DNA from: Alienimonas californiensis
Lineage (GTDB): Bacteria > Planctomycetota > Planctomycetia > Planctomycetales > Planctomycetaceae
Length of the DNA stretch: 64,000 bases
Assembly (NCBI RefSeq): GCF_007743815.1
Contig: NZ_CP036265.1
Coordinates: forward strand, 4,223,823-4,287,822
Direction of reading: 5' to 3'
Of this stretch, positions 1-64,000 are shown one piece after another. Positions within the stretch are counted from its first letter, which is position 1, and each line of letters starts with the position of its first letter. Under the pieces are notes generated by a model, which searched no databases, was not told the origin of the DNA, and saw only the letters and a list, made by a program, of their open reading frames with translations. A program made the translations under genes and the position numbers.

Positions 1-184
1 TCACGGCGTCCATGCCGACGAGGTCCTCGCCCTGATAGAGCACCCGCGGCCGGTGGGACGTGATGTCCATGTAACAGCGGAGGTAATCCACGACCCGAAC
101 CTCGTGCCCCCGCTGCCGGGCGGCGTCGCGGAGGCGACGGGTGGAGTAGAGCCCCCCGTCTCGGGAGAGGATGGCGATCTTCAT
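1..184 (-). CDS. rimK: RimK-like ATP-grasp glutamate ligase, N-terminal fragment (runs off the window)
   Basis: Only the first 61 codons lie in the window. Reading from the ATG at 184, the protein begins [18 protein letters not shown] and continues with the block [14 protein letters not shown] followed by a short Tyr-Gln-Gly-Glu-Asp stretch. This N-terminal pattern is that of RimK, the ATP-grasp enzyme that adds glutamates to the C-terminus of ribosomal protein S6, and of its close relatives. The ATP-grasp catalytic core lies outside the window, so activity cannot be judged. The gene is transcribed leftward and diverges from the candidate small-RNA/leader-peptide region at about 290-664. Start choice is clear because the homology begins at this Met. 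The family call is confident; the exact substrate is less certain because RimK-like ligases have diverse targets, and some take part in cofactor glutamylation. Confidence 0.82.
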
Positions 185-293
185 GACGGGGCGGAGCAGC
201 GGTGAACGAGCAGGAGGTTGGTCGGACGAACTGTATCGGCGGCACGATCGCACACGCGGCAACCGGACGCGGAAAGGACCGGTCGGAACGGAC

Positions 294-321
294 TTGCCGT
301 CGCCCCGGTCAGCGCCAGAAT
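294..321 (+). promoter_or_regulatory. possible sigma-70-like promoter for the 330-664 transcript
   Basis: A TTGCCG box at 294-299 and a CAGAAT box at 316-321 are separated by 16 bases. Each matches the consensus at four of six positions. It is placed plausibly for a transcript starting near 328, carrying the micro-ORF at 432-488 and ending at the terminator at 625-664. The match is weak and planctomycete promoters are poorly defined, so this is only a candidate. Confidence 0.2.
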
Positions 322-414
322 GCGGCCAGTGCCTCGCTGACGCGGCGGGGCGGGACAATCGGCCCGCGAACGAGTCGGCCCTGGCGCCGACAGTACCGGG
401 ATCCACATTTTTGG

Positions 415-529
415 AAAGGAGGTGGTCCACGATGTCATCCGACAGACTGTCCTACGACAGTAACAGCCAGCGAGGTGGCGACGCCTAGCGGTCCACCGGC
501 GGGTTGTCCGAGACGGGCAGCCACCTCCT
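415..529 (+). promoter_or_regulatory. extended Shine-Dalgarno with downstream anti-Shine-Dalgarno and competing pairing partner
   Basis: Positions 415-428 read AAAGGAGGTGGTCC, almost the complete complement of a 16S rRNA 3' tail and far stronger than any other ribosome binding site noticed here. Positions 521-529 (CCACCTCCT) are perfectly complementary to 417-425. The same segment (520-527) can instead pair with 472-479 (GAGGTGGC), just before the stop codon of the 18-codon ORF. Two mutually exclusive helices are therefore possible: one hides the ribosome binding site, the other uses the 3' end of the small ORF. A further hairpin (GACC-A-GGGA / TCCC-C-GGTC) lies at 547-569. The base pairing is visible in the sequence; a switching or attenuation role is inference. 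Confidence 0.45.
432..488 (+). CDS. 18-residue leader peptide or small protein candidate
   Basis: ATG at 432 opens [18 protein letters not shown] and stops at TAG 486-488. It is supported by the very strong Shine-Dalgarno ending four bases before the ATG, not by length. The peptide is hydrophilic, rich in Ser, Asp, Gly and Arg, has no membrane segment, and matches no family I recognise. It lies between rimK (divergent) and the 3' end of the PfkB kinase gene (convergent), upstream of a strong plus-strand terminator with no other gene in between, so it may be the only coding part of a short transcript. It may act as a leader whose translation controls RNA folding, or as a dummy ribosome-loading site in a small RNA. 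Confidence 0.45.
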
Positions 530-624
530 CGCCGCGGTCTTCCGCAGACCAGGGACGCGATCCCCGGTCGTGAATGAATCTGAGCGTTCACGTTCCCGGC
601 CCCCGTCCCGGCGAGCTGTACCGG

Positions 625-664
625 CCCCGGCCGACTCCGCTTCAGGAGTCGGCCGGGGTTTTTT
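625..664 (+). terminator. strong Rho-independent terminator, plus strand
   Basis: A perfect 14-bp stem (625-638 with 645-658, CCCCGGCCGACTCC and its complement) has a 6-base loop and is followed by six T residues at 659-664. The T-run is on the plus strand, so it ends a rightward transcript, although the only large gene overlapping it, the PfkB kinase gene, runs leftward. The stop codon of that gene (642-644) lies in the loop. This implies a plus-strand transcript from the region upstream. Confidence 0.8.
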
Positions 665-1619
665 CGTGTGCCGCGAGCAACGCCTCCACGGCCGCCCGAT
701 CGGGCAGGGCCTCGCGGTTGCCGAACCGACGCACCTTCAGCGAAGCGACCGCGGCGGCGAACCGCACGGCGGCGGCCGGCGGGCGGCCGTCGAGCACGGC
801 GAACAGCAGTCCGCCGCAAAACGCGTCGCCCGCTCCGCAGGTGTCGACCGCCTCCGCGGGAAAGGCGGGGACGAACCCGCTTTCCACGCCGTCCGGCAGA
901 CGGGCGGCGAACCAGCAACCCTGCGAGCCGTTCGTGACGGTGACGAGCCGCGGGCCTCGTTCAAGCAACGCCCGCACGCCGGCGATCGGATCGCGGGCCT
1001 GCGTCAGGCGGGGAAACGCCGGGACGGGGAGATTCAGCACGTCGGCCAGGGCGATCAGTTCCTCCAGCTTCTCCGAGGCGCCCAGATCGACGCTCACCAG
1101 ACCGCCGGCCGCTTTGACCGCCCGGCAGGCCGCGACCGCCGCGGGGCCCGGCCAGCCGTCGGTGTGCAAAGCATCGGCTCCGTCCACGGCCCGCACGGCG
1201 CGCTCCGCGGTCAGGGAGGAACCGTCCGGCCGCACGGCCGCCAGCGAGCGCCGCCCCGTGCCGGCTTCGACCCAGACGTGGGCGAACCCGCTCCGCGGGG
1301 CGGTGCGGCAGAGGTCGGCGTCGAATTGCAGCCCGGCGGCCGTCAGATTCGCCTCGATCGTCTGGCCGTCCGCGTCGGCCCCCCAGGTTGAGACGAGCGT
1401 GGCGGCCGGGCCGCCGAGCGTCGCCAACTGGGCCAGCGCCGTCGGCGTCGGTCCGCCGACCTGCACAGAGGCTGCCGACGCCGTCGTTTTCTGATCCGGT
1501 CCCGGCAGGCGAGGCAGGACCAACTGGTGATCGACGACCGTCAGCCCCAGCCCGACGACGCGGGCCGCCATGGCCGCAGGCCTGTCGGCCGGCCGGGCGG
1601 CGGTGGGAGATGAGCTCAC
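642..1619 (-). CDS. PfkB-family carbohydrate/nucleoside kinase
   Basis: A 325-residue ribokinase-like sugar kinase. The C-terminal signature DTCGAGDAFCGGLL (about residues 262-275) carries the catalytic Asp and the anion-hole GAGD of the PfkB family. The N-terminal half has the expected VGGPTPTALAQLATLGG substrate/ATP lid region, and VTVTNGSQGCWF is the strand leading into the nucleotide site. It would transfer phosphate from ATP to a sugar or nucleoside hydroxyl in the cytoplasm. The substrate cannot be read from sequence (ribokinase, fructokinase and adenosine kinase members all look alike). The start given is GTG at 1619; an ATG at 1571 (MAARVVGLG) fits the usual family N-terminus better and may be the true start. 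The 3' end overlaps an opposite-strand terminator. Confidence 0.85.
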   Translation of the reverse strand: MSSSPTAARPADRPAAMAARVVGLGLTVVDHQLVLPRLPGPDQKTTASAASVQVGGPTPTALAQLATLGGPAATLVSTWGADADGQTIEANLTAAGLQFDADLCRTAPRSGFAHVWVEAGTGRRSLAAVRPDGSSLTAERAVRAVDGADALHTDGWPGPAAVAACRAVKAAGGLVSVDLGASEKLEELIALADVLNLPVPAFPRLTQARDPIAGVRALLERGPRLVTVTNGSQGCWFAARLPDGVESGFVPAFPAEAVDTCGAGDAFCGGLLFAVLDGRPPAAAVRFAAAVASLKVRRFGNREALPDRAAVEALLAAHEKTPADS

Positions 1620-1731
1620 CGAGCGAAGGGGGCAGGGGGAAGAAATTCGGGTGCGGACGACGGGCGCCGAGAGGCGAACTTTAGACTAACCGTCTCCCCT
1701 CCCGCCGCTCGCCGCTTCTCGGCCCCCCGCG

Positions 1732-2598
1732 ATGTCCTCCATGGTGCCCCTCCGCTTCTTCAATCCCGCGACGGACGATCAGGCGGTCACCTGGCTCGAT
1801 TACGCCGCCCGGGTCGGATATCTGGCGAAAGGGTTGGTGTACGGACTGGTGGGCGTGCTGGCGGGTAAGGCGGCGATTGAGGTCGGGAACTCCCCGCCGG
1901 GACAGGAGGACGCCTTTCAGGCCATCATCGAGGCGCCGTTCGGCCGGGTGATCCTCGGGCTCACCGCGGTCGGCATCCTCGGCTATGTGGTCTGGCGGGC
2001 GACGCAGGTCATCCTCGACCCGGACGGGAAGGGGGACGGCTGGAAGGGGTGGTTCATCCGGGGCGGCTACGCGATCAGCGGGCTCGCCTACCTCGTGATG
2101 GGATTTCAGGCCGGCACGTTTGCGTGGCGGGGCACCACGTACGACGTGGGGGACGCCGCGGGGAACGCGACCGGATCGGAGAAGGCGACGGGGCTGATGC
2201 TCGGCATTCCCTTCGGCTGGATCCCGGTGATCCTCGCCGGGGCGGTCTTCGTGGGGATCGGCTTCCATCACTTCTGGCGGAGTTGGACCGCGAAGTTCAT
2301 GAAAGACTACGACCACACCGAGATGAGCGACGCCGAACGGAAGGTCGTCCGCCCCATCGGCGTGATCGGGCTGGCGGCCCGCGGCGTGACGTTCCTGCTG
2401 ATCGGCCTGTTTCTGATCCGCGCCGGCTGGTGGCAGAACGCCGGCCAGGTGAAGGGGCTCGAGGGAGCGTTTGAGAGCCTGCTGGGCTACACCTGGGGCT
2501 GGATCGCCCTGCTGGCGCTGGCGATCGGATTCGTCCTGTACGGCCTGTACTGCGTCAGCCGGGCGAAGTATCGGCGGTTCGTCGAGGGGGAAGTCTGA
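1732..2598 (+). CDS. DUF1206 integral membrane protein
   Basis: A 288-residue protein with about six hydrophobic segments arranged as three similar two-helix units. Each unit starts with an aromatic/arginine/glycine motif (AARVGYLAKGLVYGLVGVLAG near residue 24, IRGGYAISGLAYLVMG near 108, AARGVTFLLIGLFLIRAG near 210), which is the internal repeat pattern of the DUF1206 family. Function is unknown for the family. The protein probably sits in the cytoplasmic membrane. Start is ATG 1732, or ATG 1741 (MVPLRFF), which is equally plausible. The gene is monocistronic, divergent from the PfkB gene and convergent with the MFS transporter gene, with a hairpin between the two ends. Confidence 0.8.
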   Translation: MSSMVPLRFFNPATDDQAVTWLDYAARVGYLAKGLVYGLVGVLAGKAAIEVGNSPPGQEDAFQAIIEAPFGRVILGLTAVGILGYVVWRATQVILDPDGKGDGWKGWFIRGGYAISGLAYLVMGFQAGTFAWRGTTYDVGDAAGNATGSEKATGLMLGIPFGWIPVILAGAVFVGIGFHHFWRSWTAKFMKDYDHTEMSDAERKVVRPIGVIGLAARGVTFLLIGLFLIRAGWWQNAGQVKGLEGAFESLLGYTWGWIALLALAIGFVLYGLYCVSRAKYRRFVEGEV

Positions 2599-2611
2599 GG
2601 CCCCACGCAAA

Positions 2612-2640
2612 CGACCGCCGCGGCGGGGCCGCGACGGTCG
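2612..2640. terminator. hairpin between convergent DUF1206 and MFS genes
   Basis: CGACCG (2612-2617) pairs with CGGTCG (2635-2640), and GCGGC (2620-2624) with GCCGC (2628-2632), around a GGG loop with small internal bulges. It lies in the 91-bp gap between two convergent genes. It lacks a T-run, so it may be a bidirectional stop/processing hairpin and not a classical terminator. Confidence 0.4.
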
Positions 2641-2689
2641 TCAGATGAAGTCGCCGGATCGGCGGGCGAAGTTCGCCCGCCCCCGTGGT

Positions 2690-4396
2690 TCAGCGAACCG
2701 GCCCAGGCACGGCGCCGGCGAGCTTCTCGTCCCGTTCGGTGGTCGGCCCGGAGTGGCCTTCCGTCAGTTCCACCGCCGCGTACCCGCCGCGGGAGCGGAA
2801 GTAGAGGATCAGCGCGATGTACGCGGCCAACATCAGGCAGGGGAACAGGGCGACGTCGAACAACGCCGCCTGCTTGCCGTCGTCGGAGGCTTCCTTCACG
2901 GCCGCCTTCGCCTCGGCGCCGACGACCTTCGTCGGCTCCACGCCGGTGTAGCGGCCGAACACCCACTGCTGGTCGTCCTCGAGCACTTGCTCGGCGACGG
3001 CAGGGTTCTCCGCGACGAGGGCCTCGGCGGTGTTCACTTCGGCGAAGTACCCGGTGAAGACGGCGCCGACGGTGCCGACCGCGAGCATCCCGACCCCGCC
3101 GGTCACGTTCAGCGTGAGGGCGCCGCCGCGGGGGGCCTGTTCCGCCACCACGCCCAGCATCGTCGGCCAGAAGAACGACTTGCCGAACCCGTAGACCGTC
3201 GCCGCGACGAAGACCATCGTCGCCGCGTCGGCCCCGGCGAGCAGCACCAAACCGACCGCCGCCACCGCGCTGCTGCCGGCCAGCAGGCCCAGCGGGCTGA
3301 TGCTGTGCACGATCGGCCCGGCGAAGAACCGCAGGACCATCATGATGAAGCTGGTGTAGATCAGCACGAGGCCGCCGCCGACGGTCGTTTCGAACGCGTT
3401 GTTGACGACCGGGGTCATGATGTCGGCGATCCAGCTGTCGGTGCCGAGCTCCGTCGTCGCCAGCGGGCACATCACCAGCAGCAGGAAGACGAGCAGTTTA
3501 TTGCCGAACGCCCAGCCGATCGCCGCCCCGAACAGGGCCGCGGGAATGATCGCGAAGGCGAACGCCCCGCCCACCTTCACGGCGTCGGACATGGTCTCCG
3601 GATCGCCGAACAGCGAGTAGACGTTGAACACCCGGAACAATTCCAGCGTCATCAGGGCGGAGGCGATATAGGCCCCGCCCCAGCCGAGTTCCCGCAGCAT
3701 GTCGCGGTCGCTCACGCCGGCGGCCACCCGTTCGCTGACGGGGAACCGGCAGAAGAGCATCATCACGCCGTAGATCGCAGTCGGGATGAAGATCAGCGCC
3801 ACCTTCCAGCGCCAGTCCGCCGGCACGGCCGCCGTTTCCGCGACCGCGGCTTCGCCCAGCAGCGCGTCCATCGTCAGCACGATGACGCCGCCCAATACCA
3901 GGCCGCCGGGCCAACCGGCGTGCAGGATCGACAGCCACTTCGTCTTCTGCCGGGCGAAGATCGTCGCCACGACTGGGTTGATGACCGCCTCGACCGCCCC
4001 GTTGCCCAACGCGACGATGAAGTTCCCGGCGTAGAGCGCCCAGTAGGCGCCCTCCGGGCCGCTTTTCTCGAAGAAGTAGCCCGGCGCGAAGATCGTGACC
4101 AACCCGCTCAGGACGTGGCAGGCGAATGCGAAGACCATCGCCGTGCCGTAGCCGATGCGGTCGATCACCAGACTGAACAGGATGATGCTGATCGCGAACG
4201 GCCACAGGCCGACGCCGAAGATCTCCCCCTTCTGGGTCTCCGTCAGATCGTAAGCGGCCTGCCATTCCCCGATGACCAGGGCCCGCACGATGAAGCCGAA
4301 CGCGGTGGTGATGAGGGCGACGAAACAGGCCCAGAACAGCAGCGTGCGTTTGGAACCTGCGGGCGCGGCGTCGACGGCGGGCGGAGCAGTTGTCAT
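2690..4396 (-). CDS. major facilitator superfamily transporter
   Basis: A 568-residue polytopic membrane protein with about twelve hydrophobic helices, beginning just after residue 15 (TLLFWACFVALITTAFGFIVRA). The first half has an MFS-like pattern (helices around FGVGLWPFAISIILFSLVIDRIGYG and YAGNFIVALGNGAVEAVINPVVATIF), the second half ends with a helix at MLAAYIALILYF. A roughly 80-residue hydrophilic insert precedes the last helix (region with EDDQQWVFGRYTGVEPTKVV), which lengthens it beyond the usual 400-450 residues. The substrate cannot be assigned; sugar or nucleoside transport would be typical guesses. I chose ATG 4396 (MTTAPPAV) because the open frame upstream is non-conserved low-complexity sequence. 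It is followed downstream by tilS in the same direction but 195 bp separate their coding regions. Confidence 0.75.
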   Translation of the reverse strand: MTTAPPAVDAAPAGSKRTLLFWACFVALITTAFGFIVRALVIGEWQAAYDLTETQKGEIFGVGLWPFAISIILFSLVIDRIGYGTAMVFAFACHVLSGLVTIFAPGYFFEKSGPEGAYWALYAGNFIVALGNGAVEAVINPVVATIFARQKTKWLSILHAGWPGGLVLGGVIVLTMDALLGEAAVAETAAVPADWRWKVALIFIPTAIYGVMMLFCRFPVSERVAAGVSDRDMLRELGWGGAYIASALMTLELFRVFNVYSLFGDPETMSDAVKVGGAFAFAIIPAALFGAAIGWAFGNKLLVFLLLVMCPLATTELGTDSWIADIMTPVVNNAFETTVGGGLVLIYTSFIMMVLRFFAGPIVHSISPLGLLAGSSAVAAVGLVLLAGADAATMVFVAATVYGFGKSFFWPTMLGVVAEQAPRGGALTLNVTGGVGMLAVGTVGAVFTGYFAEVNTAEALVAENPAVAEQVLEDDQQWVFGRYTGVEPTKVVGAEAKAAVKEASDDGKQAALFDVALFPCLMLAAYIALILYFRSRGGYAAVELTEGHSGPTTERDEKLAGAVPGPVR

Positions 4397-4591
4397 GAGG
4401 GGCGGGCCGTGCGGGCGGGCGGCGGGGGAAGGAATCCGCGGACCACGGATCGGGCCCGACGAATATGGGACGACGGACGGTAGCCGCTGCCACGGCCGAC
4501 CCACAACGGTGTCGCAGCGTTTCCCCCAGCCCCGCATCGGGCTCGCCGCCGCCCCATCCACCGGACCGTCAGAACCGGCCGGCTCGGAGAG

Positions 4592-5581
4592 TTATCGTCG
4601 GAGGAACAGTTCGTCGGTCGCGTAGAAGGCGCTCACCCCGTGCGGCAGCTGGATTTTGCCGTCTCCCGGACGCAGCGCGGCGAGCCGCACCCATTCCGCC
4701 CGCCCCATCCGGCGTTCCGGCCAGCCGGCCCGTTGCCAGACGCGTCGCAGGACCGCCCGCCGCGCCGGCTCGGTCAGGGCGGCGAGCGGCTCCTCCCGCA
4801 GTTCGATCACGCGCTCGTCGGCGCACAGGAGGGCGCGGCCGAGGACCGCGTCGGCCAGTCCGGTCGTCGACTCCGCTTCGTCCCGCGCCGCCGCGGCGAG
4901 CCGCACCGCGGCCTCGCGCACCCTCGGGTTCAACGCCTCCAGTTGCGGGAGCACGTCCTGCCGCAGGCGATTCCGGGTGTAGTTCGCCGCGGCGTTCGTC
5001 GGATCGTCCCGCCAACCGACGCCCCGGTCAGCGAGGAACCCGCGGGCCACGGCGCCGGTGACGCCGAGCATTGGGCGAACCACCGTCACCTCCGGCCCGT
5101 GGGCCGTCGAGCCGGGAAGCGGACCGACCGCCGGGATGCCGGCGAGGCCGGCGACGCCCGTGCCGCGGATGATCCGCAACCACACGGTTTCCGCCTGGTC
5201 GTCCGCCGTGTGTCCGGTGAGAACCCACGCGGCCGCGGCTCGCCCCGCCGCCGCCCGCAGCCAGTCGTAGCGGGCGATCCGCAAGGTCGCCTCGGAGGCG
5301 CCGGCCGCTCCGTCGAAGGTTCCAAGCGTCACGTCGCAACGCCAGAGTCCGGCCAACTCTTCGACATGGTCCGAATCAGCGGCCGAGCCGGGCCGCTGGC
5401 GGTGGTCGAAGTGGGCGGCGATGGGGGCGAGGTCGGCACCGCCGTCCCGCAGTTCGACGCAGGCCCGCAGCAGGGCGAGGCTGTCGCCCCCGCCGGAGCA
5501 GGCGACGGGGACTCGCCCGGCCACGCCCAGGTCCTCCAGCGCGGCGCCGACCGCGGCGACGAAGGGGGGCCGCTCCGTCAT
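4592..5581 (-). CDS. tilS: tRNA(Ile)-lysidine synthetase
   Basis: A 329-residue N-type ATP pyrophosphatase. The PP-loop SGGGDSLALL is near residue 29, followed by HFDHRQRPGSAADSDHVEEL and the TGHTADDQAETVWLRIIRGTGVAGLAGI block, which are diagnostic for TilS. The protein converts the wobble cytidine of tRNA-Ile(CAU) to lysidine using ATP and lysine, so AUA is read as isoleucine. It is shorter than E. coli TilS, with only a reduced C-terminal domain ending FLRR. The ATG at 5581 overlaps the stop of hemY by four bases (ATGA), so translation is probably coupled. It is the last gene of the hemE-hemY-tilS run. Confidence 0.9.
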   Translation of the reverse strand: MTERPPFVAAVGAALEDLGVAGRVPVACSGGGDSLALLRACVELRDGGADLAPIAAHFDHRQRPGSAADSDHVEELAGLWRCDVTLGTFDGAAGASEATLRIARYDWLRAAAGRAAAAWVLTGHTADDQAETVWLRIIRGTGVAGLAGIPAVGPLPGSTAHGPEVTVVRPMLGVTGAVARGFLADRGVGWRDDPTNAAANYTRNRLRQDVLPQLEALNPRVREAAVRLAAAARDEAESTTGLADAVLGRALLCADERVIELREEPLAALTEPARRAVLRRVWQRAGWPERRMGRAEWVRLAALRPGDGKIQLPHGVSAFYATDELFLRR

Positions 5582-7140
5582 TGGAGCGCGAGGGCCGCGA
5601 GCGTCCGCTCGGCGGCCTGCGTCCCGCTGTGGGCCGCCGCCGGCAGACCGACGCCATGCAGGCTGTTGCCCGCCAGTTCCAACCCCGGCAGGCCGGAGAG
5701 CTTCGCTTCGACGGCGGCGACCCGCTCCAGGTGCCCCAGGTTGTACTGCGGCATGGCTCGGTCCCAGCGGCTGATGCGGGCGGTCTCCGTCGTCGCGTCC
5801 GTCCATTTCACCCGGAGCAGACGGGCGAGTTCCCGCCGGGTCGCGTCGAGAATCCGACCGGCCTCCGCCGACATGGCCTGATCGCGGTTCACGCCGCCCA
5901 GGAAGGTGCGCAGCTGCACCCACCCCGCCGGCGCCCGGCCGGGAAACTTGCGGCTGGCGAAGGAGACCGCGAACGCCGACAGCCCCTCGCCGTCCCGCTG
6001 CCCGTCGGGACCCCGCCCGCGGTCCGACCGCAGCGGCTCCGGCACGACGAGGCCGAAGGCGTTCAGCGGGTCGCCCACGTCCTCCTCCCGGTGCAGGGTG
6101 TTGACGAGGAGGCTCGACGAGGACTCGATTCCCCGCAGCCCCCCGGCGAGGTCCGGCTGAACGTCCCTTAGCAGTTCCGCGGCGACGCGGGCCGGCACGG
6201 CGAGGATCACCGCGTCGAATCGCTCTTTCCTCGCTGCGGAGAGCTCCCAACCCGCTCCGTCCCGCTGCACGGCGGTGACGACTTCGGAGCGAATAGCCAC
6301 GCTGTATTCCTGGAGCGTCCGCGCCGCGGCAGCCGCGATCGCGCCGACGCCCCACTTCGGGGTAACGAAGAGCGAATACCGGGCGCCGCCGTCCGCCTTG
6401 GCGCCGCCGTCCGGCTTCCGGCCCGTCACCCGGCCGCGGGCCCGCTCGTCCGCGGCGAACTGGGGCAGGCAGGCGGCGAGGCTCAGCCGTTCGGCGTCCC
6501 CCGCATAGATGCCGGCGGCCAACGGCTGGGCGAGCCGCTCCAGCACCCCGCGGCCCATCCGCCTGCGGACGAAGGCCGCAATGCTCTCCTCGCCGGTGCC
6601 CAACGCCGCCGGGCCGCGGCGCCGCAGCGGTTCGGTCAGCAGCCGGGCCTTCTGCCACGGGCTGAGCGTCCGCGACCGCAGCGTCGGCCCCCACCGCGAC
6701 GGGGCGAGCAGCGTGAACCCGTCCGGCACCCGCTCCGGCCCGCGTTCCGTCCACACCAGCGCCCCGCGGGGGGATGGGTTGGTGCCGATCAACTCCCCGG
6801 CCAGGCCGATCCGCTCGCAGAGGTTCGTCAGGTGCGGGGGGCGGGAGAGGAACGAATCCGGGCCCAATTCCCGCACGATCCGTTCGCCGCCGTGTTCCTC
6901 AATCAACGTCCGGCAGGCGCCGCCGGGCGGGCCGGGGTCGAACAGCGTCACGTCGGCCGACCGTCCCTCCTGTCGGAGCCGATCGATCAGCCGGACGGCG
7001 GCGGCCAGCCCGCTCACCCCGGTGCCCACCACCGCGATCCGGGCGGTGCCGGCCGGTGCGTCAAGGCCCGATGCGTCGAGAACCGATGCGTCGAGAACCG
7101 ATGCGTCGGCGGCCGGAGGATCGGCGGCCGGGTCGTTCAC
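5578..7140 (-). CDS. hemY: oxygen-dependent protoporphyrinogen oxidase
   Basis: A 520-residue FAD flavoprotein. The dinucleotide-binding motif [17 protein letters not shown] starts near residue 35, followed by [13 protein letters not shown]. The middle carries the [19 protein letters not shown] and [13 protein letters not shown] blocks, and the C-terminus has the second FAD contact ([20 protein letters not shown]). These match the HemY/HemG-type protoporphyrinogen IX oxidase, which catalyses the six-electron oxidation to protoporphyrin IX late in haem synthesis. A GTG start at 7140 overlaps the hemE stop by four bases (GTGA). The first 34 residues are a low-complexity Asp-Ala-Ser-rich extension coded by a 15-bp tandem repeat, so a shorter start close to the FAD motif is possible. 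Confidence 0.88.
7069..7108. repeat. 15-bp tandem repeat in the 5' end of hemY
   Basis: The unit CGATGCGTCGAGAAC occurs twice exactly (7069-7083, 7084-7098), followed by a partial third copy (7099-7108), with a diverged copy just before. It encodes repeated Asp-Ala-Ser-Val-Leu pentapeptides at the N-terminus of HemY. Unit length is a multiple of three, so copy-number changes would stay in frame. Confidence 0.75.
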
Positions 7141-8222
7141 CGGGCCGACAGGTCCGCGACGAGTTTGACGAGGCCCTTCACCGCGTCCGCGTCGTGCGTC
7201 GGCAGCAGGCCGTGGCCGAGGTTGAAGATGTGCCCGGGCCGTCCGCCGGCGGCGTCCAGCACGGCGGCAGTTTGCCGCTTCAGCTCGGGGAAGGGGGCGT
7301 AGAGGGCCGTCGGGTCAAGGTTCCCCTGCACGGCGACGTCGTGCCCGACCGTGGCCCAGCCGTCCGCGAGGTGGACCCGCCAGTCCAGCCCGACGCAGTC
7401 CGCCCCGCACTCCGCCAGCGCCGGCAGCAGGGCCGGGTTGCCGGTGAGGAAGTTGATGACCGGCCCGTGCGGCCGGACTGCCTCCACCAGCGCCTTCGTG
7501 TGGGGCAGGACGAACCGCCGGTAGTCGTCCGGCGAGAGCGCCCCCGCCCAGCTATCGAAGATCTGCACCGCCTGACAGCCCTCCGCGAGCTGACGTCGGA
7601 GATGCACCGCGACCGCCCGGCCGATCTTGCTGAGGAACGCGTGCCAGCGGTCCGGGTCGCCGTACATCAGGCGTTTGGTGTGCTCGTAGTGGCGGCTCGA
7701 ACCGCCCTCGATCGCATAGCTGGCCAGCGTGAACGGGGCGCCGCCGAAGCCCAGCAGCGGGATGTTCGCCGGCAGCTGAGCCCGCACCGCCCGCACAGTT
7801 TCGTAGACGAAGCCGAGGGCGGAGGTGTCCTCGACCTCCCGCACCGCGTCCACGGCCGCGACGGTGCGGGCCGGGTTCCCGATCACCGGGCCGGGATCGT
7901 AGGTGAGGGAGAAGCCGAGCGGTTCGAGGATCGTCGGCAGATCGGCGAACAGGATCGCCGCGTCCACGCCGAGGATCGCCTGCGCGTCGAGCGTCACCTG
8001 GGCGGACAGGTCCGGCCGCTTGCAGAACTCTTCGAAGGCGTGTCCGCGGCGGACGGCGGCGTATTCGGGCAGGTAGCGCCCAGCCTGCCGCATCAGCCAA
8101 ACGGGCGTTCTCTCGACCGGCTCCCGCCGCAACGCCCGCATCAGCAGGCTGTCGTGTAGCGGGTCGCCCGAGGAGGCGCCCGGGGGCGATTCGGCGGCGG
8201 AGATCGGGGCGGGAGCGGACAC
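7137..8222 (-). CDS. hemE: uroporphyrinogen decarboxylase
   Basis: A 361-residue TIM-barrel enzyme. The first family signature [17 protein letters not shown] lies near residue 38 and carries the substrate-binding arginines. [14 protein letters not shown] contains the conserved Asp, and [17 protein letters not shown] is the second signature. The C-terminus has the expected [19 protein letters not shown]. It removes four acetate carboxyls from uroporphyrinogen III to give coproporphyrinogen III. The start is GTG 8222; the first 27 residues are a poorly conserved Ala/Pro-rich tail, so an internal start nearer [10 protein letters not shown] cannot be excluded. It heads the hemE-hemY-tilS operon with 4-bp overlaps. 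Confidence 0.93.
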
Positions 8223-8464
8223 GGCCGCATCCTAACGACCCAACCCGACGCGGCACCCGTGGCGGGCAAGGACGGCGTTGACACGCCGCAAAACCGGACC
8301 GCTCCATCAAACCGCATCAGAAAAACGTATGAGGTATTGACCGGGCCCTCCCTTATGGACTTACGTTCCGCGCGAGCGGGGAAATCCCGATCTCCCGGCG
8401 CTTCCGCTGCGGCGGGCCGTCGAAACGAACCGACACCAGACCCGTTCGCTCGAACGGGAATCCG

Positions 8465-8704
8465 ATGACTCCGATCCTTGATGACTCGGCCGGTCTGCTC
8501 CGGCTGAAGACCTACACCGACGCCTGGCGGCTGGGCACCGGGTTGCCCTCGTCGCTCCCCCCGGGGGAGTACGCCGTCACCGGGCGTCGCCCTACGCCGT
8601 ACGGATTGATCGTGGAGGTGGTGGGCAGCTATCGCGTTCGCCTGCCGCTTCCGTCCCATCGTCTGATGGACGATTCGCCGACCAGCCTCGCATCCGCGTA
8701 TTGA
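8465..8704 (+). CDS. small hypothetical protein, 79 residues
   Basis: The frame from ATG 8465 encodes MTPILDDSAGLLRLKTYT and continues with a compact beta-like stretch (GEYAVTGRRPTPYGLIVEVVGSYRVRLPLP). No signal peptide or membrane segment is visible and I recognise no family. Codon use in this frame (C or G at most third positions) looks coding, and it is the only plausible gene between hemE and the metallo-hydrolase. Two TTGAC-like boxes upstream (8278-8283, 8337-8342) could belong to a promoter, but neither has a good -10 element. It may be a genuine small gene of unknown role or a chance frame. Confidence 0.45.
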   Translation: MTPILDDSAGLLRLKTYTDAWRLGTGLPSSLPPGEYAVTGRRPTPYGLIVEVVGSYRVRLPLPSHRLMDDSPTSLASAY

Positions 8705-9127
8705 GCGGTGGCCCGGTTTGCGTCACGGCCCGGCCGGACGTCTGCCTCTTCAGTTCCACTCCCGACAGCCGAGTCGGGAACGAACCGGACGGGTGGGCGC
8801 TCGCCCGGAGTCGCCCCACGAAGGACGACCCGGCCACCCGTCCGGTTGCTCCCGAACTGATCGGCGTGCCTCGCGGCACTGACAGGAGTGATAGGAAACG
8901 GTGTGCCAAACCGGGCGGCACCGACGCCGCATTTGCCCTAAGGTCAAGAGGCTGAGCGGGATAAGGAGTTTCGATTCGCTCTTGGCCGCCGTCGGGTGTC
9001 CGAGAGATCCGCAGCGGGCGCCGTGAGATTGGGCAGGAACGCGGGTTGCCAGGGCATGCGACGTTTGGAGCCCGACTCGCGTCCGTCGTCGCGTTGCGGG
9101 TCTCTGGCCCCGGCTCATAATGCCGGC
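8705..9127. other. 423-bp gap with a large inverted repeat and no convincing gene
   Basis: I see no supported coding region between the small hypothetical gene and the metallo-hydrolase. The gap contains the inverted repeat at 8783-8847, a small hairpin GTGCC-TCGC-GGCAC at 8866-8879, and a purine-rich GATAAGGAG stretch near 8960 that is not followed by a recognisable protein. Frames that cross it on either strand lack family similarity. Confidence 0.5.
8783..8847. repeat. 14-bp perfect inverted repeat with long structured loop
   Basis: AACCGGACGGGTGG (8783-8796) is the exact reverse complement of 8834-8847, with a 37-base GC-rich loop. Outer flanks GGGAACG and TGCTCCC extend the pairing imperfectly. 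It resembles the other intergenic palindromes in the window in architecture but not in sequence. Confidence 0.65.
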
Positions 9128-10009
9128 ATGAATGACGGCGCCGATCTCACCTCGCCCCGCCACGGAAGCGAGGTCGTGCCCGTCGATCCGTACGGCCGCC
9201 CCGGCTTTCCGTTCCTGCAACGAGAACCGGGTCGACGGGAGCTGATTCTGTTGGGGACGAGCGGCAGCGTGGGCGTGCCGTCGATCGGCTGCGATTCGCC
9301 CGCCTGCCGCTCTGACGATCCCCGCGACGCGCGGACTCGTTGCGGGGTGCTCGTTCCGGCGCCGCAGGGCAACATCGTCATCGACACGCCGCCCGAACTC
9401 CGGCTGCAACTGGTCCGCGAACGCGTACCGATGGTGCACGCGGGGTTGTTCACCCACGGCCATGCCGATCACGTGACGGGCCTGGACGATCTGAGGATCT
9501 GTTCGTTTCGCCTCGACGAACCGCTGCCGCTGCATTGCGAGCCGAGCGTCGGGGAGCAGCTTCAGACCATGTTCGGCTACGCCTTCCGCGAACCGCCGGC
9601 CGAGGCCCACAGCTTCGCGGTGCCGAGGTTCTCGCTTCACGAACTCATCCCCGGTCAGGCGGTCGACGTCTTGGGGCTGTCCGTGCTGCCCGTGCGGCTC
9701 AATCACGGTCGTCTGCCGATCCTCGGATTCCGGTTCGGCTCGTTCGCCTACTGCACGGACGTCAGCGAGATTCCCGAGGAATCCTTCCGGCTGCTTCGCG
9801 GGGTGAGGACGCTGGTGATCGACGCGCTCCGCGACCGCCCGCACAGCACGCACTTCAGCGTCGGCGAGGCGGTGGAGGCCGCCAAGCGGATCGGGGCGGA
9901 ACGCACCTGGTTGACGCACATCTCGACCGAACTGGTGCACGCGGACGTCGAGGCTCGGCTGCCGCCGCACGTGCGGCCGGCGTACGACGGTCTCCGGCTC
10001 CCGTTCTGA
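9128..10009 (+). CDS. PhnP-like metallo-beta-lactamase-fold hydrolase
   Basis: A 293-residue MBL-fold enzyme. The N-terminus has ELILLGTSGSVGVPSIGCDSPAC, which matches the PhnP/RNase Z-like group (cyclic phosphodiesterases), including the Cys-rich loop with CRSDD and RTRCGVLV. The metal motif HGHADHVTGLDD is near residue 115 and the downstream ligands are in LNHGRLPILGFRF, YCTDVSEIP and WLTHISTELVH. Such enzymes hydrolyse phosphodiesters, in PhnP a cyclic ribose phosphate. ATG 9128 (MNDGADL) is taken because the frame upstream has no family similarity. It is monocistronic and convergent with the PDZ protein gene. Confidence 0.8.
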   Translation: MNDGADLTSPRHGSEVVPVDPYGRPGFPFLQREPGRRELILLGTSGSVGVPSIGCDSPACRSDDPRDARTRCGVLVPAPQGNIVIDTPPELRLQLVRERVPMVHAGLFTHGHADHVTGLDDLRICSFRLDEPLPLHCEPSVGEQLQTMFGYAFREPPAEAHSFAVPRFSLHELIPGQAVDVLGLSVLPVRLNHGRLPILGFRFGSFAYCTDVSEIPEESFRLLRGVRTLVIDALRDRPHSTHFSVGEAVEAAKRIGAERTWLTHISTELVHADVEARLPPHVRPAYDGLRLPF

Positions 10010-10024
10010 GGGCGGTTGCCCAAT

Positions 10025-10054
10025 AAAAAACGCCGCCGGTTTTCGCCGGCGGCG
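10025..10054 (-). terminator. Rho-independent terminator of the PDZ repeat protein gene
   Basis: CGCCGCCGG (10031-10039) pairs perfectly with 10046-10054 around a TTTTCG loop. The run AAAAAA at 10025-10030 becomes a T-tract on the minus strand immediately after the stem. It lies 27 bp past the stop of the leftward PDZ gene and 16 bp from the end of the convergent hydrolase gene. Confidence 0.85.
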
Positions 10055-10080
10055 TCGGACTCGTGAAGCTCCGCGGAGCG

Positions 10081-13068
10081 TCAGTTCGCAGCTTCAACGG
10101 CTTCCCGCTTGGGCAGGCGGAGATTCAGCCGCTCGCCGTTGCGGACGACGTTCAGGGTGAGCGTCTCTCCGTCGAAGTCCTGCAGGACCCGGTTCAGTTC
10201 CGAGTGGTTATCGATCGGCCGGTTATTCACGCCGATGATCCGGTCGTAGGGCAGCAAGCGGTCGCCGAACTCGCGGGCACCGTCCTGCTGATTGGCCGGT
10301 TCGAGGTGATCCGGATATTGGCCGGGGAAGAAGTCCTCCGCGTCGACGCCGAGGGCGTTCTTCGCCGCGGCCTGACGAGCCGCCTGGATCTGAGCGGGCG
10401 ACGGACGACCCATGTTGCGGTTGCCGCGGTTATAGATCGACCCGCCATAGGCCCCCCCGAGACCCGAGAGGCTGCCGAGGTAAGGCAGATTGCCGTACGG
10501 CACGCTCCCCAGGCCGCCGAGCGCGCCCGTACCGGAGAGGCCGCCGGTGCCGGAGATGCCTCCGGTCCCGCTGAGGCCGCCGGTGCCGGAGAGTCCGCCG
10601 GTGCCGGAGAGTCCGCCGGTCCCGCCGAGTGCGCCCGTACCAGAGAGACCGCCCCTACCGGAGAGGCCGCCGGTGCCGGAGAGGCCGCCAGCCCCGTTGA
10701 GGCCGCCCGCTCCGTTCACACCTCCGGCCCCGGTCATGCCGGCACCGGCTGCGGGATTTCCGCTGACGCCGGGGACGTTGGCGTCGGCGCCGGTGGTGTC
10801 GATCGTGCCCCCGCGGTTCGACAGGCTGCCGGCAGGGGTCAGGGTGTTGTCGTTGGCGAGGCCGGGGCTCTGGTCGACCGCGCCGCCAGGCACGTTCGTC
10901 CCGGCGCCGGTCATGTTGCCCGTGGCGTTGGCGCCAGTGGCATTGTTACCGGAGACGCCGGGCACGTTGGCGTCGGCGCCGGTGGTGTCGAGGGTGCCTC
11001 CGCGGTTCGACAGGTTTCCGGCGGGGGTGACGGTGCCGTCATTGGCGAGGCCGGGGCTCTGATCCGTCGTGCCGGGGACCGTCGTCCCGGTGCCGCTCAT
11101 GTTGTTACCGGTGCCGGTGCCGGTGGCGTTGGTGCCGGTGGCGTTCGTGCCGGTGCGGTTCGTACCGGTGGCGTTGGTGCCGGTGGCGTTGGTGCCGGTG
11201 GCGTTGGTGCCGGTGGCGTTGGTGCCGGTGGCGTTGGTGCCGGTGGCGTTGGTGCCGGTGGCGTTGGTGCCGGTGGCGTTGGTGCCGGTGGCGTTGGTGC
11301 CGGTGGCGTTGGTGCCGGTGGCGTTGGTGCCGGTGGCGTTGGTGCCGGTGGCGTTGGTGCCGGTGCCGTTGGTGCCGGTCCCGTTGGTGCCGGTCCCGTT
11401 GGTGCCGGTCCCGTTGGTGCCGGTCCCGTTGGTGCCGGTCCCGTTGGTGCCGGTGCCGTTGGTGCCGGTGCCGGTGCGGTTCGTGTTGTTACCGGAGACG
11501 CCGGGGACGTTCGCGTCGGCGCCGGTGGTGTCGATCGTCTGCCCGGAGTTAGACAGGCTGCCGGCGGGGGTCAGGGTGTTGTCGTTGGCGAGGCCGGGAC
11601 TTTGGTCCGTTGAACCGGGCGTCATCGTGCCGGCGTTGTTCGTGCCGGGCACGTTGGCGTCGGCGCCGGTGGTGTCGATCGTCTGCCCGGAGTTAGACAG
11701 GCTGCCGGCCGGGGTCACGGAGCCGTCGTTGGCGAGACCCGGGCTCTGATCCGTCGTGCCGGTGCCGTTGGTGCCGGTGCCGTTCGCGCCGGTGCCGTTG
11801 GTGCCGGTGCCGTTCACGCCGGTGCCGTTAACACCGGCACCAGGCAAGACGCCAGGGAATCCGCCGGGAATGACTCCGGGGGCGACGCCAGGGGCGACGC
11901 CGGGGTAGAAGCCGGACGCCGGGCTCCCGGTAGTGCCGGCAGGTACGCCGGTCAGCACCTCCACCCCGGTCTCCTCGCTGTCCCGAACGCGGGCCCCCAG
12001 GCGGGGGCTGACGCCAACTTGAACGTCATCCTCCAGCGCGTCGCCGGCGGAACTGCCGTAGTAGTCTCGGGCGGTGGGGGAGGGCGTGATTTGGAACTGG
12101 AGCTCCTGGCCGTCGCGCCAGGCCACGCCGCTGACGGCCCGCGGCTCCGCGCCGCTGAGCGCCTGCTGGGCGATCGCCCTCACGTCCGTGGGAACGGTGA
12201 GCGACTGTCCGTCGAGTTGCGTGAGAAAATCGCCTTCCTGCAGCCCCGCCTGGGCGGCGGGGCCCTCGGGCTGGACTTCCACGATCAGCACGCCCTCGCC
12301 CGGACTGTCGGCGACGGCGAAGCCGAATCCGGGACTGCCGGCGCCGGCCATCGCGGGCTGCGGGACCTCACCCGGGGTCACGACGACGCCGCGATTCGGA
12401 TCCTCGAGGTTCTCCTTCGTCTGGCCGGTCGGCTTGGTCCGGGGCGCGTCCTGGAAGCCGCCGCCGCCCGGGGTGGTGATGCCGCTCTTCGCCGCGCGTT
12501 CGATCGCTGCGGTGGGAGCGACGTCGGGGTCGATGGGAGCGTCGACGGCGTCGACGTCCGGGCTGATGTCCAGCCCGTCGTCCATCCGCACGTCATTCGT
12601 CCGCAGGGCGACGATGCGTTGCACATCGGAGCCGTCCGCATCGACGGCCCGCACACGGATGCGGTCGCCCTTTCGCAGGTCCGAAAGCTTCGCCCGCCGT
12701 CCGTTCAGATAGACGTCGGCTCCGCTCTGCACCGTCACTCGGGTGGGTTCCGGCGACGCCGCGCCGTCTGTGGGATAGTCGCCGTCCACGGCCTCCTGCA
12801 ACGCCTCGGCACCGTTAACGCCCTTCCAGAGAGAAAGCGTCAACTCGCCGTCCCCCGCCTCAATGAGTTCGCCGTTGTAATCAACCGGATCGCGGACTTC
12901 GCTGCCTTCATAGCCGGAAGGGTCGCGGAACATACCGAACCGGGGTTCGGGGGCGTCCGTCGCTTCCGTGGTGCCCTCGTAGATTTGGGCCGGAAGGGCA
13001 GGCGCCGCCAAGAGCGCAAGACCGGCAACGGAGGTCGCGGTCAGGAAGCGGAGAGGCAGGCGGTGCAT
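10081..13068 (-). CDS. secreted two-PDZ protein with long Asn-Gly-Thr tandem repeats
   Basis: A 995-residue protein. The N-terminus is a clear signal peptide (MHRLPLRFLTATSVAGLALL then AAPALPA, cleavage near residue 27). One PDZ domain is at about 245-325 (VEVQPEGPAAQAGLQEGDFL) and a second PDZ-like domain at about 900-995 (RLLPYDRIIGVNNRPIDNHSEL). Between them is a low-complexity region: pentapeptide NATGT/NGTGT arrays (about residues 525-650), four copies of a roughly 37-residue module beginning DQSPGLAND, and a GLSGTG array before the second PDZ. No protease catalytic triad is visible, so it is not a DegP/HtrA protease; a secreted scaffold or peptide-binding role is inference. ATG 13068 is chosen because the signal peptide starts there. 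It is divergent from rpiB and ends at a strong terminator. Confidence 0.82.
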   Translation of the reverse strand: MHRLPLRFLTATSVAGLALLAAPALPAQIYEGTTEATDAPEPRFGMFRDPSGYEGSEVRDPVDYNGELIEAGDGELTLSLWKGVNGAEALQEAVDGDYPTDGAASPEPTRVTVQSGADVYLNGRRAKLSDLRKGDRIRVRAVDADGSDVQRIVALRTNDVRMDDGLDISPDVDAVDAPIDPDVAPTAAIERAAKSGITTPGGGGFQDAPRTKPTGQTKENLEDPNRGVVVTPGEVPQPAMAGAGSPGFGFAVADSPGEGVLIVEVQPEGPAAQAGLQEGDFLTQLDGQSLTVPTDVRAIAQQALSGAEPRAVSGVAWRDGQELQFQITPSPTARDYYGSSAGDALEDDVQVGVSPRLGARVRDSEETGVEVLTGVPAGTTGSPASGFYPGVAPGVAPGVIPGGFPGVLPGAGVNGTGVNGTGTNGTGANGTGTNGTGTTDQSPGLANDGSVTPAGSLSNSGQTIDTTGADANVPGTNNAGTMTPGSTDQSPGLANDNTLTPAGSLSNSGQTIDTTGADANVPGVSGNNTNRTGTGTNGTGTNGTGTNGTGTNGTGTNGTGTNGTGTNGTGTNATGTNATGTNATGTNATGTNATGTNATGTNATGTNATGTNATGTNATGTNATGTNATGTNATGTNRTGTNATGTNATGTGTGNNMSGTGTTVPGTTDQSPGLANDGTVTPAGNLSNRGGTLDTTGADANVPGVSGNNATGANATGNMTGAGTNVPGGAVDQSPGLANDNTLTPAGSLSNRGGTIDTTGADANVPGVSGNPAAGAGMTGAGGVNGAGGLNGAGGLSGTGGLSGRGGLSGTGALGGTGGLSGTGGLSGTGGLSGTGGISGTGGLSGTGALGGLGSVPYGNLPYLGSLSGLGGAYGGSIYNRGNRNMGRPSPAQIQAARQAAAKNALGVDAEDFFPGQYPDHLEPANQQDGAREFGDRLLPYDRIIGVNNRPIDNHSELNRVLQDFDGETLTLNVVRNGERLNLRLPKREAVEAAN
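11110..11480. repeat. 15-bp minisatellite coding for NATGT/NGTGT pentapeptides
   Basis: About two dozen copies of a 15-bp unit (GGTGCCGGTGGCGTT and variants) run head to tail. A homogeneous GGC-type block (about thirteen NATGT units) is followed by a CCC/GCC-type block (about seven NGTGT units). Block-wise homogeneity points to recent unequal exchange or slippage. Because the unit is a multiple of three, all frames stay open on both strands, which creates long spurious frames opposite the real gene. Confidence 0.9.
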
Positions 13069-13283
13069 TGGTTTGTGCGGTGGGTGAATGTGTGGATAGG
13101 GCACTGCACTCTTGTGCAAGTGCAGCGCCAAACGTGGAAATCCCCCTTCCACGGCTGCGGGGTCGCGGTTCGATGGTCGGGCGCCGTACAACGTGACGCC
13201 GGCACGGTCATCCCTGCGGCGATTCCCGTAAGGCCCCCGCCGGGGTCCCTCTTTCCGCGCTCCCGTCAGCTCGTTTCGGCCCT

Positions 13284-13724
13284 GTGAAGATCGCCCTCGG
13301 CACCGACCACGCCGGCTACCCGCTCAAAGAGGCCGTCAAGGCGCTGCTGACGGCCGCCGGCCATCAAGTCGAGGACTGCGGCACGCATTCGGCCGAGTCG
13401 GTGGACTACCCCGACTTCATCGTGCCCGCCGCCCGGCTGGTGCAGACGGGGGAGTGCGATCGGGCGGTGGTGTTCGGCGGCAGCGGCAACGGCGAGGCGA
13501 TGGCGGCCAACCGGCTGCGCGGCGTGCGGTGCGCCCTCTGCTGGAACCTCGAGACGGCGGCTCTGGCCCGTCGGCACAACAACGCGAACTGTCTGAGCCT
13601 TGGCGCCCGGCAGGTCTCGAAGGATGAGGCGCTGAAGATCGTCGCCGTCTGGCTGACGGAGGACTTCGACGGCGGCCGACATCTCCGGCGGATCGAAAAG
13701 CTGGACGCGATCGACCCGGACTAA
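13284..13724 (+). CDS. rpiB: ribose-5-phosphate isomerase B
   Basis: A 146-residue RpiB/LacAB-family sugar phosphate isomerase, interconverting ribose 5-phosphate and ribulose 5-phosphate in the pentose phosphate pathway. MKIALGTDHAGYPLKE carries the conserved Asp-His, CGTHSAESVDYPDF the next block, and FGGSGNGEAMAANRLRGVR the anion-binding loop. As in actinobacterial RpiB, that loop reads GGSGNGE in place of the cysteine-containing CGTGIG of E. coli, so the catalytic base is probably the Glu instead of Cys. The GTG start at 13284 gives the normal family N-terminus. The stop codon is one base before the next gene, so the two are probably co-transcribed. Confidence 0.92.
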   Translation: MKIALGTDHAGYPLKEAVKALLTAAGHQVEDCGTHSAESVDYPDFIVPAARLVQTGECDRAVVFGGSGNGEAMAANRLRGVRCALCWNLETAALARRHNNANCLSLGARQVSKDEALKIVAVWLTEDFDGGRHLRRIEKLDAIDPD

Positions 13725-13725
13725 G

Positions 13726-15279
13726 ATGGCCGGACGCCTCGCCCGCCTCGCCCTTCCCGGCGCCGCCTGGGCGGTGGCTGCGGCCCTCGTCTTGCGGCTG
13801 GCGGCCGTTGCGGCGATCGAGGTGCGACTGGAGGGCGAGGAACGCGATCAAGTCGTCGCCGGAGACGCCGGCGGATACCTCGACCTGGCCGGCGACATTG
13901 CCTCCGGCCGCGACTACGCGGTCGACAGCGGCGTACACCCCCGGCGGGCAATGCGGGTCCCGCTGTTTCCCCTCCTGCTCGCGGGGCCGGTTTGGCTGGG
14001 GCAGAACGTCGACTGGATTTCGGAGCGGTCCCTTTCGGCGCTCTGTCGGTGCGTCGTCGCCCTCTGCGGGACGCTGGCGGTCTGGGCGACGGGGCGACTG
14101 GGCCGCGCGATCGGCGGGCCGCGGGTGGGGGCCGCGGCGGCCTGGTTGGCGGCGCTCAACCCGCTGGCGATCGCCTTCAGCACGATGCTGCTGAGCGAGA
14201 GCCTGTTCGCCGCCCTACTGACGCTCTCGTTGGCCGGCGTGGCGGAATGCGTGCGCCGGCCGGTCGGCGACGCCCCGCTGCCGACCCGTTGCGGACCGGC
14301 GATCTGGGCCGGCCTGGCGACGGCGGGGGCCTGCCTGACGCGGCCGGTCTGGCTGCCGTTTCTCCCCTGCGTCGTGCTGCTGGCCGTCGGACTGGCGTGG
14401 AAAGCCGGCGATCTCAAGCGGGCGGCGTGGACGGGGGCCTTCGTAGCGGCGTTCCTCGTCGGCTTCGCCCCGTGGCCGCTCCGCAATCAACGGGTTCTGG
14501 GCGCCCCCGTGATGACGACCACCTGGGGCGGGCCGACGTTGTACGACTCCCTCGGCCCGCAGGCGACCGGGGCGAGCGACATGCGGTTCCGCGACCCGCC
14601 GAGACGGGTTCCCGGCTGGGACGTCCTGTACGGCGAGGACATCGGCGACGACCGCGGCGCGATTCCCCCCGAGCTGCGCCCGGCCTACCGGGTCGAGTTC
14701 AACGATCTCCACTCCGGCGACTGGCCGGGCGACGGGCCTACGGTTCAACAGATTACGGCGCTTCAAGATTGGCCCTGGGTCGACTGGCGCACGGACGACC
14801 CGGAGGTACGGAAGGCGGTCTTCGGCGACGAGCTGGCCTCCAACCGCCTGTATGGACGGGCCGCGTGGCAAACGGCGGGCGAGGATCCGCTCCGCGTCGC
14901 CCGGCTGGCCGTCGTGAAACAGGGCCGGTTCTGGCGGCCGTGGCCGGTCGGCGGGCTGCCGGGCGGGGCGGTCGGCGTGGCGCTGAAGATCGGGTTCGCC
15001 GCGTTCTTCCTGCCGCTGATCGGGCTGGCGCTTTGGGGCGGCGTGCGGCAGTGGCGGGACGGGGGGGAGCAGGGGGCCTGGGAGGTGAACCGTCTGTGGG
15101 CGCTGGCGTTGACGTGGGGGCCGGTGTTGGGATTGGCGGCGGTTTGTCTGGTGTTCGTCGGCAGCGTTCGCTATCGACTGCCCGGGGAGTTCCCCCTGTG
15201 CGTCGCCGCCGCGGTCGGGGGGCTCGACCTCTGGCGTCGGCGTCGGCCCGGGGAACGCACCGCACGCACGGGGGGCTGA
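13726..15279 (+). CDS. GT39/ArnT-like membrane glycosyltransferase
   Basis: A 517-residue protein with about ten membrane segments. The first extracytoplasmic loop after helix 1 carries GDAGGYLDLAGDIASGRDY and a downstream HPRRAMRVPLFPLLLAG block, the layout of PMT/ArnT-type (GT-C fold) transferases that use polyprenyl-phosphate sugar donors. Later helices surround WAAALNPLAIAFSTMLLSE-type sequence typical of the family. The periplasmic part between about residues 270 and 400 is hydrophilic. It starts one base after the rpiB stop and is followed 39 bp later by the AsmA-like gene, suggesting an envelope-related operon. Donor and acceptor cannot be assigned. Confidence 0.75.
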   Translation: MAGRLARLALPGAAWAVAAALVLRLAAVAAIEVRLEGEERDQVVAGDAGGYLDLAGDIASGRDYAVDSGVHPRRAMRVPLFPLLLAGPVWLGQNVDWISERSLSALCRCVVALCGTLAVWATGRLGRAIGGPRVGAAAAWLAALNPLAIAFSTMLLSESLFAALLTLSLAGVAECVRRPVGDAPLPTRCGPAIWAGLATAGACLTRPVWLPFLPCVVLLAVGLAWKAGDLKRAAWTGAFVAAFLVGFAPWPLRNQRVLGAPVMTTTWGGPTLYDSLGPQATGASDMRFRDPPRRVPGWDVLYGEDIGDDRGAIPPELRPAYRVEFNDLHSGDWPGDGPTVQQITALQDWPWVDWRTDDPEVRKAVFGDELASNRLYGRAAWQTAGEDPLRVARLAVVKQGRFWRPWPVGGLPGGAVGVALKIGFAAFFLPLIGLALWGGVRQWRDGGEQGAWEVNRLWALALTWGPVLGLAAVCLVFVGSVRYRLPGEFPLCVAAAVGGLDLWRRRRPGERTARTGG

Positions 15280-15296
15280 CGCCCCCGCGCTCGCCT
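15267..15296. repeat. dispersed palindromic repeat, family B, copy 1
   Basis: Positions 15267-15296 begin CACGGGGGGCTGACGCCCCC and end GCGCTCGCCT. Near-identical copies lie at 36178-36206 (same orientation) and 36129-36158 (inverted). The core GGGGGCTGACGCCCCC is itself a hairpin. This copy overlaps the stop codon of the glycosyltransferase gene (15277-15279). Confidence 0.8.
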
Positions 15297-15318
15297 TCGA
15301 GCCAGGCAGGACGCCGCC

Positions 15319-18300
15319 TTGATGATCCGCCGTACCGTCCGCTGGCTGACGGCACTCTGCGCGCTGCTGGCGATCGGCGGCGGCGCGGCGGGCTGGTACT
15401 ACCTGGACCGGGCCGACGCGATGACGCGGCAGGCGGTCCTCGAGGCCCTGGGGGAACTGGCACCGCACGCCCGCATCGGCGTCGCGACGGCGTCCTTCAA
15501 CTGGGACGAAACGATCGTCGTCACCGGGCTGACGATCGCCCCGATCAGCGACCCCGAGGGCGCCCGCCCGCCGATCGTCGTGCCCGAGCTTCGCATCGCC
15601 CTGGACCGGGAGCGGTTCCGCGAGTCGGAACGGATCGACGTACGGGCGCTGACGCTCGTGCGGCCCACGCTGACGCTCGTGCGGAGGCCGGACGGGACGT
15701 GGAATCTCGCGGATCTGCTGCCGCTCAACCCGCCGGAGCCGGCGCCGCCCTGTCCGGCGTGGGAGATCCGCGACGCGACCGTGCGACTGGTGTTCGAAAC
15801 GCAGCCCGACGCCGCGGCGGACGGGGAACCGGGGCCGGGACACGGTCCGCTGGCGGCGACGCTGCACCATCTGAACGTCTCCCTGCTGCCGGACTCCCGG
15901 CGGAGCTACCGCATCCGCGGCACCGGCGGCGTCGCGGGGGCGGACGTCGAGGAACTGGCCGACGGCGCCGGCGGGGTGCAGTTCGACGGGGCGGTCGACC
16001 TGGACCACGGCCGCTGGCGGCTCGGCGGGGCGGTGGGGGGGCTGGAACTGGGGGGCGGACTGCTCGCCGACGCCGCCGTCGGTTCGCCGGAGTTGCAGGC
16101 CGGGCTGCTGGCCGCCCGGGAGAAGTTCACCGCCGTGGAGCGGAAGCTCGCCGGCGAGTCGGTCGCGCCGGACGCGGGCCTGCATCGCGGTCCGGTGCGG
16201 GTGGTTTCCGCGGACCCGGTCACCCCGCTCGGCCTGCGGTCCGCCCTGGAGCCGCGCGACCCCGTCCGGCTGACGGACTTCGGGCTGGAGGGCGATCTCT
16301 CCGCGGAGTTCGCCCTTTCCTCCGAGAGCTTTGCGGCGAAACCGGAGTACGAGATCACGGTCCGGTGCCGGCAGGGCACGCTGGTCAACCGTTTCCTGCC
16401 GTTTCCCCTCTCCGGCGTGCGGGGGACCGCCCGCATCGCGGGGGGCGAGGTGCGGCTGATCGAGGCGACCGGCCGGCACGGGGAGACGTTCGCCCGGGCG
16501 GAAGGGGTGTTTCGCCCGTCCCCGCTGGGGCTGGACGGCCGGGTGACGTTCTCCGCCAAACGGGTTCCCGTGACGGTGAACGACGGCCCCCGCCTGCCGG
16601 AGGCGCTCCGCAAGCTGCACGCGGCCCTGACGCCCAGCGGCACGGCGGACGTCGCCGTCGCCACGCTGGAGGCGGCGCCGGCGACGGTCGACGGCGTGCT
16701 GCGGAATCGCTGGGAACTGACGGAGCTGGACGTCACCGTGACGGACGGCACGATTCGCCCGGAGAAATTCCCCGTGCCCGTGCGCAACGTCCGCGGGTTC
16801 GCCAAGACGGACGAGCAGGGCGTGTTGCGTCTCGACTTCCGCGGCGCCGTCGCCGGGCAGCCGGGGGCCTTCCGCGGCTGGGTCCGAAATCCCGGACGGG
16901 CGTTCGAGTTCCGCGGCGCCGGCAAAGTGGTGGCGGCGCCGTTGAACCGGGCCTTCCGCGACGCCTGCCCGCCGTCGGTCCGGGCGGCGGTGGAGCACAT
17001 GGGGATCGAGGGCGTCGCCGACGCGGAACTCACGCTGCACCGGCCGCCGGGGCTGGACCAGCCGATGCACTGGACGGTGCGGGCGGACGTGACCGACGCG
17101 GCGCTCCGGGCGGAGGGCTTTCCCTACGCGATCGACGCCCTCCACGGCGGGGTGCGGTTCGATTCGCAGGAGGGCATTTGGCGGTTCGAGAACCTCCGCG
17201 GAACCCACGGCCCCGCGACGCTGACCGGCTCGGCGGCGTTCGACGCGAGCCGCAAACCGGGCCGGCTGGCTTTGGACGTCAGCGTCGCCGGGGCGCCGCT
17301 CGATCAGGCGTTGCACGACGCCCTGCCCGAGGGCGCCCGGCAGGTCTGGGACGAACTCGCCCTGTCCGGGGGCGTGATCGACCTCCGCACGACCGTCGCC
17401 TGGGCGCCCGGACGGCCGCCGCGGGTGGATCTGCCGGACCTCCGCGTCTCCGGGGCGACGATCACGCCGGAGGCGTTCCCGCTGGAACTGCGGGAGATCG
17501 CCGCCGCCGGTTCGTTCGTCTCCGCCCGCACCCCCGGCGGCGGGACGCTGCGGTTGGACCGTTTCGGCTTCGCCCATCGCGACCGCGACGGCGACGCACC
17601 CGTCGACCTGACGACGGCCGGGCGGATGGAACTGCGGCACACCGCCGCCGGCGACTGGGCGTTGTCGGTGGACGATCTGGCCTGCGACGGCTTCGTCGCC
17701 GGCCCGGCGTTCAAGGCGGCCCTGACGGACGACCTGCGGGAGGGGGCCGAGGCGCTGAACCTGACCGGGCCGGTCGATCTGCGGGTGCCCTCGCTGCAAC
17801 TCCGGGGCGTCGCCGACGGCTCCGCGGCGACGACCGCCGCCTGGCGGGTCTCGGCCGCGCTGGACGGCAACACCGCCGAACTCGGCCCGACCGTGCGGCT
17901 CGGCCCCGGGACCGTCACCTGCGAGGGGCAGTACGACGGCGACCGCGTGATCCTCGGCGGCGAACTCCGCACGGCCCGGGCCGCCGCGCTGGATCACGTC
18001 CTCACCGACCTCTCCGCCCCGTTCCGCCTGCGGGGGGACGAACTGCTGATCGGGAGCCCCGACGCCCCCGACGGCCGCCACCTCACCGCCATGGCTTACG
18101 GCGGCGTGTTGCGGGCGGACGCGACGGCGAACCTCAGCCGCGGGCCGGACTATCGGCTTTCCGCGGAGTTGCACGGCGCCAAGCTCAGCGAATACGCCCG
18201 GCAGCAGATGGGCGGGGCGAAGAACCTGGAGGGCAACCTCCGCGGCAGCATCTCCTTGGCCGGCCGCGGCTCGGACACCCGCACCGTCACTGGCTCCGGC

Positions 18301-18729
18301 AATCTGGAGATCAAGCCGGCCGCGTTGGGCGAACTGAACCTCGTGCTCCGCCTCTTCAAGGCGGTGAACATGAACGACCCCACGATGTTCCACTCCGCTG
18401 CCGCCCGGTTCGAACTCGCCGACGAAACGGCCACGTTCCGCCGCATCGACCTGCTGGGCGAGGCGATCAGCTTCGTCGGTCGCGGCCGGGTGGGGCTGAA
18501 CGGGGGACTCGATTTGCAGTTCTATTCCAAGGCCCCGACGACCTGGCGCCTGCCGCTGGTGCGGGCGCTGTCGACCGGCTGGGTCGGCGTGCAGGTGGCC
18601 GGCTCCGTCGGTCAACCGGCGGTGCGGACCTTCAGCCCGGCGGTGGAGGGCTCGCTGGCCGCCTTCCTGACGCCTCTCTCCCCGCTGCTGAGCGAACCCG
18701 TCCCCCGCCGCACCGCCGGCAGCCCGTGA
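15319..18729 (+). CDS. AsmA/TamB-like large envelope protein
   Basis: A 1136-residue protein with one N-terminal membrane anchor (TVRWLTALCALLAIGGGAAGWYYL). After it, the protein has a long series of beta-rich, weakly repeated segments with many stretches alternating hydrophobic residues, for example ATASFNWDETIVVTGLTIAPIS at the start and NLSRGPDYRLSAELHGAKLSEYARQ near the end, then SGSGNLEIKPAALGELNLVLRLFKAVN-type sequence. This is the AsmA-like C-terminal domain pattern of planctomycete and proteobacterial bridge-like lipid transport proteins (AsmA, YhdP, TamB). The role is probably lipid movement or outer membrane homeostasis in the periplasm; exact function unknown. Start is ATG 15319 or 15322. 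Confidence 0.7.
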   Translation: MMIRRTVRWLTALCALLAIGGGAAGWYYLDRADAMTRQAVLEALGELAPHARIGVATASFNWDETIVVTGLTIAPISDPEGARPPIVVPELRIALDRERFRESERIDVRALTLVRPTLTLVRRPDGTWNLADLLPLNPPEPAPPCPAWEIRDATVRLVFETQPDAAADGEPGPGHGPLAATLHHLNVSLLPDSRRSYRIRGTGGVAGADVEELADGAGGVQFDGAVDLDHGRWRLGGAVGGLELGGGLLADAAVGSPELQAGLLAAREKFTAVERKLAGESVAPDAGLHRGPVRVVSADPVTPLGLRSALEPRDPVRLTDFGLEGDLSAEFALSSESFAAKPEYEITVRCRQGTLVNRFLPFPLSGVRGTARIAGGEVRLIEATGRHGETFARAEGVFRPSPLGLDGRVTFSAKRVPVTVNDGPRLPEALRKLHAALTPSGTADVAVATLEAAPATVDGVLRNRWELTELDVTVTDGTIRPEKFPVPVRNVRGFAKTDEQGVLRLDFRGAVAGQPGAFRGWVRNPGRAFEFRGAGKVVAAPLNRAFRDACPPSVRAAVEHMGIEGVADAELTLHRPPGLDQPMHWTVRADVTDAALRAEGFPYAIDALHGGVRFDSQEGIWRFENLRGTHGPATLTGSAAFDASRKPGRLALDVSVAGAPLDQALHDALPEGARQVWDELALSGGVIDLRTTVAWAPGRPPRVDLPDLRVSGATITPEAFPLELREIAAAGSFVSARTPGGGTLRLDRFGFAHRDRDGDAPVDLTTAGRMELRHTAAGDWALSVDDLACDGFVAGPAFKAALTDDLREGAEALNLTGPVDLRVPSLQLRGVADGSAATTAAWRVSAALDGNTAELGPTVRLGPGTVTCEGQYDGDRVILGGELRTARAAALDHVLTDLSAPFRLRGDELLIGSPDAPDGRHLTAMAYGGVLRADATANLSRGPDYRLSAELHGAKLSEYARQQMGGAKNLEGNLRGSISLAGRGSDTRTVTGSGNLEIKPAALGELNLVLRLFKAVNMNDPTMFHSAAARFELADETATFRRIDLLGEAISFVGRGRVGLNGGLDLQFYSKAPTTWRLPLVRALSTGWVGVQVAGSVGQPAVRTFSPAVEGSLAAFLTPLSPLLSEPVPRRTAGSP

Positions 18730-18735
18730 CGGCAT

Positions 18736-18809
18736 ACGGTCACCGCCGACCTCGGCGGGGGACCGTGATTTACGGGTCTGCCAAAGGGGAGCGGCCCCGT
18801 GCGGGGCCG
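18736..18809. other. two hairpins in the AsmA-like to YihY gap
   Basis: A hairpin with stems ACGGTC/GACCGT and CCGCCGA/TCGGCGG spans 18736-18766, and a second one, CGGCCCCG-TG-CGGGGCCG, spans 18792-18809. Neither has a T-run. They lie in the 115-bp gap before yihY and could be a weak terminator plus a leader structure, or more copies of palindromic repeats. Confidence 0.4.
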
Positions 18810-18844
18810 GTGACGCCCTGCGGAGGGGCCCTTAGACTGCGGGC

Positions 18845-19813
18845 ATGTCGACCGCGCCCGCCTCGCCCGCTGACGATTCGTCGCTGTTCGCCATCGTGAA
18901 GGCGGCGGCGACGGACTTTATCGACGACAACTGCATGCGAATGGCCGCGGCGATGTCGTATTACACGGTCTTCGCCCTGCCGGCGCTGCTCGTGCTGCTG
19001 GTCACGATGGTCGGCTGGTACGCCGGCGTCACGGGAACCGGCGGCGACGGGGGCGGCGACGCCGTCATCAAGGACCAAGTCGGCAACTTCGCCGGCCTGA
19101 ACAGCCCGGAGGAACAGGAGCAGATCGACGCGATGCTCCAGAGCGCGCAGATGGACAACGCCAGCCCCTGGAAGTGGATCCTCACCTTCGGCGGCATCCT
19201 GTTCGGCGCCACCGGCGTCGTCGTCGCTCTGCAGGACGCACTCAACACGGCCTGGGAGGTGATGCCCGACCCGGAGAAGGGCGGCGTGTGGAATTTCGTC
19301 ACCAAGCGGCTGCTTTCGCTGGCGATGATCCTGGGCGTCGGGTTCCTGCTGATCGTCTCGCTGACGATCACGGCCGCCGTGCAGGGGATGACCGCCAAGC
19401 TCGGCGAGGCGACCGGAATGGGCGGCGGCGGGACGCTCCTGTCGATCCTGAACGAGATCGTCACGATTCTGGTGGTCGGCGTCCTGTTCGGGGCGATGTT
19501 CAAGTTCCTCCCCGACGCTCATATCGCCTGGAAAGACGTGGCGGTGGGCGCCCTGGTCACGGCGCTGCTGTTCTGGATCGGGAAGTTCGGGCTGGGCATC
19601 TATCTCGGCCGGGCGGACTTCGCCGGCAGCTTCGGGGCCGGGGCGGCGTCGCTGGCCCTGCTGTTCGTCTGGGTCTATTACACGAGCCTGATCTTCCTGT
19701 TCGGCGCGGAGCTGACCCAGAAGTGGGCCGACCGCCGCGGAGCCGGCATCCAGCCCGAAGACGGGGCCGTGCGGGTGAAGAAACGGTTCGAACCGGCCTC
19801 CGGCGCCGCGTGA
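18845..19813 (+). CDS. YihY/BrkB-family membrane protein
   Basis: A 322-residue inner membrane protein with six hydrophobic helices. The first part has the family hallmark NCMRMAAAMSYYTVFALPALLVLLV (residues about 32-58). LSLAMILGVGFLLIVSLTITAAVQ is helix 3, and the C-terminal FVWVYYTSLIFLFGAELTQKWADRRG is typical of the YihY (formerly RNase BN, BrkB) family. The family function is not established; it is no longer thought to be a ribonuclease. The C-terminus adds a short charged tail. It is upstream of the DUF493 gene by 43 bp. Confidence 0.88.
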   Translation: MSTAPASPADDSSLFAIVKAAATDFIDDNCMRMAAAMSYYTVFALPALLVLLVTMVGWYAGVTGTGGDGGGDAVIKDQVGNFAGLNSPEEQEQIDAMLQSAQMDNASPWKWILTFGGILFGATGVVVALQDALNTAWEVMPDPEKGGVWNFVTKRLLSLAMILGVGFLLIVSLTITAAVQGMTAKLGEATGMGGGGTLLSILNEIVTILVVGVLFGAMFKFLPDAHIAWKDVAVGALVTALLFWIGKFGLGIYLGRADFAGSFGAGAASLALLFVWVYYTSLIFLFGAELTQKWADRRGAGIQPEDGAVRVKKRFEPASGAA

Positions 19814-19856
19814 CGGCGGCGCGTATACTGGACGCCCCGACCTGCCGCTGATTGTC

Positions 19857-20180
19857 ATGTCCGACCCTCCCGCGTTCGATCCGTCTCCGCTGGACCCGGC
19901 CCGGTTGCCGAGCCTGGAACTGCTGAACGAAACGCACACCTTCCCCGGCCCGTACCTGTTCAAGGTGATCGGGGAGGACGACCGCAGTTTCGCCGCCCGG
20001 GTCGTCTCGCTGGTGCGGGACGAACTGGGGCTGGAGGAGGACCCGGTCTTCACCATCCGCCGCACCAAAAGCGGTCGGCACCTCTCGGTGACGCTCGAAC
20101 CGCAGGTGCCGACGGCCCAGTCGGTGGTCGACCTGTACCAGCTGATCTATCGCCTCGAAGGCTTGGTGATGGTGCTGTGA
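19857..20180 (+). CDS. DUF493/YbeD-like small regulatory-domain protein
   Basis: A 107-residue protein whose last 80 residues match the YbeD/DUF493 ferredoxin-like fold: the strand FPGPYLFKVIGEDD, a helix FAARVVSLVRDELG, and the strand SVTLEPQVPTAQSVVDLYQLIYRLEGLVMVL. The fold is related to small-molecule-binding ACT domains, and the YbeD relative is encoded near lipoate genes in enterobacteria, but its role is unknown. The gene overlaps the following oxygenase gene by four bases (GTGA), which means coupled translation and likely related function. Confidence 0.8.
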   Translation: MSDPPAFDPSPLDPARLPSLELLNETHTFPGPYLFKVIGEDDRSFAARVVSLVRDELGLEEDPVFTIRRTKSGRHLSVTLEPQVPTAQSVVDLYQLIYRLEGLVMVL

Positions 20181-21124
20181 ACGACAGTTTGCAGACCGAC
20201 GGCCCGCGGCGCGACCGGCCGCCCGAACCGACCGTGCCCGTGGTGTCGCTGGACGCCGCCGACGCCCCCGCGCGGATCGGGGCGGCGCTGCGGGAGATTG
20301 GCTTCTTCTCGCTGACCGACCACGGAGTCGACGACGCCCTGATCGGCCGGGCCTACGACGCCGCGACCGCTTTCTTCGCCCGTCCGGAGGAGGAGAAGCG
20401 ACGCTTCGAAGTGCCCGGGGCGCTGGGCCAACGCGGCTACACCGCCACCGGCGGGGAGCGCGCCGCCGGCGCCGCCGCGGCCGATTTGAAGGAGTTCTTC
20501 CAGATCGGCCCGTTGGAAGAGCACGCCCCCGGCGGGCCGAACGTCTGGCCGGACGAAGAGTTCCGGGCCGCGATCGAACCGCTGTACGCCGCCCTGCGGG
20601 ACGCCGCGGTGCAGGTCGCGGCGGCGGTCTCGGAGCATCTCGGCCTCGGTCGCGAGTTCCTGCCGGACCGCATCGTCGGCGGCGAGAGCATCCTGCGGCT
20701 GATTCACTACCCCCCGGTCCCCGCCGACGCCCCCCCCGCCGCCACCCGGGCGGCGGCCCACGCGGACATCAACCTCCTCACCCTGCTCGTCGGCGCCACG
20801 GCGGCGGGGTTGGAGATCCAGACCCGCGACGGCGCCGGTTGGCTGCCGGTCGTCGCACAGCCCGGGCAGATCGTCGCGGACAGCGGCGACATGCTGCAAA
20901 ACCTCACCGGCGGCGTGATTCGCAGCACGGTCCACCGGGTGGTCAACCCGCCCGGCGAAGGCGCTCGCCAAGCCCGGCTGAGCATGCCCTTCTTCTGCCA
21001 CCCGCGGCCGGACGTGGACCTCACCCCCCTCGACCTGCCCGGGGCGGAGCCGCAGCGGTTCCGCACCCTCACGGCGGGCGAGTTTCTCACCGAACGCCTC
21101 AAAGCGATCCGGCCAGGAGGCTGA
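20177..21124 (+). CDS. isopenicillin N synthase-like 2OG-Fe(II) oxygenase
   Basis: A 315-residue non-haem iron oxygenase. The N-terminal DIOX_N-like part has the VVSLDAADAPARIGAALREIGFFSLTDHGV motif. The iron ligands are His and Asp in AAHADINLLTLLV (near residue 194) and His in STVHRVVNPP, and ARQARLSMPFFCHP contains the Arg-x-Ser that binds 2-oxoglutarate. It belongs to the family containing isopenicillin N synthase, gibberellin oxidases and ethylene-forming enzyme, so the exact substrate is unknown. A GTG start at 20177 overlaps the previous stop by four bases. Confidence 0.87.
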   Translation: MNDSLQTDGPRRDRPPEPTVPVVSLDAADAPARIGAALREIGFFSLTDHGVDDALIGRAYDAATAFFARPEEEKRRFEVPGALGQRGYTATGGERAAGAAAADLKEFFQIGPLEEHAPGGPNVWPDEEFRAAIEPLYAALRDAAVQVAAAVSEHLGLGREFLPDRIVGGESILRLIHYPPVPADAPPAATRAAAHADINLLTLLVGATAAGLEIQTRDGAGWLPVVAQPGQIVADSGDMLQNLTGGVIRSTVHRVVNPPGEGARQARLSMPFFCHPRPDVDLTPLDLPGAEPQRFRTLTAGEFLTERLKAIRPGG

Positions 21125-21142
21125 TCCGCTTGCGGGCGAACC

Positions 21143-21177
21143 GAGCGTCCCGGACGCTTCAAGCGTCCGGGACGCTC
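21143..21177. repeat. near-perfect 35-bp palindrome between oxygenase and glycerate kinase genes
   Basis: Positions 21143-21159 are the reverse complement of 21161-21177 with only one central base, giving a 17-bp arm hairpin (GAGCGTCCCGGACGCTT and its complement). It lies 18 bp past the oxygenase stop and 17 bp before the next ATG, with no T-run. It could be a terminator, an RNA-stabilising hairpin, or a mobile palindromic repeat. Confidence 0.75.
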
Positions 21178-21194
21178 CCCCTCCGCTGCCGTTG

Positions 21195-22532
21195 ATGACT
21201 TTCAAACCGACCCGCGAACAGGCCATCGAGATCTGGCGGGCCGGCGTCGACGCCGTGGCGTCGGACCGACTCGTGCAAGAGGCGGTGCGGACGACCGGGG
21301 AAACGCTCCACCTCCTCGATGAACGATTCGAGGCGTCGGCTTGGGACCGGCTGATCGTCGTCGGCGCCGGCAAGGCCGGCGTCGGCATGGCGGCGGGGTT
21401 CGCCGAAGCGGTGGCCGGCAGTCCGTGGGCGGACCGGCTGACCGGTTGGTTGAACGTCCCCGCGGACTGCGTGCGGCCGGTCCCCGGTTTCACCCTGCAC
21501 GCCGGCCGCCCGGCGGGGGTGAACGAACCCCGGCCGGAGGGGGTGGAGGGCACCCGCCGCATCCTCGAACTGGTGCGGGGCTGCGGCCCGCGGGACCTGT
21601 GCGTCGTGCTGCTGTCAGGCGGCGGCAGCGCCCTGTTGGTCGCCCCGGCGGAGGGGGTCACGCTGGCGGACAAGCTCGCCGTGACGAAGCGGCTGGCGAG
21701 TCGCGGGTCGGACATCACGGAACTCAACACCGTCCGCAAACGCCTCTCCGCGGTGAAGGGGGGCGGGCTGGCCCGGGCGAGCGGCGCCGGCCGGATGCTC
21801 TGCCTGGCGATCAGCGACGTGATCGGCGACCCGCTGGACGTGATCGCCAGCGGCCCCACCGTCGCCGACCCCTCCACCGCCGCCGACGCCCTCGCCGTGC
21901 TGCACCGCTACTGCCCGGACCGCGCCGATCTGCCGGAGGCCGTCTGGCGTCGGATCGAAGCGGCGGGGGAGGAGCCGCGGGGCATCCCGGCGACGGTGCG
22001 GACGGAGGTGATCGGTTCGAACTCGGTGGCAGGACTGGCCGCCCTGAAGGCCGCGGCGCAGCGGGGCTTTGTGCAGATGTCCGACGGCGCGGCGACTGCC
22101 GGCGTGGCCCGAGACGAGGGCCGGCGACTGCTCGAACTTGCACAGCAGCAGGTCGACACGGTGATCGACCTTCCGCTCTGCATCGTGTCCGGCGGCGAAC
22201 CCACCGTGGCCCTGTGCGACAAACCCGGCAAGGGCGGCCGCAATCAGGAGTTGGTCCTCGCCGCGGTCGACGCGGCCTGGGACCTCCCCGGCGGGCTGAA
22301 CGGTGCAGTGATTCTCTCCGGCGGCACCGACGGCGAGGACGGCCCCACCGACGCCGCCGGCGCCGTCGCCGACGACGCGCTGATCGCCCGCGCAAAGGCC
22401 CTCGGCCTGCACCCGCGGCCGTACCTCGACCGCAACGACGCCTACCCATTCTTCGAAGCGACCGGCGGCCTGCTGAAGACCGGCCCGACCCACACTAACG
22501 TGATGGACCTCCGGGTCGTTCTCGTTCCGTAG
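21195..22532 (+). CDS. glycerate 2-kinase (MOFRL/DUF4147 family)
   Basis: A 445-residue type-2 glycerate kinase. RLIVVGAGKAGVGMAAGFAEA is the N-terminal Rossmann glycine loop, LSGGGSALLVAPAEGVTLADKLAVT the central motif of the DUF4147 domain, GADRNDAYPFFEATGGLLKTGPTHTNVMDLRVVLV-type sequence ends the C-terminal MOFRL domain, and SGGTDGEDGPTDAAGAVADD is the usual acidic motif. The enzyme phosphorylates glycerate to 2-phosphoglycerate, feeding lower glycolysis; in methylotroph-like metabolism it can close a serine cycle, but no serine-cycle genes are visible here. Start ATG 21195; a TTG one codon earlier is the only alternative. The stop lies inside the inverted repeat at 22529. Confidence 0.88.
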   Translation: MTFKPTREQAIEIWRAGVDAVASDRLVQEAVRTTGETLHLLDERFEASAWDRLIVVGAGKAGVGMAAGFAEAVAGSPWADRLTGWLNVPADCVRPVPGFTLHAGRPAGVNEPRPEGVEGTRRILELVRGCGPRDLCVVLLSGGGSALLVAPAEGVTLADKLAVTKRLASRGSDITELNTVRKRLSAVKGGGLARASGAGRMLCLAISDVIGDPLDVIASGPTVADPSTAADALAVLHRYCPDRADLPEAVWRRIEAAGEEPRGIPATVRTEVIGSNSVAGLAALKAAAQRGFVQMSDGAATAGVARDEGRRLLELAQQQVDTVIDLPLCIVSGGEPTVALCDKPGKGGRNQELVLAAVDAAWDLPGGLNGAVILSGGTDGEDGPTDAAGAVADDALIARAKALGLHPRPYLDRNDAYPFFEATGGLLKTGPTHTNVMDLRVVLVP

Positions 22533-22621
22533 GGTCCGCTCTGCGGACCGATTCCCTCGGTCAGAGATCGCTCGAAACGGTCCCAGAGATCGTTCGAAAC
22601 GGTCCGCGGAACGGACCCTAC
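22529..22621. repeat. inverted repeat enclosing a 22-bp tandem duplication, with both gene ends inside it
   Basis: The arms 22529-22549 and 22601-22621 are 21 bp each and match at 19 positions in inverted orientation (outermost ten bases GTAGGGTCCG). Between them, a 22-bp unit starting CAGAGATCG repeats twice (22562-22583 and 22584-22605) with one mismatch. The TAG stop of the glycerate kinase gene (22530-22532) and the TAG stop of hisA (22618-22620, minus strand) occupy equivalent positions in the two arms. Confidence 0.8.
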
Positions 22622-23367
22622 AACGTCGCCGCGATCGCGTCTTCGACGGTCAAGGCACCCTCATAGATCGCCCGGCCGACGATTGCTCCGACGACGTTCG
22701 GGTGCTCCCGCCGCAGGGCCGCGACCTTCCGGACCTCGTCGGCGGAGCTGACCCCGCCGCTGGCAATCACCGGCAGGCCGAGGTCCGCGAAGGCGGCCAG
22801 CGACCGCAGGGCGGTGTCGGAGATCCCGGCCATCATGCCGTCGTCGGCAATGTCCGTGCAGACGGCGGCTCCCAGCGGCAGGCCGGCGAACCGCTTCGCC
22901 AGTTCCACCGCCGACAGGCCGCTGGAGGCCGTCCAGCCGTCGGTCGCCACCTCCCCGCCGCGGTAGTCGAGCCCGAGCACCAGCTTGCCCGGCCGGGCCT
23001 CGACCGCGGTGGCGAACCAATCCGGGTTCTTCACCGCGGCACTGCCGACAACGGTGCGGTCCACGCCGAGTTCGTTCAGGGCGAAGTCGATCGCCGCGTC
23101 GTCCCGCACCCCGCCGCCGAGCTGCACCGGCACGTTTCCCGCCGCGGCGACGATCGCCTTGATCTGCTCCCCGTTGGTGCGGGCGCCGGACTTGGCGGCG
23201 TCCAGATCGACGACGTGAATCCGCGTCGCCCCCGCCGCGACGAAGCCCGCGGCGACCGCGGCCGGGTCGTCGCCGAAGACCGTCTCCTGGTTGTAATCGC
23301 CCTGCCGCAGCCGGACGCACTTCCCGCCGCGCAGGTCGATGGCCGGGAGAATCTCGAGGGGCGTCAT
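22618..23367 (-). CDS. hisA: phosphoribosylformimino-5-aminoimidazole carboxamide ribotide isomerase
   Basis: A 249-residue TIM-barrel protein of the HisA family. The start LEILPAIDLRGGKCVRLRQGDY carries the catalytic Asp (Asp in AIDLRGG) and the second catalytic Asp is in CTDIADDGMMAG. Phosphate-binding motifs are VVGSAAVKNPDW and VIASGGVSSADEV, and the C-terminal NVVGAIVGRAIYEGALTVEDAI is typical. It performs the Amadori isomerisation in histidine synthesis. It lies 10 bp after hisH, the last gene of the aro/his operon. Its stop lies in the inverted repeat at 22529-22621. Confidence 0.93.
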   Translation of the reverse strand: MTPLEILPAIDLRGGKCVRLRQGDYNQETVFGDDPAAVAAGFVAAGATRIHVVDLDAAKSGARTNGEQIKAIVAAAGNVPVQLGGGVRDDAAIDFALNELGVDRTVVGSAAVKNPDWFATAVEARPGKLVLGLDYRGGEVATDGWTASSGLSAVELAKRFAGLPLGAAVCTDIADDGMMAGISDTALRSLAAFADLGLPVIASGGVSSADEVRKVAALRREHPNVVGAIVGRAIYEGALTVEDAIAATL

Positions 23368-23377
23368 ACGACTGCGC

Positions 23378-24013
23378 TTAGAGCGTGGCGAAATTGCGGA
23401 GGATCTGGAGCCCGACGGCCTGACTCTTCTCCGGGTGAAACTGGGTCGCGGTGAGGGCGCCGCGATGCACGGCGGCGACGAACCGCCCGCCGTGCTCCGC
23501 CTCGGCGGCGACGACCGCCGGATCGACGCCGGCCGCGTGGTAGCTGTGCACGAAGTAGACGTGCGGGTTCGGACCCAACCCGCGGAGGACCGGCGTCTCC
23601 TCCAGCGAACGGCTCGCCGGCGACAGCAGCGGGCACCAACCCATCAGCGGGATCTTCGCCCGATCCGGCCCCTCGAACGCCGGACCGTCGAACTTCACCA
23701 CCTCGCCCCGCAATACGCCCAGCCCCTCGTGATCGCCGTCCTCACGGCCGACGTCGAACAGCAACTGCAGGCCGACGCAGACCCCCAACAGCGGGCGGTC
23801 GGCGGCGATCTGGTCCAGCACGACCTCCCGCAGGCCGCTCTCGGCGAGGCCGCGGGCGCAGTCGCCGAAGGCACCTTGGCCGGGCAGGATCAGCTTGTCG
23901 CCCTTCGAAAACTCCTCCGGGCGGGCGGAGATCGTGGCTTCGAAGCCGAGCGACTGCACCGCCTTCTGGACGCTCCGCAGGTTGCCGGAGCCGTAGTCGA
24001 CGATGCGAATCAC
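23378..24013 (-). CDS. hisH: imidazole glycerol phosphate synthase, glutamine amidotransferase subunit
   Basis: A 211-residue class I glutamine amidotransferase. It begins VIRIVDYGSGNLRSVQKA. The nucleophile is the Cys in PLLGVCVGLQLLFDVG, and the catalytic His and Glu are in TQFHPEKSQAVGLQILRNF at the C-terminus. HisH supplies ammonia to HisF in histidine synthesis; hisF itself is not in the window. A GTG start at 24013 overlaps the prepilin peptidase stop by four bases, which matches the normal family start exactly. Confidence 0.92.
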   Translation of the reverse strand: MIRIVDYGSGNLRSVQKAVQSLGFEATISARPEEFSKGDKLILPGQGAFGDCARGLAESGLREVVLDQIAADRPLLGVCVGLQLLFDVGREDGDHEGLGVLRGEVVKFDGPAFEGPDRAKIPLMGWCPLLSPASRSLEETPVLRGLGPNPHVYFVHSYHAAGVDPAVVAAEAEHGGRFVAAVHRGALTATQFHPEKSQAVGLQILRNFATL

Positions 24014-25329
24014 CGGCGGACGTCCGGGCGGAACTGCGGGGAGGAAGAGGCGGGGCCGCCGTGCCGCCAGCGGTCGGCGTGCAGCCGGCCGCGGCCGGCG
24101 GCGGAGCCGGGCCAAGGGCGGGCGGGGCGACCCGGGGCGCGGGCGGGGCGATTCAGGTCGTCCGACTCGGCGGCGAGGTAGGTGAGGGTATCGGCGGAGG
24201 ACCAGCCCGCGTAGCCCGCCGGCCAGTGGTCGACGTCGATTCCCAGAGCCCGCTTCACCAGGGCGATCAGCCAGAGCATCACGGCCAGCAGCACGGCGAT
24301 CGTCAGCCCGGCCAGCAGCACGAACGGGCCGAGGGCGAAGAACGGCCCCACCGCCGGCCAGACGTCCTGCCAGAACAGCACGACGAACGCCGCGGCCAGC
24401 GCCAGCCAGGGGCCGTAGGGGAACTCGGCGCTGGCCGCTTTCCCGGTGGCGGCGTCGTAGAGCTTCGCCGGGACCACCACCGCCAGGGCGGCGACCGGGG
24501 CGAGGAAGAAGACCGTCAGCACCGGCTGCCAGCCGACGAAGGCCCCGACCATCGCCATCAGGATCACGTCGCCCAGCCCCATCGCCTCCCGCCCCAGCGT
24601 GCGGGCGCCGATCCACCGCACGACCCAGCAGACGCCCGCCCCGGCGACAATCCCGGCGACGCTTGCCGCCAGTCCGTGCAGGTGGGGGTGCTCAAAGATC
24701 CACTCCGGCACCGGCTGGACGTCCGGCCGGGCGCCGACGGGGGCGAATCGGGAAACGCGGCCCTCCTCGAACCAGACTGGTACGAGCCACAGCCGCCCCG
24801 ACAGGCTGGCGACCACGGCCAGCAGCAGGGCCGGGATTGTGGTGCCGTCGGGGATCAGCAACCGCCGCAGGTCGATGACGGAGGCCGTCAGCAAACTCAG
24901 CAACATCGCCCCGTGCAGGGCGAAGGTGAACGACGCGTCCCACGGGCACTCAAAGGCCCGGGCCACGTCCGGCAGGAACGGCCCGCCGAGCGGCGCCCAC
25001 GTGCGCCAGTTCGCCACCTCCTGCCAGAACAGCCCCCCCAGCAGGGCCCCGGCGGACAGTTCCACCAGCGCCGGACGGATCCGGTCCCGCAGCGGGGCCG
25101 CAGCGAGCGGATGCGAGGGCAGAAACCAGCCGAGCACCGGCAGCTTCGAGAGCCCCCGCCCCCGCGTCATCGCGGCTTCGTGCGGCGTCGGCCGCCACAG
25201 ACTGCGGAGCTGTTCGCCCAGATACTCCCGCGGGCCGAACCGAACCGCGGCGACGTTCACGAACCGTCCGGCCCCGCAGCCGGCGAGGAAGACGAGCGCG
25301 GTGAGGGCTCCCCAGGCGGCGTCGCTCAC
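24010..25329 (-). CDS. A24-family prepilin peptidase
   Basis: A 439-residue membrane protein with about eight helices. The two catalytic aspartates of type IV prepilin peptidases are visible: the first in SVIDLRRLLIPDG and the second in MGLGDVILMAMVGAFVG (the GxGD motif). The N-terminal part has GCGAGRFVNVAAVRFGPREY, as in the methylase-like half of PilD, but I see no tetra-cysteine zinc motif. It should remove the leader peptide from type IV pilin or pseudopilin precursors at the cytoplasmic membrane. A GTG start at 25329 and the stop at 24010 overlap aroK and hisH by four bases each. No pilin genes are in the window. The C-terminal 60 residues are low-complexity Arg/Pro sequence. Confidence 0.8.
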   Translation of the reverse strand: MSDAAWGALTALVFLAGCGAGRFVNVAAVRFGPREYLGEQLRSLWRPTPHEAAMTRGRGLSKLPVLGWFLPSHPLAAAPLRDRIRPALVELSAGALLGGLFWQEVANWRTWAPLGGPFLPDVARAFECPWDASFTFALHGAMLLSLLTASVIDLRRLLIPDGTTIPALLLAVVASLSGRLWLVPVWFEEGRVSRFAPVGARPDVQPVPEWIFEHPHLHGLAASVAGIVAGAGVCWVVRWIGARTLGREAMGLGDVILMAMVGAFVGWQPVLTVFFLAPVAALAVVVPAKLYDAATGKAASAEFPYGPWLALAAAFVVLFWQDVWPAVGPFFALGPFVLLAGLTIAVLLAVMLWLIALVKRALGIDVDHWPAGYAGWSSADTLTYLAAESDDLNRPARAPGRPARPWPGSAAGRGRLHADRWRHGGPASSSPQFRPDVRR

Positions 25330-25853
25330 GATAGGCCGGCCAGGATCGCGGCGACGACGGCCTCCGGCTCCGCGGTCGCGTCCACAACGACACTGGCGAC
25401 TTCGCGGTACAGCGGCTCCCGGTCGGCCAGCACCGCGGCCATCTCCTCCTCCGCCGGCAGGTCGGTCAGCGGCGGACGGTTCTCGTCGCCGGCCGTCCGG
25501 GCGTGCAGGGTGGCCGGATCGGCTTCCAAGTAGACGACCGGCCCGGCGGCGACCAGCTTCTGTCGGGACTCCAAGGACAGCACGGCCCCGCCGCCGGTGG
25601 CGAGGACGATCGAATCCTGTTCCAGCAGCGCGGTGATCACCTCCGCTTCCAGCAGCCGGAACGCCGTCTCCCCGTGCAGCACGAAGATCTCGGGGATGGA
25701 CCGACCGGCGACGCGGGCGATCTGCTCGTCGGCGTCCACGAACCGCCGGCCCAGCCGCTCCGCGAGCAGCCGGCCGATCGTCGATTTCCCGCTGCCGCGG
25801 GCGCCGACGAGCGACACCGCGGCGGGGGCGGCGGGGGGCACGGGCTCGCTCAC
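25326..25853 (-). CDS. aroK: shikimate kinase
   Basis: A 175-residue P-loop kinase. The Walker A is GARGSGKST near residue 17. The shikimate-binding block FVDADEQIARVAGRSIPEIFVLHGETAFRLLE contains the DxD and the FR motif, and ATGGGAVL is the conserved Gly loop. The lid is in DENRPPLTD with an Arg that contacts ATP. It phosphorylates shikimate at the 3-hydroxyl in the aromatic amino acid pathway. A GTG start at 25853 overlaps the aroDE stop by four bases; the adjacent frame upstream belongs to aroDE in another phase. Confidence 0.92.
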   Translation of the reverse strand: MSEPVPPAAPAAVSLVGARGSGKSTIGRLLAERLGRRFVDADEQIARVAGRSIPEIFVLHGETAFRLLEAEVITALLEQDSIVLATGGGAVLSLESRQKLVAAGPVVYLEADPATLHARTAGDENRPPLTDLPAEEEMAAVLADREPLYREVASVVVDATAEPEAVVAAILAGLS

Positions 25854-27367
25854 TTCGCCACCGCCATCGCCTGTTGCAGCGCCTCCCGCATCACGCCCTC
25901 CGGGGCGGGGGAGCCGGTGAACAGGGCATATTGGGCCTCCGCCTGACGGACGAACATGTCCGCCCCGCCGACGATCCGGCAGTCGCGTTCGGCGGCCTGC
26001 TTGAGGAACAGCGTGCGGTTCGGGTTGTAGATCGTGTCGAACACGATCGCCTGCGGGGGGAAGCGGTTCTCCGGCAGGGGCGATTCGTCCATCTTCGGCC
26101 ACATGCCGACGGGCGTGCCGTTGACGATGATCTCAAAAATGCCCGTGCCGCGGTTCGGCCAAGTCTGGACGACGCCGCCGAACTCGTCGACCAACGCCCG
26201 GGCCTTCTTCTCCGTCCGCCCGGCGACGGTCACGGCGCAGCCGGCGCCGGTGAGGGCCGCGACGACCGCCCGGGCCACGCCGCCGCTGCCCAGGACCAGA
26301 ACCTTGCGGCCCGTCAGCGTGGCGTGCTTATCGGCCCGCCGCATCTCCGCGAGCAGCGAACCGAGGGCGGCGTCGTGATCGGTGTTCGCGGCGTGCCAGA
26401 CCGGGGCGCTCTCTTTGGCGCCGGTGACGGTTAATGTGTTCGCCGCCCCGATCCGACGGGCCGCGTCCGTGGCGCTGTTCTTCCCGCCGGAGGCCAACGC
26501 CAACGCGGCGGCCTTGTGCGGGATCGTGACGCTGAACCCTTCGAAGCCCATCGCCGCCAGGGCGGGCAGGGCCGTCGGGAACTCCTCCGCCGTGACCCGC
26601 ACCGGGAGGTAGCATCCGTCGAAACCGGCTTCGCGGAAGGCGGCGTTGTGCAGTTGCGGAGAGAGGCTGTGTGCGACCGGATCGCCCAGGACGCCAAAGA
26701 ATTGCGTCGTCTTCTTCACCCGATGAGCCCGATACGCCGTCCGCATCGTGGCGAAGTCCGGCAGGCCGGGAGCGATGGTGCGTTCGGCACTGAACGAGGC
26801 GTAGGTCCACGGCGCCCCCTTCGCACAGCACATCACTCGGCTGGCGAGGCCGAACTCGCCCATGCAGAAGGCGACCGTCGGCTTCGTCGCCGTGGCGTAG
26901 AGGCTCAGAACGCGGGCGTTGTCAGCGATCGACTCCGCGGTGGTGACGAGCTTGACCACGTCAGCGTCCGCCGCGGCGAGCTGCTTGTAGAGCTTCGCCA
27001 GTGCTTTGGCGTCCGGCGTCGCCTTCATGTCGTGGTGACTGACGACCCGCTTCGCCTTGCCGAACCGCGGCACCTTCGGGGCGACGTCCCCTTCCAGATC
27101 GACGAACTCCGGCTCAGCCAGAATTGCCTGTCGGAGGAGCGCCAGCCGGGCCTCCTCGGTGCCGCTCCACCGCCCGCCGTCTTCGCGGCGCCGGCAGGTG
27201 AGCACCACCGGGGTGGGGCGATCGGCGATCAGGGCGGCCACGTCGACCGGCCCCTTCAGCCAATCCAACCGCAGTTCGACCAGCTTGGCGCCGGCCTCGG
27301 CCAAGACGGCGTGCTCCGCCCGCATGCGGGACGGGTGGCTGCGGGCGATCGAAACGCACAGGGGCAT
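25850..27367 (-). CDS. aroDE: bifunctional 3-dehydroquinate dehydratase (type I)/shikimate dehydrogenase
   Basis: A 505-residue fusion. Residues about 1-225 are a type I dehydroquinate dehydratase: the catalytic His is in RVVSHHDMKATP and the Schiff-base Lys in ADADVVKLVTTAES. Residues about 228-505 are shikimate dehydrogenase: GVLGDPVAHSLSPQLHNAAFRE binds substrate, TIPHKAAAL carries the catalytic Lys, and LGSGGVARAVVAALTGAG is the NADP-binding loop. The fusion catalyses two consecutive steps, dehydroquinate to dehydroshikimate to shikimate; the order DHQase-SDH is as in plants and planctomycetes. The shikimate kinase of the next step follows in the same operon. Confidence 0.93.
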   Translation of the reverse strand: MPLCVSIARSHPSRMRAEHAVLAEAGAKLVELRLDWLKGPVDVAALIADRPTPVVLTCRRREDGGRWSGTEEARLALLRQAILAEPEFVDLEGDVAPKVPRFGKAKRVVSHHDMKATPDAKALAKLYKQLAAADADVVKLVTTAESIADNARVLSLYATATKPTVAFCMGEFGLASRVMCCAKGAPWTYASFSAERTIAPGLPDFATMRTAYRAHRVKKTTQFFGVLGDPVAHSLSPQLHNAAFREAGFDGCYLPVRVTAEEFPTALPALAAMGFEGFSVTIPHKAAALALASGGKNSATDAARRIGAANTLTVTGAKESAPVWHAANTDHDAALGSLLAEMRRADKHATLTGRKVLVLGSGGVARAVVAALTGAGCAVTVAGRTEKKARALVDEFGGVVQTWPNRGTGIFEIIVNGTPVGMWPKMDESPLPENRFPPQAIVFDTIYNPNRTLFLKQAAERDCRIVGGADMFVRQAEAQYALFTGSPAPEGVMREALQQAMAVAK

Positions 27368-27411
27368 CGGGGGAGAATCCGAGTTCGCGGAGCGGGCCGC
27401 AAGTGGAGCGA

Positions 27412-29295
27412 TCAGCCCATCCGGCCGAACTGCCGGTCCAGATCGTCGCGGGAGAGGGTCAGGGCGGTCGGGCGCCCGTGCGGGCAGTGATGGGCGTCGT
27501 CGACGAGGTGCCGGGCGGTCAGCAGGGCGTCGATCTCCTCCGGGCTCAGCCGCTGCCCGGCCTTCACGGCGGCCTTGCAGCTCATCATGTGCAGGAGCGA
27601 ATCGAGCAGGTCCCGGCGGTCCGGCGTCTTGGGGCTGTCGGCGAGGGCGTCCGCGGCGTCGGCCAGCACCGCGGCCGGGTCGGCCCGCTTGAGTAGCACC
27701 GGGAAGCCGTTCAGGAGCACCGTCGTGCCGCCGAAGTCCTCCACCTCGAACCCCAGTTCGCCCAACGTCTCCGCATGCTCCAGCACCGCGGCGTGCCGCT
27801 TGGCGTCCAGTTCGATCGACTCCGGCACCAGCAGTCGCTGGATCTCGACCCCCTCGCCCAGCACACGGCGGCGGAGCGTTTCGTACATCACCCGCTCGTG
27901 CAGCGCGTGCTGGTCGATCACCTGTAGGCCCGCGTCGGTTTCCAGCACGAGATACGTATCCAGCACCTGCATCGCCCGCGTGATTTCCGGCGGCGACCGC
28001 TTCTCGACCGGCCCCGCTTCGCCGTCGCCGCTAGGCGGCGCGCTGCGGGGTTCGCGATCGAAATCGGGTTCGAGGGCTTGCTCTGAAGTCGCGCCGCCTA
28101 ACGGCGACGGCGAAGCGGGGGGAGGGGGGGAAGGGGCTGGAACCGGTTCGCTTTCGGCTTTCATCAGGGCCGCGCGGGCCCAGTCGGCGAAGCCGTCGGC
28201 GAGTTCCGCCTGAGTCTCGGGCAGGGAACGGGGCGCCGCGGAGGCGTCCGGCTCCCGGCCGTTCCGCTTCGCCGGGTCGCCGGGGAGGTGGAAGCGCTGC
28301 TCGAAGTCGCGCTTCAAAAACTCCGTCCGCAGGGTGCCGAGGAGTTGGCGATACAGGCTGGAGCTGTCCCGAAACCGCACCTCGCACTTGGTGGGGTGCA
28401 CGTTCACGTCCACCGCGTCCGGCGGGGTCTCCAGAAACAGGAACGAGATCGGCTGCCGGCCGATCATCACCAGCCCGCGGTAGGCCTCGGAGAGGGCGTG
28501 TTGCAGGCTGCGGTCGGTGATCCAGCGGCCGTTGAGGAACAGGTACTGCCCCTTCCGGCTGCTCTTCGCGTCGCCGGGATGGCCGGCGAAGCCCCACAGG
28601 CGGGCGACGTCCGATTCGCTTCGCACCGGGATCAGGCGGTCGGCGATCTGCGAGCCGAAGAACGTCGCCAGCCGGTCCCGCACGTCGGCGGCCGGCGGGA
28701 GGTCGTAGACCACTTTCCCGTTGTGCCGCAGCGTGGCGTGCAGGCGGGGGTTCGCCAGGGCGACGCGGGTGAACTGCTCCGCGAGGTGGCCGAACTCCGT
28801 GGCGTGCGTCTTCAGAAACTTCCGACGGGCCGGCACGTTGAAGAACAGGTCCCGCACCTCCACCGTCGTGCCCAGCGGTCCGCCACGGGGGGTGACGGGG
28901 GTGAGCGTGCCGCCCACGGCGCTGATCTCCGCGGCGAGTTCCTGCCCCTCCGGCCGACTGCGGAACCGAAACCGGCTGACCGACGCGATGCTCGCCAGCG
29001 CCTCCCCGCGAAAGCCCATCGTGGCGACGGTGAACAGGTCCGCGGGGGTCCGCAGCTTACTGGTGGCGTGCTGGGTCAGGGCCAGCGGGAGGTCCTCCTC
29101 CGGCACGCCCTCGCCGTCGTCGGCGATGCGGATCAACTCCGTCCCGCCGGCGGCCACGTCCACCTCGATGCGAGTGGCGAGGGCGTCGAGGCTGTTCTCC
29201 AGCAGTTCCTTGGCGACCGACGCCGGGCGCTCGATCACCTCGCCGGCGGCGATCTGGTTCACCACCTCCGGGGCGAGCGGCTGGATACGGGGCAA
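27412..29295 (-). CDS. mutL: DNA mismatch repair protein MutL with endonuclease motif
   Basis: A 627-residue MutL. The N-terminal GHKL ATPase motifs are present: LLENSLDA (residues 31-38), IADDGEGVPEEDL, and MGFRGEALASIASVSRF. The C-terminal dimerisation domain has DQHALHERVMYE at about 461-472, the metal-binding motif of latent-endonuclease MutL proteins, plus SCKAAVKAG and CPHGRPTALT. The protein therefore should nick DNA in the methyl-independent mismatch repair type. The linker between domains (about residues 375-435) holds a duplicated palindromic DNA element that adds in-frame peptide, see 28012-28120. It is 44 bp upstream of aroDE in the same direction. Confidence 0.94.
   Translation of the reverse strand: MPRIQPLAPEVVNQIAAGEVIERPASVAKELLENSLDALATRIEVDVAAGGTELIRIADDGEGVPEEDLPLALTQHATSKLRTPADLFTVATMGFRGEALASIASVSRFRFRSRPEGQELAAEISAVGGTLTPVTPRGGPLGTTVEVRDLFFNVPARRKFLKTHATEFGHLAEQFTRVALANPRLHATLRHNGKVVYDLPPAADVRDRLATFFGSQIADRLIPVRSESDVARLWGFAGHPGDAKSSRKGQYLFLNGRWITDRSLQHALSEAYRGLVMIGRQPISFLFLETPPDAVDVNVHPTKCEVRFRDSSSLYRQLLGTLRTEFLKRDFEQRFHLPGDPAKRNGREPDASAAPRSLPETQAELADGFADWARAALMKAESEPVPAPSPPPPASPSPLGGATSEQALEPDFDREPRSAPPSGDGEAGPVEKRSPPEITRAMQVLDTYLVLETDAGLQVIDQHALHERVMYETLRRRVLGEGVEIQRLLVPESIELDAKRHAAVLEHAETLGELGFEVEDFGGTTVLLNGFPVLLKRADPAAVLADAADALADSPKTPDRRDLLDSLLHMMSCKAAVKAGQRLSPEEIDALLTARHLVDDAHHCPHGRPTALTLSRDDLDRQFGRMG
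28012..28120. repeat. REPIN-like inverted repeat pair inside the mutL coding sequence (family A)
   Basis: The 31-bp arms 28012-28042 (starts CCCCGCTTCGCCGTCGCC, ends AGGCGGCGCG) and 28090-28120 are inverted copies with 30 of 31 positions identical, separated by 47 bp. A third copy, 30 of 31 identical, is at 54591-54621 between genes. In mutL the arms are translated on the minus strand as PASPSPLGGATS and SAPPSGDGEAG, lying in the flexible linker. Each arm itself contains a short palindrome (CGCCGCTAGGCGGCG). Confidence 0.88.
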
Positions 29296-29337
29296 GGGCG
29301 AGGACGGCGGACCGGGGGCGGGGCGTGAACCCGGATT

Positions 29338-30237
29338 CTACTCGCCGCCCCCGTGGCGGACGGGGATCGGCCCCGGCTCGGCGTCATCCACGACCGGCGG
29401 GGGCGCCGGTTCCGCGGAACGAACGGCCTGCACGGTTCCGGCCGCCGGGACGCCGGCCGCCGGGACGCCGGTCGCCGCGGCCCGCCGGGGCAACGGGCAG
29501 GACGCGCCATGCGCGAGTTCCGCCCGCAGTTCGGAGACCAGTTCCGCCCGGTCCTGAGCGACCTTCGCGTCGTAAGCGGCCAGCACGTTCGCGGCCTCTT
29601 CCCGGCTCGCCATCAGACCCATCACCAGATACTGGCTGATCGCCGCCCCGTAGCAGCACCAGCCGGCGATCCATTCGTTGCGGCGTTCCGGCGGGATGTT
29701 CCCTTCCTTGTCCACGACCCCTCCGACCACGCAGGCCAAGATCGCCAGCACCGGGCTGGAGCGGGCGAGGTGCTGGCAGACCATCCCTTTCAGATAGGCC
29801 GGCATGACCTTCCGCAAACCGAACCAGCCTTTGTCACGGCCGAAGTCCGCTTTGGTCGGCAGCTTCGGCTTGGGGTGGAGCACGGGGAACAGGGCCACGT
29901 CCGGCATCGCCTCGACCACCCCGATGGCCAGCAACAGGCGAAAGCCCAGCGAGATCCAGTCCCGCGGCTCGAATCCCAACTGTTGAAAGAGCAACTGCTC
30001 CATGTTCGCCGTGCACAACAGCAGCAGGGCGCTGGCGGCGAACCACTCCTCCAGGTCCTTTTCCAGCTCCCGGTCGAAGTGCTGCAGGCGGACGGTTTTC
30101 AGCGTCCACCGGAACAGCGGCACCGCGATCAGCCCCACCGCGAACCGGGCGCCCGGCTTGAGGGTGCGACCGACCAGCGGCCTGAGCAGCTCCGAGTTCA
30201 GGATCAGCCGCAGCGCCGTGGGAATGACCTGCCACAT
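29338..30237 (-). CDS. hypothetical membrane protein, 299 residues
   Basis: No family is recognised. The protein begins MWQVIPTALRLILNSELL and has several hydrophobic stretches: ARFAVGLIAVPLFRW, SALLLLCTANMEQLLF, LGFRLLLAIGVVEAM and LARSSPVLAILACVVGGVV, then a soluble helical part (SREEAANVLAAYDAKVAQDR) and a low-complexity Ala/Pro/Val tail. DNA of the tail includes the repeated CGCCGGGACGCC. Codon bias and length support a real gene. It is divergent from the site-2 protease gene with 263 bp between them, and upstream of mutL by 42 bp in the same direction, but a functional link is not evident. Confidence 0.6.
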   Translation of the reverse strand: MWQVIPTALRLILNSELLRPLVGRTLKPGARFAVGLIAVPLFRWTLKTVRLQHFDRELEKDLEEWFAASALLLLCTANMEQLLFQQLGFEPRDWISLGFRLLLAIGVVEAMPDVALFPVLHPKPKLPTKADFGRDKGWFGLRKVMPAYLKGMVCQHLARSSPVLAILACVVGGVVDKEGNIPPERRNEWIAGWCCYGAAISQYLVMGLMASREEAANVLAAYDAKVAQDRAELVSELRAELAHGASCPLPRRAAATGVPAAGVPAAGTVQAVRSAEPAPPPVVDDAEPGPIPVRHGGGE

Positions 30238-30500
30238 CGCCGCCGAGTCTCGCTGCGGTGGGGAAGGGGGAGGTGGGGGACGGGCGCCGCGCCACGGCGG
30301 GGGGAGCTACGCCGCATCCTGACCGGCCAACGGGGCCGGGACAACGTAGGATCAACGCACTCCGGCCCGGGTTGGATCACGCGGCGCCGCGGCGCCGATT
30401 GCGGGGAGAGGGAACGCCGCCCTCCCGGTTGTGCCGGGCCGGGGCGGGCCTATCGTGCCGGCCCCGATCTCTCCTCCTGAGCCAGTGAAGCGCCGCCCGC

Positions 30501-31217
30501 ATGTTCGGACTGCCCACCCCGACGCCGCTGGACCTCCGATTCTCCCTGTTCGGGGTGCCGGTCTGGATCTCGGCGTGGCACTGGCTGGGGGCGGCTTTCT
30601 TCGGCTGGCAGTTCGTCCCGGAGGCCTTTGCCCAGGCAGGCGGGGGGACGTTCGTTTCGCACCTGATCGTCACGATCCTGTGTATCTTCCTGTCCATCCT
30701 GCTGCATGAGATGGGTCACGCCCTCATGGCCCGGGCGTTCGGGATGCAGTGGTCCATCGTCTTATTGACCTTCGGCGGGCTCGCCTACGGCCAGCGGCCG
30801 CCGCGGATTCGCTGGTGGCAGGACGTGCTGGTCGCCCTCGCCGGACCGTTCATCCAACTGCTGCTCGCGCTGGCGCTGATGGTGGGGCTCGCCGCGGTCC
30901 CGGTCTTCTTGGACGGAGGGATCGACTCCGCCCTCGCCCTGACGGCGTTGAACACCCTATTGTTCGTGAACGTCGCCTGGCCAATCCTGAACCTGCTGCC
31001 GATCTATCCGCTGGACGGCGGGCAGGTGCTCCGGGCGGTGCTGGGCCGCACGCTGCGGCGGGGGGCGGAGTTGTGGACCGTCCGAGTTGGTTTCTTCGTG
31101 GCGGTGATGGTGGGGGCGTTCCTGTACGTTCGCTTCCACGCCCTGTTCGCCGCGGTGCTGTTCGGCTTCTTGGCGATGCAGAACTTTCAGGCGATGCAGG
31201 CGTCCCGCGGCCGGTGA
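30501..31217 (+). CDS. M50/site-2 protease-like membrane metalloprotease
   Basis: A 238-residue polytopic protein. The zinc motif HEMGH is in LSILLHEMGHALMARAFGM (about residues 71-89), and the third ligand motif is NLLPIYPLDGGQVLRAVLG (the NPxPLDG-like segment) near residue 166. FGGLAYGQRPPRIRWWQDVLVALAGP is the usual connecting region. These proteases cut substrates within the membrane, often anti-sigma factors or signal peptides. Its small size without PDZ or CBS domains fits the minimal rhomboid-like S2P group. The first helices (AWHWLGAAFFGWQF) are upstream. It is convergent with the vWA gene (31249), 31 bp apart. Confidence 0.83.
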   Translation: MFGLPTPTPLDLRFSLFGVPVWISAWHWLGAAFFGWQFVPEAFAQAGGGTFVSHLIVTILCIFLSILLHEMGHALMARAFGMQWSIVLLTFGGLAYGQRPPRIRWWQDVLVALAGPFIQLLLALALMVGLAAVPVFLDGGIDSALALTALNTLLFVNVAWPILNLLPIYPLDGGQVLRAVLGRTLRRGAELWTVRVGFFVAVMVGAFLYVRFHALFAAVLFGFLAMQNFQAMQASRGR

Positions 31218-31248
31218 GCCGCTCTGGCCACAACGCCGCCCGCGGCCG

Positions 31249-33789
31249 TCAGGCCAGCCGGGAGAGCTTCCGCACGAGCCATTCGAAGCCGAACAGGCCG
31301 ACGATCAGGAACAGCATCCACCGCACATCCCACAGGGCCCGCACGGACTCTTCGACGGTGACCGTCCGCTCCCGCGATTCGATCAGCCCCGGCAGCGTCT
31401 CGGCGGCCTCCGCCAGCGACAGGTAACGGCCGGTGCCGCCCTCGGCAAGGGCGGTCAGCGTGGGCACGTCCTGCCGCACGGTCGCCAGTTCCAACTCCGG
31501 CAGCCGGGCGGTGATCGTCGCGGTCACGTCTGCCGCCATACCGACGTCGTCGCCGTCGAGCGTCAGCGTGAAACGCCCGGCCCGCGGCGGGGTGAAGGGG
31601 GCCTCGAACCGCCCCGGCCGACCCGGGACCGGCCGCAGCGTGAGCGGGCTTCCCGGCGCCGGGAAGCCGTCCGGCCCCTCGACCGTCACCGTCACCGTGC
31701 CCGCCTCCACCGGCTCCCCGCGGGCGTCCCGCAGGCCGACGGCAATCCGCACCGGCTCGCCCACCGGCGTCTCCGGCCGGTCGATCAGGAACAGTGCCGG
31801 CTCGTCCCCCTCCGTGGCCCGGCCCTCCGCCGCGGCCCGGATCAGGTTCGTCCAGAACCGCTCGAACAGTTCCGGCCCCTGGCTCCGCAGCCGCCAGAAC
31901 TCCGAGGTGCCCAGGTAGTACACCCGGCCGCCGCCGTACCGCTGATCGGCGATCAGCACGGTCGCCCCGTCGCCGGTGGTGCGGGGATCGCCGTGCAGCA
32001 TTAACACGGAGGCGAGGTCCTTCGCTCCGCGGGTCGGGAAGGCTCGATAGAAGCCCTCGAACGCCGCCCAGGCGGAGACGTCCCCCGGCCGCTCCGGGTC
32101 GAGGTCCAGCACCCCGGACGCGGCGGCCGCGTCGGTCAGTTCGGGCTGCCAGGGACGGGTGCTCTCGTCGGAGGCTTCCACCAGACTCCGCGCCGCCAGC
32201 CGCACCGGGAGCAGGTTGCGGACCGGCCCGTACAACGCTTCGTCGGTCAGCTGCGGCGTGTAGACGTCGCCGGCGGCGAACACAAACCCGCCCCGCTGCC
32301 GGTCCACCCAGCGGGTGAGGTTGTCCACGCCCTCCGCCGGGATGCGGGACCAGTCGGCGTCCAGGGCCAGCACCACGTCGTAGCGGTCCGGGCTGCTCTC
32401 GGGGCGGGCCTCGCCGGGCGGGCGGAGGGGGAAGTTCTTGGGGAACTCCGCCAGCAGCACGTCGCCGTCCTGGGTGACGCCCGGCAGTTCCGCCGGATCG
32501 ATCGACTGGAGCAGCACGTCCACCTCCGCGGTCGCCTGCCGGGCGAGTGCGGTCTGCAGGAAGCGGTAATCGCGGTTCGGGCCGCCGGCGATCAGCAGCA
32601 CGCTGGTCGGGCGACTGCGGGCGCGGACGACGGCGGAGCGGGCGTTGTCGTCGGCGCGGGCCTCCCGCGTGGCGGGCGGCGGGGTGATCGTGACGGTGTA
32701 GCGGAAGCGGCCGGCCTCGGTCGGTTCCCGTTCGAACGTCACCTCCGCCGACTCCCCGTCGGCGGGCAGGGCGAGGGTGCGGGTCTCCAGCGTTTCGCCC
32801 GGCGTCGTCGCCGGGTCGGACTCCGCCGGCGCCCGGGTCAGGGCGACCGTTGCCGTCTGGCCCGCCAGCCCCTCGGCGGCGAGGAACGCCCGCACCTCGA
32901 AGGGGTCCTGTCGCTCGCGCTCCGGGGCGAACCGCACGTCCGTGGGGGCGGAGAGGTCCGTGACCCGCACGTCCGCCGGCCGTTCCGTCCCGCCGACGCC
33001 CACCGGGTACAGCGGCACGCCGTCCCGGGCGGCCCGGCCGACCGCGGCGTCGGCCCCGGCCCCGGCGTTCTGCCCGCCGTCGGACAGGATCACCGCCCCG
33101 GCCAGCGTCGGACCGCGGACCTGCCGCAGCGCGTCGGCGACCGCCTCGCCCAACCGGGTCTCGCGGCCGTCCGGCTCCAGACGGCCCAGTGCCGCCGCCG
33201 CCTCGCCGCCGCGGAGGGGAGCGGAGACGTCCGGCACGGCGGCGTCCAAAGCCTCGCCCTGCGGCAGTTCCGCGATCAGTTCGGCGTCGGAGTCGAACCG
33301 GAACAGCTGCACCTGATGGCGGCGGCGTAGCTCCTGGATCAGCGACGAATCGGCGAGCGTTCGGGCCACCGCCTCGGCCCGGGTCTCCTCCGCGTCGGCG
33401 CCCGCCGGGTCGGCGGGGAGCTGCATGGACTGGCTCGTATCGATCAGCACCGCGACCCGGCTGGGCCGCACGGCGGTCGTCTGGGTGCGCTCCCGCGGGT
33501 CGAGCGCCACCACGGCCAGGCAGACCAGCACGCCGATCCGCAATGCCAGCAGGCCCGCCCGCAGGATGCGGGGCAGGCGGCGGGTGTCGCGGACGTACAG
33601 CCAGACCGTCCAGGCCAGCAGCGCCGCTCCGACGCCCAGCAGCAGGCTCCAACCCAGCGGGGTGCGGGGCGGGTTCCACTCGGTCGCCGTCAGCGATTCC
33701 AGCGTCGCCCCGGAGGGCGTCGGTCCGGATTGCACGGCCTGAGCCAGCGGGGCGAGGGCCGACAGGGAGAGGGGGGCGAAGATCGTCAT
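31249..33789 (-). CDS. vWA membrane protein with glutamine-amidotransferase-like domain (Bat-locus type)
   Basis: An 846-residue protein. The N-terminus has two membrane segments (LGWSLLLGVGAALLAWTVWLYV and ILRAGLLALRIGVLVCLAVVALD) and then a vWA-like domain with the metal-site motif VAVLIDTSQSMQL (DxSxS) at about residues 105-115. Beyond residue 400 a Rossmann-like domain with LLIAGGPNRDYRFLQTAL resembles the class I amidotransferase-like domains attached to BatA-type proteins. A C-terminal beta-rich domain and a final helix (WMLFLIVGLFGFEWLVRKL) follow. ATG 33789 is used because the frame upstream is inside the next gene. The stop of the upstream BatA-type gene ends 2 bp before. It probably works with the neighbouring vWA proteins and MoxR as an envelope/stress machine. 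Confidence 0.72.
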   Translation of the reverse strand: MTIFAPLSLSALAPLAQAVQSGPTPSGATLESLTATEWNPPRTPLGWSLLLGVGAALLAWTVWLYVRDTRRLPRILRAGLLALRIGVLVCLAVVALDPRERTQTTAVRPSRVAVLIDTSQSMQLPADPAGADAEETRAEAVARTLADSSLIQELRRRHQVQLFRFDSDAELIAELPQGEALDAAVPDVSAPLRGGEAAAALGRLEPDGRETRLGEAVADALRQVRGPTLAGAVILSDGGQNAGAGADAAVGRAARDGVPLYPVGVGGTERPADVRVTDLSAPTDVRFAPERERQDPFEVRAFLAAEGLAGQTATVALTRAPAESDPATTPGETLETRTLALPADGESAEVTFEREPTEAGRFRYTVTITPPPATREARADDNARSAVVRARSRPTSVLLIAGGPNRDYRFLQTALARQATAEVDVLLQSIDPAELPGVTQDGDVLLAEFPKNFPLRPPGEARPESSPDRYDVVLALDADWSRIPAEGVDNLTRWVDRQRGGFVFAAGDVYTPQLTDEALYGPVRNLLPVRLAARSLVEASDESTRPWQPELTDAAAASGVLDLDPERPGDVSAWAAFEGFYRAFPTRGAKDLASVLMLHGDPRTTGDGATVLIADQRYGGGRVYYLGTSEFWRLRSQGPELFERFWTNLIRAAAEGRATEGDEPALFLIDRPETPVGEPVRIAVGLRDARGEPVEAGTVTVTVEGPDGFPAPGSPLTLRPVPGRPGRFEAPFTPPRAGRFTLTLDGDDVGMAADVTATITARLPELELATVRQDVPTLTALAEGGTGRYLSLAEAAETLPGLIESRERTVTVEESVRALWDVRWMLFLIVGLFGFEWLVRKLSRLA

Positions 33790-33791
33790 GG

Positions 33792-36119
33792 TCAGGCTCC
33801 CGCCCCGTGATAGCCGCAGCGGTAAGCCAGCAGCGATTCCGCCGCCATCAGTGCCGCCATCAGGCCGAGCAGCCACCAGCGGATCTCGCGGGATTGGTCG
33901 CCCCCGCCGACCCACGCGACGTCGCCGGCCTCCTGCACCGTGACGTTCTGCGTGCCAGAGAGAGCTTCCGTCAGCGCCGCCGGGGCGATCAGGGCCAGCC
34001 GGCTCTCGGCGGCGGGGAAGTTCAGGGCGGTCCAGCGATCGACCGGCTCCCCCTCCGCCGTCGTCAGCCGGACCTTGTAGACGCCAGGCAGATCGGTGTC
34101 CGCGTAGCGGGCCGTCAGCAGCAGTTCATCGTCGGTCACCGGGGCGCCGTCGACGCCCGGTTCGTCCTCCCGCAACCGCGGCGTCGCGGTGAGGGAGGCA
34201 GACAGGTCGTCCGGCCGTTCGATCAGCACGTCCGGCCGGAAGCGGGCCGCGTCGAGGGCGAACTCCAGCGGCTCCCCGGCGCTGCCGACGGCGTCGCCGG
34301 TGTCGATCCGGGCGGCCCACTCCTGGGCCGGGAGGTGGAACAGCGGGAAGGGCGGCGTCCGCGGCCAGTTCGTCCACTCCGCCTCCTCCTCCGAGGGAGC
34401 GACGCCGGCGGTGGTCAGGACCGTGAGAATCCGCCCCTCGCCCAGCCGGGAGGCCAACACCAGCGGGGCGCCGTTCCTCAGGGTGGCGACCGTTTCCACG
34501 CCGTCGTTGCGGGCGGCGTCGTCCCGGTTCCAGTCCCCGGGGACCGGCAGGTAGCGGTAGATCTTCACCAGATCGGCGAACAGGTTCTCGCCGAGGGTGA
34601 GGGCTTCGGTGACGGGGTGCTCCGCGAACCGCACGTCCGGCCCGGCTCCCTCCGCGGCCGGCAGGGCGACCGACGAACCGGCCAGCGGGACGGGGAACAG
34701 GCCGGCGGGGACGAGCGTCTCCGTGTAGTAGTCCGCGTCGATCTCCCCGCCGAACCAGATCAGGCCGCCGCCGTTCTCGACGTACCGCGTCAGCGGGCCG
34801 ACGGCGTCCGCCGGCAGCCGCGGGACGTTCACCACGTAGATCGTCCAGAACTGAGACAGGTCCTCTTTCCGCAGCAGTTCCGTGCCGCCGATGCGCACCT
34901 CGCGGCCGGTCAGGTCCGCGTCGAACAGCAGGCTGATCCGGTTCGCCGCCTCCAGGTCGGAGGCCCCGTCCACCACGAGAATCGGCACCCGGGGCAGCAC
35001 GAGCACGGGGCGGGAGAAGGCGTCGTCGTCCGGCAGGCCGTCCGCGGGGACGGAAACCGTCACCGCGTGCCGGCCGGGGTCGTCGAACTGCACGTCGAAC
35101 TCCCGCACGACGGTCTGCCCCGGTTCGAGGGCGGGAATCGATTCGCCCAGCGGCAGCGGTTGACCGTCGAGGGCGGCGGAGAGTTCCAGCGGTTCCGCGG
35201 CGGTGGGCGCGTCGTTGGTGACGGCCACCCGCACCCGCAGCGGCACGCCGACCGCGGCCGTCGCGGCCCCGTATGAGACCTCCGCGACGCGGCGATTCTC
35301 CGGAGCCTCGGCCGTCAGTCGGACCAGGTTGACCTGCACCCCGTCCGCGTCCAGCCGCTCCACCGCCGCGGCGGCGTCGCCGGCGGCGCCCGCGGCGGAG
35401 TCCCCGCTAGCAGAGTCGCTCGGCGCCGGCACGTCGCCGGACGCGGCCGCGCCGCCCCAGTCGACGCCGCGGAAGTCCGAGAGTAGATGCACAACGCGTT
35501 CGCCGACGTCCGCTTCGCTGGCCAGACGCCGCTCCGCCGCGGCGAGTCCGGCCGCCGGCCGCAGACGGGCGCGGGTCGGTTCCAGGGCGTCCAGCTTTTC
35601 CGCCAGATCGGACAGGAACCCGCTGTTCACGTCCCGCCGGGCGAACAGGGCCGAATCCTGATCGGCCCGGCTGAGCAACAACACCGACAGCCGCAGCGAC
35701 CCCGGCGTGCGGGCGGCCTCGGCGGCAAAGTCCCGCAGCGTGCGTTTGGCCACCTCGAACACGTCGCCTTCTTCCGCCGACGCCCGCATTGAGCCGCTGT
35801 CGTCGAGGATTACGACATGGTGGGCGACGTTCCCGTCCCGCAGCACCGACAGCGTGCTCGGGTCCAGCACCAGCCGGGCGATCAGGGCCGCCGCAGCCAG
35901 CACGAGCAGGATGCGGAGGAGCAGCAGGAGCAGTTGCTCGATCAGCACCCGCCGCCGGTTCCGCTGTTCGCTTTGGAGCAGGAACTCCATCGCCGCGAAC
36001 CGCACCTTGCGGAACCGCAGGCGGTTGATGAGGTGAATGACGATCGGCACCGCCGCGCAGGCCGCCCCCGCCGCGGCGATGCCGGGGTGCAGGAAGAACG
36101 GGGCGAGGGCGTCGATCAT
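33792..36119 (-). CDS. BatA-like vWA membrane protein
   Basis: A 775-residue protein. The N-terminal BatA domain is present: HPGIAAAGAACAAVPIVIHLINRLRFRKVRFAAMEFLLQS, then a juxtamembrane RNRRRVLIEQLLLLLLRILLVLAAAALIARLV helix. The vWA domain follows with VVILDDSGSM (DxSxS) near residue 104. A class I amidotransferase-like part (ILVVDGASDLEAANRISLLFDADL, GGGLIWFGGEID) and a C-terminal helix (WWLLGLMAALMAAESLLAYR) complete it. Proteins of this kind occur with MoxR ATPases and DUF58 proteins; the set is called Bat (Bacteroides aerotolerance) in other phyla. It lies in the same direction as the vWA gene at 31249 and the DUF58 gene at 36205, with a repeat pair between it and the latter. Confidence 0.78.
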   Translation of the reverse strand: MIDALAPFFLHPGIAAAGAACAAVPIVIHLINRLRFRKVRFAAMEFLLQSEQRNRRRVLIEQLLLLLLRILLVLAAAALIARLVLDPSTLSVLRDGNVAHHVVILDDSGSMRASAEEGDVFEVAKRTLRDFAAEAARTPGSLRLSVLLLSRADQDSALFARRDVNSGFLSDLAEKLDALEPTRARLRPAAGLAAAERRLASEADVGERVVHLLSDFRGVDWGGAAASGDVPAPSDSASGDSAAGAAGDAAAAVERLDADGVQVNLVRLTAEAPENRRVAEVSYGAATAAVGVPLRVRVAVTNDAPTAAEPLELSAALDGQPLPLGESIPALEPGQTVVREFDVQFDDPGRHAVTVSVPADGLPDDDAFSRPVLVLPRVPILVVDGASDLEAANRISLLFDADLTGREVRIGGTELLRKEDLSQFWTIYVVNVPRLPADAVGPLTRYVENGGGLIWFGGEIDADYYTETLVPAGLFPVPLAGSSVALPAAEGAGPDVRFAEHPVTEALTLGENLFADLVKIYRYLPVPGDWNRDDAARNDGVETVATLRNGAPLVLASRLGEGRILTVLTTAGVAPSEEEAEWTNWPRTPPFPLFHLPAQEWAARIDTGDAVGSAGEPLEFALDAARFRPDVLIERPDDLSASLTATPRLREDEPGVDGAPVTDDELLLTARYADTDLPGVYKVRLTTAEGEPVDRWTALNFPAAESRLALIAPAALTEALSGTQNVTVQEAGDVAWVGGGDQSREIRWWLLGLMAALMAAESLLAYRCGYHGAGA

Positions 36120-36128
36120 TGTCCGTCG

Positions 36129-36206
36129 AGGCGAGCGTGGGGGCGTCAGCCCCCCGTGTGAGAGGGGACGAAGATAACACGGAGGGCTGACGCCCCCCGC
36201 TCGCCT
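36129..36206. repeat. dispersed palindromic repeat, family B, inverted pair
   Basis: Arms 36129-36158 (starts AGGCGAGCG, ends CCCCCCGTG) and 36178-36206 (starts CACGGAGGGCTGACG, ends GCTCGCCT) are inverted copies of one element, with one single-base gap and one substitution, separated by 19 bp of AT-richer sequence. A third copy is at 15267-15296. The pair fills the gap between the BatA-like gene and the DUF58 gene, and the right arm runs into the DUF58 stop codon (36205-36207). Confidence 0.85.
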
Positions 36207-37149
36207 ACCTTCGGAGGGACTTGCGGAAGCCGAGCCGGGCGTTGATGTACCGCGACAGCGAGGCGTCGAAGGGTTCGCTGGTCCGCACGACCTGGTAGTC
36301 GATCAGGTTCGCCGCGCAGCGCTTTCGAGTCTCCTCGCAGAAGTCCTGCATCGCCTTCAGATAGCCGGCCTTCAAGCTGCGGGGATCGCAGGTGACCTCG
36401 CCGGCGTCCTCCATCCCGACGAAGCGCGTCGTGCCCTGAAAATCGAAATCCAGTTCCGCGTCGTCCAGCACGTGGAACACCAGCACGTCGTGCCCTCGGC
36501 TGCGGAGCATCCGCAGGCCGCGGTAGGTGGCGTCGCGGTCGGCGAACAGGTCGCTGAACAGCACGATCATCCCCGGCCGACGCTGCTCTTCGGCGGTGCG
36601 GGCGAGGATGCCGCCGAGATCCGTCTTGTCCGCCGGTTCGGTCGCGCCCAGCGTGCCCAACAGCGTGTTGAGGTGGGTTTTCTTTCCCCGATGCGGCACC
36701 GCGGCCCGCACCCCCTCGCCGAAGACCGTCATGCCGACGCTGTCCTGCTGTTTGAGCAGCAGATAGGCGATCGCCGCGGCTAGCGTGGCGGCGTAGTCCG
36801 CCTTCGTCATCGGCCCGCTGCCGTACGACATGCTCTCCGAGCCGTCGACCAGCAGGGTCGTGCGGAGGTTCGTGTCCTCCTCGAACAGCTTGACGTAGTA
36901 GCGGTCCGTCTTGCTCCAGACCTTCCAGTCGATGTGGCGGGCCTCGTCGCCAGGAACGTACTCGCGGTGCTGGCTGAACTCGACGCTCTGCCCGAAGTAG
37001 GGGCTGCGGTGTAGGCCGTCCATCACCCCCTCGACGACGCTGCGGGCCCGCACCTCCAGCTTGCCGATGCGGGCCAGCGCCTGCGGGCTGAGATGGGCGC
37101 GGCCCCCGGGCGGACCGGTGTGGCGGGAGGCGAGCGATGCGTCGGCCAT
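36205..37149 (-). CDS. DUF58 protein with vWA domain
   Basis: A 314-residue cytoplasmic-looking protein. The DUF58 signature is SVEFSQHREYVPGDEARHIDWKVWSKTDRYYVKLFEEDTN, followed by the vWA metal-site motif TTLLVDGSESMSYG (DxSxS) and LVFSDLFADRDAT-type strand sequence. It has no membrane segment and ends with an Arg-Leu-Gly-Phe-Arg-Lys tail. It is a partner of MoxR ATPases; in planctomycete loci MoxR, DUF58, BatA and vWA genes usually lie side by side. ATG 37149 (MADASLA) is chosen with AAGGG upstream at a suitable distance; ATG 37173 is possible. MoxR is here separated by 4.3 kb of other genes. Confidence 0.85.
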   Translation of the reverse strand: MADASLASRHTGPPGGRAHLSPQALARIGKLEVRARSVVEGVMDGLHRSPYFGQSVEFSQHREYVPGDEARHIDWKVWSKTDRYYVKLFEEDTNLRTTLLVDGSESMSYGSGPMTKADYAATLAAAIAYLLLKQQDSVGMTVFGEGVRAAVPHRGKKTHLNTLLGTLGATEPADKTDLGGILARTAEEQRRPGMIVLFSDLFADRDATYRGLRMLRSRGHDVLVFHVLDDAELDFDFQGTTRFVGMEDAGEVTCDPRSLKAGYLKAMQDFCEETRKRCAANLIDYQVVRTSEPFDASLSRYINARLGFRKSLRR

Positions 37150-37230
37150 GGGGTTCCCTTGTTGCGCCGTCATCTTACCCGTCCCGTCCGCCCCGCGTCC
37201 CAAACCGATCTGACGCAGGGGGCGAATGCG

Positions 37231-37896
37231 TCAGCGGGCGACCTTCTCCAAGAGGAACCAGGTCGTATCGTCCCGCGGATAGACGGGGTCGCGGCGGTAG
37301 ACGAATTCGTAGTCGACCAGACGCAGATCGTCGAACCGGTCCAGCAGATCGCCGGCGAAGTCCCGCTTGAACAACTTCCCGGTATGCCCCCTATAGCTGA
37401 TCTCGACCGGGCTGGGGTTGTAGTACTCGCAGACCATCAGGTACCGCGCGGAGGCGCGGTGCATCAGGTCGTAAATGTGGGGCAGAACGTCCGGCGCCTG
37501 ATGGATCAACACGCCGCAGGTGAAGACGAGATCGAACGTGCCGGCGGGCTCGTAGTCGAGCAGCGATCCCAGCGAGATCTCTGCATGCGGGAAAGCCTCC
37601 CGGGCGGCGCGGGCGGCTTTTTCGTTGATCTCGACCGCCGAGAGCTTGATCCCGGGGCGGAGGAGTCGGAGGGCCTGCAGGTTCGCCCCGACGTTACAGC
37701 CCAGTTCGAGCGCAGAGGTCACGCCCGGCGCCCGCCGCAGCGTGGCGGCCCAATGCGCGAGGTTCCCCGCCAGCAGCGTCTCCGCGGCGTTGCGGTCGAC
37801 GTAGGCATCACCGAATTCGCCCCGCCAGAACGACTCCTGCTCCATTCCGGCCCTGCCGACCGCGGCCGGGCCGTCGTTCTCCTGACTACCAGACAT
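37231..37896 (-). CDS. SAM-dependent methyltransferase (pseudaminic-acid-associated type)
   Basis: A 221-residue class I methyltransferase. Motif I is ALELGCNVGANLQAL near residue 63 and motif II SAVEINEKAARAA. The sequence begins (from ATG 37845) MEQESFWRGEFGDAYVDRN, which resembles the methylases associated with pseudaminic acid biosynthesis, and FTCGVLIHQAPDVLPHIYDLMHR is a typical post-motif II region. Those are linked with surface sugar genes, but none lies here. ATG 37896 gives 17 extra residues; ATG 37845 is equally likely. It is a lone gene in the minus direction after a gap with no clear gene. Confidence 0.75.
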   Translation of the reverse strand: MSGSQENDGPAAVGRAGMEQESFWRGEFGDAYVDRNAAETLLAGNLAHWAATLRRAPGVTSALELGCNVGANLQALRLLRPGIKLSAVEINEKAARAAREAFPHAEISLGSLLDYEPAGTFDLVFTCGVLIHQAPDVLPHIYDLMHRASARYLMVCEYYNPSPVEISYRGHTGKLFKRDFAGDLLDRFDDLRLVDYEFVYRRDPVYPRDDTTWFLLEKVAR

Positions 37897-38577
37897 TGAA
37901 GGCGAACCTTTGTGCGTAGGGATTGAATCCGGAGACCGTACCGCCGCTCGACCCGCCGTTCCACCGGCGAGAGACAGCCGTGAAGACGCCGCGCCCCGGC
38001 CCTCGGCGTTCCAGGCCCGCCCCCAACTGCCGTCTTCCCGCTCCGGTCGACGTTGACGACCGCAGCGCTCGCGTGATCGTCGTCGCCTCGGCAGAGGCAG
38101 CGCCTTTGACCGGCTCTGTATGAGCCGAAGTCTGCCTTCTTCTGCTCTGGGGGATTGGCCAGAGGGTTTCTGCCACGTTTCCGGGCTGAGAGATCGTGTT
38201 CAAGGAGATTCGTGGAGGCGGTGACGGCGACGCCCGCCGGGAAGTCACTTTGAGGTGGGGGGCGACCCGCTGTGCGTCGCCCGCGGGCCGGCTCACGCCG
38301 TACGCTGGCGCCAGACTCAGAAGGCCGATGGCAGCGAAGTCCGTAGTGCCCCAGCGGTGCCGGCAGGCTCTCCGCGTCCCGCCGCGACCGGCAGATCAGC
38401 GGGTCCAGCGACGTGTCCCACGCCCACATCCCGTGCGCCGCGCTGAGGGGAGGGCGCCGCAGGGGCATTGTCATGCGGGCGGCTGCCGGCATGCGATACG
38501 AACGACCTGCCAACGCTACCGCCGGGAGGGGGCGCCCTTGACATGTCTCGGAATGCCCCGAGATGGTTGGTCCAGCG
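37897..38577. other. 680-bp gene-poor stretch, possibly a degraded gene
   Basis: No convincing coding region is found. Minus-strand frames contain pieces such as GMWAWDTSLDPLICRSRRD (about 38370-38450) and FNPYAQRFAFNVW (just before 37890), but they lie in different frames without a start or a recognised family. Near 38538 a TTGACA box is followed by a short hairpin TCTCGG-AATGCC-CCGAGA (38547-38564). Its location between a methyltransferase and a three-gene minus run suggests a decayed insertion. Confidence 0.4.
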
Positions 38578-39390
38578 TCACGCCACGCGGCGGCGGGCAG
38601 GGAGCGGGATCAGTCGGAAGGTCGGCCCGGCGCCGAGGTAGCCGCCCAGAACCGCCGCCAGCATCGACAGCAGGGTGCCGGCGAAGGTCAGCCAGGTGAC
38701 GGTGGCGGTCGCGTCGACGATCTCCTCCGCGGTCTGGCTCGCCTCCCGCTCGAGCTCGCCGGAATTGACGGCGCTTCCCGCGGAGTTCGCCGCCTCCCGG
38801 GCCCGGGTCTCGGCGGCGGCGGTGAGTTGGTCGATCTGGGCCTGCTCAAACCCGGCTCGCTGAGCCACACTCCTGAGATCGGCCAGGTTGACGTTCGCGG
38901 CCGCGTCGGCCGGGACGGCGTCGACGACGGTTCCCACCGCGGCGCCGCCGGCCGTCGCGACGCCGACCATCGCGTTGAATCCCGCCCGCACGCCGCTGGC
39001 CATCAGCCAGAGCAACATCGCGAACACCGCGGCCCAGACGAGCGCCCCGTACACGGCCCCCTCCACTTTGCTTTCCCCCACGGTGAACTCGCTGGCGAGG
39101 TATCCGCCGGCGAAGAGGCACAGCGCTGTGACCACGATCGCCCAGATCGCCGCCCCGGTGCCGAGGGTATCCGCGTCCGTGTCCGGTCCGACCGACAGCC
39201 CGATCGCCGCGCCCAGCAGGGTCAGCAGGAAGTAGAGGGCCAGTGCCAGCACGGCCCCGGCGAGGATCGCCCCCCAACTGACGCGGCTGCGGACCGGCAG
39301 TACGTCGTCGACGCCCACGTCGGGCAGACGGTCGCGGTCGTGATCGCGGTCGCGGTTGGCGACGGGGGTGACGGCGGCGTCGGTGGACAT
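38578..39390 (-). CDS. hypothetical membrane protein, 270 residues
   Basis: No recognised family. Residues 1-35 are a charged tail (MSTDAAVTPVANRDRD then a block of His-Asp-Arg pairs), followed by WGAILAGAVLALALYFLLTLLGAAIGLSVG and three more hydrophobic helices (IWAIVVTALCLFAGGYLAS, YGALVWAAVFAMLLWLMASG), then a soluble Ala/Glu-rich helical part (QIDQLTAAAETRAREAANSAG) and a final helix (FAGTLLSMLAAVLGGYLGAG). The layout (membrane core plus amphipathic coil) is seen in small envelope-stress proteins with unknown roles. ATG 39390 has GGAGCG upstream. It is the third gene of a minus-strand group with the LURP-one and 117-residue protein genes. Confidence 0.6.
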   Translation of the reverse strand: MSTDAAVTPVANRDRDHDRDRLPDVGVDDVLPVRSRVSWGAILAGAVLALALYFLLTLLGAAIGLSVGPDTDADTLGTGAAIWAIVVTALCLFAGGYLASEFTVGESKVEGAVYGALVWAAVFAMLLWLMASGVRAGFNAMVGVATAGGAAVGTVVDAVPADAAANVNLADLRSVAQRAGFEQAQIDQLTAAAETRAREAANSAGSAVNSGELEREASQTAEEIVDATATVTWLTFAGTLLSMLAAVLGGYLGAGPTFRLIPLPARRRVA

Positions 39391-39549
39391 GGGAGGCGCT
39401 CCAGTTGGAACGGCCGCGAACGCGCCGCGGCCGGGGGACGAACAATGACGTGCGGCATACTGACGCCGGCACCCTCGTCGCATCCCCCGCAAGTCGCCGC
39501 CCTCCGCCATAGGGGAACCCATGCCGAAGGCCGCCCGCGGGCTCGACGC

Positions 39550-40032
39550 CTAATTCTCGTCGTGGCTGACTTGGTCGATCACCACCACGACCGCCAACAG
39601 CAGCACGGCGTCCTCGCCGTCGGCGACGTCCACGCCGTAGCTGTCCGTCAGGGAGAAGAACTTCTTGGAGACCGTCGCCACCGTCCGCCCGTCCCGGGTG
39701 AGGGCGTAGTCGCGGTCGAAGAAGTCGCCGGTCGCGTCCAGATCGCCGGGGGCGGCGTCTTCTACGTCAAACACCTCCCGGAAGAGGGTGAACGGCTTCT
39801 TCGTCACCGTGGCGACGACCGCGTCGCCCTGGACGATGCGATAGGTCGTCTTCAGCGAGAGGATCTTCTGTTCGATCCGCACCAGCTCGTTGCCGTCCAT
39901 ATCCTGGAACGACAGCTTGTCGCCGATCGAAAACGCCGCCCCGTCCACGAAGAAGCGGTCGGCGCCGGTCTCGTCTTGGATGGTGAAGTCGTCCCCGAAG
40001 GCGAGGAGCTTTTGACGGAGCTGAAACTTCAT
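39550..40032 (-). CDS. LURP-one-related/DUF567 protein
   Basis: A 160-residue protein with the tubby-like LOR fold pattern of short beta strands: MKFQLRQKLLAFGDDFTIQDETG, FFVDGAAFSIGDKLSFQDMDGNELVRIEQKILSLKTTYRI, then FDVEDAAPGDLDATGDFFDRDYALTR-like strands and VSKKFFSLTDSYGVDVADGEDAVLLLAVVVVIDQ. The lipid-binding-like domain occurs in plants (LURP1) and in bacteria (YxjI-like); its role is unclear. The C-terminal hydrophobic strand could be buried, not a membrane helix. It lies between the 270-residue and 117-residue proteins, same direction. Confidence 0.83.
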   Translation of the reverse strand: MKFQLRQKLLAFGDDFTIQDETGADRFFVDGAAFSIGDKLSFQDMDGNELVRIEQKILSLKTTYRIVQGDAVVATVTKKPFTLFREVFDVEDAAPGDLDATGDFFDRDYALTRDGRTVATVSKKFFSLTDSYGVDVADGEDAVLLLAVVVVIDQVSHDEN

Positions 40033-40070
40033 CGGGGCGTGCGGTGAGAGCGGGGAGGTCGTGAAACGAG

Positions 40071-40106
40071 AGCGCCCCGGCCGGCGGGCGCGTCGGCCGG
40101 GGCGCT
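40071..40106 (-). terminator. 13-bp hairpin after the 117-residue protein gene
   Basis: AGCGCCCCGGCCG (40071-40083) is the exact complement of 40094-40106, with a ten-base loop. On the minus strand the stem is followed by CTCGTTTCACG, which is a weak U-tract only. It sits 22 bp after the stop at 40129 and 38 bp before the LURP-one start at 40032. Confidence 0.5.
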
Positions 40107-40128
40107 GCGATGGAGTGGCGGGGGCCGC

Positions 40129-40482
40129 TCAGCTGCCGTAGTCGTATTCGTAGGCGTGACGGATGTGCCGGCGGTCGGCGTCGTAGTCGCCCTCGTATTC
40201 CTTGCGCAGCTTGGAATCGAGGTCGTCGTTCCAGGACGGATAGGTCGAGGTGTACCGACGGTTGGCCGTGTGGCCGAAGCGGAAGGCCTGCTCGCGGTTC
40301 TCGAAGGCGTCGTCGGAACCGGTCATCTGCTTGACGGTGTCGTCGACGTCCTGATCCATGTCGCGGGCCGTGTCGGAGCCGAAATCGGCCTTCGTCTGCT
40401 CCCAGTCGTTGGCGAACGCTTTCTTCACGCGTTCCCAGGCGGAGAGATCGTCTTTGGTGTGATAGGGGGTGGCGGTCGCCAT
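40129..40482 (-). CDS. small hydrophilic hypothetical protein, 117 residues
   Basis: MATATPYHTKDDLSAWERVK leads an acidic, helical, very hydrophilic protein with AFANDWEQTKADFGSDTARDMDQDVDDTVKQM in the middle and many aromatic/Asp/Arg residues toward the C-terminus (HIRHAYEYDYGS). There is no signal peptide. Charge pattern and size resemble bacterial stress-induced helical proteins, but I assign no family. The gene has a clear frame and starts soon after an AT-rich region; it stands upstream of the LURP-one gene. Confidence 0.6.
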   Translation of the reverse strand: MATATPYHTKDDLSAWERVKKAFANDWEQTKADFGSDTARDMDQDVDDTVKQMTGSDDAFENREQAFRFGHTANRRYTSTYPSWNDDLDSKLRKEYEGDYDADRRHIRHAYEYDYGS

Positions 40483-40633
40483 CGTTGAGCGTCTTCTGAA
40501 TAAGGAAGGGGCGACCCGTCGAACGCGGGCCGGACGCTCAGCATTTCACCGTCAGTTCCCCCCGCCCCGTCAGAAGCGATTGCCGCACGCGGGCATGGGA
40601 CGATCGCCGGGGGCCGGCCCAGAACCGGCTCGC

Positions 40634-40785
40634 GTGGCTGGGGCAGAAGCGCAGGCGAGCGAAGCGAAACCGAGAGGATGCCCCAGGAGGGACGGTGTGC
40701 GACTGCCGGGTGGGAACCTCCCACGTCACTGGTTCTGGGGCATCCGTTCCCTCCGCTTCGCTCCGGTCACTCCTGCCCCAGCCAC
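40634..40785. repeat. imperfect 50-bp inverted repeat next to the DUF4145 gene
   Basis: Left arm 40634-40684 and right arm 40736-40785 both begin (in inverted sense) GTGGCTGGGGCAG and share GAGCGAAGCG and GGATGCCCCA. The inner part contains a small hairpin TGGGA-ACC-TCCCA (40711-40723). The element fills most of the 319-bp gap between the small hydrophilic gene and the DUF4145 gene; the rest of that gap holds nothing I can recognise. Confidence 0.75.
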
Positions 40786-40801
40786 CCAGCCGTATGTATT
40801 C

Positions 40802-41467
40802 TCATTTTCGGGGCGGGATAGCGGCTCGCATGGCAGCCGTATTCGGTGCAACCACATAGATTGACTGGATGATGCCCTCTGAAATATCCAGTAGGTTCAT
40901 CAAGTCAGGACGAGGAGGCGTATAGCCTCGGTGCATGGAAGCGTGTCCCGCCTCGAGAGCGGAATCCAGAAAATCTCGCTGCGTTTCGGTAACGTGCCCA
41001 GCGGCGGCAAATGCGGTCAAATTTCCTTTGAAACTTCCTTTGTCCGAGACTTGGTCAATCATTACGTGCTCGAGCAGAGCCCTAATGCCCATCGCTGCGA
41101 GGTTAAACGCCTCGGCATGGATCGCCCAGTAGACCTGTCTCAAGAGCGTGCCTATCGATTTGTCGGTAGGGTGCTCCTGCTCAAAATCTCTTAGCCAGTG
41201 GGGCAGTTTTCTAAGGGCCGCCGGCGGCATATATTTGTAGGTCGGAATCAGCTCGCCAGTTTCGTAGTCCCGCTCCTCAGTGCATGTGTCGGCAATCCTC
41301 ATTGCAACATGATCGCAACCACTGCACTGAATCAGCGAGTACTCCGTACCGCCAGACATGCCTGCTTCGTCACTGTGCCACGATGTTTTGACTGTGCCGA
41401 ACTTCAGATGATTTCGATCGCCGCCACACTCGCTGCAGTGTGCGGTCAACCGGCGCGGCTCATTCAT
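40802..41467 (-). CDS. DUF4145 protein with zinc-ribbon N-terminus, AT-richer than neighbours
   Basis: A 221-residue protein. The first 60 residues carry a two-CxxC zinc finger (HCSECGGD and QCSGCDHVAMRIAD). The DUF4145 part follows from about residue 85 to 200: LPHWLRDFEQEHPTDKSIGTLLRQVYWAIHAEAFNLAAMGIRALLEHVMIDQ, then GSFKGNLTAFAAAGHVTETQRDFLDSALEAGHASMHRGYTPP. This domain occurs in isolated genes and in defence/restriction-associated proteins. The DNA is visibly AT-richer than both flanks and its codon use is mixed, so recent horizontal transfer is likely. The adjacent inverted repeat could mark the insertion boundary. Confidence 0.85.
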   Translation of the reverse strand: MNEPRRLTAHCSECGGDRNHLKFGTVKTSWHSDEAGMSGGTEYSLIQCSGCDHVAMRIADTCTEERDYETGELIPTYKYMPPAALRKLPHWLRDFEQEHPTDKSIGTLLRQVYWAIHAEAFNLAAMGIRALLEHVMIDQVSDKGSFKGNLTAFAAAGHVTETQRDFLDSALEAGHASMHRGYTPPRPDLMNLLDISEGIIQSIYVVAPNTAAMRAAIPPRK

Positions 41468-41498
41468 TTGACTTGACTATTTAGGCCAGAGTGTCGAT

Positions 41499-42566
<1,068 letters not shown>

Positions 42567-42674
42567 CAGGGCGGCTCGTAACGGCGGGGCGGGTCGCGGG
42601 GGACTGGCACAGCATTGGCGGCGGTCCGTCGCTTCGCCAGTCCCCCGCGTCGCCGCGGCCGATGGGCCGTGCCC

Positions 42675-44762
42675 TCAGTCCCTGACCGGCGCCAACCAGA
42701 CCGCGTCGGCGATCGTGTAGCCCTTGCGGCCGGCTTCGATCCGCACGGTCACGGTGGAGCCGGGCTTCACGGTGATGCCGTCCAGCGTCCGCCAGGCGCC
42801 CTCGCCGCCCTGGACAGTTTGGTCGATCGCGGTGCCGGCGGTCTCCCGTTGGACGCCGTCGTCCACGGTGATGAACGCGGAGCGGGTGCGATTCGTATGC
42901 GGCGAGGCGCCGACCCGCAGCACGTACTCTCCTTCCTCCGGCACCTTGAGGGTGAAGGTGGCGCTGGGCGGCTCGCCCTTGCCGTCCCACTCCACGGCCC
43001 GATACCCGCGGTCGACGTAGGGGCCGATCGAGGCGCTGCGTTCCCATTCGCCGGTGAACTTCGCGTCCTCGTCGTCCGCGACCACGCCCTTCAACGACTT
43101 GGACTCCACCTGGTTCACACTGCCGCCGCCGGTCCATTCGAGGACTTGCTCGTCGGCCAGCAGACGTTCGCGGAGGGCGGCGTAGTCCACCTCCTGCACG
43201 GGGATGTCCTGCTCGGCGGCCATCACCGCGGCGGTCGCGGCGCTCTGGCCGAGGACCATGAAGACCGGTTCCATGCGGATCGAGCCGTAGGCGATGTGCG
43301 AGGCGGACATCGCCACCGGGACCAGCAGGTTCGTGGCCTCTTCCCGCTTCGGCACGATGGAGCCGTAGCCGATCGGGTAGGGGGGGAAGCCGCCCTGCTG
43401 GACGTCGCCCTCGTTCTGCACGTGGCCGTTCTCGTCGATGAAGCGCCAGACGTTGTGGGAGTCCATCGTGTAGGCGGCGAGGCCGACGGGGTCTTCCGCC
43501 ACGTCCTTGCTGAGGCAGTCGGCCTGGGTCATCACCCGCTGGCCGATCATCCGGCGGGCTTCGCGGATGTAGAGCTGCGGCGGCCAGCCGCCGGTCGCCT
43601 CGAACTCGTCCTTCGGCAGGCCCCAGGAGGAGAAGTAGCCGCGAATCGACTCCGGCACGCGCGGGTGGTTCGCCAGGGACCACATCAGGCCCTTCTGGTA
43701 ATGCTCGTGGGCGGCGATGATGGCCGCCCGCTCCTCGTCGGTGGCCTCGGGATAATCGTGGTTCTGGCCGATCCAGTCGGTGGAGACGGCGTGATTGTTG
43801 TTCGAGTCCGTCTTGCGGTTCGGCATCATCACCGGGTTCCACGGCTTGCGGAGGTCGCCGGCTTCGAAGTTGCGGAACAGCAGTTCGTACAGGCTTTCGT
43901 CGTAACCGTCCGGCTTCGGCCAGGGGAGGCGGTTGGAGGCGACGTCCGTGGCGCACAACCGGAAGCAGTAGGCCTGCACGCCGTCGTCGCCGGAGCCGGC
44001 GGGCGGCAGCGGCTCGGACCGCACCTGCGGCAGGATGCCGGAGGAGGGATCGCCGGGCGTGACGTAGGGATCGACCGGCTTCACGAAGCGGTGATTTTTA
44101 TAGTTCAGCGCCGGCCGCACGCCGTTGTAGCTCTCGCCGTAGACAGATTCGCCCTCGCGGCCGACGTGGTAGCTCACGCCGGCGGCGGCCATCAGGTCGC
44201 CCTCGTAGGTGGCGTCGATGAACATCTCGCCGCGGACGGTCCGGCCGTCCTTCAGTCGGATCGCGGCGATGCGGCCGTCCCGCATCGTGACGCCGCCCTC
44301 GCTCCGGTCGAGCGGGGCCTCCATCAGCGGCTTGACGCCGACCTCGGCCAACATCTGCTTGTAGATGTTCATGGCGACGTGCGGCTCGAACGTCCAGAAC
44401 GGCTCCGGGTCGTTCGGGTCGAGGTCGCCCGAGTTCCGCCGGCTGCCGTACTGCTCCGGCTTCTGATGGACCCAGTTTTTGTCCTGGGCGTAGTGCCTGC
44501 CGACGGCGGTGTAGAACTCGCGGGAGATGCCGCCGATCGCCGCTTTGTTGCCGATGTCCGTGGCCCCCAGCCCGCCGGTCGTCAGTCCGCCGAGGTGCGA
44601 GGAGGGTTCGATCAGGGTGACGGATTTACCCATCCGGCGGACCTGCACCGCGGCGGCGACGCCGCCGCTGGTGCCCCCGTAGATGACCACGTCCGCGGGC
44701 GGCGGATCGGCGGCGGCCCCGGGCGAGGCAAGGGCGGCGAGTAGAACGACGGACGTGAGCAT
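42675..44762 (-). CDS. secreted FAD-dependent oxidoreductase with golvesin-type C-terminal domain
   Basis: A 695-residue protein. ATG 44762 gives the signal peptide MLTSVVLLAALASPGAAAD; the frame upstream is not conserved. The FAD-binding motif follows directly: VVIYGGTSGGVAAAVQVRRMGKSVTLIEPSSHLGGLTTGGLGATD, the FAD-dependent oxidoreductase family pattern common in planctomycete secretomes. The flavin domain spans about residues 25-540. Residues about 545-695 have a beta-sandwich with ASIGPYVDRGYRAVEWDGKGEPPSATFTLKVPEEGEYVLRVG and RSAFITVDDGVQRETAG, as in golvesin/xanthan lyase-type carbohydrate-associated modules. It is probably exported and acts on plant or algal sugars or their products; the exact substrate is unknown. 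Confidence 0.82.
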   Translation of the reverse strand: MLTSVVLLAALASPGAAADPPPADVVIYGGTSGGVAAAVQVRRMGKSVTLIEPSSHLGGLTTGGLGATDIGNKAAIGGISREFYTAVGRHYAQDKNWVHQKPEQYGSRRNSGDLDPNDPEPFWTFEPHVAMNIYKQMLAEVGVKPLMEAPLDRSEGGVTMRDGRIAAIRLKDGRTVRGEMFIDATYEGDLMAAAGVSYHVGREGESVYGESYNGVRPALNYKNHRFVKPVDPYVTPGDPSSGILPQVRSEPLPPAGSGDDGVQAYCFRLCATDVASNRLPWPKPDGYDESLYELLFRNFEAGDLRKPWNPVMMPNRKTDSNNNHAVSTDWIGQNHDYPEATDEERAAIIAAHEHYQKGLMWSLANHPRVPESIRGYFSSWGLPKDEFEATGGWPPQLYIREARRMIGQRVMTQADCLSKDVAEDPVGLAAYTMDSHNVWRFIDENGHVQNEGDVQQGGFPPYPIGYGSIVPKREEATNLLVPVAMSASHIAYGSIRMEPVFMVLGQSAATAAVMAAEQDIPVQEVDYAALRERLLADEQVLEWTGGGSVNQVESKSLKGVVADDEDAKFTGEWERSASIGPYVDRGYRAVEWDGKGEPPSATFTLKVPEEGEYVLRVGASPHTNRTRSAFITVDDGVQRETAGTAIDQTVQGGEGAWRTLDGITVKPGSTVTVRIEAGRKGYTIADAVWLAPVRD

Positions 44763-44857
44763 GTGGGATCTCCGGGCGAGGACGCGTCGATCATGGCCAA
44801 TCCGACCCATCTCCCGCCACCGTTGCGATTTCCGACCCAGACCGGACACTGCGGCCC

Positions 44858-45391
44858 ATGTGGGACGCCCGGCCGGAAGAACTGAAAACCGAATGGACCG
44901 GCCGCGCCGTGGCGGTGCGGGCGGCGGCCGCCGTGGGATCGCTGGCCCGGTTCCGGGGCCGCACCGGCCGGGTGCGGACGGTCAACATGAACGGCCGGGC
45001 CCTCGTTCAGTTCGACGGGGCGGACGAAACGTGGTTCGACCTCGACCCGGCGGCGCTGGAGCCGGTCACGGAGACCCCGGAAACGCCCCCGCCGGTGCGG
45101 GCCGCCGTCGGTGAGGAGCCGAAGGGCGCCCCGGCGCCGGGAGCCCTCGACAACCCCCCCGCCAAGATGCGACCCGAGACCCCCGCTCAGGCGAAGGCCG
45201 AGGGCGGGAAGAAACTGTCGGTCCTGGAACTGGCCCGTCAGCAGGACGCCGCGCGGAAGGCCTCGCCCCCGCCGACGGCCGCCGCCGAACCGCCGACCGC
45301 GAAGCCGGCCCAGCCCGAGGCCGGCAAGAAGAAGTTGTCCGTGCTGGAGCTGGCCCGTCAGCAGGGAGCGGCGGGGCAGAAAGACCAATGA
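44858..45391 (+). CDS. hypothetical protein with two copies of a KKLSVLELARQQ motif
   Basis: A 177-residue soluble protein. The N-terminal half is a compact domain (VGSLARFRGRTGRVRTVNMNGRALVQFDGADETWFDLDPAALEPV) of the SH3-like beta type. The C-terminal half is low-complexity Ala/Pro with two near-identical modules KKLSVLELARQQ (about residues 117-128 and 155-166), each preceded by Gly/Lys and followed by Gln-rich tails. The repeated short helix plus an SH3-like domain could be a docking peptide for a larger partner. Divergent from the FAD oxidoreductase gene. Confidence 0.6.
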   Translation: MWDARPEELKTEWTGRAVAVRAAAAVGSLARFRGRTGRVRTVNMNGRALVQFDGADETWFDLDPAALEPVTETPETPPPVRAAVGEEPKGAPAPGALDNPPAKMRPETPAQAKAEGGKKLSVLELARQQDAARKASPPPTAAAEPPTAKPAQPEAGKKKLSVLELARQQGAAGQKDQ

Positions 45392-45466
45392 CCAAGAATT
45401 AATGAACCAAACTCGGGTTTCAGATCCTTGGTTCTTGATCTCTTGTCTCTTGGAATTTCATCCCCC
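45392..45466. other. 75-bp AT-rich gap between convergent genes
   Basis: The gap between the small repeat-motif gene and the AAA ATPase gene is unusually AT-rich (AAGAATTAATGAACCAA and TTGGTTCTTGATCTC blocks), in sharp contrast with the flanks. Two partly inverted stretches (around 45395-45410 and 45435-45455) could form a weak hairpin serving as a bidirectional terminator. Confidence 0.4.
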
Positions 45467-46771
45467 TCACAGATCGGCGAAGTAGTTCCTTACCGCGACG
45501 GCGAACGCCTCCGTCGTGGCGACCGGCGGCAGGCCCTCGAAGGCCGCCCGGCGTTTCACCTGGAGGAGCAGATCCCGCGGATGGCAGAACCGCAGCGGGC
45601 GGTCGACGTTCAAAAAGTGTTCCGTCACCAGCGCCTCTGCGGCGCCGGCGTCGAGCGTCAGCCCCAGCGTCGGGGCGAGGGCGTGCAGGATCGAGCGGAA
45701 CTCCGCCGGCGACGGGTCGCCCACCCGCACCTTGAAGGGGATGCGGCGGAGGAACGCCTCGTCTACCAGATCGGCGGGCCGCAGGTTCGTGGCGAAGACC
45801 GTCAACAGATCGAACGGCACCCTCGCCTTCTTCCCGCCGGGGGTGTTGAGGAAGTCGTAGCCGCGTTCCAGCGGCACGATCCAGCGGTTCAGCAGGCCGT
45901 CGGGGTCAATCCGCTGGCGGCCGAAGTCGTCCACCACGAGCGTGCCGCCGTTCGCTTTCAACTGGACCGGGGCCTCCATCACGCCGCTGACGGGGTTCAT
46001 CGACAGTTCGAGGTGCTCCAGGGTCAACTCCCCGCCGACCAGCACCGTCGGCCGGCGGATGCGGACCCAGCGGTCGTCATATGCCGGCGGCTTGCCGTCG
46101 AAGGGCAGTTCCTCGTGCACGGCGGCGTCGAACAGGCGGACCGTCTCGCCGCCGATCCGCACGGCCCGGGGGATCCAGAGTTCCTCGCCGTAGGCCCGGG
46201 TGAGGCGTTCGGCGATCGTCGTTTTGCCGTTGCCCGGATCGCCGTGGAGGAACAACGCCCCCACGCTGCCGAGCGCGGCGCCGAGCTGGCTGAACGTCTC
46301 CGCGGAGATTTGCAGTCCCTCCAGCGCCGCCCGCAGGCGGTCGCGGCTGATCGTCTGTTTGCGGAGCGTCTGAGCTTCCACGCTGGCGACGTACTGCTCC
46401 AGCGGGGCGGGGGCGCAGCCGTCGTACCGGCAGCGGTCGTGGGCGCGGGAGGCCCGTTCAAGGCCGGCGTCGGTCAGTTCGTGCAGGTAGTCGTCCGGCC
46501 CGGCGTTGCGGCGGTAGGTGACAAGGTTCGCCTTCTTCAACTCCCGCAGGTAGCCGGCGATCAGCCCGCCCGGCAGACGGATACGGCGGGCGACGTCGCG
46601 GCCGCTGGTCGCCCCGCGGTTCAGCAGGATTTTGAGGACCAGCGCCTCGATCTCCGCCAGCGGCAGCCCGGTCGCTTCGAGGCTTTCCGGCCGCTCCGGG
46701 AAGTAACCGGACGAGGATTCCGCGGTCGCCCTGGGCGGGGCGGGGGGCGGCGATTCGAGGGCGGCGGGCAC
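45467..46771 (-). CDS. AAA ATPase with N-terminal winged-helix domain
   Basis: A 434-residue protein. Residues about 30-110 form a winged-helix-like domain (LPLAEIEALVLKILLNRGATSGRDVARRIRLPGGLIAGYLRELKKANLVTYRR). The AAA domain carries Walker A LFLHGDPGNGKTTIAERL and Walker B GGTLVVDDFGRQRID, then TVFATNLRPADLVDEAFLRRIPFKVRVGDPSPAEF with sensor 1 and arginine features. Such ATPases with a winged helix occur in planctomycetes without clear function; helicase-loader-like or regulatory roles are possible. The ATG start at 46771 follows a low-complexity Pro/Ala tract. Neighbours do not reveal its role. Confidence 0.75.
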   Translation of the reverse strand: MPAALESPPPAPPRATAESSSGYFPERPESLEATGLPLAEIEALVLKILLNRGATSGRDVARRIRLPGGLIAGYLRELKKANLVTYRRNAGPDDYLHELTDAGLERASRAHDRCRYDGCAPAPLEQYVASVEAQTLRKQTISRDRLRAALEGLQISAETFSQLGAALGSVGALFLHGDPGNGKTTIAERLTRAYGEELWIPRAVRIGGETVRLFDAAVHEELPFDGKPPAYDDRWVRIRRPTVLVGGELTLEHLELSMNPVSGVMEAPVQLKANGGTLVVDDFGRQRIDPDGLLNRWIVPLERGYDFLNTPGGKKARVPFDLLTVFATNLRPADLVDEAFLRRIPFKVRVGDPSPAEFRSILHALAPTLGLTLDAGAAEALVTEHFLNVDRPLRFCHPRDLLLQVKRRAAFEGLPPVATTEAFAVAVRNYFADL

Positions 46772-46820
46772 GGGCGGGTCCTGTGGAGTCTTTGGAACCT
46801 AGGTCGCCGCGGGGCCGCCG

Positions 46821-46842
46821 GCTTGCGGTTTCGCCGCCGCCG
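46821..46842. repeat. short copy of the 50454 palindrome arm
   Basis: GCTTGCGGTTTCGC at 46821-46834 is identical to part of the arm (inverted) at 50487-50507. It lies in the 106-bp gap between the AAA ATPase gene and larC. A 14-bp identity could be chance in GC-rich DNA, but the position in a gap supports a dispersed repeat. Confidence 0.35.
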
Positions 46843-46877
46843 ATCACCCTTGGCGCCCCGCCCCCGAAACAATCGCC

Positions 46878-48218
46878 ATGAAGCTCGCTCATCTGGACCT
46901 CCCCACCGGCATCGCCGGGGACATGACCCTCGCCGCCCTGCTGGACGCCGGCGTCGACGAGGCCGCCGTGCGGGCCGCGATCGACTCGCTGGGGCTGGAA
47001 GGGGTCGAACTCCACTGCGAGGAGGTGGTGAAGTTTGGCTTCCGGGCGAAGAACGTGCGGGTGACGCACCCCCCGCAGCACGCCCACCGCGGGTTGAAGG
47101 AGATCACCGCGATCCTCGACCGGGGCAAGCTGACCCCCACCGCCCGCGATCTGGCGGACCGCCTGTTTCATGCCGTCGCCGTCGCCGAGGCCCGCGTGCA
47201 CGGCAGCACGCCGGAGGCGATTCACTTCCACGAGGTGGGGGCGATCGATTCCATCGTGGACATCGTCGGCTGCGCCGTGGCGTTCGATCTGTTGGGGGCG
47301 GATCGGATCACCTGCTCGGCCGTGCCGACGGGGCGGGGGCGGGTGAAGATCGCCCACGGCGTCTGTCCCGTACCGGCGCCGGCGACGGCGGAACTGCTGA
47401 AGGGCGTGCCGCTGGACGCGGTGCCGGTCGACGCCGAACTGACCACCCCCACCGGGGCGGCGATCGTGGCGGTGTTAGTCGACGGCTTCGGCGATCTACC
47501 GGCGATGACAGTGCACGAGGTGGGTCTCGGGGCTGGAGATCTGGACCTGCCCGACCGGGCGAACCTGCTGCGGTTGTTCGTGGGCACCGCGGAGGACGCC
47601 CCCCGCGGGTTCGGCGCCGATCGTGTGTTCCTGCTGGAAACGAATCTCGACGACGAAACGCCGGAGACGATCGCCCATGCCAGCGCCAAGCTGTTCGAGG
47701 CCGGGGCCGTCGACGTGTTCGCCCTGCCGGCGACGATGAAAAAGGGCCGCAGCGGCGTCGTGCTGAGCGTCCTCTGCCCGCCGGCGCGGCGGGAGGCCTG
47801 CGAAACCGTGCTCTTCGCGGAGACCGCCACCTTCGGCGTGCGGCGACGGCTGCTGGACCGCACGACGCGGCCCCGGCGGGAAGCGGCGGTCGAGACGGCG
47901 TTCGGTTCTGTGCAGGGGAAGGTCGGTCCGAAGCCGGGCGGGGGGGAACTGTTCTCGCCCGAGTTCGACGCCTGTGCGAAGATCGCCGCCGATCGCCGCG
48001 TCCCCCTGCGGGACGTGTACCGGGCGGCGGAGGCGGCCTTCTTCGCCGCCCCCCCGCCGACGCCCGCCGCCGCGAGCCCCGGCCACGGGCACGATCACAG
48101 CCACGGGCACGATCATTCCCACGATCACAGCCACGGGCACGATCACTCCCATGACCATAGTCACGGGCTTGATCACGGCAGCGATCATGATCACAGCCAC
48201 GACCATACGCACGGCTGA
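46878..48218 (+). CDS. larC: LarC-like nickel-pincer cofactor maturation protein with a His-rich tail
   Basis: A 446-residue LarC (DUF111) protein. MKLAHLDLPTGIAGDMTLAALLDAG, VHGSTPEAIHFHEVGAIDSIVDIVGCAVA, TGRGRVKIAHGVCPVPAPATAELLKGVPL and ELTTPTGAAIVAVLVDGF are the conserved blocks. LarC inserts nickel into the lactate racemase pincer cofactor with CTP-dependent chemistry. In Lactobacillus the protein is made by a frameshift of two overlapping frames; here it is a continuous single frame. The last 45 residues form a repeated Gly-His-Asp-His-Ser tail with about 20 histidines, suited to metal storage. larA/B/E are not in the window. Confidence 0.88.
   Translation: MKLAHLDLPTGIAGDMTLAALLDAGVDEAAVRAAIDSLGLEGVELHCEEVVKFGFRAKNVRVTHPPQHAHRGLKEITAILDRGKLTPTARDLADRLFHAVAVAEARVHGSTPEAIHFHEVGAIDSIVDIVGCAVAFDLLGADRITCSAVPTGRGRVKIAHGVCPVPAPATAELLKGVPLDAVPVDAELTTPTGAAIVAVLVDGFGDLPAMTVHEVGLGAGDLDLPDRANLLRLFVGTAEDAPRGFGADRVFLLETNLDDETPETIAHASAKLFEAGAVDVFALPATMKKGRSGVVLSVLCPPARREACETVLFAETATFGVRRRLLDRTTRPRREAAVETAFGSVQGKVGPKPGGGELFSPEFDACAKIAADRRVPLRDVYRAAEAAFFAAPPPTPAAASPGHGHDHSHGHDHSHDHSHGHDHSHDHSHGLDHGSDHDHSHDHTHG
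48081..48214. repeat. His-Asp-Ser-Gly tandem repeat DNA in larC
   Basis: Short units such as GGGCACGATCACAGCCAC recur with single-base changes through about 130 bp and encode the His-rich tail. The repeats are in frame and close to the stop codon at 48216-48218. Confidence 0.75.
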
Positions 48219-48242
48219 ACCCCTTCCGGCCTCAGGCGACCC

Positions 48243-48698
48243 ATGCTCGTTCCGCCGACGCTTCCCCCGCTGGCCATCGATCCGGCCAGTCTGCTGGCGC
48301 CGCTGGGCATTGCGGTGCTGACCGTCACGCTGCTGCGGCGCTACCGGCTGAAAACGACGTTGGGAAAGAGTGCTCGTCCGGCCGATCCGATCACGACCGT
48401 GCGGGACGCCGTGCGGGAGTCGGGCGGGGCGTGGGAACTGCGGCTGCACGACGCCGGCCGGGCCGCGGAGGCGTCGCTGCACACCCGGGCCGCCGAACTG
48501 GACGCCCTGACGGAACGGGCCGAGAGCGCCGCGGAGCGGTTGCGCCTCGTCGCGCCGCCGGCGGAGGAGTCGCCCGTCACCCTGCCGATCGGGGAGGAAC
48601 GGGTCCGCCGGCATCTCCGCCAGGCCGGCTACGACGACCGGCAGATTGACGTGATCCTCAGCCGCGACGGTGAGGGCGAGCGGGAACGGGCCGCCTGA
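48243..48698 (+). CDS. small membrane-anchored hypothetical protein, 151 residues
   Basis: One N-terminal membrane segment (LAIDPASLLAPLGIAVLTVTLLRRYRL) is followed by a soluble helical part with Ala/Arg/Glu heptad-like sequence (AELDALTERAESAAERLRL) and a C-terminal part ending VRRHLRQAGYDDRQIDVILSRDGEG. No family is recognised. It begins 24 bp after larC in the same direction, so co-transcription is likely, and it is convergent with the beta-RFAP synthase gene, 30 bp apart. Confidence 0.6.
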   Translation: MLVPPTLPPLAIDPASLLAPLGIAVLTVTLLRRYRLKTTLGKSARPADPITTVRDAVRESGGAWELRLHDAGRAAEASLHTRAAELDALTERAESAAERLRLVAPPAEESPVTLPIGEERVRRHLRQAGYDDRQIDVILSRDGEGERERAA

Positions 48699-48728
48699 CC
48701 GGCAGCGTTCGCGGTTCGTGCAGGACGC

Positions 48729-49688
48729 TCAGCGTTCCTGAAAGGTCGCGCCGCGGTTGCGGGTGGCGGTGACGAGCACCTTCACCGCGTCGCCCAGCAG
48801 GGACCGCACGCGGCGGGCCTCCGCTTCCGCCATCTCCGCGGAGCCGAACACGCTGCACGCCACGGGGCCCCAACTCGATTGAGCCGGCGCCGGCAGGTTG
48901 CGGTCCTTGCGGTCGGCGGCCCACTCCCGCACCGCCGGGGAGACGAACACGCCGCCCTGCAACGGGGCGAAGTGCTTGCCGACCCGCATGCCGTAGTCGC
49001 CGAGGATGCGGGCGAACAACACCGCGTTCGGCGGTCGCTCGCCCAGGCCGGCGGCCAGGGGGAGGCTCTGGAGGATCATGCGGCGGAGGCCTCCGCTGAA
49101 GGGGCGGGACATCGGCGGCATCCGTCGCAGCGCCGCGGCTTCCTGCTCGCCGCTCACGCCGCCGCCCTCAGTCGGGATTACGATCACCCAACGCCACTCC
49201 GCCGGCAGGGAGACGCAGCGGACCGCTGTGCCCGACGCCGCTCCGAGGGCTCCCAGCGGGTCCAGCAGCATGCCGCCGGAGAGAAACCCCGCCGCCCCCA
49301 ACCGGCTGCGGTTGGCCCGACCGAGCCGCTCGAACAGCGGCCCCGCGATCGGGTCCGCTTCGCCCAGCAGGCGGGCCGTCGCCGTCGCCGCGGCCAGGGC
49401 GATCTGCGTGCCGGAGCCCAGCCCGGAATGTGCCGGCGGGCAGGTGAGCAGTTCCGCCCGCAGCGGCCGGTCGCCGGCGATCGTCGTCACGGCGGCTCGC
49501 AGGCGTTCCAGCTCTCCGTCCGGGGCGGTGAACTCCGCGTCGCCGTCCGTCGCGGAGACCATCACCCGGGTGACCGGGGCCTCCACGGTCACGCCGGCAC
49601 CGCTCCACTCCGGCGCCAGGGAGCACAATCCGAAGTGCAGCCGGGCGCCGGCCGTGACGGTGACGGATTGGCGGGCGAACGGCGTCAT
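48729..49688 (-). CDS. beta-RFAP synthase (methanopterin biosynthesis)
   Basis: A 319-residue GHMP-kinase-fold enzyme that makes 4-(beta-D-ribofuranosyl)aminobenzene 5'-phosphate, a first dedicated step of methanopterin synthesis. The diagnostic block is LLTCPPAHSGLGSGTQIALAAATATARLLGE; TVTAGARLHFGLCSLAPEWSGAGV begins the domain, and GGMLLDPLGALGAASG is the substrate-binding part. The ATG at 49688 overlaps the DUF447 gene stop by four bases (ATGA). Its presence with fae and mtd in the same region supports H4MPT-linked one-carbon metabolism. Confidence 0.88.
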   Translation of the reverse strand: MTPFARQSVTVTAGARLHFGLCSLAPEWSGAGVTVEAPVTRVMVSATDGDAEFTAPDGELERLRAAVTTIAGDRPLRAELLTCPPAHSGLGSGTQIALAAATATARLLGEADPIAGPLFERLGRANRSRLGAAGFLSGGMLLDPLGALGAASGTAVRCVSLPAEWRWVIVIPTEGGGVSGEQEAAALRRMPPMSRPFSGGLRRMILQSLPLAAGLGERPPNAVLFARILGDYGMRVGKHFAPLQGGVFVSPAVREWAADRKDRNLPAPAQSSWGPVACSVFGSAEMAEAEARRVRSLLGDAVKVLVTATRNRGATFQER

Positions 49689-50341
49689 CGGCGGGGGGCG
49701 GGGCGACGGGGGGCGGCCGCCTGGTCGGCGGCGGGCGGCTCGTCGTTGGCGGGCGCCTCGTCGGCGGCGGGGCGGCGGGCGATCTCCGCCACGAGGTCCT
49801 GCCAAACGGCGGCGTCGCGGGGGGAGCCAGTTTTTGTCACGAGGGGGGCGACATCCGCGAGGCGGCGGTCGAGCTCCGCCCGCGGCAGGAGGAAGGTGCG
49901 GGTGGCGAGAATCGCCCCCTCAACGAGGGCGAACGCCGCCCGGTTCAACCCCGCTCCCTCCCGGACCCGACCGCGGTTTCGCACGTTCGCCGTCAGTTCG
50001 TAGAGCCCCCGGGCATCCGGGCCGACCGTCTCCGTCACGTCGAAATCGACCCAGCGGCAGCAATCGACCAGCCGCACGCCGCGGCCGTCCGGCAGCGGTT
50101 CGGTCGGGGCCGCGGCGTCGCCGAGGGCGGCGCGGACGATCAGGGCGGCGTCATCGGTCACGTGCCACACCCCCCGCCGCGTCGCCAGCAGGTTGGCGCA
50201 GGTGGTCGAGCCGGCGAACGGTCGCAGGGTGAAGCGGTCTCCGCCCCGATCGCCCTGTTCGCCGGGCCAGAGCGTCCCCAGCGGGGCCAGGTTTGCCCGG
50301 CCCCGGTCGTCGACGGTCGTCGCCAATCCTTCGAAGATCAC
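49685..50341 (-). CDS. DUF447 family protein linked to methanopterin genes
   Basis: About 218 residues. The family pattern is VIFEGLATTVDDRGRANLAPLGTLW near the N-terminus, then PFAGSTTCANLLATRRGVWHVTDDAALIVRAALGD, DCCRWVDFDVTETV and ANVRNRGRVREGAGLNRAAFALVEGAILATR. DUF447 proteins are found in archaea and in methylotrophs next to methanopterin cofactor genes, but their reaction is not known. The C-terminus is Ala/Pro-rich. I use GTG 50341; a TTG at 50377 would add residues ASRSAAGTLTG. It overlaps the beta-RFAP synthase gene by 4 bp, so the two are coupled. Confidence 0.78.
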   Translation of the reverse strand: MIFEGLATTVDDRGRANLAPLGTLWPGEQGDRGGDRFTLRPFAGSTTCANLLATRRGVWHVTDDAALIVRAALGDAAAPTEPLPDGRGVRLVDCCRWVDFDVTETVGPDARGLYELTANVRNRGRVREGAGLNRAAFALVEGAILATRTFLLPRAELDRRLADVAPLVTKTGSPRDAAVWQDLVAEIARRPAADEAPANDEPPAADQAAAPRRPAPRR

Positions 50342-50453
50342 GCCAGTCAGCGTGCCGGCGGCGGACCGGGATGCCAACCCAGCCGGGACCGAATCGTCAG
50401 TCGGGCGCCCCTGGCAGCTTGAGATCCGACCGGTTCGTACCGGCCGCGTCGAT

Positions 50454-50507
50454 CGCTTGCGGCTTCGCGGCGCCCTCAGATTCTCCGGCGCCGCGAAACC
50501 GCAAGCG
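50454..50507. repeat. 21-bp inverted repeat between bamA and the DUF447 gene
   Basis: The arm 50454-50474 (starts CGCTTGCGG, ends CGCGGCGCC) and 50487-50507 match at 20 of 21 positions in inverted orientation, with a 12-base loop. It sits in the 209-bp gap after the bamA stop (minus) and before the DUF447 start. It can act as a terminator-like hairpin, but has no T-run. Part of the arm recurs at 46821. Confidence 0.75.
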
Positions 50508-50550
50508 GTGAACCACGTTCCCGCCCCGGCGTGGAGGGCGGGCGGCGACC

Positions 50551-53500
50551 TCAGCGGGTCATGCCGATGTTGAAGCTGAACAGTTGCTCGTCGTCGAAGT
50601 CCGGGCCGGCGACGGGCACGGCGAAGTCGAAGGCCAGCGGCGCCGGGCCGAAGGCCTGCGGCAGGCTGACCCGGATACCGGCGCCGACCGAAGCCCGGAA
50701 GTCGTCCAGCGAGACGCTGTCGTTCACCGTACCGAAGTCGCTGAAGACGACCCCCTGCAGGGCGTCGTTGACCAGAATCGGGAAGCGGTACTGCAAGCTG
50801 CCGTAGGTGCTGAACCGCCCGCCGACCCGCACGCCGTTCTGCAACGGGCTGACGCCGCGGAAGTCGAAGCCGCGAAGGGTCTGGAAGCCGCCGAGGTAGT
50901 AGTTCTCGAAGATGGGCATGTCGTCGCCGGCGAGGCCGACGGCGCCGTTGAGGCTCAGTACGTGCTGGCCGGTGCCGTCCGGGCGTTCGTTCAGCAGCCA
51001 GTACTGGGCGGCTTCGGCGTCGAAGCGGGGGTAGACGAAGTCGCCGAGGCCCTGCGTGTAGCCGAACTCCGCGAACGTGCCCTCGCTGGGTAGGATCGCC
51101 CGGTTCCGGCTGTCGTACTTCAGGCTGGCGCCGACGGTGAACAGCGTGTTGTCGCCGACCGACTCCGCGAGTTTCGGCGGGGTGGGGAAGGTCGGATTGA
51201 AGATCTTCACGTCTTCCAACCGGCTGCTGCCGACGATGCTCCAGAACGGCGTGAGCTGCCGGCCGACCGTCAAACGGCCGCCGAGCCGCTGCTCGTCCCA
51301 CTCGTCGTAGTACCGGCTGTAGTAGAACCCGCTGACGCCCACGCTGTAGAGGCTGTCGAGGAAGTACGGGTCCGTCAGGCTGATGAGGTAGCGGCTGACC
51401 TCGGCGCCGGGCACCGCTTCGATCCGCAGGCGCTGGCCGCGACCGCGGAAGGCGGTGCCGTTGCGGAGTTCCTGAAAGCTCCGCGGGAAGTTCCAGATGT
51501 CGAAGTTGTCTTCCTGCAGCGTGACCTGACCGACCAAACCGCTGGAGCTGTTCACCGCGGCGCCGACCATGAACCGGCCGGTGCGTTCCTCACGGGCGCG
51601 GACGTCGATGTCCACGAACCCGGGCGGCTCCTGGAAGGGCGGGGGTTCGTTGAACGTGCCCTGGAACGGCCCGCCGTTGGGGCTCTGCGGAAGCAGCGGG
51701 CTGGACACGCCCGGACCGTATTCGCCGCCGGTCTGCTGGATGGTGCGGAAGGGGTTGTACTCGCCCTCGGCGGTCACAACCGGGCCGGGGGTGACCGGCT
51801 GGACGACCGGGCCGGGCTCCCACCCGCCGCCGGCGGAGGGCGAATCGGGGCTCTGGGCCCGGTAGGTCGGGGTGATGAACCCGTTTTCCTCCGGGCTCTT
51901 CACCGACGGAGTGATCTGAGCGATCGGGGATTCCGACGGCCCGTCGAACGTCGGGATCGTGGGGACCCACGCCGGCGGCAGCAGGGTCTCGCCGAGGGGG
52001 ACGGGCGGATGGAACAGGTTCGCCGCGACCCAGTCGGACGGATCGTTCTCCGGCGAGGCCGGCCGCCGGGCCGCCCGCGTCAGCGGGTCGCGGTCGGCGT
52101 TACGCACGGCGTCGCCCGGGGCGTTCCCGTGGTAGGAGGCCGCCCGCACCGGCAGTTCGCTCAACGGCGCCGGCCGTGCTTGCATCACGCCGGAACCGCC
52201 GGTCGGCGGGAGGACGCGGCGATAGGTCGCCGGGGCGAGGCTCGCGGACGGGCCCGCGTCGGACGGACCCGCGGCGGAGGGCGGGGCGTCGGGGCTTTGG
52301 CCGCGGATGTCGCTGGCTTGTCGGACCGGGTTCTCCGATTCGTCCACCGGGGTCACGGAGACGCTGGCGTCGGTGCCGAACACGGAGGAACCCCGCACGC
52401 GGTCCTGCCCCTTCCGGATCATCGCCGGATCCGCCCGATCACCGGGGGCGAACGGGACGATATTGAGCGCCAGATTCCGCTGGGTGTGCGGGTGGTCGCC
52501 GACAATTTCCACATTGATGTGGCGGATGTAGCGGACCTTATCTTCCTGAATTTGGTAGGTCAGGTCGATCACCCCGGGCTCCTCCTCGAGGAACTCCGGG
52601 ACCGGCAGGATCTTCGTGAACAGCCGCCCCTGTTCGCCGTAGAGCTTCTCCATCTCCGCCCGGTCCTTCTGCAGGAAGCGGGCGTTGTAGAAGTCGCCGG
52701 GCCGGAGCGACGGGTCGGACATCAGCGCGGCGTCGGCGAGCTTCTCGTTGCCTTCCAGGCTGACGTTCCGCACGCGGTAGCGCTGGCCTTCCTCCACGTT
52801 GAAGGTGACGTAAATCTCGGAGCGGTCCTCGCTCTCGGCGACCTCCGCCGCGACCTTCACGTCGAAGTAGCCCAGGTCGCGGTAGTAGTCGGTGATCGCG
52901 GCCTCGTCCCGGGGGACGGTCGTCGGATCGAACAGGCCGAACAGCGGGACCATGCCCAGCAGCTTCGTTTTCGTTTCCAGGCCCCGCTTCAGCACGGCGT
53001 CGGAGAAATCCTTGTTGCCCTCGAAGGAGACCTTCGCCACCCGCACTTTCGGACCTTCCTCAATCTGGAAGACCACGTCGCGGTCGCTCTCGGCGTCCCC
53101 CCGGACCAGCGTGACCTTCGCGTGGCGGAAGCCCTCGTCGATGTAGTAGCGGCGGAGTTGCTCCGCGGCGTCGCGGTTGAACATCACCCGGTACGGGCTG
53201 CCCGGCTCCAGCCCGGTGACGCGGGAGAGCTGTTCGTCCGACTTCTTGTCGTTGCCTTGGTAGGTGACCGAAGCGACCTGCGGCAGTTCCTTGACGAGGA
53301 ACACCAACTCAATACCGGCGTCGGTCTCGCGGAACTCCCGCTTCACGCGGCTGAACCACTTGGTCTCGTACAGGCTGCGGATGTCGTCCAGCACCTCGTG
53401 GTTGCTGACGACCCGGCCGCTCTTGATCGAAATTTTCTGCAGAATCACCGCCGCCGGGATCGTTTCGTTGCCCTCGACGCGGACGGCGACAATCGGCCGA

Positions 53501-53613
53501 TCCGGCGTGCCGCTCTGCGCCTGCAACAACCCCACCGGCAAGAGGGCGAGCGTCGCCAGTGCAAGACAAACCAGCAGCGTGGCCGGGACGCGTCGGCGGG
53601 GCGATGGCGACAT
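50551..53613 (-). CDS. bamA: outer membrane protein assembly factor BamA with inserted disordered linker
   Basis: A 1020-residue Omp85 protein. A signal peptide (residues 1-33, LLVCLALATLALLPVGLLQAQ) is followed by POTRA domains 1-4 with blocks such as GNETIPAAVILQKISIKSG, EGNKDFSDAVLKRGLETKTKLLG and LEGNEKLADAALMSDPSL. The fifth POTRA is interrupted: it starts VRYIRHINVEIVGDHPHTQRN (about residue 375), and its final strand VDIDVRAREERTGRFMVGAAVNS resumes only at about 660. Between them is a roughly 240-residue Pro/Ser/Gly-rich, presumably disordered insert. The 16-stranded barrel occupies the C-terminus, ending LFSFNIGMTR. It inserts beta-barrel proteins in the outer membrane. Confidence 0.92.
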   Translation of the reverse strand: MSPSPRRRVPATLLVCLALATLALLPVGLLQAQSGTPDRPIVAVRVEGNETIPAAVILQKISIKSGRVVSNHEVLDDIRSLYETKWFSRVKREFRETDAGIELVFLVKELPQVASVTYQGNDKKSDEQLSRVTGLEPGSPYRVMFNRDAAEQLRRYYIDEGFRHAKVTLVRGDAESDRDVVFQIEEGPKVRVAKVSFEGNKDFSDAVLKRGLETKTKLLGMVPLFGLFDPTTVPRDEAAITDYYRDLGYFDVKVAAEVAESEDRSEIYVTFNVEEGQRYRVRNVSLEGNEKLADAALMSDPSLRPGDFYNARFLQKDRAEMEKLYGEQGRLFTKILPVPEFLEEEPGVIDLTYQIQEDKVRYIRHINVEIVGDHPHTQRNLALNIVPFAPGDRADPAMIRKGQDRVRGSSVFGTDASVSVTPVDESENPVRQASDIRGQSPDAPPSAAGPSDAGPSASLAPATYRRVLPPTGGSGVMQARPAPLSELPVRAASYHGNAPGDAVRNADRDPLTRAARRPASPENDPSDWVAANLFHPPVPLGETLLPPAWVPTIPTFDGPSESPIAQITPSVKSPEENGFITPTYRAQSPDSPSAGGGWEPGPVVQPVTPGPVVTAEGEYNPFRTIQQTGGEYGPGVSSPLLPQSPNGGPFQGTFNEPPPFQEPPGFVDIDVRAREERTGRFMVGAAVNSSSGLVGQVTLQEDNFDIWNFPRSFQELRNGTAFRGRGQRLRIEAVPGAEVSRYLISLTDPYFLDSLYSVGVSGFYYSRYYDEWDEQRLGGRLTVGRQLTPFWSIVGSSRLEDVKIFNPTFPTPPKLAESVGDNTLFTVGASLKYDSRNRAILPSEGTFAEFGYTQGLGDFVYPRFDAEAAQYWLLNERPDGTGQHVLSLNGAVGLAGDDMPIFENYYLGGFQTLRGFDFRGVSPLQNGVRVGGRFSTYGSLQYRFPILVNDALQGVVFSDFGTVNDSVSLDDFRASVGAGIRVSLPQAFGPAPLAFDFAVPVAGPDFDDEQLFSFNIGMTR

Positions 53614-53753
53614 GGGCGACGTCCTATGGCGACGGATTCACCCGAGTCGTTCGGGCGCCGGCGCAATGGTCCCCGCTGAGCACGGGGGACGGCCGGAATG
53701 CGGGGGCATAGCAGCCCCCCGCCGTCTGCTCCAACCCGGACCGCGGCGAGAAA

Positions 53754-54551
53754 TCACTTCGCGCGCGACAGTCGCTCGCCGATCGCCAGCGCCTCCGCGG
53801 CGCCGAAGACCCGATCGTTCCCTTCAAACAGCGCCGCGACCGCCGCCCGATGGATCTTCATCTTGAGCCCGCCGACCGCCAGCGCCCCGTAACACCGTAC
53901 GCCCTCGCGGTCCTGTGCCCGGTCCTGAGCGTCCACGCCGGTGAGGCCGGCGGGGGGAACCGCGTTCAGGTCGACCGCAACGCGGACGCCCGCCGCGGCC
54001 ACCGCCGCCACGGACGCGATCTCCACCCCGGCCGGGCCGCAGGCGAACACGGCCGCGGCGCCGTCGATCGCATCCTCGACGCTGGGCGCCGTGCCATGAC
54101 GGCTCTCGTCCGGGTCGAACGTCCGAACCGACACGCCGCGTTCCTTCAGCAGGGACGCGACGCGGCCGCCGACCGGCCCCAGCCCCAGCACGGCCGCGGG
54201 ACCGTCGAATCCCTCGCCGGAGCGGGCCGACAGCACGGCCGCGGCCGCGGTGGTGTTCGCCCCGTTCGGATCGCACAGCAGGCTGACCCGCAGCGGACCG
54301 AAGAAGGCGCCACGGACCGCATCGGCGATCGCCTCGGCCTGCGCCGCATCCGACCCGCCGACAAAGATCGCCGTGTGCTTCAGGTCCTGCGGGCCGCGGG
54401 TAAAGATCGCCCCGTGCGTCAGGGCGACGGCGCTCTCCGGCGTGACGCCGCCGTAGGCCAGCACCTCGTCCGCCCCGGCGTCGAACGCGACGATCCGGTC
54501 GAACGCGGACGGCTGGGCGTCCGCATCGAGTTGGAGCAGGATGCGCTTCAT
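53754..54551 (-). CDS. methylene-H4MPT dehydrogenase (MtdB/MtdC type)
   Basis: A 265-residue dehydrogenase that oxidises methylene-H4MPT to methenyl-H4MPT with NAD(P). MKRILLQLDADAQPSAFDRIVAFDAGADEVLAYGGVTPESAVALTHGAIFTRGP is the substrate-binding N-terminal block of the MtdA/B/C family, and AAVLGLGPVGGRVASLLKERGVSVRTFDPDE is the NAD(P)-binding Rossmann loop. VGGLKMKIHRAAVAALFEGND is the conserved C-terminal segment. The subtype (MtdB or the deeply branching MtdC found in planctomycetes) is not certain from sequence alone. It comes after bamA by 140 bp in the same direction and shares orientation with fae, 97 bp upstream. Confidence 0.87.
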   Translation of the reverse strand: MKRILLQLDADAQPSAFDRIVAFDAGADEVLAYGGVTPESAVALTHGAIFTRGPQDLKHTAIFVGGSDAAQAEAIADAVRGAFFGPLRVSLLCDPNGANTTAAAAVLSARSGEGFDGPAAVLGLGPVGGRVASLLKERGVSVRTFDPDESRHGTAPSVEDAIDGAAAVFACGPAGVEIASVAAVAAAGVRVAVDLNAVPPAGLTGVDAQDRAQDREGVRCYGALAVGGLKMKIHRAAVAALFEGNDRVFGAAEALAIGERLSRAK

Positions 54552-54590
54552 ATCGCCCTCGCCGAGTGATCCGTCAGACTCACACGTATG

Positions 54591-54621
54591 CCCCGGTTCG
54601 CCGTCGCCGCTAGGCGGCGCG
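54591..54621. repeat. family A palindromic repeat, third copy, between mtd and fae
   Basis: The 31-bp element starts CCCCGGTTCGCCGTCGCC and is 30 of 31 identical to the arm at 28012-28042 inside mutL. Here it is single and intergenic, in the 97-bp gap between fae and the dehydrogenase gene. Confidence 0.85.
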
Positions 54622-54648
54622 CGTCCCGGGGCGACTCCGCAATGACGT

Positions 54649-55146
54649 TCAGACGCCGGAGAACGGGTGCTTCGCGGTATCCTTCTTCGAGACCACCTCG
54701 GCGACCTTCGGCTCCTGCTTCATCGCCCGCTTGATGCTGAGCTTCGTCGCCTCGTAGTTGTACTCGTAGATCTTGGCGTCGTTGTCCGCTTCCCAGTGGA
54801 TGAACACGCCGCAGACGATGCACAGCGTTTCGGCCTGATCCTGGGGAATGGTGCCGTCGGCGACGCAGTCGGCGACTGCCTTGGCGACCCCGTACTGGGC
54901 CGGGCCGAACATCTGGACCGCCTGCTTCGCCCCCTTGATGGTCACCTTGGTGATCATGACGGTGTCCGGTTTGACCGCCAGGTTCGGCTCCAGCACGGCC
55001 AGCAGGTTGCTGTGCCCGGCGGACTGGCGGGACAGCGCGTTGGCGAAGGCGTGGCCGACCGGGCCGGTTTTGTCGCCGATCATCAGATCGATGTGGGCGA
55101 CTTCGTTGCCTTCGCCCACCAGGGCTTCGCCGACGTGCAGGGACAT
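54649..55146 (-). CDS. fae: formaldehyde-activating enzyme
   Basis: A 165-residue protein that condenses formaldehyde with tetrahydromethanopterin to methylene-H4MPT. The whole chain matches Fae: MSLHVGEALVGEGNEVAHIDLMIGDKTGPVG, with the catalytic His at residue 18, ANALSRQSAGHSNLLAVLEPNLAVKPDTVMITKVTIKGAKQAVQMFGPAQYGVAKAV, and VFIHWEADNDAKIYEYNYEATKLSIKRAM. The ATG is preceded by GAGAGAAG. The gene is divergent from the ATP-grasp gene with 99 bp between the starts, so this gap should contain both promoters. Confidence 0.96.
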   Translation of the reverse strand: MSLHVGEALVGEGNEVAHIDLMIGDKTGPVGHAFANALSRQSAGHSNLLAVLEPNLAVKPDTVMITKVTIKGAKQAVQMFGPAQYGVAKAVADCVADGTIPQDQAETLCIVCGVFIHWEADNDAKIYEYNYEATKLSIKRAMKQEPKVAEVVSKKDTAKHPFSGV

Positions 55147-55245
55147 GCTTCTCTCGCTGAAAATGGGACGCGCGGGGCGGCGATGGTACGGTGAGCGGCC
55201 CCGCGGTTCATCCCAGCCGGACCGGGATCGTCCCGCGAATCGAAA

Positions 55246-56478
55246 ATGGCCGATCCCGACCTGCTGATCGTCGGCGGCAGCGTGCGGGCCGCCGCCTGGT
55301 GCGCTGTGCGGGCCGGGCTGAAGGTTGCGGCACTGGACCGCTACAACGACCTCGATCTGCTCGCCGTCGCGGAGCCCTGCTTCAATTGGGACGGCAGTGA
55401 CGAACAGGTCGAACGGGTCGTCGGCGAACTCGGCGTGCCCTGGATGTACACCGGCCCGCTGGAGAACCGCCCGGACCTCGTCGACCGCTGCGCCGCCCTC
55501 GCCCCGCTACGAGGCACGTGCGGCGAGGCCCTGCGGCGGGTCCGGGACCCCTTCGAGTTGCATGCGGCCCTCATGGCGTTCGCCGAGTCGCGGCGGACGC
55601 GGGCGGAAGCCCTGCGAGTCCTCGACGTACGATCGGCGGACGACCCGCCGCCCTACGCTCCGAAGGAGATCAGAACCGTTGATTTTTTCTGCGCCTCCGA
55701 GGTCCCGCTCTGGTTGCTGAAACCGCTCGACTCCGGCGGCGGCGCGGGGATCGCCGTCTGGGACGCAGCGGCGGTCGACCATCCCACACGCGAGAGACCG
55801 CACTATTTCCAGCAGATTATGACGAGCGGCGACCGAAGGGGATGCCGCCCCGTCAGCGTGTCGGCGGACGCCGCCCCCGGCGGGGTGCGGCTGCTGGGTT
55901 CCTGCTCACAAGGGCCCGCGCAGCTTCTGGGCCGGCTCCATCAGGGCTTCCGCTGGAGCGAAGCCTGCGGCCCCGGCTTTGTCCGGCGGTCGTTCGCGGC
56001 CGAAATGGCAGAGCACCTTGCTATGTGGTTCGACCTCCGCGGATTGTTCGGGGTCGACCTGTGTACCTACGCGGGAGACGGAGACGGAGCGAAAGCCTCG
56101 TTCGCCGTTGTCGAGGTGAACCCGCGGTTCACGGCGACGATGGACCTGCTGGACGACATTCGAAGCGGGCCGACCGGACCTTTCGGGACCGCCTCCCGAA
56201 CCGACGTGGGCGTCGTGTCTGCCCGTCGGCGGAAGAAAGTGATCTACGCAAAACGAGACTGCCGACTCCGCGAACACCGCCCGCTACCCATCTTCTCGCC
56301 GGACGCACGCGGCTGGGTCGCGGACGTGCCGGAGCAGGGGGCGGTCGTGCGAGCCCGCGAGCCGATCTGCACGGTGTACGGTTCCGGCGAAGGCATCCAC
56401 AACCTCCGGGCGGCGGAGGTGAGGGTCCTAACCTTACTGGCGCCCGTCCAGTTAAGGCCGGACACTTCGGACCCATGA
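55246..56478 (+). CDS. ATP-grasp protein of the H4MPT cluster
   Basis: A 410-residue ATP-grasp-like protein. MADPDLLIVGGSVRAAAWCAVRAGLKVAALDRYNDLDLLAVAEP is the N-terminal nucleotide-binding-like domain. The central part has WLLKPLDSGGGAGIAVW (lysine and Gly-rich ATP loop), HYFQQIMTSGD, and FRWSEACGPGFVRRSF, and the metal-binding end is FAVVEVNPRFTATMDLLDD (Glu-x-Asn). Similar ATP-grasp genes are present in methylotroph C1 clusters with unknown substrate; a ligase step in methanopterin side-chain synthesis is plausible. It is divergent from fae and overlaps the enolase-superfamily gene by four bases (ATGA). Confidence 0.78.
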   Translation: MADPDLLIVGGSVRAAAWCAVRAGLKVAALDRYNDLDLLAVAEPCFNWDGSDEQVERVVGELGVPWMYTGPLENRPDLVDRCAALAPLRGTCGEALRRVRDPFELHAALMAFAESRRTRAEALRVLDVRSADDPPPYAPKEIRTVDFFCASEVPLWLLKPLDSGGGAGIAVWDAAAVDHPTRERPHYFQQIMTSGDRRGCRPVSVSADAAPGGVRLLGSCSQGPAQLLGRLHQGFRWSEACGPGFVRRSFAAEMAEHLAMWFDLRGLFGVDLCTYAGDGDGAKASFAVVEVNPRFTATMDLLDDIRSGPTGPFGTASRTDVGVVSARRRKKVIYAKRDCRLREHRPLPIFSPDARGWVADVPEQGAVVRAREPICTVYGSGEGIHNLRAAEVRVLTLLAPVQLRPDTSDP

Positions 56479-57821
56479 GCAACCCCCAAGACGTCCGCGT
56501 CGTCGCCTGCGAGGTGACGTTCGAACCGGTCCCGTTCCGCGCCCCGCTGAAGTTCGGCGGGCGGGTGGTGGACCGCACCGACCTCATCAACGCCGCCGTC
56601 ACCGTCGAACGTCGTGACGGCCAAACGGCGACCGGGCACGGCTCGATGCCGGTCGGGAACGTCTGGGCCTGGCCGAGTTCCGCCGTCGGTCCCGACCAGG
56701 CCGAACCCGCGATGAAACGGTTCGCCGGCGGGGCGGGGCGGGCGTTAACGGCTTCGGGGGGGTACGGCGACGTGATCGAACACGGGCATCGCCTGCTCGA
56801 AAGTCACGCCGAGACCGCCCGCGAGGTTCAGGCCGGCTCGGACCTCCCGGAGCCGCTCCCGCCGCTCGCCCAACTCGTCGCCGCCTCGCCGATCGACGCC
56901 GCCCTGCACGATGCCGTCGGCCGCGTGCACGACCGCAGCAGCTTCGACGTGCTGGGGCCGGAGTTCCTGAACCGCGACCTGTCGGCGTACCTCGACGGCC
57001 GCTTCGCCGGGGAGTACCTCGACCGCTATACGCTGCGGGCGCCGAAGGTGACGATGCCGCTGTATCACCTCGTCGGCGCCCTCGACCCGCTGACGAACGC
57101 GGACGTCGAGAAGCCCATCGGCGACGGTCTGCCGGAGACGCTGGCGGAGTGGATCGCCGCGGACGGGCTCACCCACTTCAAAATTAAACTGGCCGGCGAC
57201 GACCTCGATTGGGACGTGGATCGCGTGTTACGCGTCGAGCGCGTCGTCGCCGAGGCGAAGGGGCAGGGGGCCGCGTGGCAGTACTCCTGCGACTTCAACG
57301 AGAAGTGCCGCGACGCCGCCTACGTCGTTGAGTTTCTCGACCGGGTGAAGGCGGGCAGCCCGGGGGCGTTCGATCGGATTCAGTACCTCGAACAGCCCAC
57401 CCACCGGGATCTTTTTGCTCACCCGATCCCCGTGCACGAGGCGGCGAAGATTAAGCCGGTGGTCATCGACGAATCGTTGACCGGCTACGGTGCCCTACTT
57501 CGGGCGGTGGACCTCGGCTACAGCGGGGTCGCCCTCAAGGCCTGCAAGGGGCAGACGGAGAGCCTGCTGATGGGCGCCGCGGCCCAGAAGCTCGGGCTGT
57601 TCCTCTGCGTGCAGGACCTGACCTGCCCGGGGGCCTCCTTCCTGCACTCCGCCAGCCTCGCCGCCCGCATCCCCACCGTCGCCGCGATCGAGGGCAACGG
57701 CCGCCAGTACTGCCCGGCGCCGAACGCGGCCTGGGCTCCGCGTTACCCCGGTCTGTTCGAGATCACCGACGGCACGGTCCGCACCGCGGAACTGGACGGT
57801 CCGGGCCTCGGGTTCAAGTAA
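56475..57821 (+). CDS. enolase-superfamily (MLE-like) enzyme coupled to the ATP-grasp gene
   Basis: A 448-residue enolase-superfamily protein. Residues 1-130 are the capping domain. The barrel has the KxK motif FKIKLAGDD (Lys236, Lys238), metal ligands Asp273 (SCDFNEK), Glu306 (YLEQP) and Asp332/Glu333 (VIDESL), and the final lysines in VALKACKGQTES, which define the muconate-lactonising/dipeptide-epimerase-like subgroup. The reaction cannot be predicted; proton abstraction next to a carboxylate is common to the family. ATG 56475 overlaps the ATP-grasp stop by four bases, so the two are likely to act in one pathway. Confidence 0.8.
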   Translation: MSNPQDVRVVACEVTFEPVPFRAPLKFGGRVVDRTDLINAAVTVERRDGQTATGHGSMPVGNVWAWPSSAVGPDQAEPAMKRFAGGAGRALTASGGYGDVIEHGHRLLESHAETAREVQAGSDLPEPLPPLAQLVAASPIDAALHDAVGRVHDRSSFDVLGPEFLNRDLSAYLDGRFAGEYLDRYTLRAPKVTMPLYHLVGALDPLTNADVEKPIGDGLPETLAEWIAADGLTHFKIKLAGDDLDWDVDRVLRVERVVAEAKGQGAAWQYSCDFNEKCRDAAYVVEFLDRVKAGSPGAFDRIQYLEQPTHRDLFAHPIPVHEAAKIKPVVIDESLTGYGALLRAVDLGYSGVALKACKGQTESLLMGAAAQKLGLFLCVQDLTCPGASFLHSASLAARIPTVAAIEGNGRQYCPAPNAAWAPRYPGLFEITDGTVRTAELDGPGLGFK

Positions 57822-57875
57822 GCGGCGGGCGGCCGAAGGACGCAACGCCTTTCACGGGAACCACGGGCCGCTACG

Positions 57876-60443
57876 ATGCGTCCGCCGGATGAACGGTCAG
57901 TGAAGACCGACGGCCGCCGCCCCTCCCCTGAGACGTCGATGCCCTCGCCGCCCGCCCTCGCGGAGACCGCCGGCCCCGGGGCCGGCGGATCGGGCTCCCG
58001 TCCCTCGCGGCCGGAACCGAGCTTGCGGCCGGAGTTGGGCCGCCTGCTTTCCGCGGTGCGGACCCGGCTGCGGACCTACGTGCTGCTCCGCGGCCTGGCG
58101 CTGGTGATTCTCACCGCCATCGGCGTGTTCTGGGCGGCGCTGGGGCTGGACGACGCCTGGTTCTACGTCACCAAGCTGGAACTGCCGACCTGGCTGCGGA
58201 TCGGCTTCGACGGCGCCGCCCTCCTGCTGCTGTTCAGCGTGGCGGCGATCTGGCTGGTGGGTCGTTTGGTCGTCGCCGCGGCTCCGCGGGATCTGGCCCT
58301 CGCTGTGGAACGCCGCTTTCCGGATCTCCGCGGGCGGCTCGTGCTGGCCGTCGAACGGGCCGCGAACCCGGCGGTCGCCCGGCAGGAGTCCCCGTTCACC
58401 GCCGCCCTCGCCGATCGGGCCGCTGCCGACGCCGCCGAGCGCGTGCGGGCCCTGCCGACCGGCGAACTGTTCGACCCGGCCCCCCTCCGCCGCGATCTGG
58501 CTCTCGCCGCCGTGCTGCTGGCCGGCACGATCGCCTTCGCCTTCTGGCAGACCGACGCGGTCCGCCGGCTCTCCGACGCCTACGTCGAATTGGCGGACGT
58601 CTACCGCGTTCGCACCACCGCTCTCTCCGTCGCCGCGGTGCTGCCGCCGGGGGACGAACGCAAACTGCTCACGCCCGGCGAGCCGCACCGGCACCCGCGG
58701 GGGGCGGACCTGGTGCTGCTGATCGGCGTGGCCGACGGCGAACGCCCCGGCGGCGGCCCCTGGACGGCGCCAGAGAAGGTGACCGTCACCCGCGAAACCG
58801 CCGGCGGCGCCACCGGCCGCAGCTTCGCCCTCCCCGACGGCCCCGGTCAGTTCCGCTTCGCCCTCGACGAGGTCCGCGACGGCATGACCGTCTGGCTGAC
58901 CGGCGGCGACTTCGTGACCCGCACGCCGTACGTCATTGAAGCGGTCGACCCGCCCCGCCCGCGGCGGGTGGCCCTCTCGGCCAAGTATCCCGCCTACATG
59001 CAGCGGAACGCCCAGACCGCCGACGGCGGTCGGGCGCCGGAGGTCGGCCCGATCCGCGGGGCGAAGGCGACGGTGCCGGTCGGCACGGAGTTCGATCTGA
59101 TCCTCGAAGCGAACAAGCCCCTCGCCGCCGCTCGGGTGACGATCGACGGCGAGCCCGTCCCGCTGGCACTGGAAACCGCCGCGGGCGAGAGCGCCGTCCG
59201 CGTCCCCCTGACGATGCTCCCCCCGGAGCCGATCGACCCGGCCGACGGTGACGCCCCCGCTGACAGCTTCTCCCCCGCCGCTGGCACCGTGGGCGTGCGG
59301 CCGGGAGCCCGGGTCGCGGTGGAATTGGAGGACGCCGACGGCATCCGCAGCCAGTCCCCGGTGCGGCTGGTGCTGGCCGGTCTGCCGGACGACCCGCCCA
59401 ACGTGCGGGCGGAGCCGGTGGGCGTATCGGACGTGCTCACCCGCACCGCCTCCGTGCCGTTCGTGGGAACCATCGAAGACGATTACGGCATCGCCTCGGC
59501 CCGCTTCCTCTACAAACTCACCGGCGGCGAACCGGCCGCGGCCGCCCCGCCTGACGGGGGGGGCGACGGTGCAGGAGAAGACGTGAGCGGTACCGTCGCC
59601 GAGGCTTCCGCCGATCCGCAGTGGCGTGAGCGCCGCTTCCGGGCCCGACCGCGAAACTTGCCGGAGCGGTTCGACGTCGGCGACCGCGACCCGGCCCGGA
59701 CCGCCGACCGGGACGCGGAACGCTTTGAGGTCGCGGGGCTCGATCCGCAGGTCGGTCAGACGCTGACCCTGGTCGTCGTCGCCGACGACGCGAACGATCT
59801 GACCGGCCCCGGCGTGGGCCGCGGCCCGGAGCGCAGCTTCCGGATCGTCACCCCCGAAGAACTGCTCGCGCAGCTGTTCGATCGGGAGGTGAACCTGCGT
59901 CGCATCTTTGAACGCAGCTTGGAGGAGGTGACCGCCGTCGGCGACGACCTCGCCCTGATCTCACCCCAAACCGACGAGGCCGATGTCCGCCGCACCGCCG
60001 GGCTCGCCGCCTCGGAGCTGGGGCAGAACGCCGGACAGGCCGAGGCCGTGCAGAGCGGCTTTCGGGAGATCCTCGCCGAATTGCTCAACAACGGCGTGCA
60101 GACCTCGAACGCCGTCGCGCGATTGGAGGAGCTGATCCTGCAACCGCTGACGGAGATCGCGGACGTCCACTTCCTCGAAGCCGACCGGGCCGTCGGCGCC
60201 CTCCGCGTCGCCGCGGAGAGCGGGGCGCCGCCGACCGAGCGGGCCGCCCTGGCCCGGACCGCGGCCGAGGCGACTGACCGCCTCGCCGCGGCGATGGCCG
60301 CGGTGTTGCGCGAGATGGAGGAACTCGCCGAATATCACGAATTGGTACGGGACTTTCAGCAGCTCGTGGACCGGCAGGGCGATCTCCTCGATCGCACCCG
60401 TCAGGAACAGAAGACCGACCTCATTGACGGACTGTTCGAATGA
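57876..60443 (+). CDS. DUF4175-like large membrane protein
   Basis: An 855-residue protein. Two membrane helices are near the start (LRGLALVILTAIGVFWAALGL, and IGFDGAALLLLFSVAAIWLVGRLVVAA), followed by PRDLALAVERRFPDLRGRLVLAVERAANP and a third helix (DLALAAVLLAGTIAFAFW). The long extracytoplasmic part has Ig-like stretches around PPRPRRVALSAKYPAYMQRN and a region ending in heptad-rich coiled coil (LEDLTP-like NLRRIFERSLEEVTAVGDDLAL). The pattern matches DUF4175-type proteins encoded by planctomycete and bacterial vWA/Bat loci. Start: ATG 57876, or Met22 (MPSPPALAET), which is better placed. It overlaps the next gene by four bases. Confidence 0.68.
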   Translation: MRPPDERSVKTDGRRPSPETSMPSPPALAETAGPGAGGSGSRPSRPEPSLRPELGRLLSAVRTRLRTYVLLRGLALVILTAIGVFWAALGLDDAWFYVTKLELPTWLRIGFDGAALLLLFSVAAIWLVGRLVVAAAPRDLALAVERRFPDLRGRLVLAVERAANPAVARQESPFTAALADRAAADAAERVRALPTGELFDPAPLRRDLALAAVLLAGTIAFAFWQTDAVRRLSDAYVELADVYRVRTTALSVAAVLPPGDERKLLTPGEPHRHPRGADLVLLIGVADGERPGGGPWTAPEKVTVTRETAGGATGRSFALPDGPGQFRFALDEVRDGMTVWLTGGDFVTRTPYVIEAVDPPRPRRVALSAKYPAYMQRNAQTADGGRAPEVGPIRGAKATVPVGTEFDLILEANKPLAAARVTIDGEPVPLALETAAGESAVRVPLTMLPPEPIDPADGDAPADSFSPAAGTVGVRPGARVAVELEDADGIRSQSPVRLVLAGLPDDPPNVRAEPVGVSDVLTRTASVPFVGTIEDDYGIASARFLYKLTGGEPAAAAPPDGGGDGAGEDVSGTVAEASADPQWRERRFRARPRNLPERFDVGDRDPARTADRDAERFEVAGLDPQVGQTLTLVVVADDANDLTGPGVGRGPERSFRIVTPEELLAQLFDREVNLRRIFERSLEEVTAVGDDLALISPQTDEADVRRTAGLAASELGQNAGQAEAVQSGFREILAELLNNGVQTSNAVARLEELILQPLTEIADVHFLEADRAVGALRVAAESGAPPTERAALARTAAEATDRLAAAMAAVLREMEELAEYHELVRDFQQLVDRQGDLLDRTRQEQKTDLIDGLFE

Positions 60444-62311
60444 CCTTCGCCCCCTCGTTCGCCCGCCCGCTGACGCGGCTCGGGTTGCTGCTCGCTGTGG
60501 CGTGCGGAACGGCAGCGCTGCCCGCGGCGGCGGCGGACGAGGAAGCGCCGCCCTCGCTGGAGGAAGAACAGCGGGCGGTGGCCGCACAGTTCGCCCGACT
60601 GGAAGATACGCTGCTGAAGATGGCCCGCTACCTGCGCAAAACGGAGCCGGAACGCTCCGAGTTGTTGGTGCGGGCGCTCCAGAAGGCCCGTGAGGAGCGG
60701 ATCGAGGTGCGGATGAAAGAGGTGTCCGACCTGCTCCGCAGCGACGCCGCCGCCGGGCTGGCGCCGAACTTCGGCGACGCGATCGACCGTCAGGCCGAAC
60801 TCGTCGACGGGATGCGGAACGTCCTCGCCCTGCTGCGCAGCGAAGACCGGCGGAAGGAGATCGATTCCGAACAGGAACGGCTCGCGGCGCTGCTCAAGGA
60901 CGTGAACCGTTTGATGAGCGACGAGAAGGCCGCCGAGGCCGCCAACCGCCGCGGCGACTCCGCCTCCCGCGTCGCCGGGAAGCAGCGGGACGTGCTGGAC
61001 CGCACCGACGACCTGTTGAAAGAGGTCAAAGGCGCCGACGCCGACAAAGCCGCCGGCGAGGCCGGCGAACCGACCCCCGCCGGCCCCCGTGGCGACCCGT
61101 CTGAAGGCGCCCCCGGCGAGCCGAAAGAGCCGGGCGCCGAGGGTGATCCGACCGAAGACATGAAAGGCGGGGAGCCGGGCGAGCCGGGCGAGCCGTCCGA
61201 CGGCATTCCCTCCGAGACCAAACCCGGCGAGGGAGAACCCGGCGCCCCGAAGCCGAACGGAGGCGAACCGGGCGAGAACGAAAAGGCCCCCGGCGAAACG
61301 GAGCCGAAGGAGCCGGGCAAAGGGGCCGAACCCGGCGAACCGTCCCAGTCACCGCCGGGCGAACCGTCCGAGTCCGGCGAGTCTTCTCCCTCCGAGCCGA
61401 AGCCGGGTCAGCCCGGGCAGCCGGGGCAGCCCGGCGAGAGCGGCGAGCAGCCGCCCTCCGAGAGCCAACCGCAGGAACCGAAGGAGTCCACCCCCGGCCG
61501 GGAGGAGTTGGAACAGGCCAAAAAGGCGATGGAAGACGCCCTGAAGGAACTGGAACAGGCCGAGCGGGAGGGCGCCCAGGAGAAACAGGCCGAGGCCATC
61601 AAGAAACTCGCCGAGGCCAAGGAGAAGCTGGAAGAAATCCTCCGCCAACTGCGGGAGGAGGAGGCCGAGCTCGTGCTGCGGGCGTTGGAGGTCCGCTTCC
61701 AGAAGATGCTCACGATGCAGCAGGCCGTGCTGACGGACACCGTCTCCCTCGCCTCGGTCGGCGAGATCACCGACCGGGAAAGGGCCAAGGCCCGCGATCT
61801 GGCTCGGCGGGAGCGGGAGATCGGGCTGGAGGGGGCGAAGGCCCTCCTGTTGCTCCGCGAGGACGGCTCCAGCGTGGCGTTCCCCGAGGCGCTGGAGCAG
61901 ATCGCCGCGGACGTCGACTTCGCCGCCGGCCTGCTGAGCCAGGAACCGCCGCGAACCGACGAACTCACGCAGCAGGTCGAGCGTGACATCATCGAGTCGC
62001 TTGAAGAACTGATCGACGCCCTCCAGCAGGAGTTGGAAAAGCTCCAACAGGAAAAGCAGGAGGGCCAGAGTCAGCAGGGCGAACCGATGCAGCCGGGCGA
62101 GGAGGCGCTGGTCGACAAGATCTCCGAGCTAAAGATGCTGCGGACGCTCCAGAAGGGCGTGAACCGCCGGACCCGTCTGCTGGGTCTGGAGGTTCCGGCC
62201 CCCGGCGACCCGGCGGACGTGGACGTGGTCGCCCGGCTGCGGGAGCTGTCGAAGCGGCAATCGCGGATCGAGTCGGCCACGTACGATCTGGCGGTCGGCA
62301 AAACGAACTGA
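60440..62311 (+). CDS. secreted coiled-coil protein with a Gly-Glu-Pro-rich linker
   Basis: A 623-residue protein with a signal peptide (LTRLGLLLAVACGTAALPAAAADEE). Two coiled-coil parts (about residues 35-190 and 355-600, with AEAIKKLAEAKEKLEEILRQLREEEAELVLRALEVRFQK) flank a central region of roughly 140 residues rich in Gly, Glu and Pro (GEPGEPGEPSDG, GQPGQPGQPGESGEQPP) that resembles collagen-like linkers but lacks a strict Gly-x-y repeat. No catalytic motif is seen. Its ATG at 60440 overlaps the DUF4175-like stop by four bases, so they are probably made together and may form one envelope complex. Confidence 0.65.
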   Translation: MTFAPSFARPLTRLGLLLAVACGTAALPAAAADEEAPPSLEEEQRAVAAQFARLEDTLLKMARYLRKTEPERSELLVRALQKAREERIEVRMKEVSDLLRSDAAAGLAPNFGDAIDRQAELVDGMRNVLALLRSEDRRKEIDSEQERLAALLKDVNRLMSDEKAAEAANRRGDSASRVAGKQRDVLDRTDDLLKEVKGADADKAAGEAGEPTPAGPRGDPSEGAPGEPKEPGAEGDPTEDMKGGEPGEPGEPSDGIPSETKPGEGEPGAPKPNGGEPGENEKAPGETEPKEPGKGAEPGEPSQSPPGEPSESGESSPSEPKPGQPGQPGQPGESGEQPPSESQPQEPKESTPGREELEQAKKAMEDALKELEQAEREGAQEKQAEAIKKLAEAKEKLEEILRQLREEEAELVLRALEVRFQKMLTMQQAVLTDTVSLASVGEITDRERAKARDLARREREIGLEGAKALLLLREDGSSVAFPEALEQIAADVDFAAGLLSQEPPRTDELTQQVERDIIESLEELIDALQQELEKLQQEKQEGQSQQGEPMQPGEEALVDKISELKMLRTLQKGVNRRTRLLGLEVPAPGDPADVDVVARLRELSKRQSRIESATYDLAVGKTN

Positions 62312-62353
62312 CGTCCGCCCCCTTTCGTCCCCTGTCCTGTCCCGTGAACCGCC

Positions 62354-63451
62354 GTGCCGATCGCCGAACTGCTGCTGGTCCTCGCCGCCGCTCAGGCCGC
62401 CCCGCCGGAGATCGCCCCCTCTGAGGCGGTTCAGACGGAGGCCGCCCCAGCGCCTGACGCCTCCGCCGCGACCTACGCTCCCCCGCCGATGGGGGAGGTG
62501 CGGGCGGCGGTGACGGCCTACCTTGATCGCCGGACCGCGCTTCGGGGCGAGCCGTTGCCGAACCGGGAGGAACTTCTCTCCGCCTGGGACGATCTCTCCG
62601 ACGCCGCCCCGCCCGCCGAACGGCTGGACCTGCTGGCGGATACGCTGCGGGCCGCGGACCCGGCAATCGAGGATCTGCTCGCGACGCTCGATCCGCTCGG
62701 CCCGCCCCCGGAGGAGCGTCCGGACGTGGACTTCGCGATTGATTCTTCGGACCCCTTCGCCCGGGATCACCTGCGACTGCTGGTCGGCCGCACCCTCGCC
62801 CGCCTGGGCATGTACGACGACGCCCTCGCGGAGTTGGAGGGGCTCGATCCGGCCCAACTGGTCGACCCCGCCACGGCTCTCTATTACCGGGCGGTGAGCG
62901 AACACCAACTGCTGATGCGGGAGGAGGCCCTGTCGACCCTGAGTTCGCTGCTGGAGCGCACCGCCCGCGTGCCGGAGCCGATGACGGCGCTGGCCGGGCT
63001 GATGCGGGGCGAACTGGAGGAGACGGAGCCGGAGTCGCTTCGCGAGGTCGCCGGGATGATGCGGGACGTGGAGCGCCGGCTGGACCTCGGCGACTCCGGC
63101 CCGAAGGTCCGCAAGCGGGAGGACGAGATCATCGCCCGGCTGGACGCGATCATTGAAAAGCTGCAGGCCCAGGCCGGCGGCGGGGGCGGCGGGGGCGGCG
63201 GGGGCGGCGAGGGCGGCGGCGACGCCCCCTCCCCGTCGAATCAGTCCTCCAATCCCGGCAGCGATTCCGTGCTGAAGGGCAGTCAGGCGGCCGGCGACGC
63301 GGACATGAAGCCGGCCGACGGCCCCGGCGGCTGGGGCGATCTGCCCGAGAAGGAGCAGGCCCGCGCCCGCTCGCTTCTGGACCGCGACTACCCCGGCCAC
63401 TACCGCCGCGTCGTCGAAGAATACTTCCGTAAATCTGCCGAGGAGAATTGA
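62354..63451 (+). CDS. secreted helical hypothetical protein with poly-Gly hinge
   Basis: A 365-residue protein. The start is GTG 62354 with a hydrophobic N-terminal stretch (PIAELLLVLAAAQAAPP) that looks like a signal peptide. TPR-like helical sequence follows (LRLLVGRTLARLGMYDDALAELEGLDPAQLVDPATALYYRAVSEHQLLMREEALSTLSSLL), then a glycine hinge of about ten residues before residue 290 and a Ser/Pro part. The C-terminus is LPEKEQARARSLLDRDYPGHYRRVVEEYFRKSAEEN, seen in other planctomycete proteins of the same kind of locus. Role unknown. The stop overlaps the next ATG by one base (TGATG). Confidence 0.65.
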   Translation: MPIAELLLVLAAAQAAPPEIAPSEAVQTEAAPAPDASAATYAPPPMGEVRAAVTAYLDRRTALRGEPLPNREELLSAWDDLSDAAPPAERLDLLADTLRAADPAIEDLLATLDPLGPPPEERPDVDFAIDSSDPFARDHLRLLVGRTLARLGMYDDALAELEGLDPAQLVDPATALYYRAVSEHQLLMREEALSTLSSLLERTARVPEPMTALAGLMRGELEETEPESLREVAGMMRDVERRLDLGDSGPKVRKREDEIIARLDAIIEKLQAQAGGGGGGGGGGGEGGGDAPSPSNQSSNPGSDSVLKGSQAAGDADMKPADGPGGWGDLPEKEQARARSLLDRDYPGHYRRVVEEYFRKSAEEN

Positions 63452-64000
63452 TGAGGCCGCTTCCGATCCTCGCCCCGCTGCTGGTCGCCGTGGCCCTCGC
63501 CCCGGCCGCCGCTCCGACGGCCGCCGCGGCAGTGGAGGCCGAGGTGGAGGCGGCGCTGCTGGACGGCCCGTCGGTGACCGGCGCCCTCATCGGGCTGGCT
63601 GACGAACGGCTGCGGCTGTCGACCGCCGACGGCGAACGCGAGCTGCCGTTCGCCGATCTGGCGGAACTGCGGTTCGCCCCCCCGGAGACCGCCCCGCCGG
63701 CACCGGAGTCCGCGGTGCGGCTCGTCGACGGTAGCACGCTGCCTGTCTCCACTGTCACGCTCTCTGACGGACGGCTGAACGCAGACGTACCGGGGCTGGA
63801 CGCGATGTCGCTGCCGGGGCAGTCAGTGCGGGCGATCCGCTTCCGCCCCCTCGCCGGCGCCGACGCAGAGCGGTGGGAGGAACTGGCGACCTCGAACCCG
63901 GACGGGGACCTCGTGGTGGTGCGACGCGGCGAGCGGCTGGACAAGCTCGACGGCAGCGTCGGCGGCGTGGGGGCGGAGACCGTTTCTTTCCTGCTGAACG
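63451..64000 (+). CDS. secreted hypothetical protein, N-terminal fragment (runs off the window)
   Basis: From ATG 63451, about 183 codons are visible. A signal peptide (MRPLPILAPLLVAVALAPAAAPTAAAA) is followed by beta-rich sequence (VEAEVEAALLDGPSVTGALIGLADERLRLSTADGERELPFADLAELRF and the strand repeats after it). This SH3-like or NPCBM-associated pattern is common at the start of planctomycete secreted proteins of vWA-type loci. The C-terminus is outside the window, so no function can be given. It starts within the TGATG of the preceding gene. Confidence 0.55.
   Translation, partial: MRPLPILAPLLVAVALAPAAAPTAAAAVEAEVEAALLDGPSVTGALIGLADERLRLSTADGERELPFADLAELRFAPPETAPPAPESAVRLVDGSTLPVSTVTLSDGRLNADVPGLDAMSLPGQSVRAIRFRPLAGADAERWEELATSNPDGDLVVVRRGERLDKLDGSVGGVGAETVSFLLN

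Follow-up and report, generated by a model that had tools for sequence, protein, structure and literature searches.

What kind of gene is encoded where an almost perfect Shine-Dalgarno (SD) sequence, a tiny ORF and an intrinsic terminator follow each other on the plus strand between two genes that are both read from the minus strand? This question is raised by a locus near the left end of the window, a stretch of 64,000 nt from the Alienimonas californiensis genome. An initial annotation had suggested a short independent transcript that acts either as a translation-responsive switch or as a titrator of ribosomes. All features on which it relied are present in the window sequence: the long SD, the 18-codon ORF, a 9-bp complement of the SD, an alternative partner at the 3' end of the ORF, a hairpin at 547-569 and the terminator. 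The plus-strand unit spans approximately positions 294-665 and comprises, in 5' to 3' order, a predicted promoter, a structured leader, the near-perfect SD, the mini-ORF, a closed domain around the ORF end and the intrinsic terminator. It is flanked on the left by a minus-strand gene for a protein with a RimK N-terminal domain (RimK_N) and on the right by a minus-strand gene for a PfkB carbohydrate kinase (642-1619). As both neighbours are located on the minus strand, a separate plus-strand transcript is implied. The proposal of a short RNA of its own agrees with these signals and with the orientation of the terminator, and the predicted transcript is a stand-alone gene of ~335 nt (328-664, plus strand). 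The kinase gene ends within the terminator (623-665), so that the two form a convergent pair with an overlap of a few bases. The element is more than a chance arrangement: Its 14-base SD is unique in the genome, the folding z-score of the region 395-670 is -4.9 and it is conserved across the class.

How far this conservation extends was examined with several searches. A DNA search in 59 relatives yielded matches in 10 genomes, one of them by chance (G039, L008); the true matches keep the SD, the ORF, the hairpin and an aligned 3' part. The sequence-only profile R1 detected the element in 123 of 170 genomes and 47 of the 58 genera of the source's family. R2, a profile that includes structure, recovered it from 274 of the 397 genomes of the class, representing 134 out of 185 genera, nearly always in a single copy. 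Phylum-wide, R2 matched 65 of 392 sampled genomes, many matches outside the class being weak and the whole set only partly read. A pattern scan of genome contigs returned mainly planctomycetes, and most of the other titles reflect chance occurrences of the pattern. One contig of a metagenome-assembled genome, recorded under the title candidate division TA06, contains a complete element of the planctomycete type (L156, 977-1076, 98.5 bits) and may be mislabelled. An Rfam search of the window revealed no family at gathering score. Pxr and CC2171 were rejected as identities, because their sub-threshold matches rest on the terminator and the SD. A literature search retrieved no description of a comparable RNA from planctomycetes and no planctomycete sRNA study; the phylum is not mentioned in a paper about new bacterial RNAs (PMC8632094). 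As judged from these comparisons, the element is a conserved single-copy small-RNA gene family without an Rfam entry. Both the helices and the ORF are kept in related genomes, the contrary of the missing conservation that the initial annotation had named as an argument against itself. Its link to rimK did not hold: The flanking genes vary between genera and lie on either strand, the neighbour is not conserved among relatives and the RimK_N gene is here on the opposite strand. Since the neighbours are not conserved, the element should not be a cis-acting leader, and a role as leader of rimK or of the PfkB kinase gene, both encoded on the other strand, was rejected.

The 5' part of the gene was predicted from a promoter at 294-321 on the plus strand, composed of a -35 box TTGCCG (294-299), a 16-nt spacer and a -10 box CAGAAT (316-321), which places the expected transcription start near 328. 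A generic sigma-70 scan of the window found no promoter. Upstream of the SD, the motifs CTTGnC and nAnAAT are visible by inspection at matching distance in most relatives. The RNA would thus begin with a leader at ~328 and not, as first assumed, at the SD. The leader is predicted to fold into hairpin I (331-351, stem 331-336/346-351) with a conserved ACG in the loop, and helix II (363-366/397-400), which encloses hairpin III (374-379/386-391). Covariation was counted against shuffles. Hairpin I displays compensatory changes in 6/6 pairs with 96% of cells paired among 48 sequences, helix II and hairpin III together in 10/10 pairs. This means that all 16 leader pairs covary, with 126 compensatory cells compared to 30 in shuffles (0/500). 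The leader helices are the best supported part of the RNA.

Downstream of the leader, the SD AAAGGAGGTGGTCC (segment A, 415-428, plus strand) complements the 16S rRNA 3' tail of relatives. It pairs with the tail sequence GGATCACCTCCTTTCT, taken from relatives, over 14 positions including one G-U pair; a pattern search did not recover the 16S tail of the source genome itself. The string AAAGGAGGTGRTCC occurs only once in the 5.48 Mb genome, and most copies in the class have the form AAAGGAGGTG(G/A)TC. In one subgroup, genus g34 (L069, L081, L088, L098), a C is inserted in the SD, yielding AAAGGACGGTGATC, so that the GGAGG core is broken and the remainder kept. The mini-ORF behind the SD extends over 18 codons from ATG432 to TAG488 on the plus strand (432-488). 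Its last codons contain segment B (GAGGTGGC, 472-479), the partner of segment C beyond the stop codon (520-529). An ORF running through B is present in all 93 distinct copies of the class. It comprises 11-18 codons and starts with GTG in 78, TTG in 12 and ATG in 3 of these copies. In at least 88 of the 93, the start codon and B are separated by a distance of the same phase; some of the five off-phase copies may reflect the start-codon choice of the script. Indels within the ORF are mostly multiples of three, and the distance from the stop codon to the next motif occurs in all three phases. The frame kept in relatives speaks in favour of the proposed translation of the ORF.

The domain beyond the ORF end contains two hairpins on the plus strand which compete for the same strand. 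Hairpin 2:3 (491-508, stem 491-497/502-508, loop GGCG) has two mismatches in the source genome and is supported by 30 compensatory cells among 74 sequences, compared to 8.8 in shuffles (0/500). Hairpin 3:4 (504-520, stem 504-508/516-520) displays 15 compensatory cells versus 3.0 in shuffles (0/500). Since both use strand 3, they are mutually exclusive. In three loci (L093, L107, L110), strands 2, 3 and 4 have all changed together. The alternative RNA structures postulated around the ORF end are therefore conserved, as 2:3 and 3:4 both covary. Segment C pairs with B (474-478 with 521-525) and, in the source genome, also with the SD. Inside the class, B:C is nearly invariant, with one both-sided compensatory cell. 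Because B and C hardly vary there, they say little within the class. Covariation of B:C was taken together with 3:4 in planctomycetes and rests on distant matches that were found with a model already containing those five B:C pairs. In only 4 of 14 distant loci did the B:C helix exceed that of every one of 30 shuffles. RNAduplex energies did not clearly separate B:C from the shuffled background in this GC-rich sequence; contiguous helices did so slightly better. Distant planctomycetes keep the ORF-end helix with unrelated sequence. Two further candidates, a helix 1:2 between the last ORF bases and strand 2 and a pseudoknot between the last ORF bases and the GGCG loop, showed no clear covariation and were discarded. 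Between C and the terminator, single-sequence folding predicts two variable hairpins (547-569 and 570-591, plus strand). The terminator itself (623-665, plus strand) consists of a 16-bp stem (623-660) and a T-run. Among 92 relatives, 72 have a terminator downstream of C, compared to 0.4 expected after shuffling.

What could such an RNA do? The comparison reveals a conserved unit in which the ORF is open and in phase, B pairs with C beyond the stop codon and 2:3 competes with 3:4. There is about an even chance that this stand-alone single-copy sRNA switches between two states, depending on translation of the mini-ORF it contains. A 30S subunit would be captured by nearly the whole 16S tail, start at the GUG or AUG codon and read 11-18 codons. 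The ribosome located at B and the stop codon would open B:C and cover strand 2, which would allow 3:4 to form and C to be released. In the absence of a ribosome, the domain would close. As no gene follows in the transcript, the output should be exerted in trans or on the life span of the RNA itself, and the liberated strand or hairpin might bind another RNA or a protein. An effect in trans is conjectural, and any specific target that might be named for the switch would be far less probable than the switch itself. Of the initially proposed translation-responsive switch, the conserved ORF and the alternative structures have stood, and the SD/anti-SD pair as a conserved part of the switch has not.

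Four other explanations have to be weighed against a translation-operated switch. The locus might be a small-protein gene, whose product is the peptide of 11-18 residues ending in QRGG and whose RNA structure serves stability or expression. The always open ORF would fit, as would the peptide end (S/N)QRGGx(A/V) that recurs across the class. Yet QRGG is encoded by the bases of strand B, and the residues upstream vary freely (SSQ, SPN, KRQ, CSQK). Furthermore, the same bases are read as EVA in actinobacteria (see below), and the peptides of distant planctomycetes have nothing obvious in common. Since its conserved residues coincide with strand B and the two phyla use different frames, the peptide is an unlikely product; it is probably a by-product of translation. 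The initially suggested SD/anti-SD autoregulation, in which the SD would be masked by C and freed by translation or by B, has a local basis. In the window, segment 521-529 complements AGGAGGTGG at 417-425, and the SD:C helix comprises 10 pairs (417-426 with 520-529) in the predicted minimum-energy fold; CCACC stays complementary to GGTGG of the SD in most of the class. In the class alignment, however, SD:C pairing displays no covariation. This neither proves nor refutes it, because the SD strand is fixed by the 16S tail, which also explains the invariance of the SD. Only 14 of the 93 copies have a full anti-SD (CACCTCC downstream). In other planctomycete classes, C reads GTCAGCGGCC, CGCAACCCAC or TGCGCAGCCC and matches the ORF ends GGCCGCTGAC, GTGGGTTGCG and GGGCTGCGCA, and the best downstream partner of the SD is no better than in shuffles. 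With SD:C not covarying, the full anti-SD rare and the ORF-end helix kept in other classes, the supposed anti-SD appears better explained as a partner of the 3' end of the ORF. An SD:anti-SD switch was therefore rejected as a conserved mechanism, and such autoregulation is highly improbable as the general function; SD:C may still play a local role in the source genome.

A ribosome trap, also considered in the initial annotation, would hold 30S subunits at the long SD, and the RNA would lower or sense the level of free ribosomes. This is in line with the near-maximal complement to the 16S tail and with the second SD-like strand B within the ORF. In addition, 27 of 92 copies contain GATCACC, a 16S-tail sequence, beyond C, compared to 0.74 expected. 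In these copies, e.g. L007, L024 and L101, the 16S 3' tail sequence GGATCACC is located in a hairpin after C; it could either be complementary to the SD or mimic the 16S tail. But a strong SD alone needs neither a structured leader nor competing hairpins nor a B:C helix, several distant lineages have a B that does not resemble an SD, and titration would require a very high abundance of the RNA. A trap is quite unlikely. Finally, a structured RNA might recruit a protein by its fold, and the ORF would only load ribosomes that protect or remodel the RNA. The leader helices as the best supported part with their conserved loop would be compatible with this, but it would not account for an ORF end within strand B in both phyla, and there is little probability that recruitment is the function. 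The two-state switch operated by translation of the mini-ORF remains the favoured explanation.

Several known RNAs share individual traits with the element. tmRNA is a structured RNA with a short reading frame and thus bears some likeness to it. It was rejected, since ARAGORN finds no tRNA or tmRNA and there is no tRNA-like domain. The trp and his attenuator leader peptides likewise combine a mini-ORF with subsequent mutually exclusive hairpins, the choice between which can depend on the ribosome. Unlike them, the element lacks a co-transcribed downstream gene: The terminator precedes any plus-strand gene, so that no regulated gene lies on the same transcript, and the neighbours vary. The Caulobacter sRNA CC2171 (RF01867) has a consensus that opens with GAAAGGAGGUGAUCCAGUG, a long SD plus GUG, and ends with a terminator. 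It gives weak matches to several elements, the best of which reaches 26.1 bits compared to a gathering threshold of 75; no B or C strands were seen, and the matched parts are only the SD and the terminator. In its alignment to L029 (1434-1610), the RF01867 consensus starts with a near-complete 16S-tail SD and GUG and closes with a terminator. CC2171 may represent another type of RNA that combines an SD with a mini-ORF, this one in alphaproteobacteria.

The nearest known relative appears to be Ms_IGR-5 (RF02471), to which three Streptomyces loci from the pattern scan belong. This sRNA is independently expressed in S. lividans (PMC8079986) and S. avermitilis and was also detected in M. smegmatis (PMC8079986, PMC8780764, PMC10454040). 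Ribosome protection in vivo is known only from mycobacteria, with footprints on homologues in M. abscessus and M. smegmatis (PMC4974804). So as not to carry over the bias of the pattern scan, one set of 79 actinobacterial genomes was searched with both R2 and the RF02471 model. In 13 of them, the best R2 match had E <= 0.05, and 12 of the 13 were on the Ms_IGR-5 locus and strand; G872 is the exception, and G796 among the 12 is the seed. R2 scored 21-31 bits on Ms_IGR-5 loci and 14.5 bits on SD-only matches. In the reverse direction, RF02471 reached its gathering threshold in 0 of 40 planctomycete genomes; a sub-threshold match in G021 (E 0.5) is the element. One planctomycete without R2 match has a putative RF02471 match (L188 in G041, E 8e-4). 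With R3, a model built from Ms_IGR-5, 15 of 16 matches in 71 sources are the element on the right strand, and the sole match in the window is 414-511 (E 0.024). The R3 scores rest mostly on SD and B, and planctomycete elements are found weakly.

Like the element, Ms_IGR-5 is stand-alone, usually present in one copy per genome and equipped with the long SD AAAGGAGGTGGTCC. Its ORF of 12 codons ends with GAGGTGG, as does that of the element, the order of parts is the same, and the end of the ORF forms a helix with a strand located ahead of the terminator. This pairing was found in actinobacteria and is less well supported in planctomycetes. B:C of Ms_IGR-5 shows 11 compensatory cells versus 2.6 in shuffles. 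By contrast, B is located in another frame and the middle part is longer than in planctomycetes. The Rfam model does not include leader hairpins upstream of the SD, nor is B:C drawn in it. In the actinobacterial loci (L202-L231), GGTCC downstream of the SD and GGAC in the ORF can form a hairpin around the start codon that is 91% paired with little covariation. B is in phase 0 in 30/30 actinobacteria and in phase 1 in 88/93 planctomycetes: GAGGTGG is read E-V (EVA) in all 30 of the former and R-G-G in the latter. Because it is read in different frames, it looks as if the RNA rather than the peptide is conserved between the phyla. Common descent is likely but not proven, as most of the shared sequence consists of the SD and GAGGTGG, which are both SD-like; the alternative is convergence under the same ribosome.

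A planctomycete sRNA gene previously unrecognised can thus be placed beside a known actinobacterial relative. It is a single-copy RNA gene with covariation support and without an Rfam entry in most genomes of a whole bacterial class. The link to an expressed and ribosome-protected sRNA provides Ms_IGR-5 with an architecture, an ORF end that forms a helix with a strand past the stop codon. That identical bases are read in different frames suggests that the ORF was selected for being translated and not for its peptide. This would be a clear example for the question raised by ribosome profiling on short ORFs in small RNAs. It is conceivable, if rather doubtful, that Planctomycetes and Actinobacteria share an ancient class of ribosome-gated sRNAs, in which a mini-ORF would be translated not to make its peptide but to bring a ribosome into an RNA domain and thereby open it, and the RNA would report in trans on the capacity of the cell to start and finish translation.
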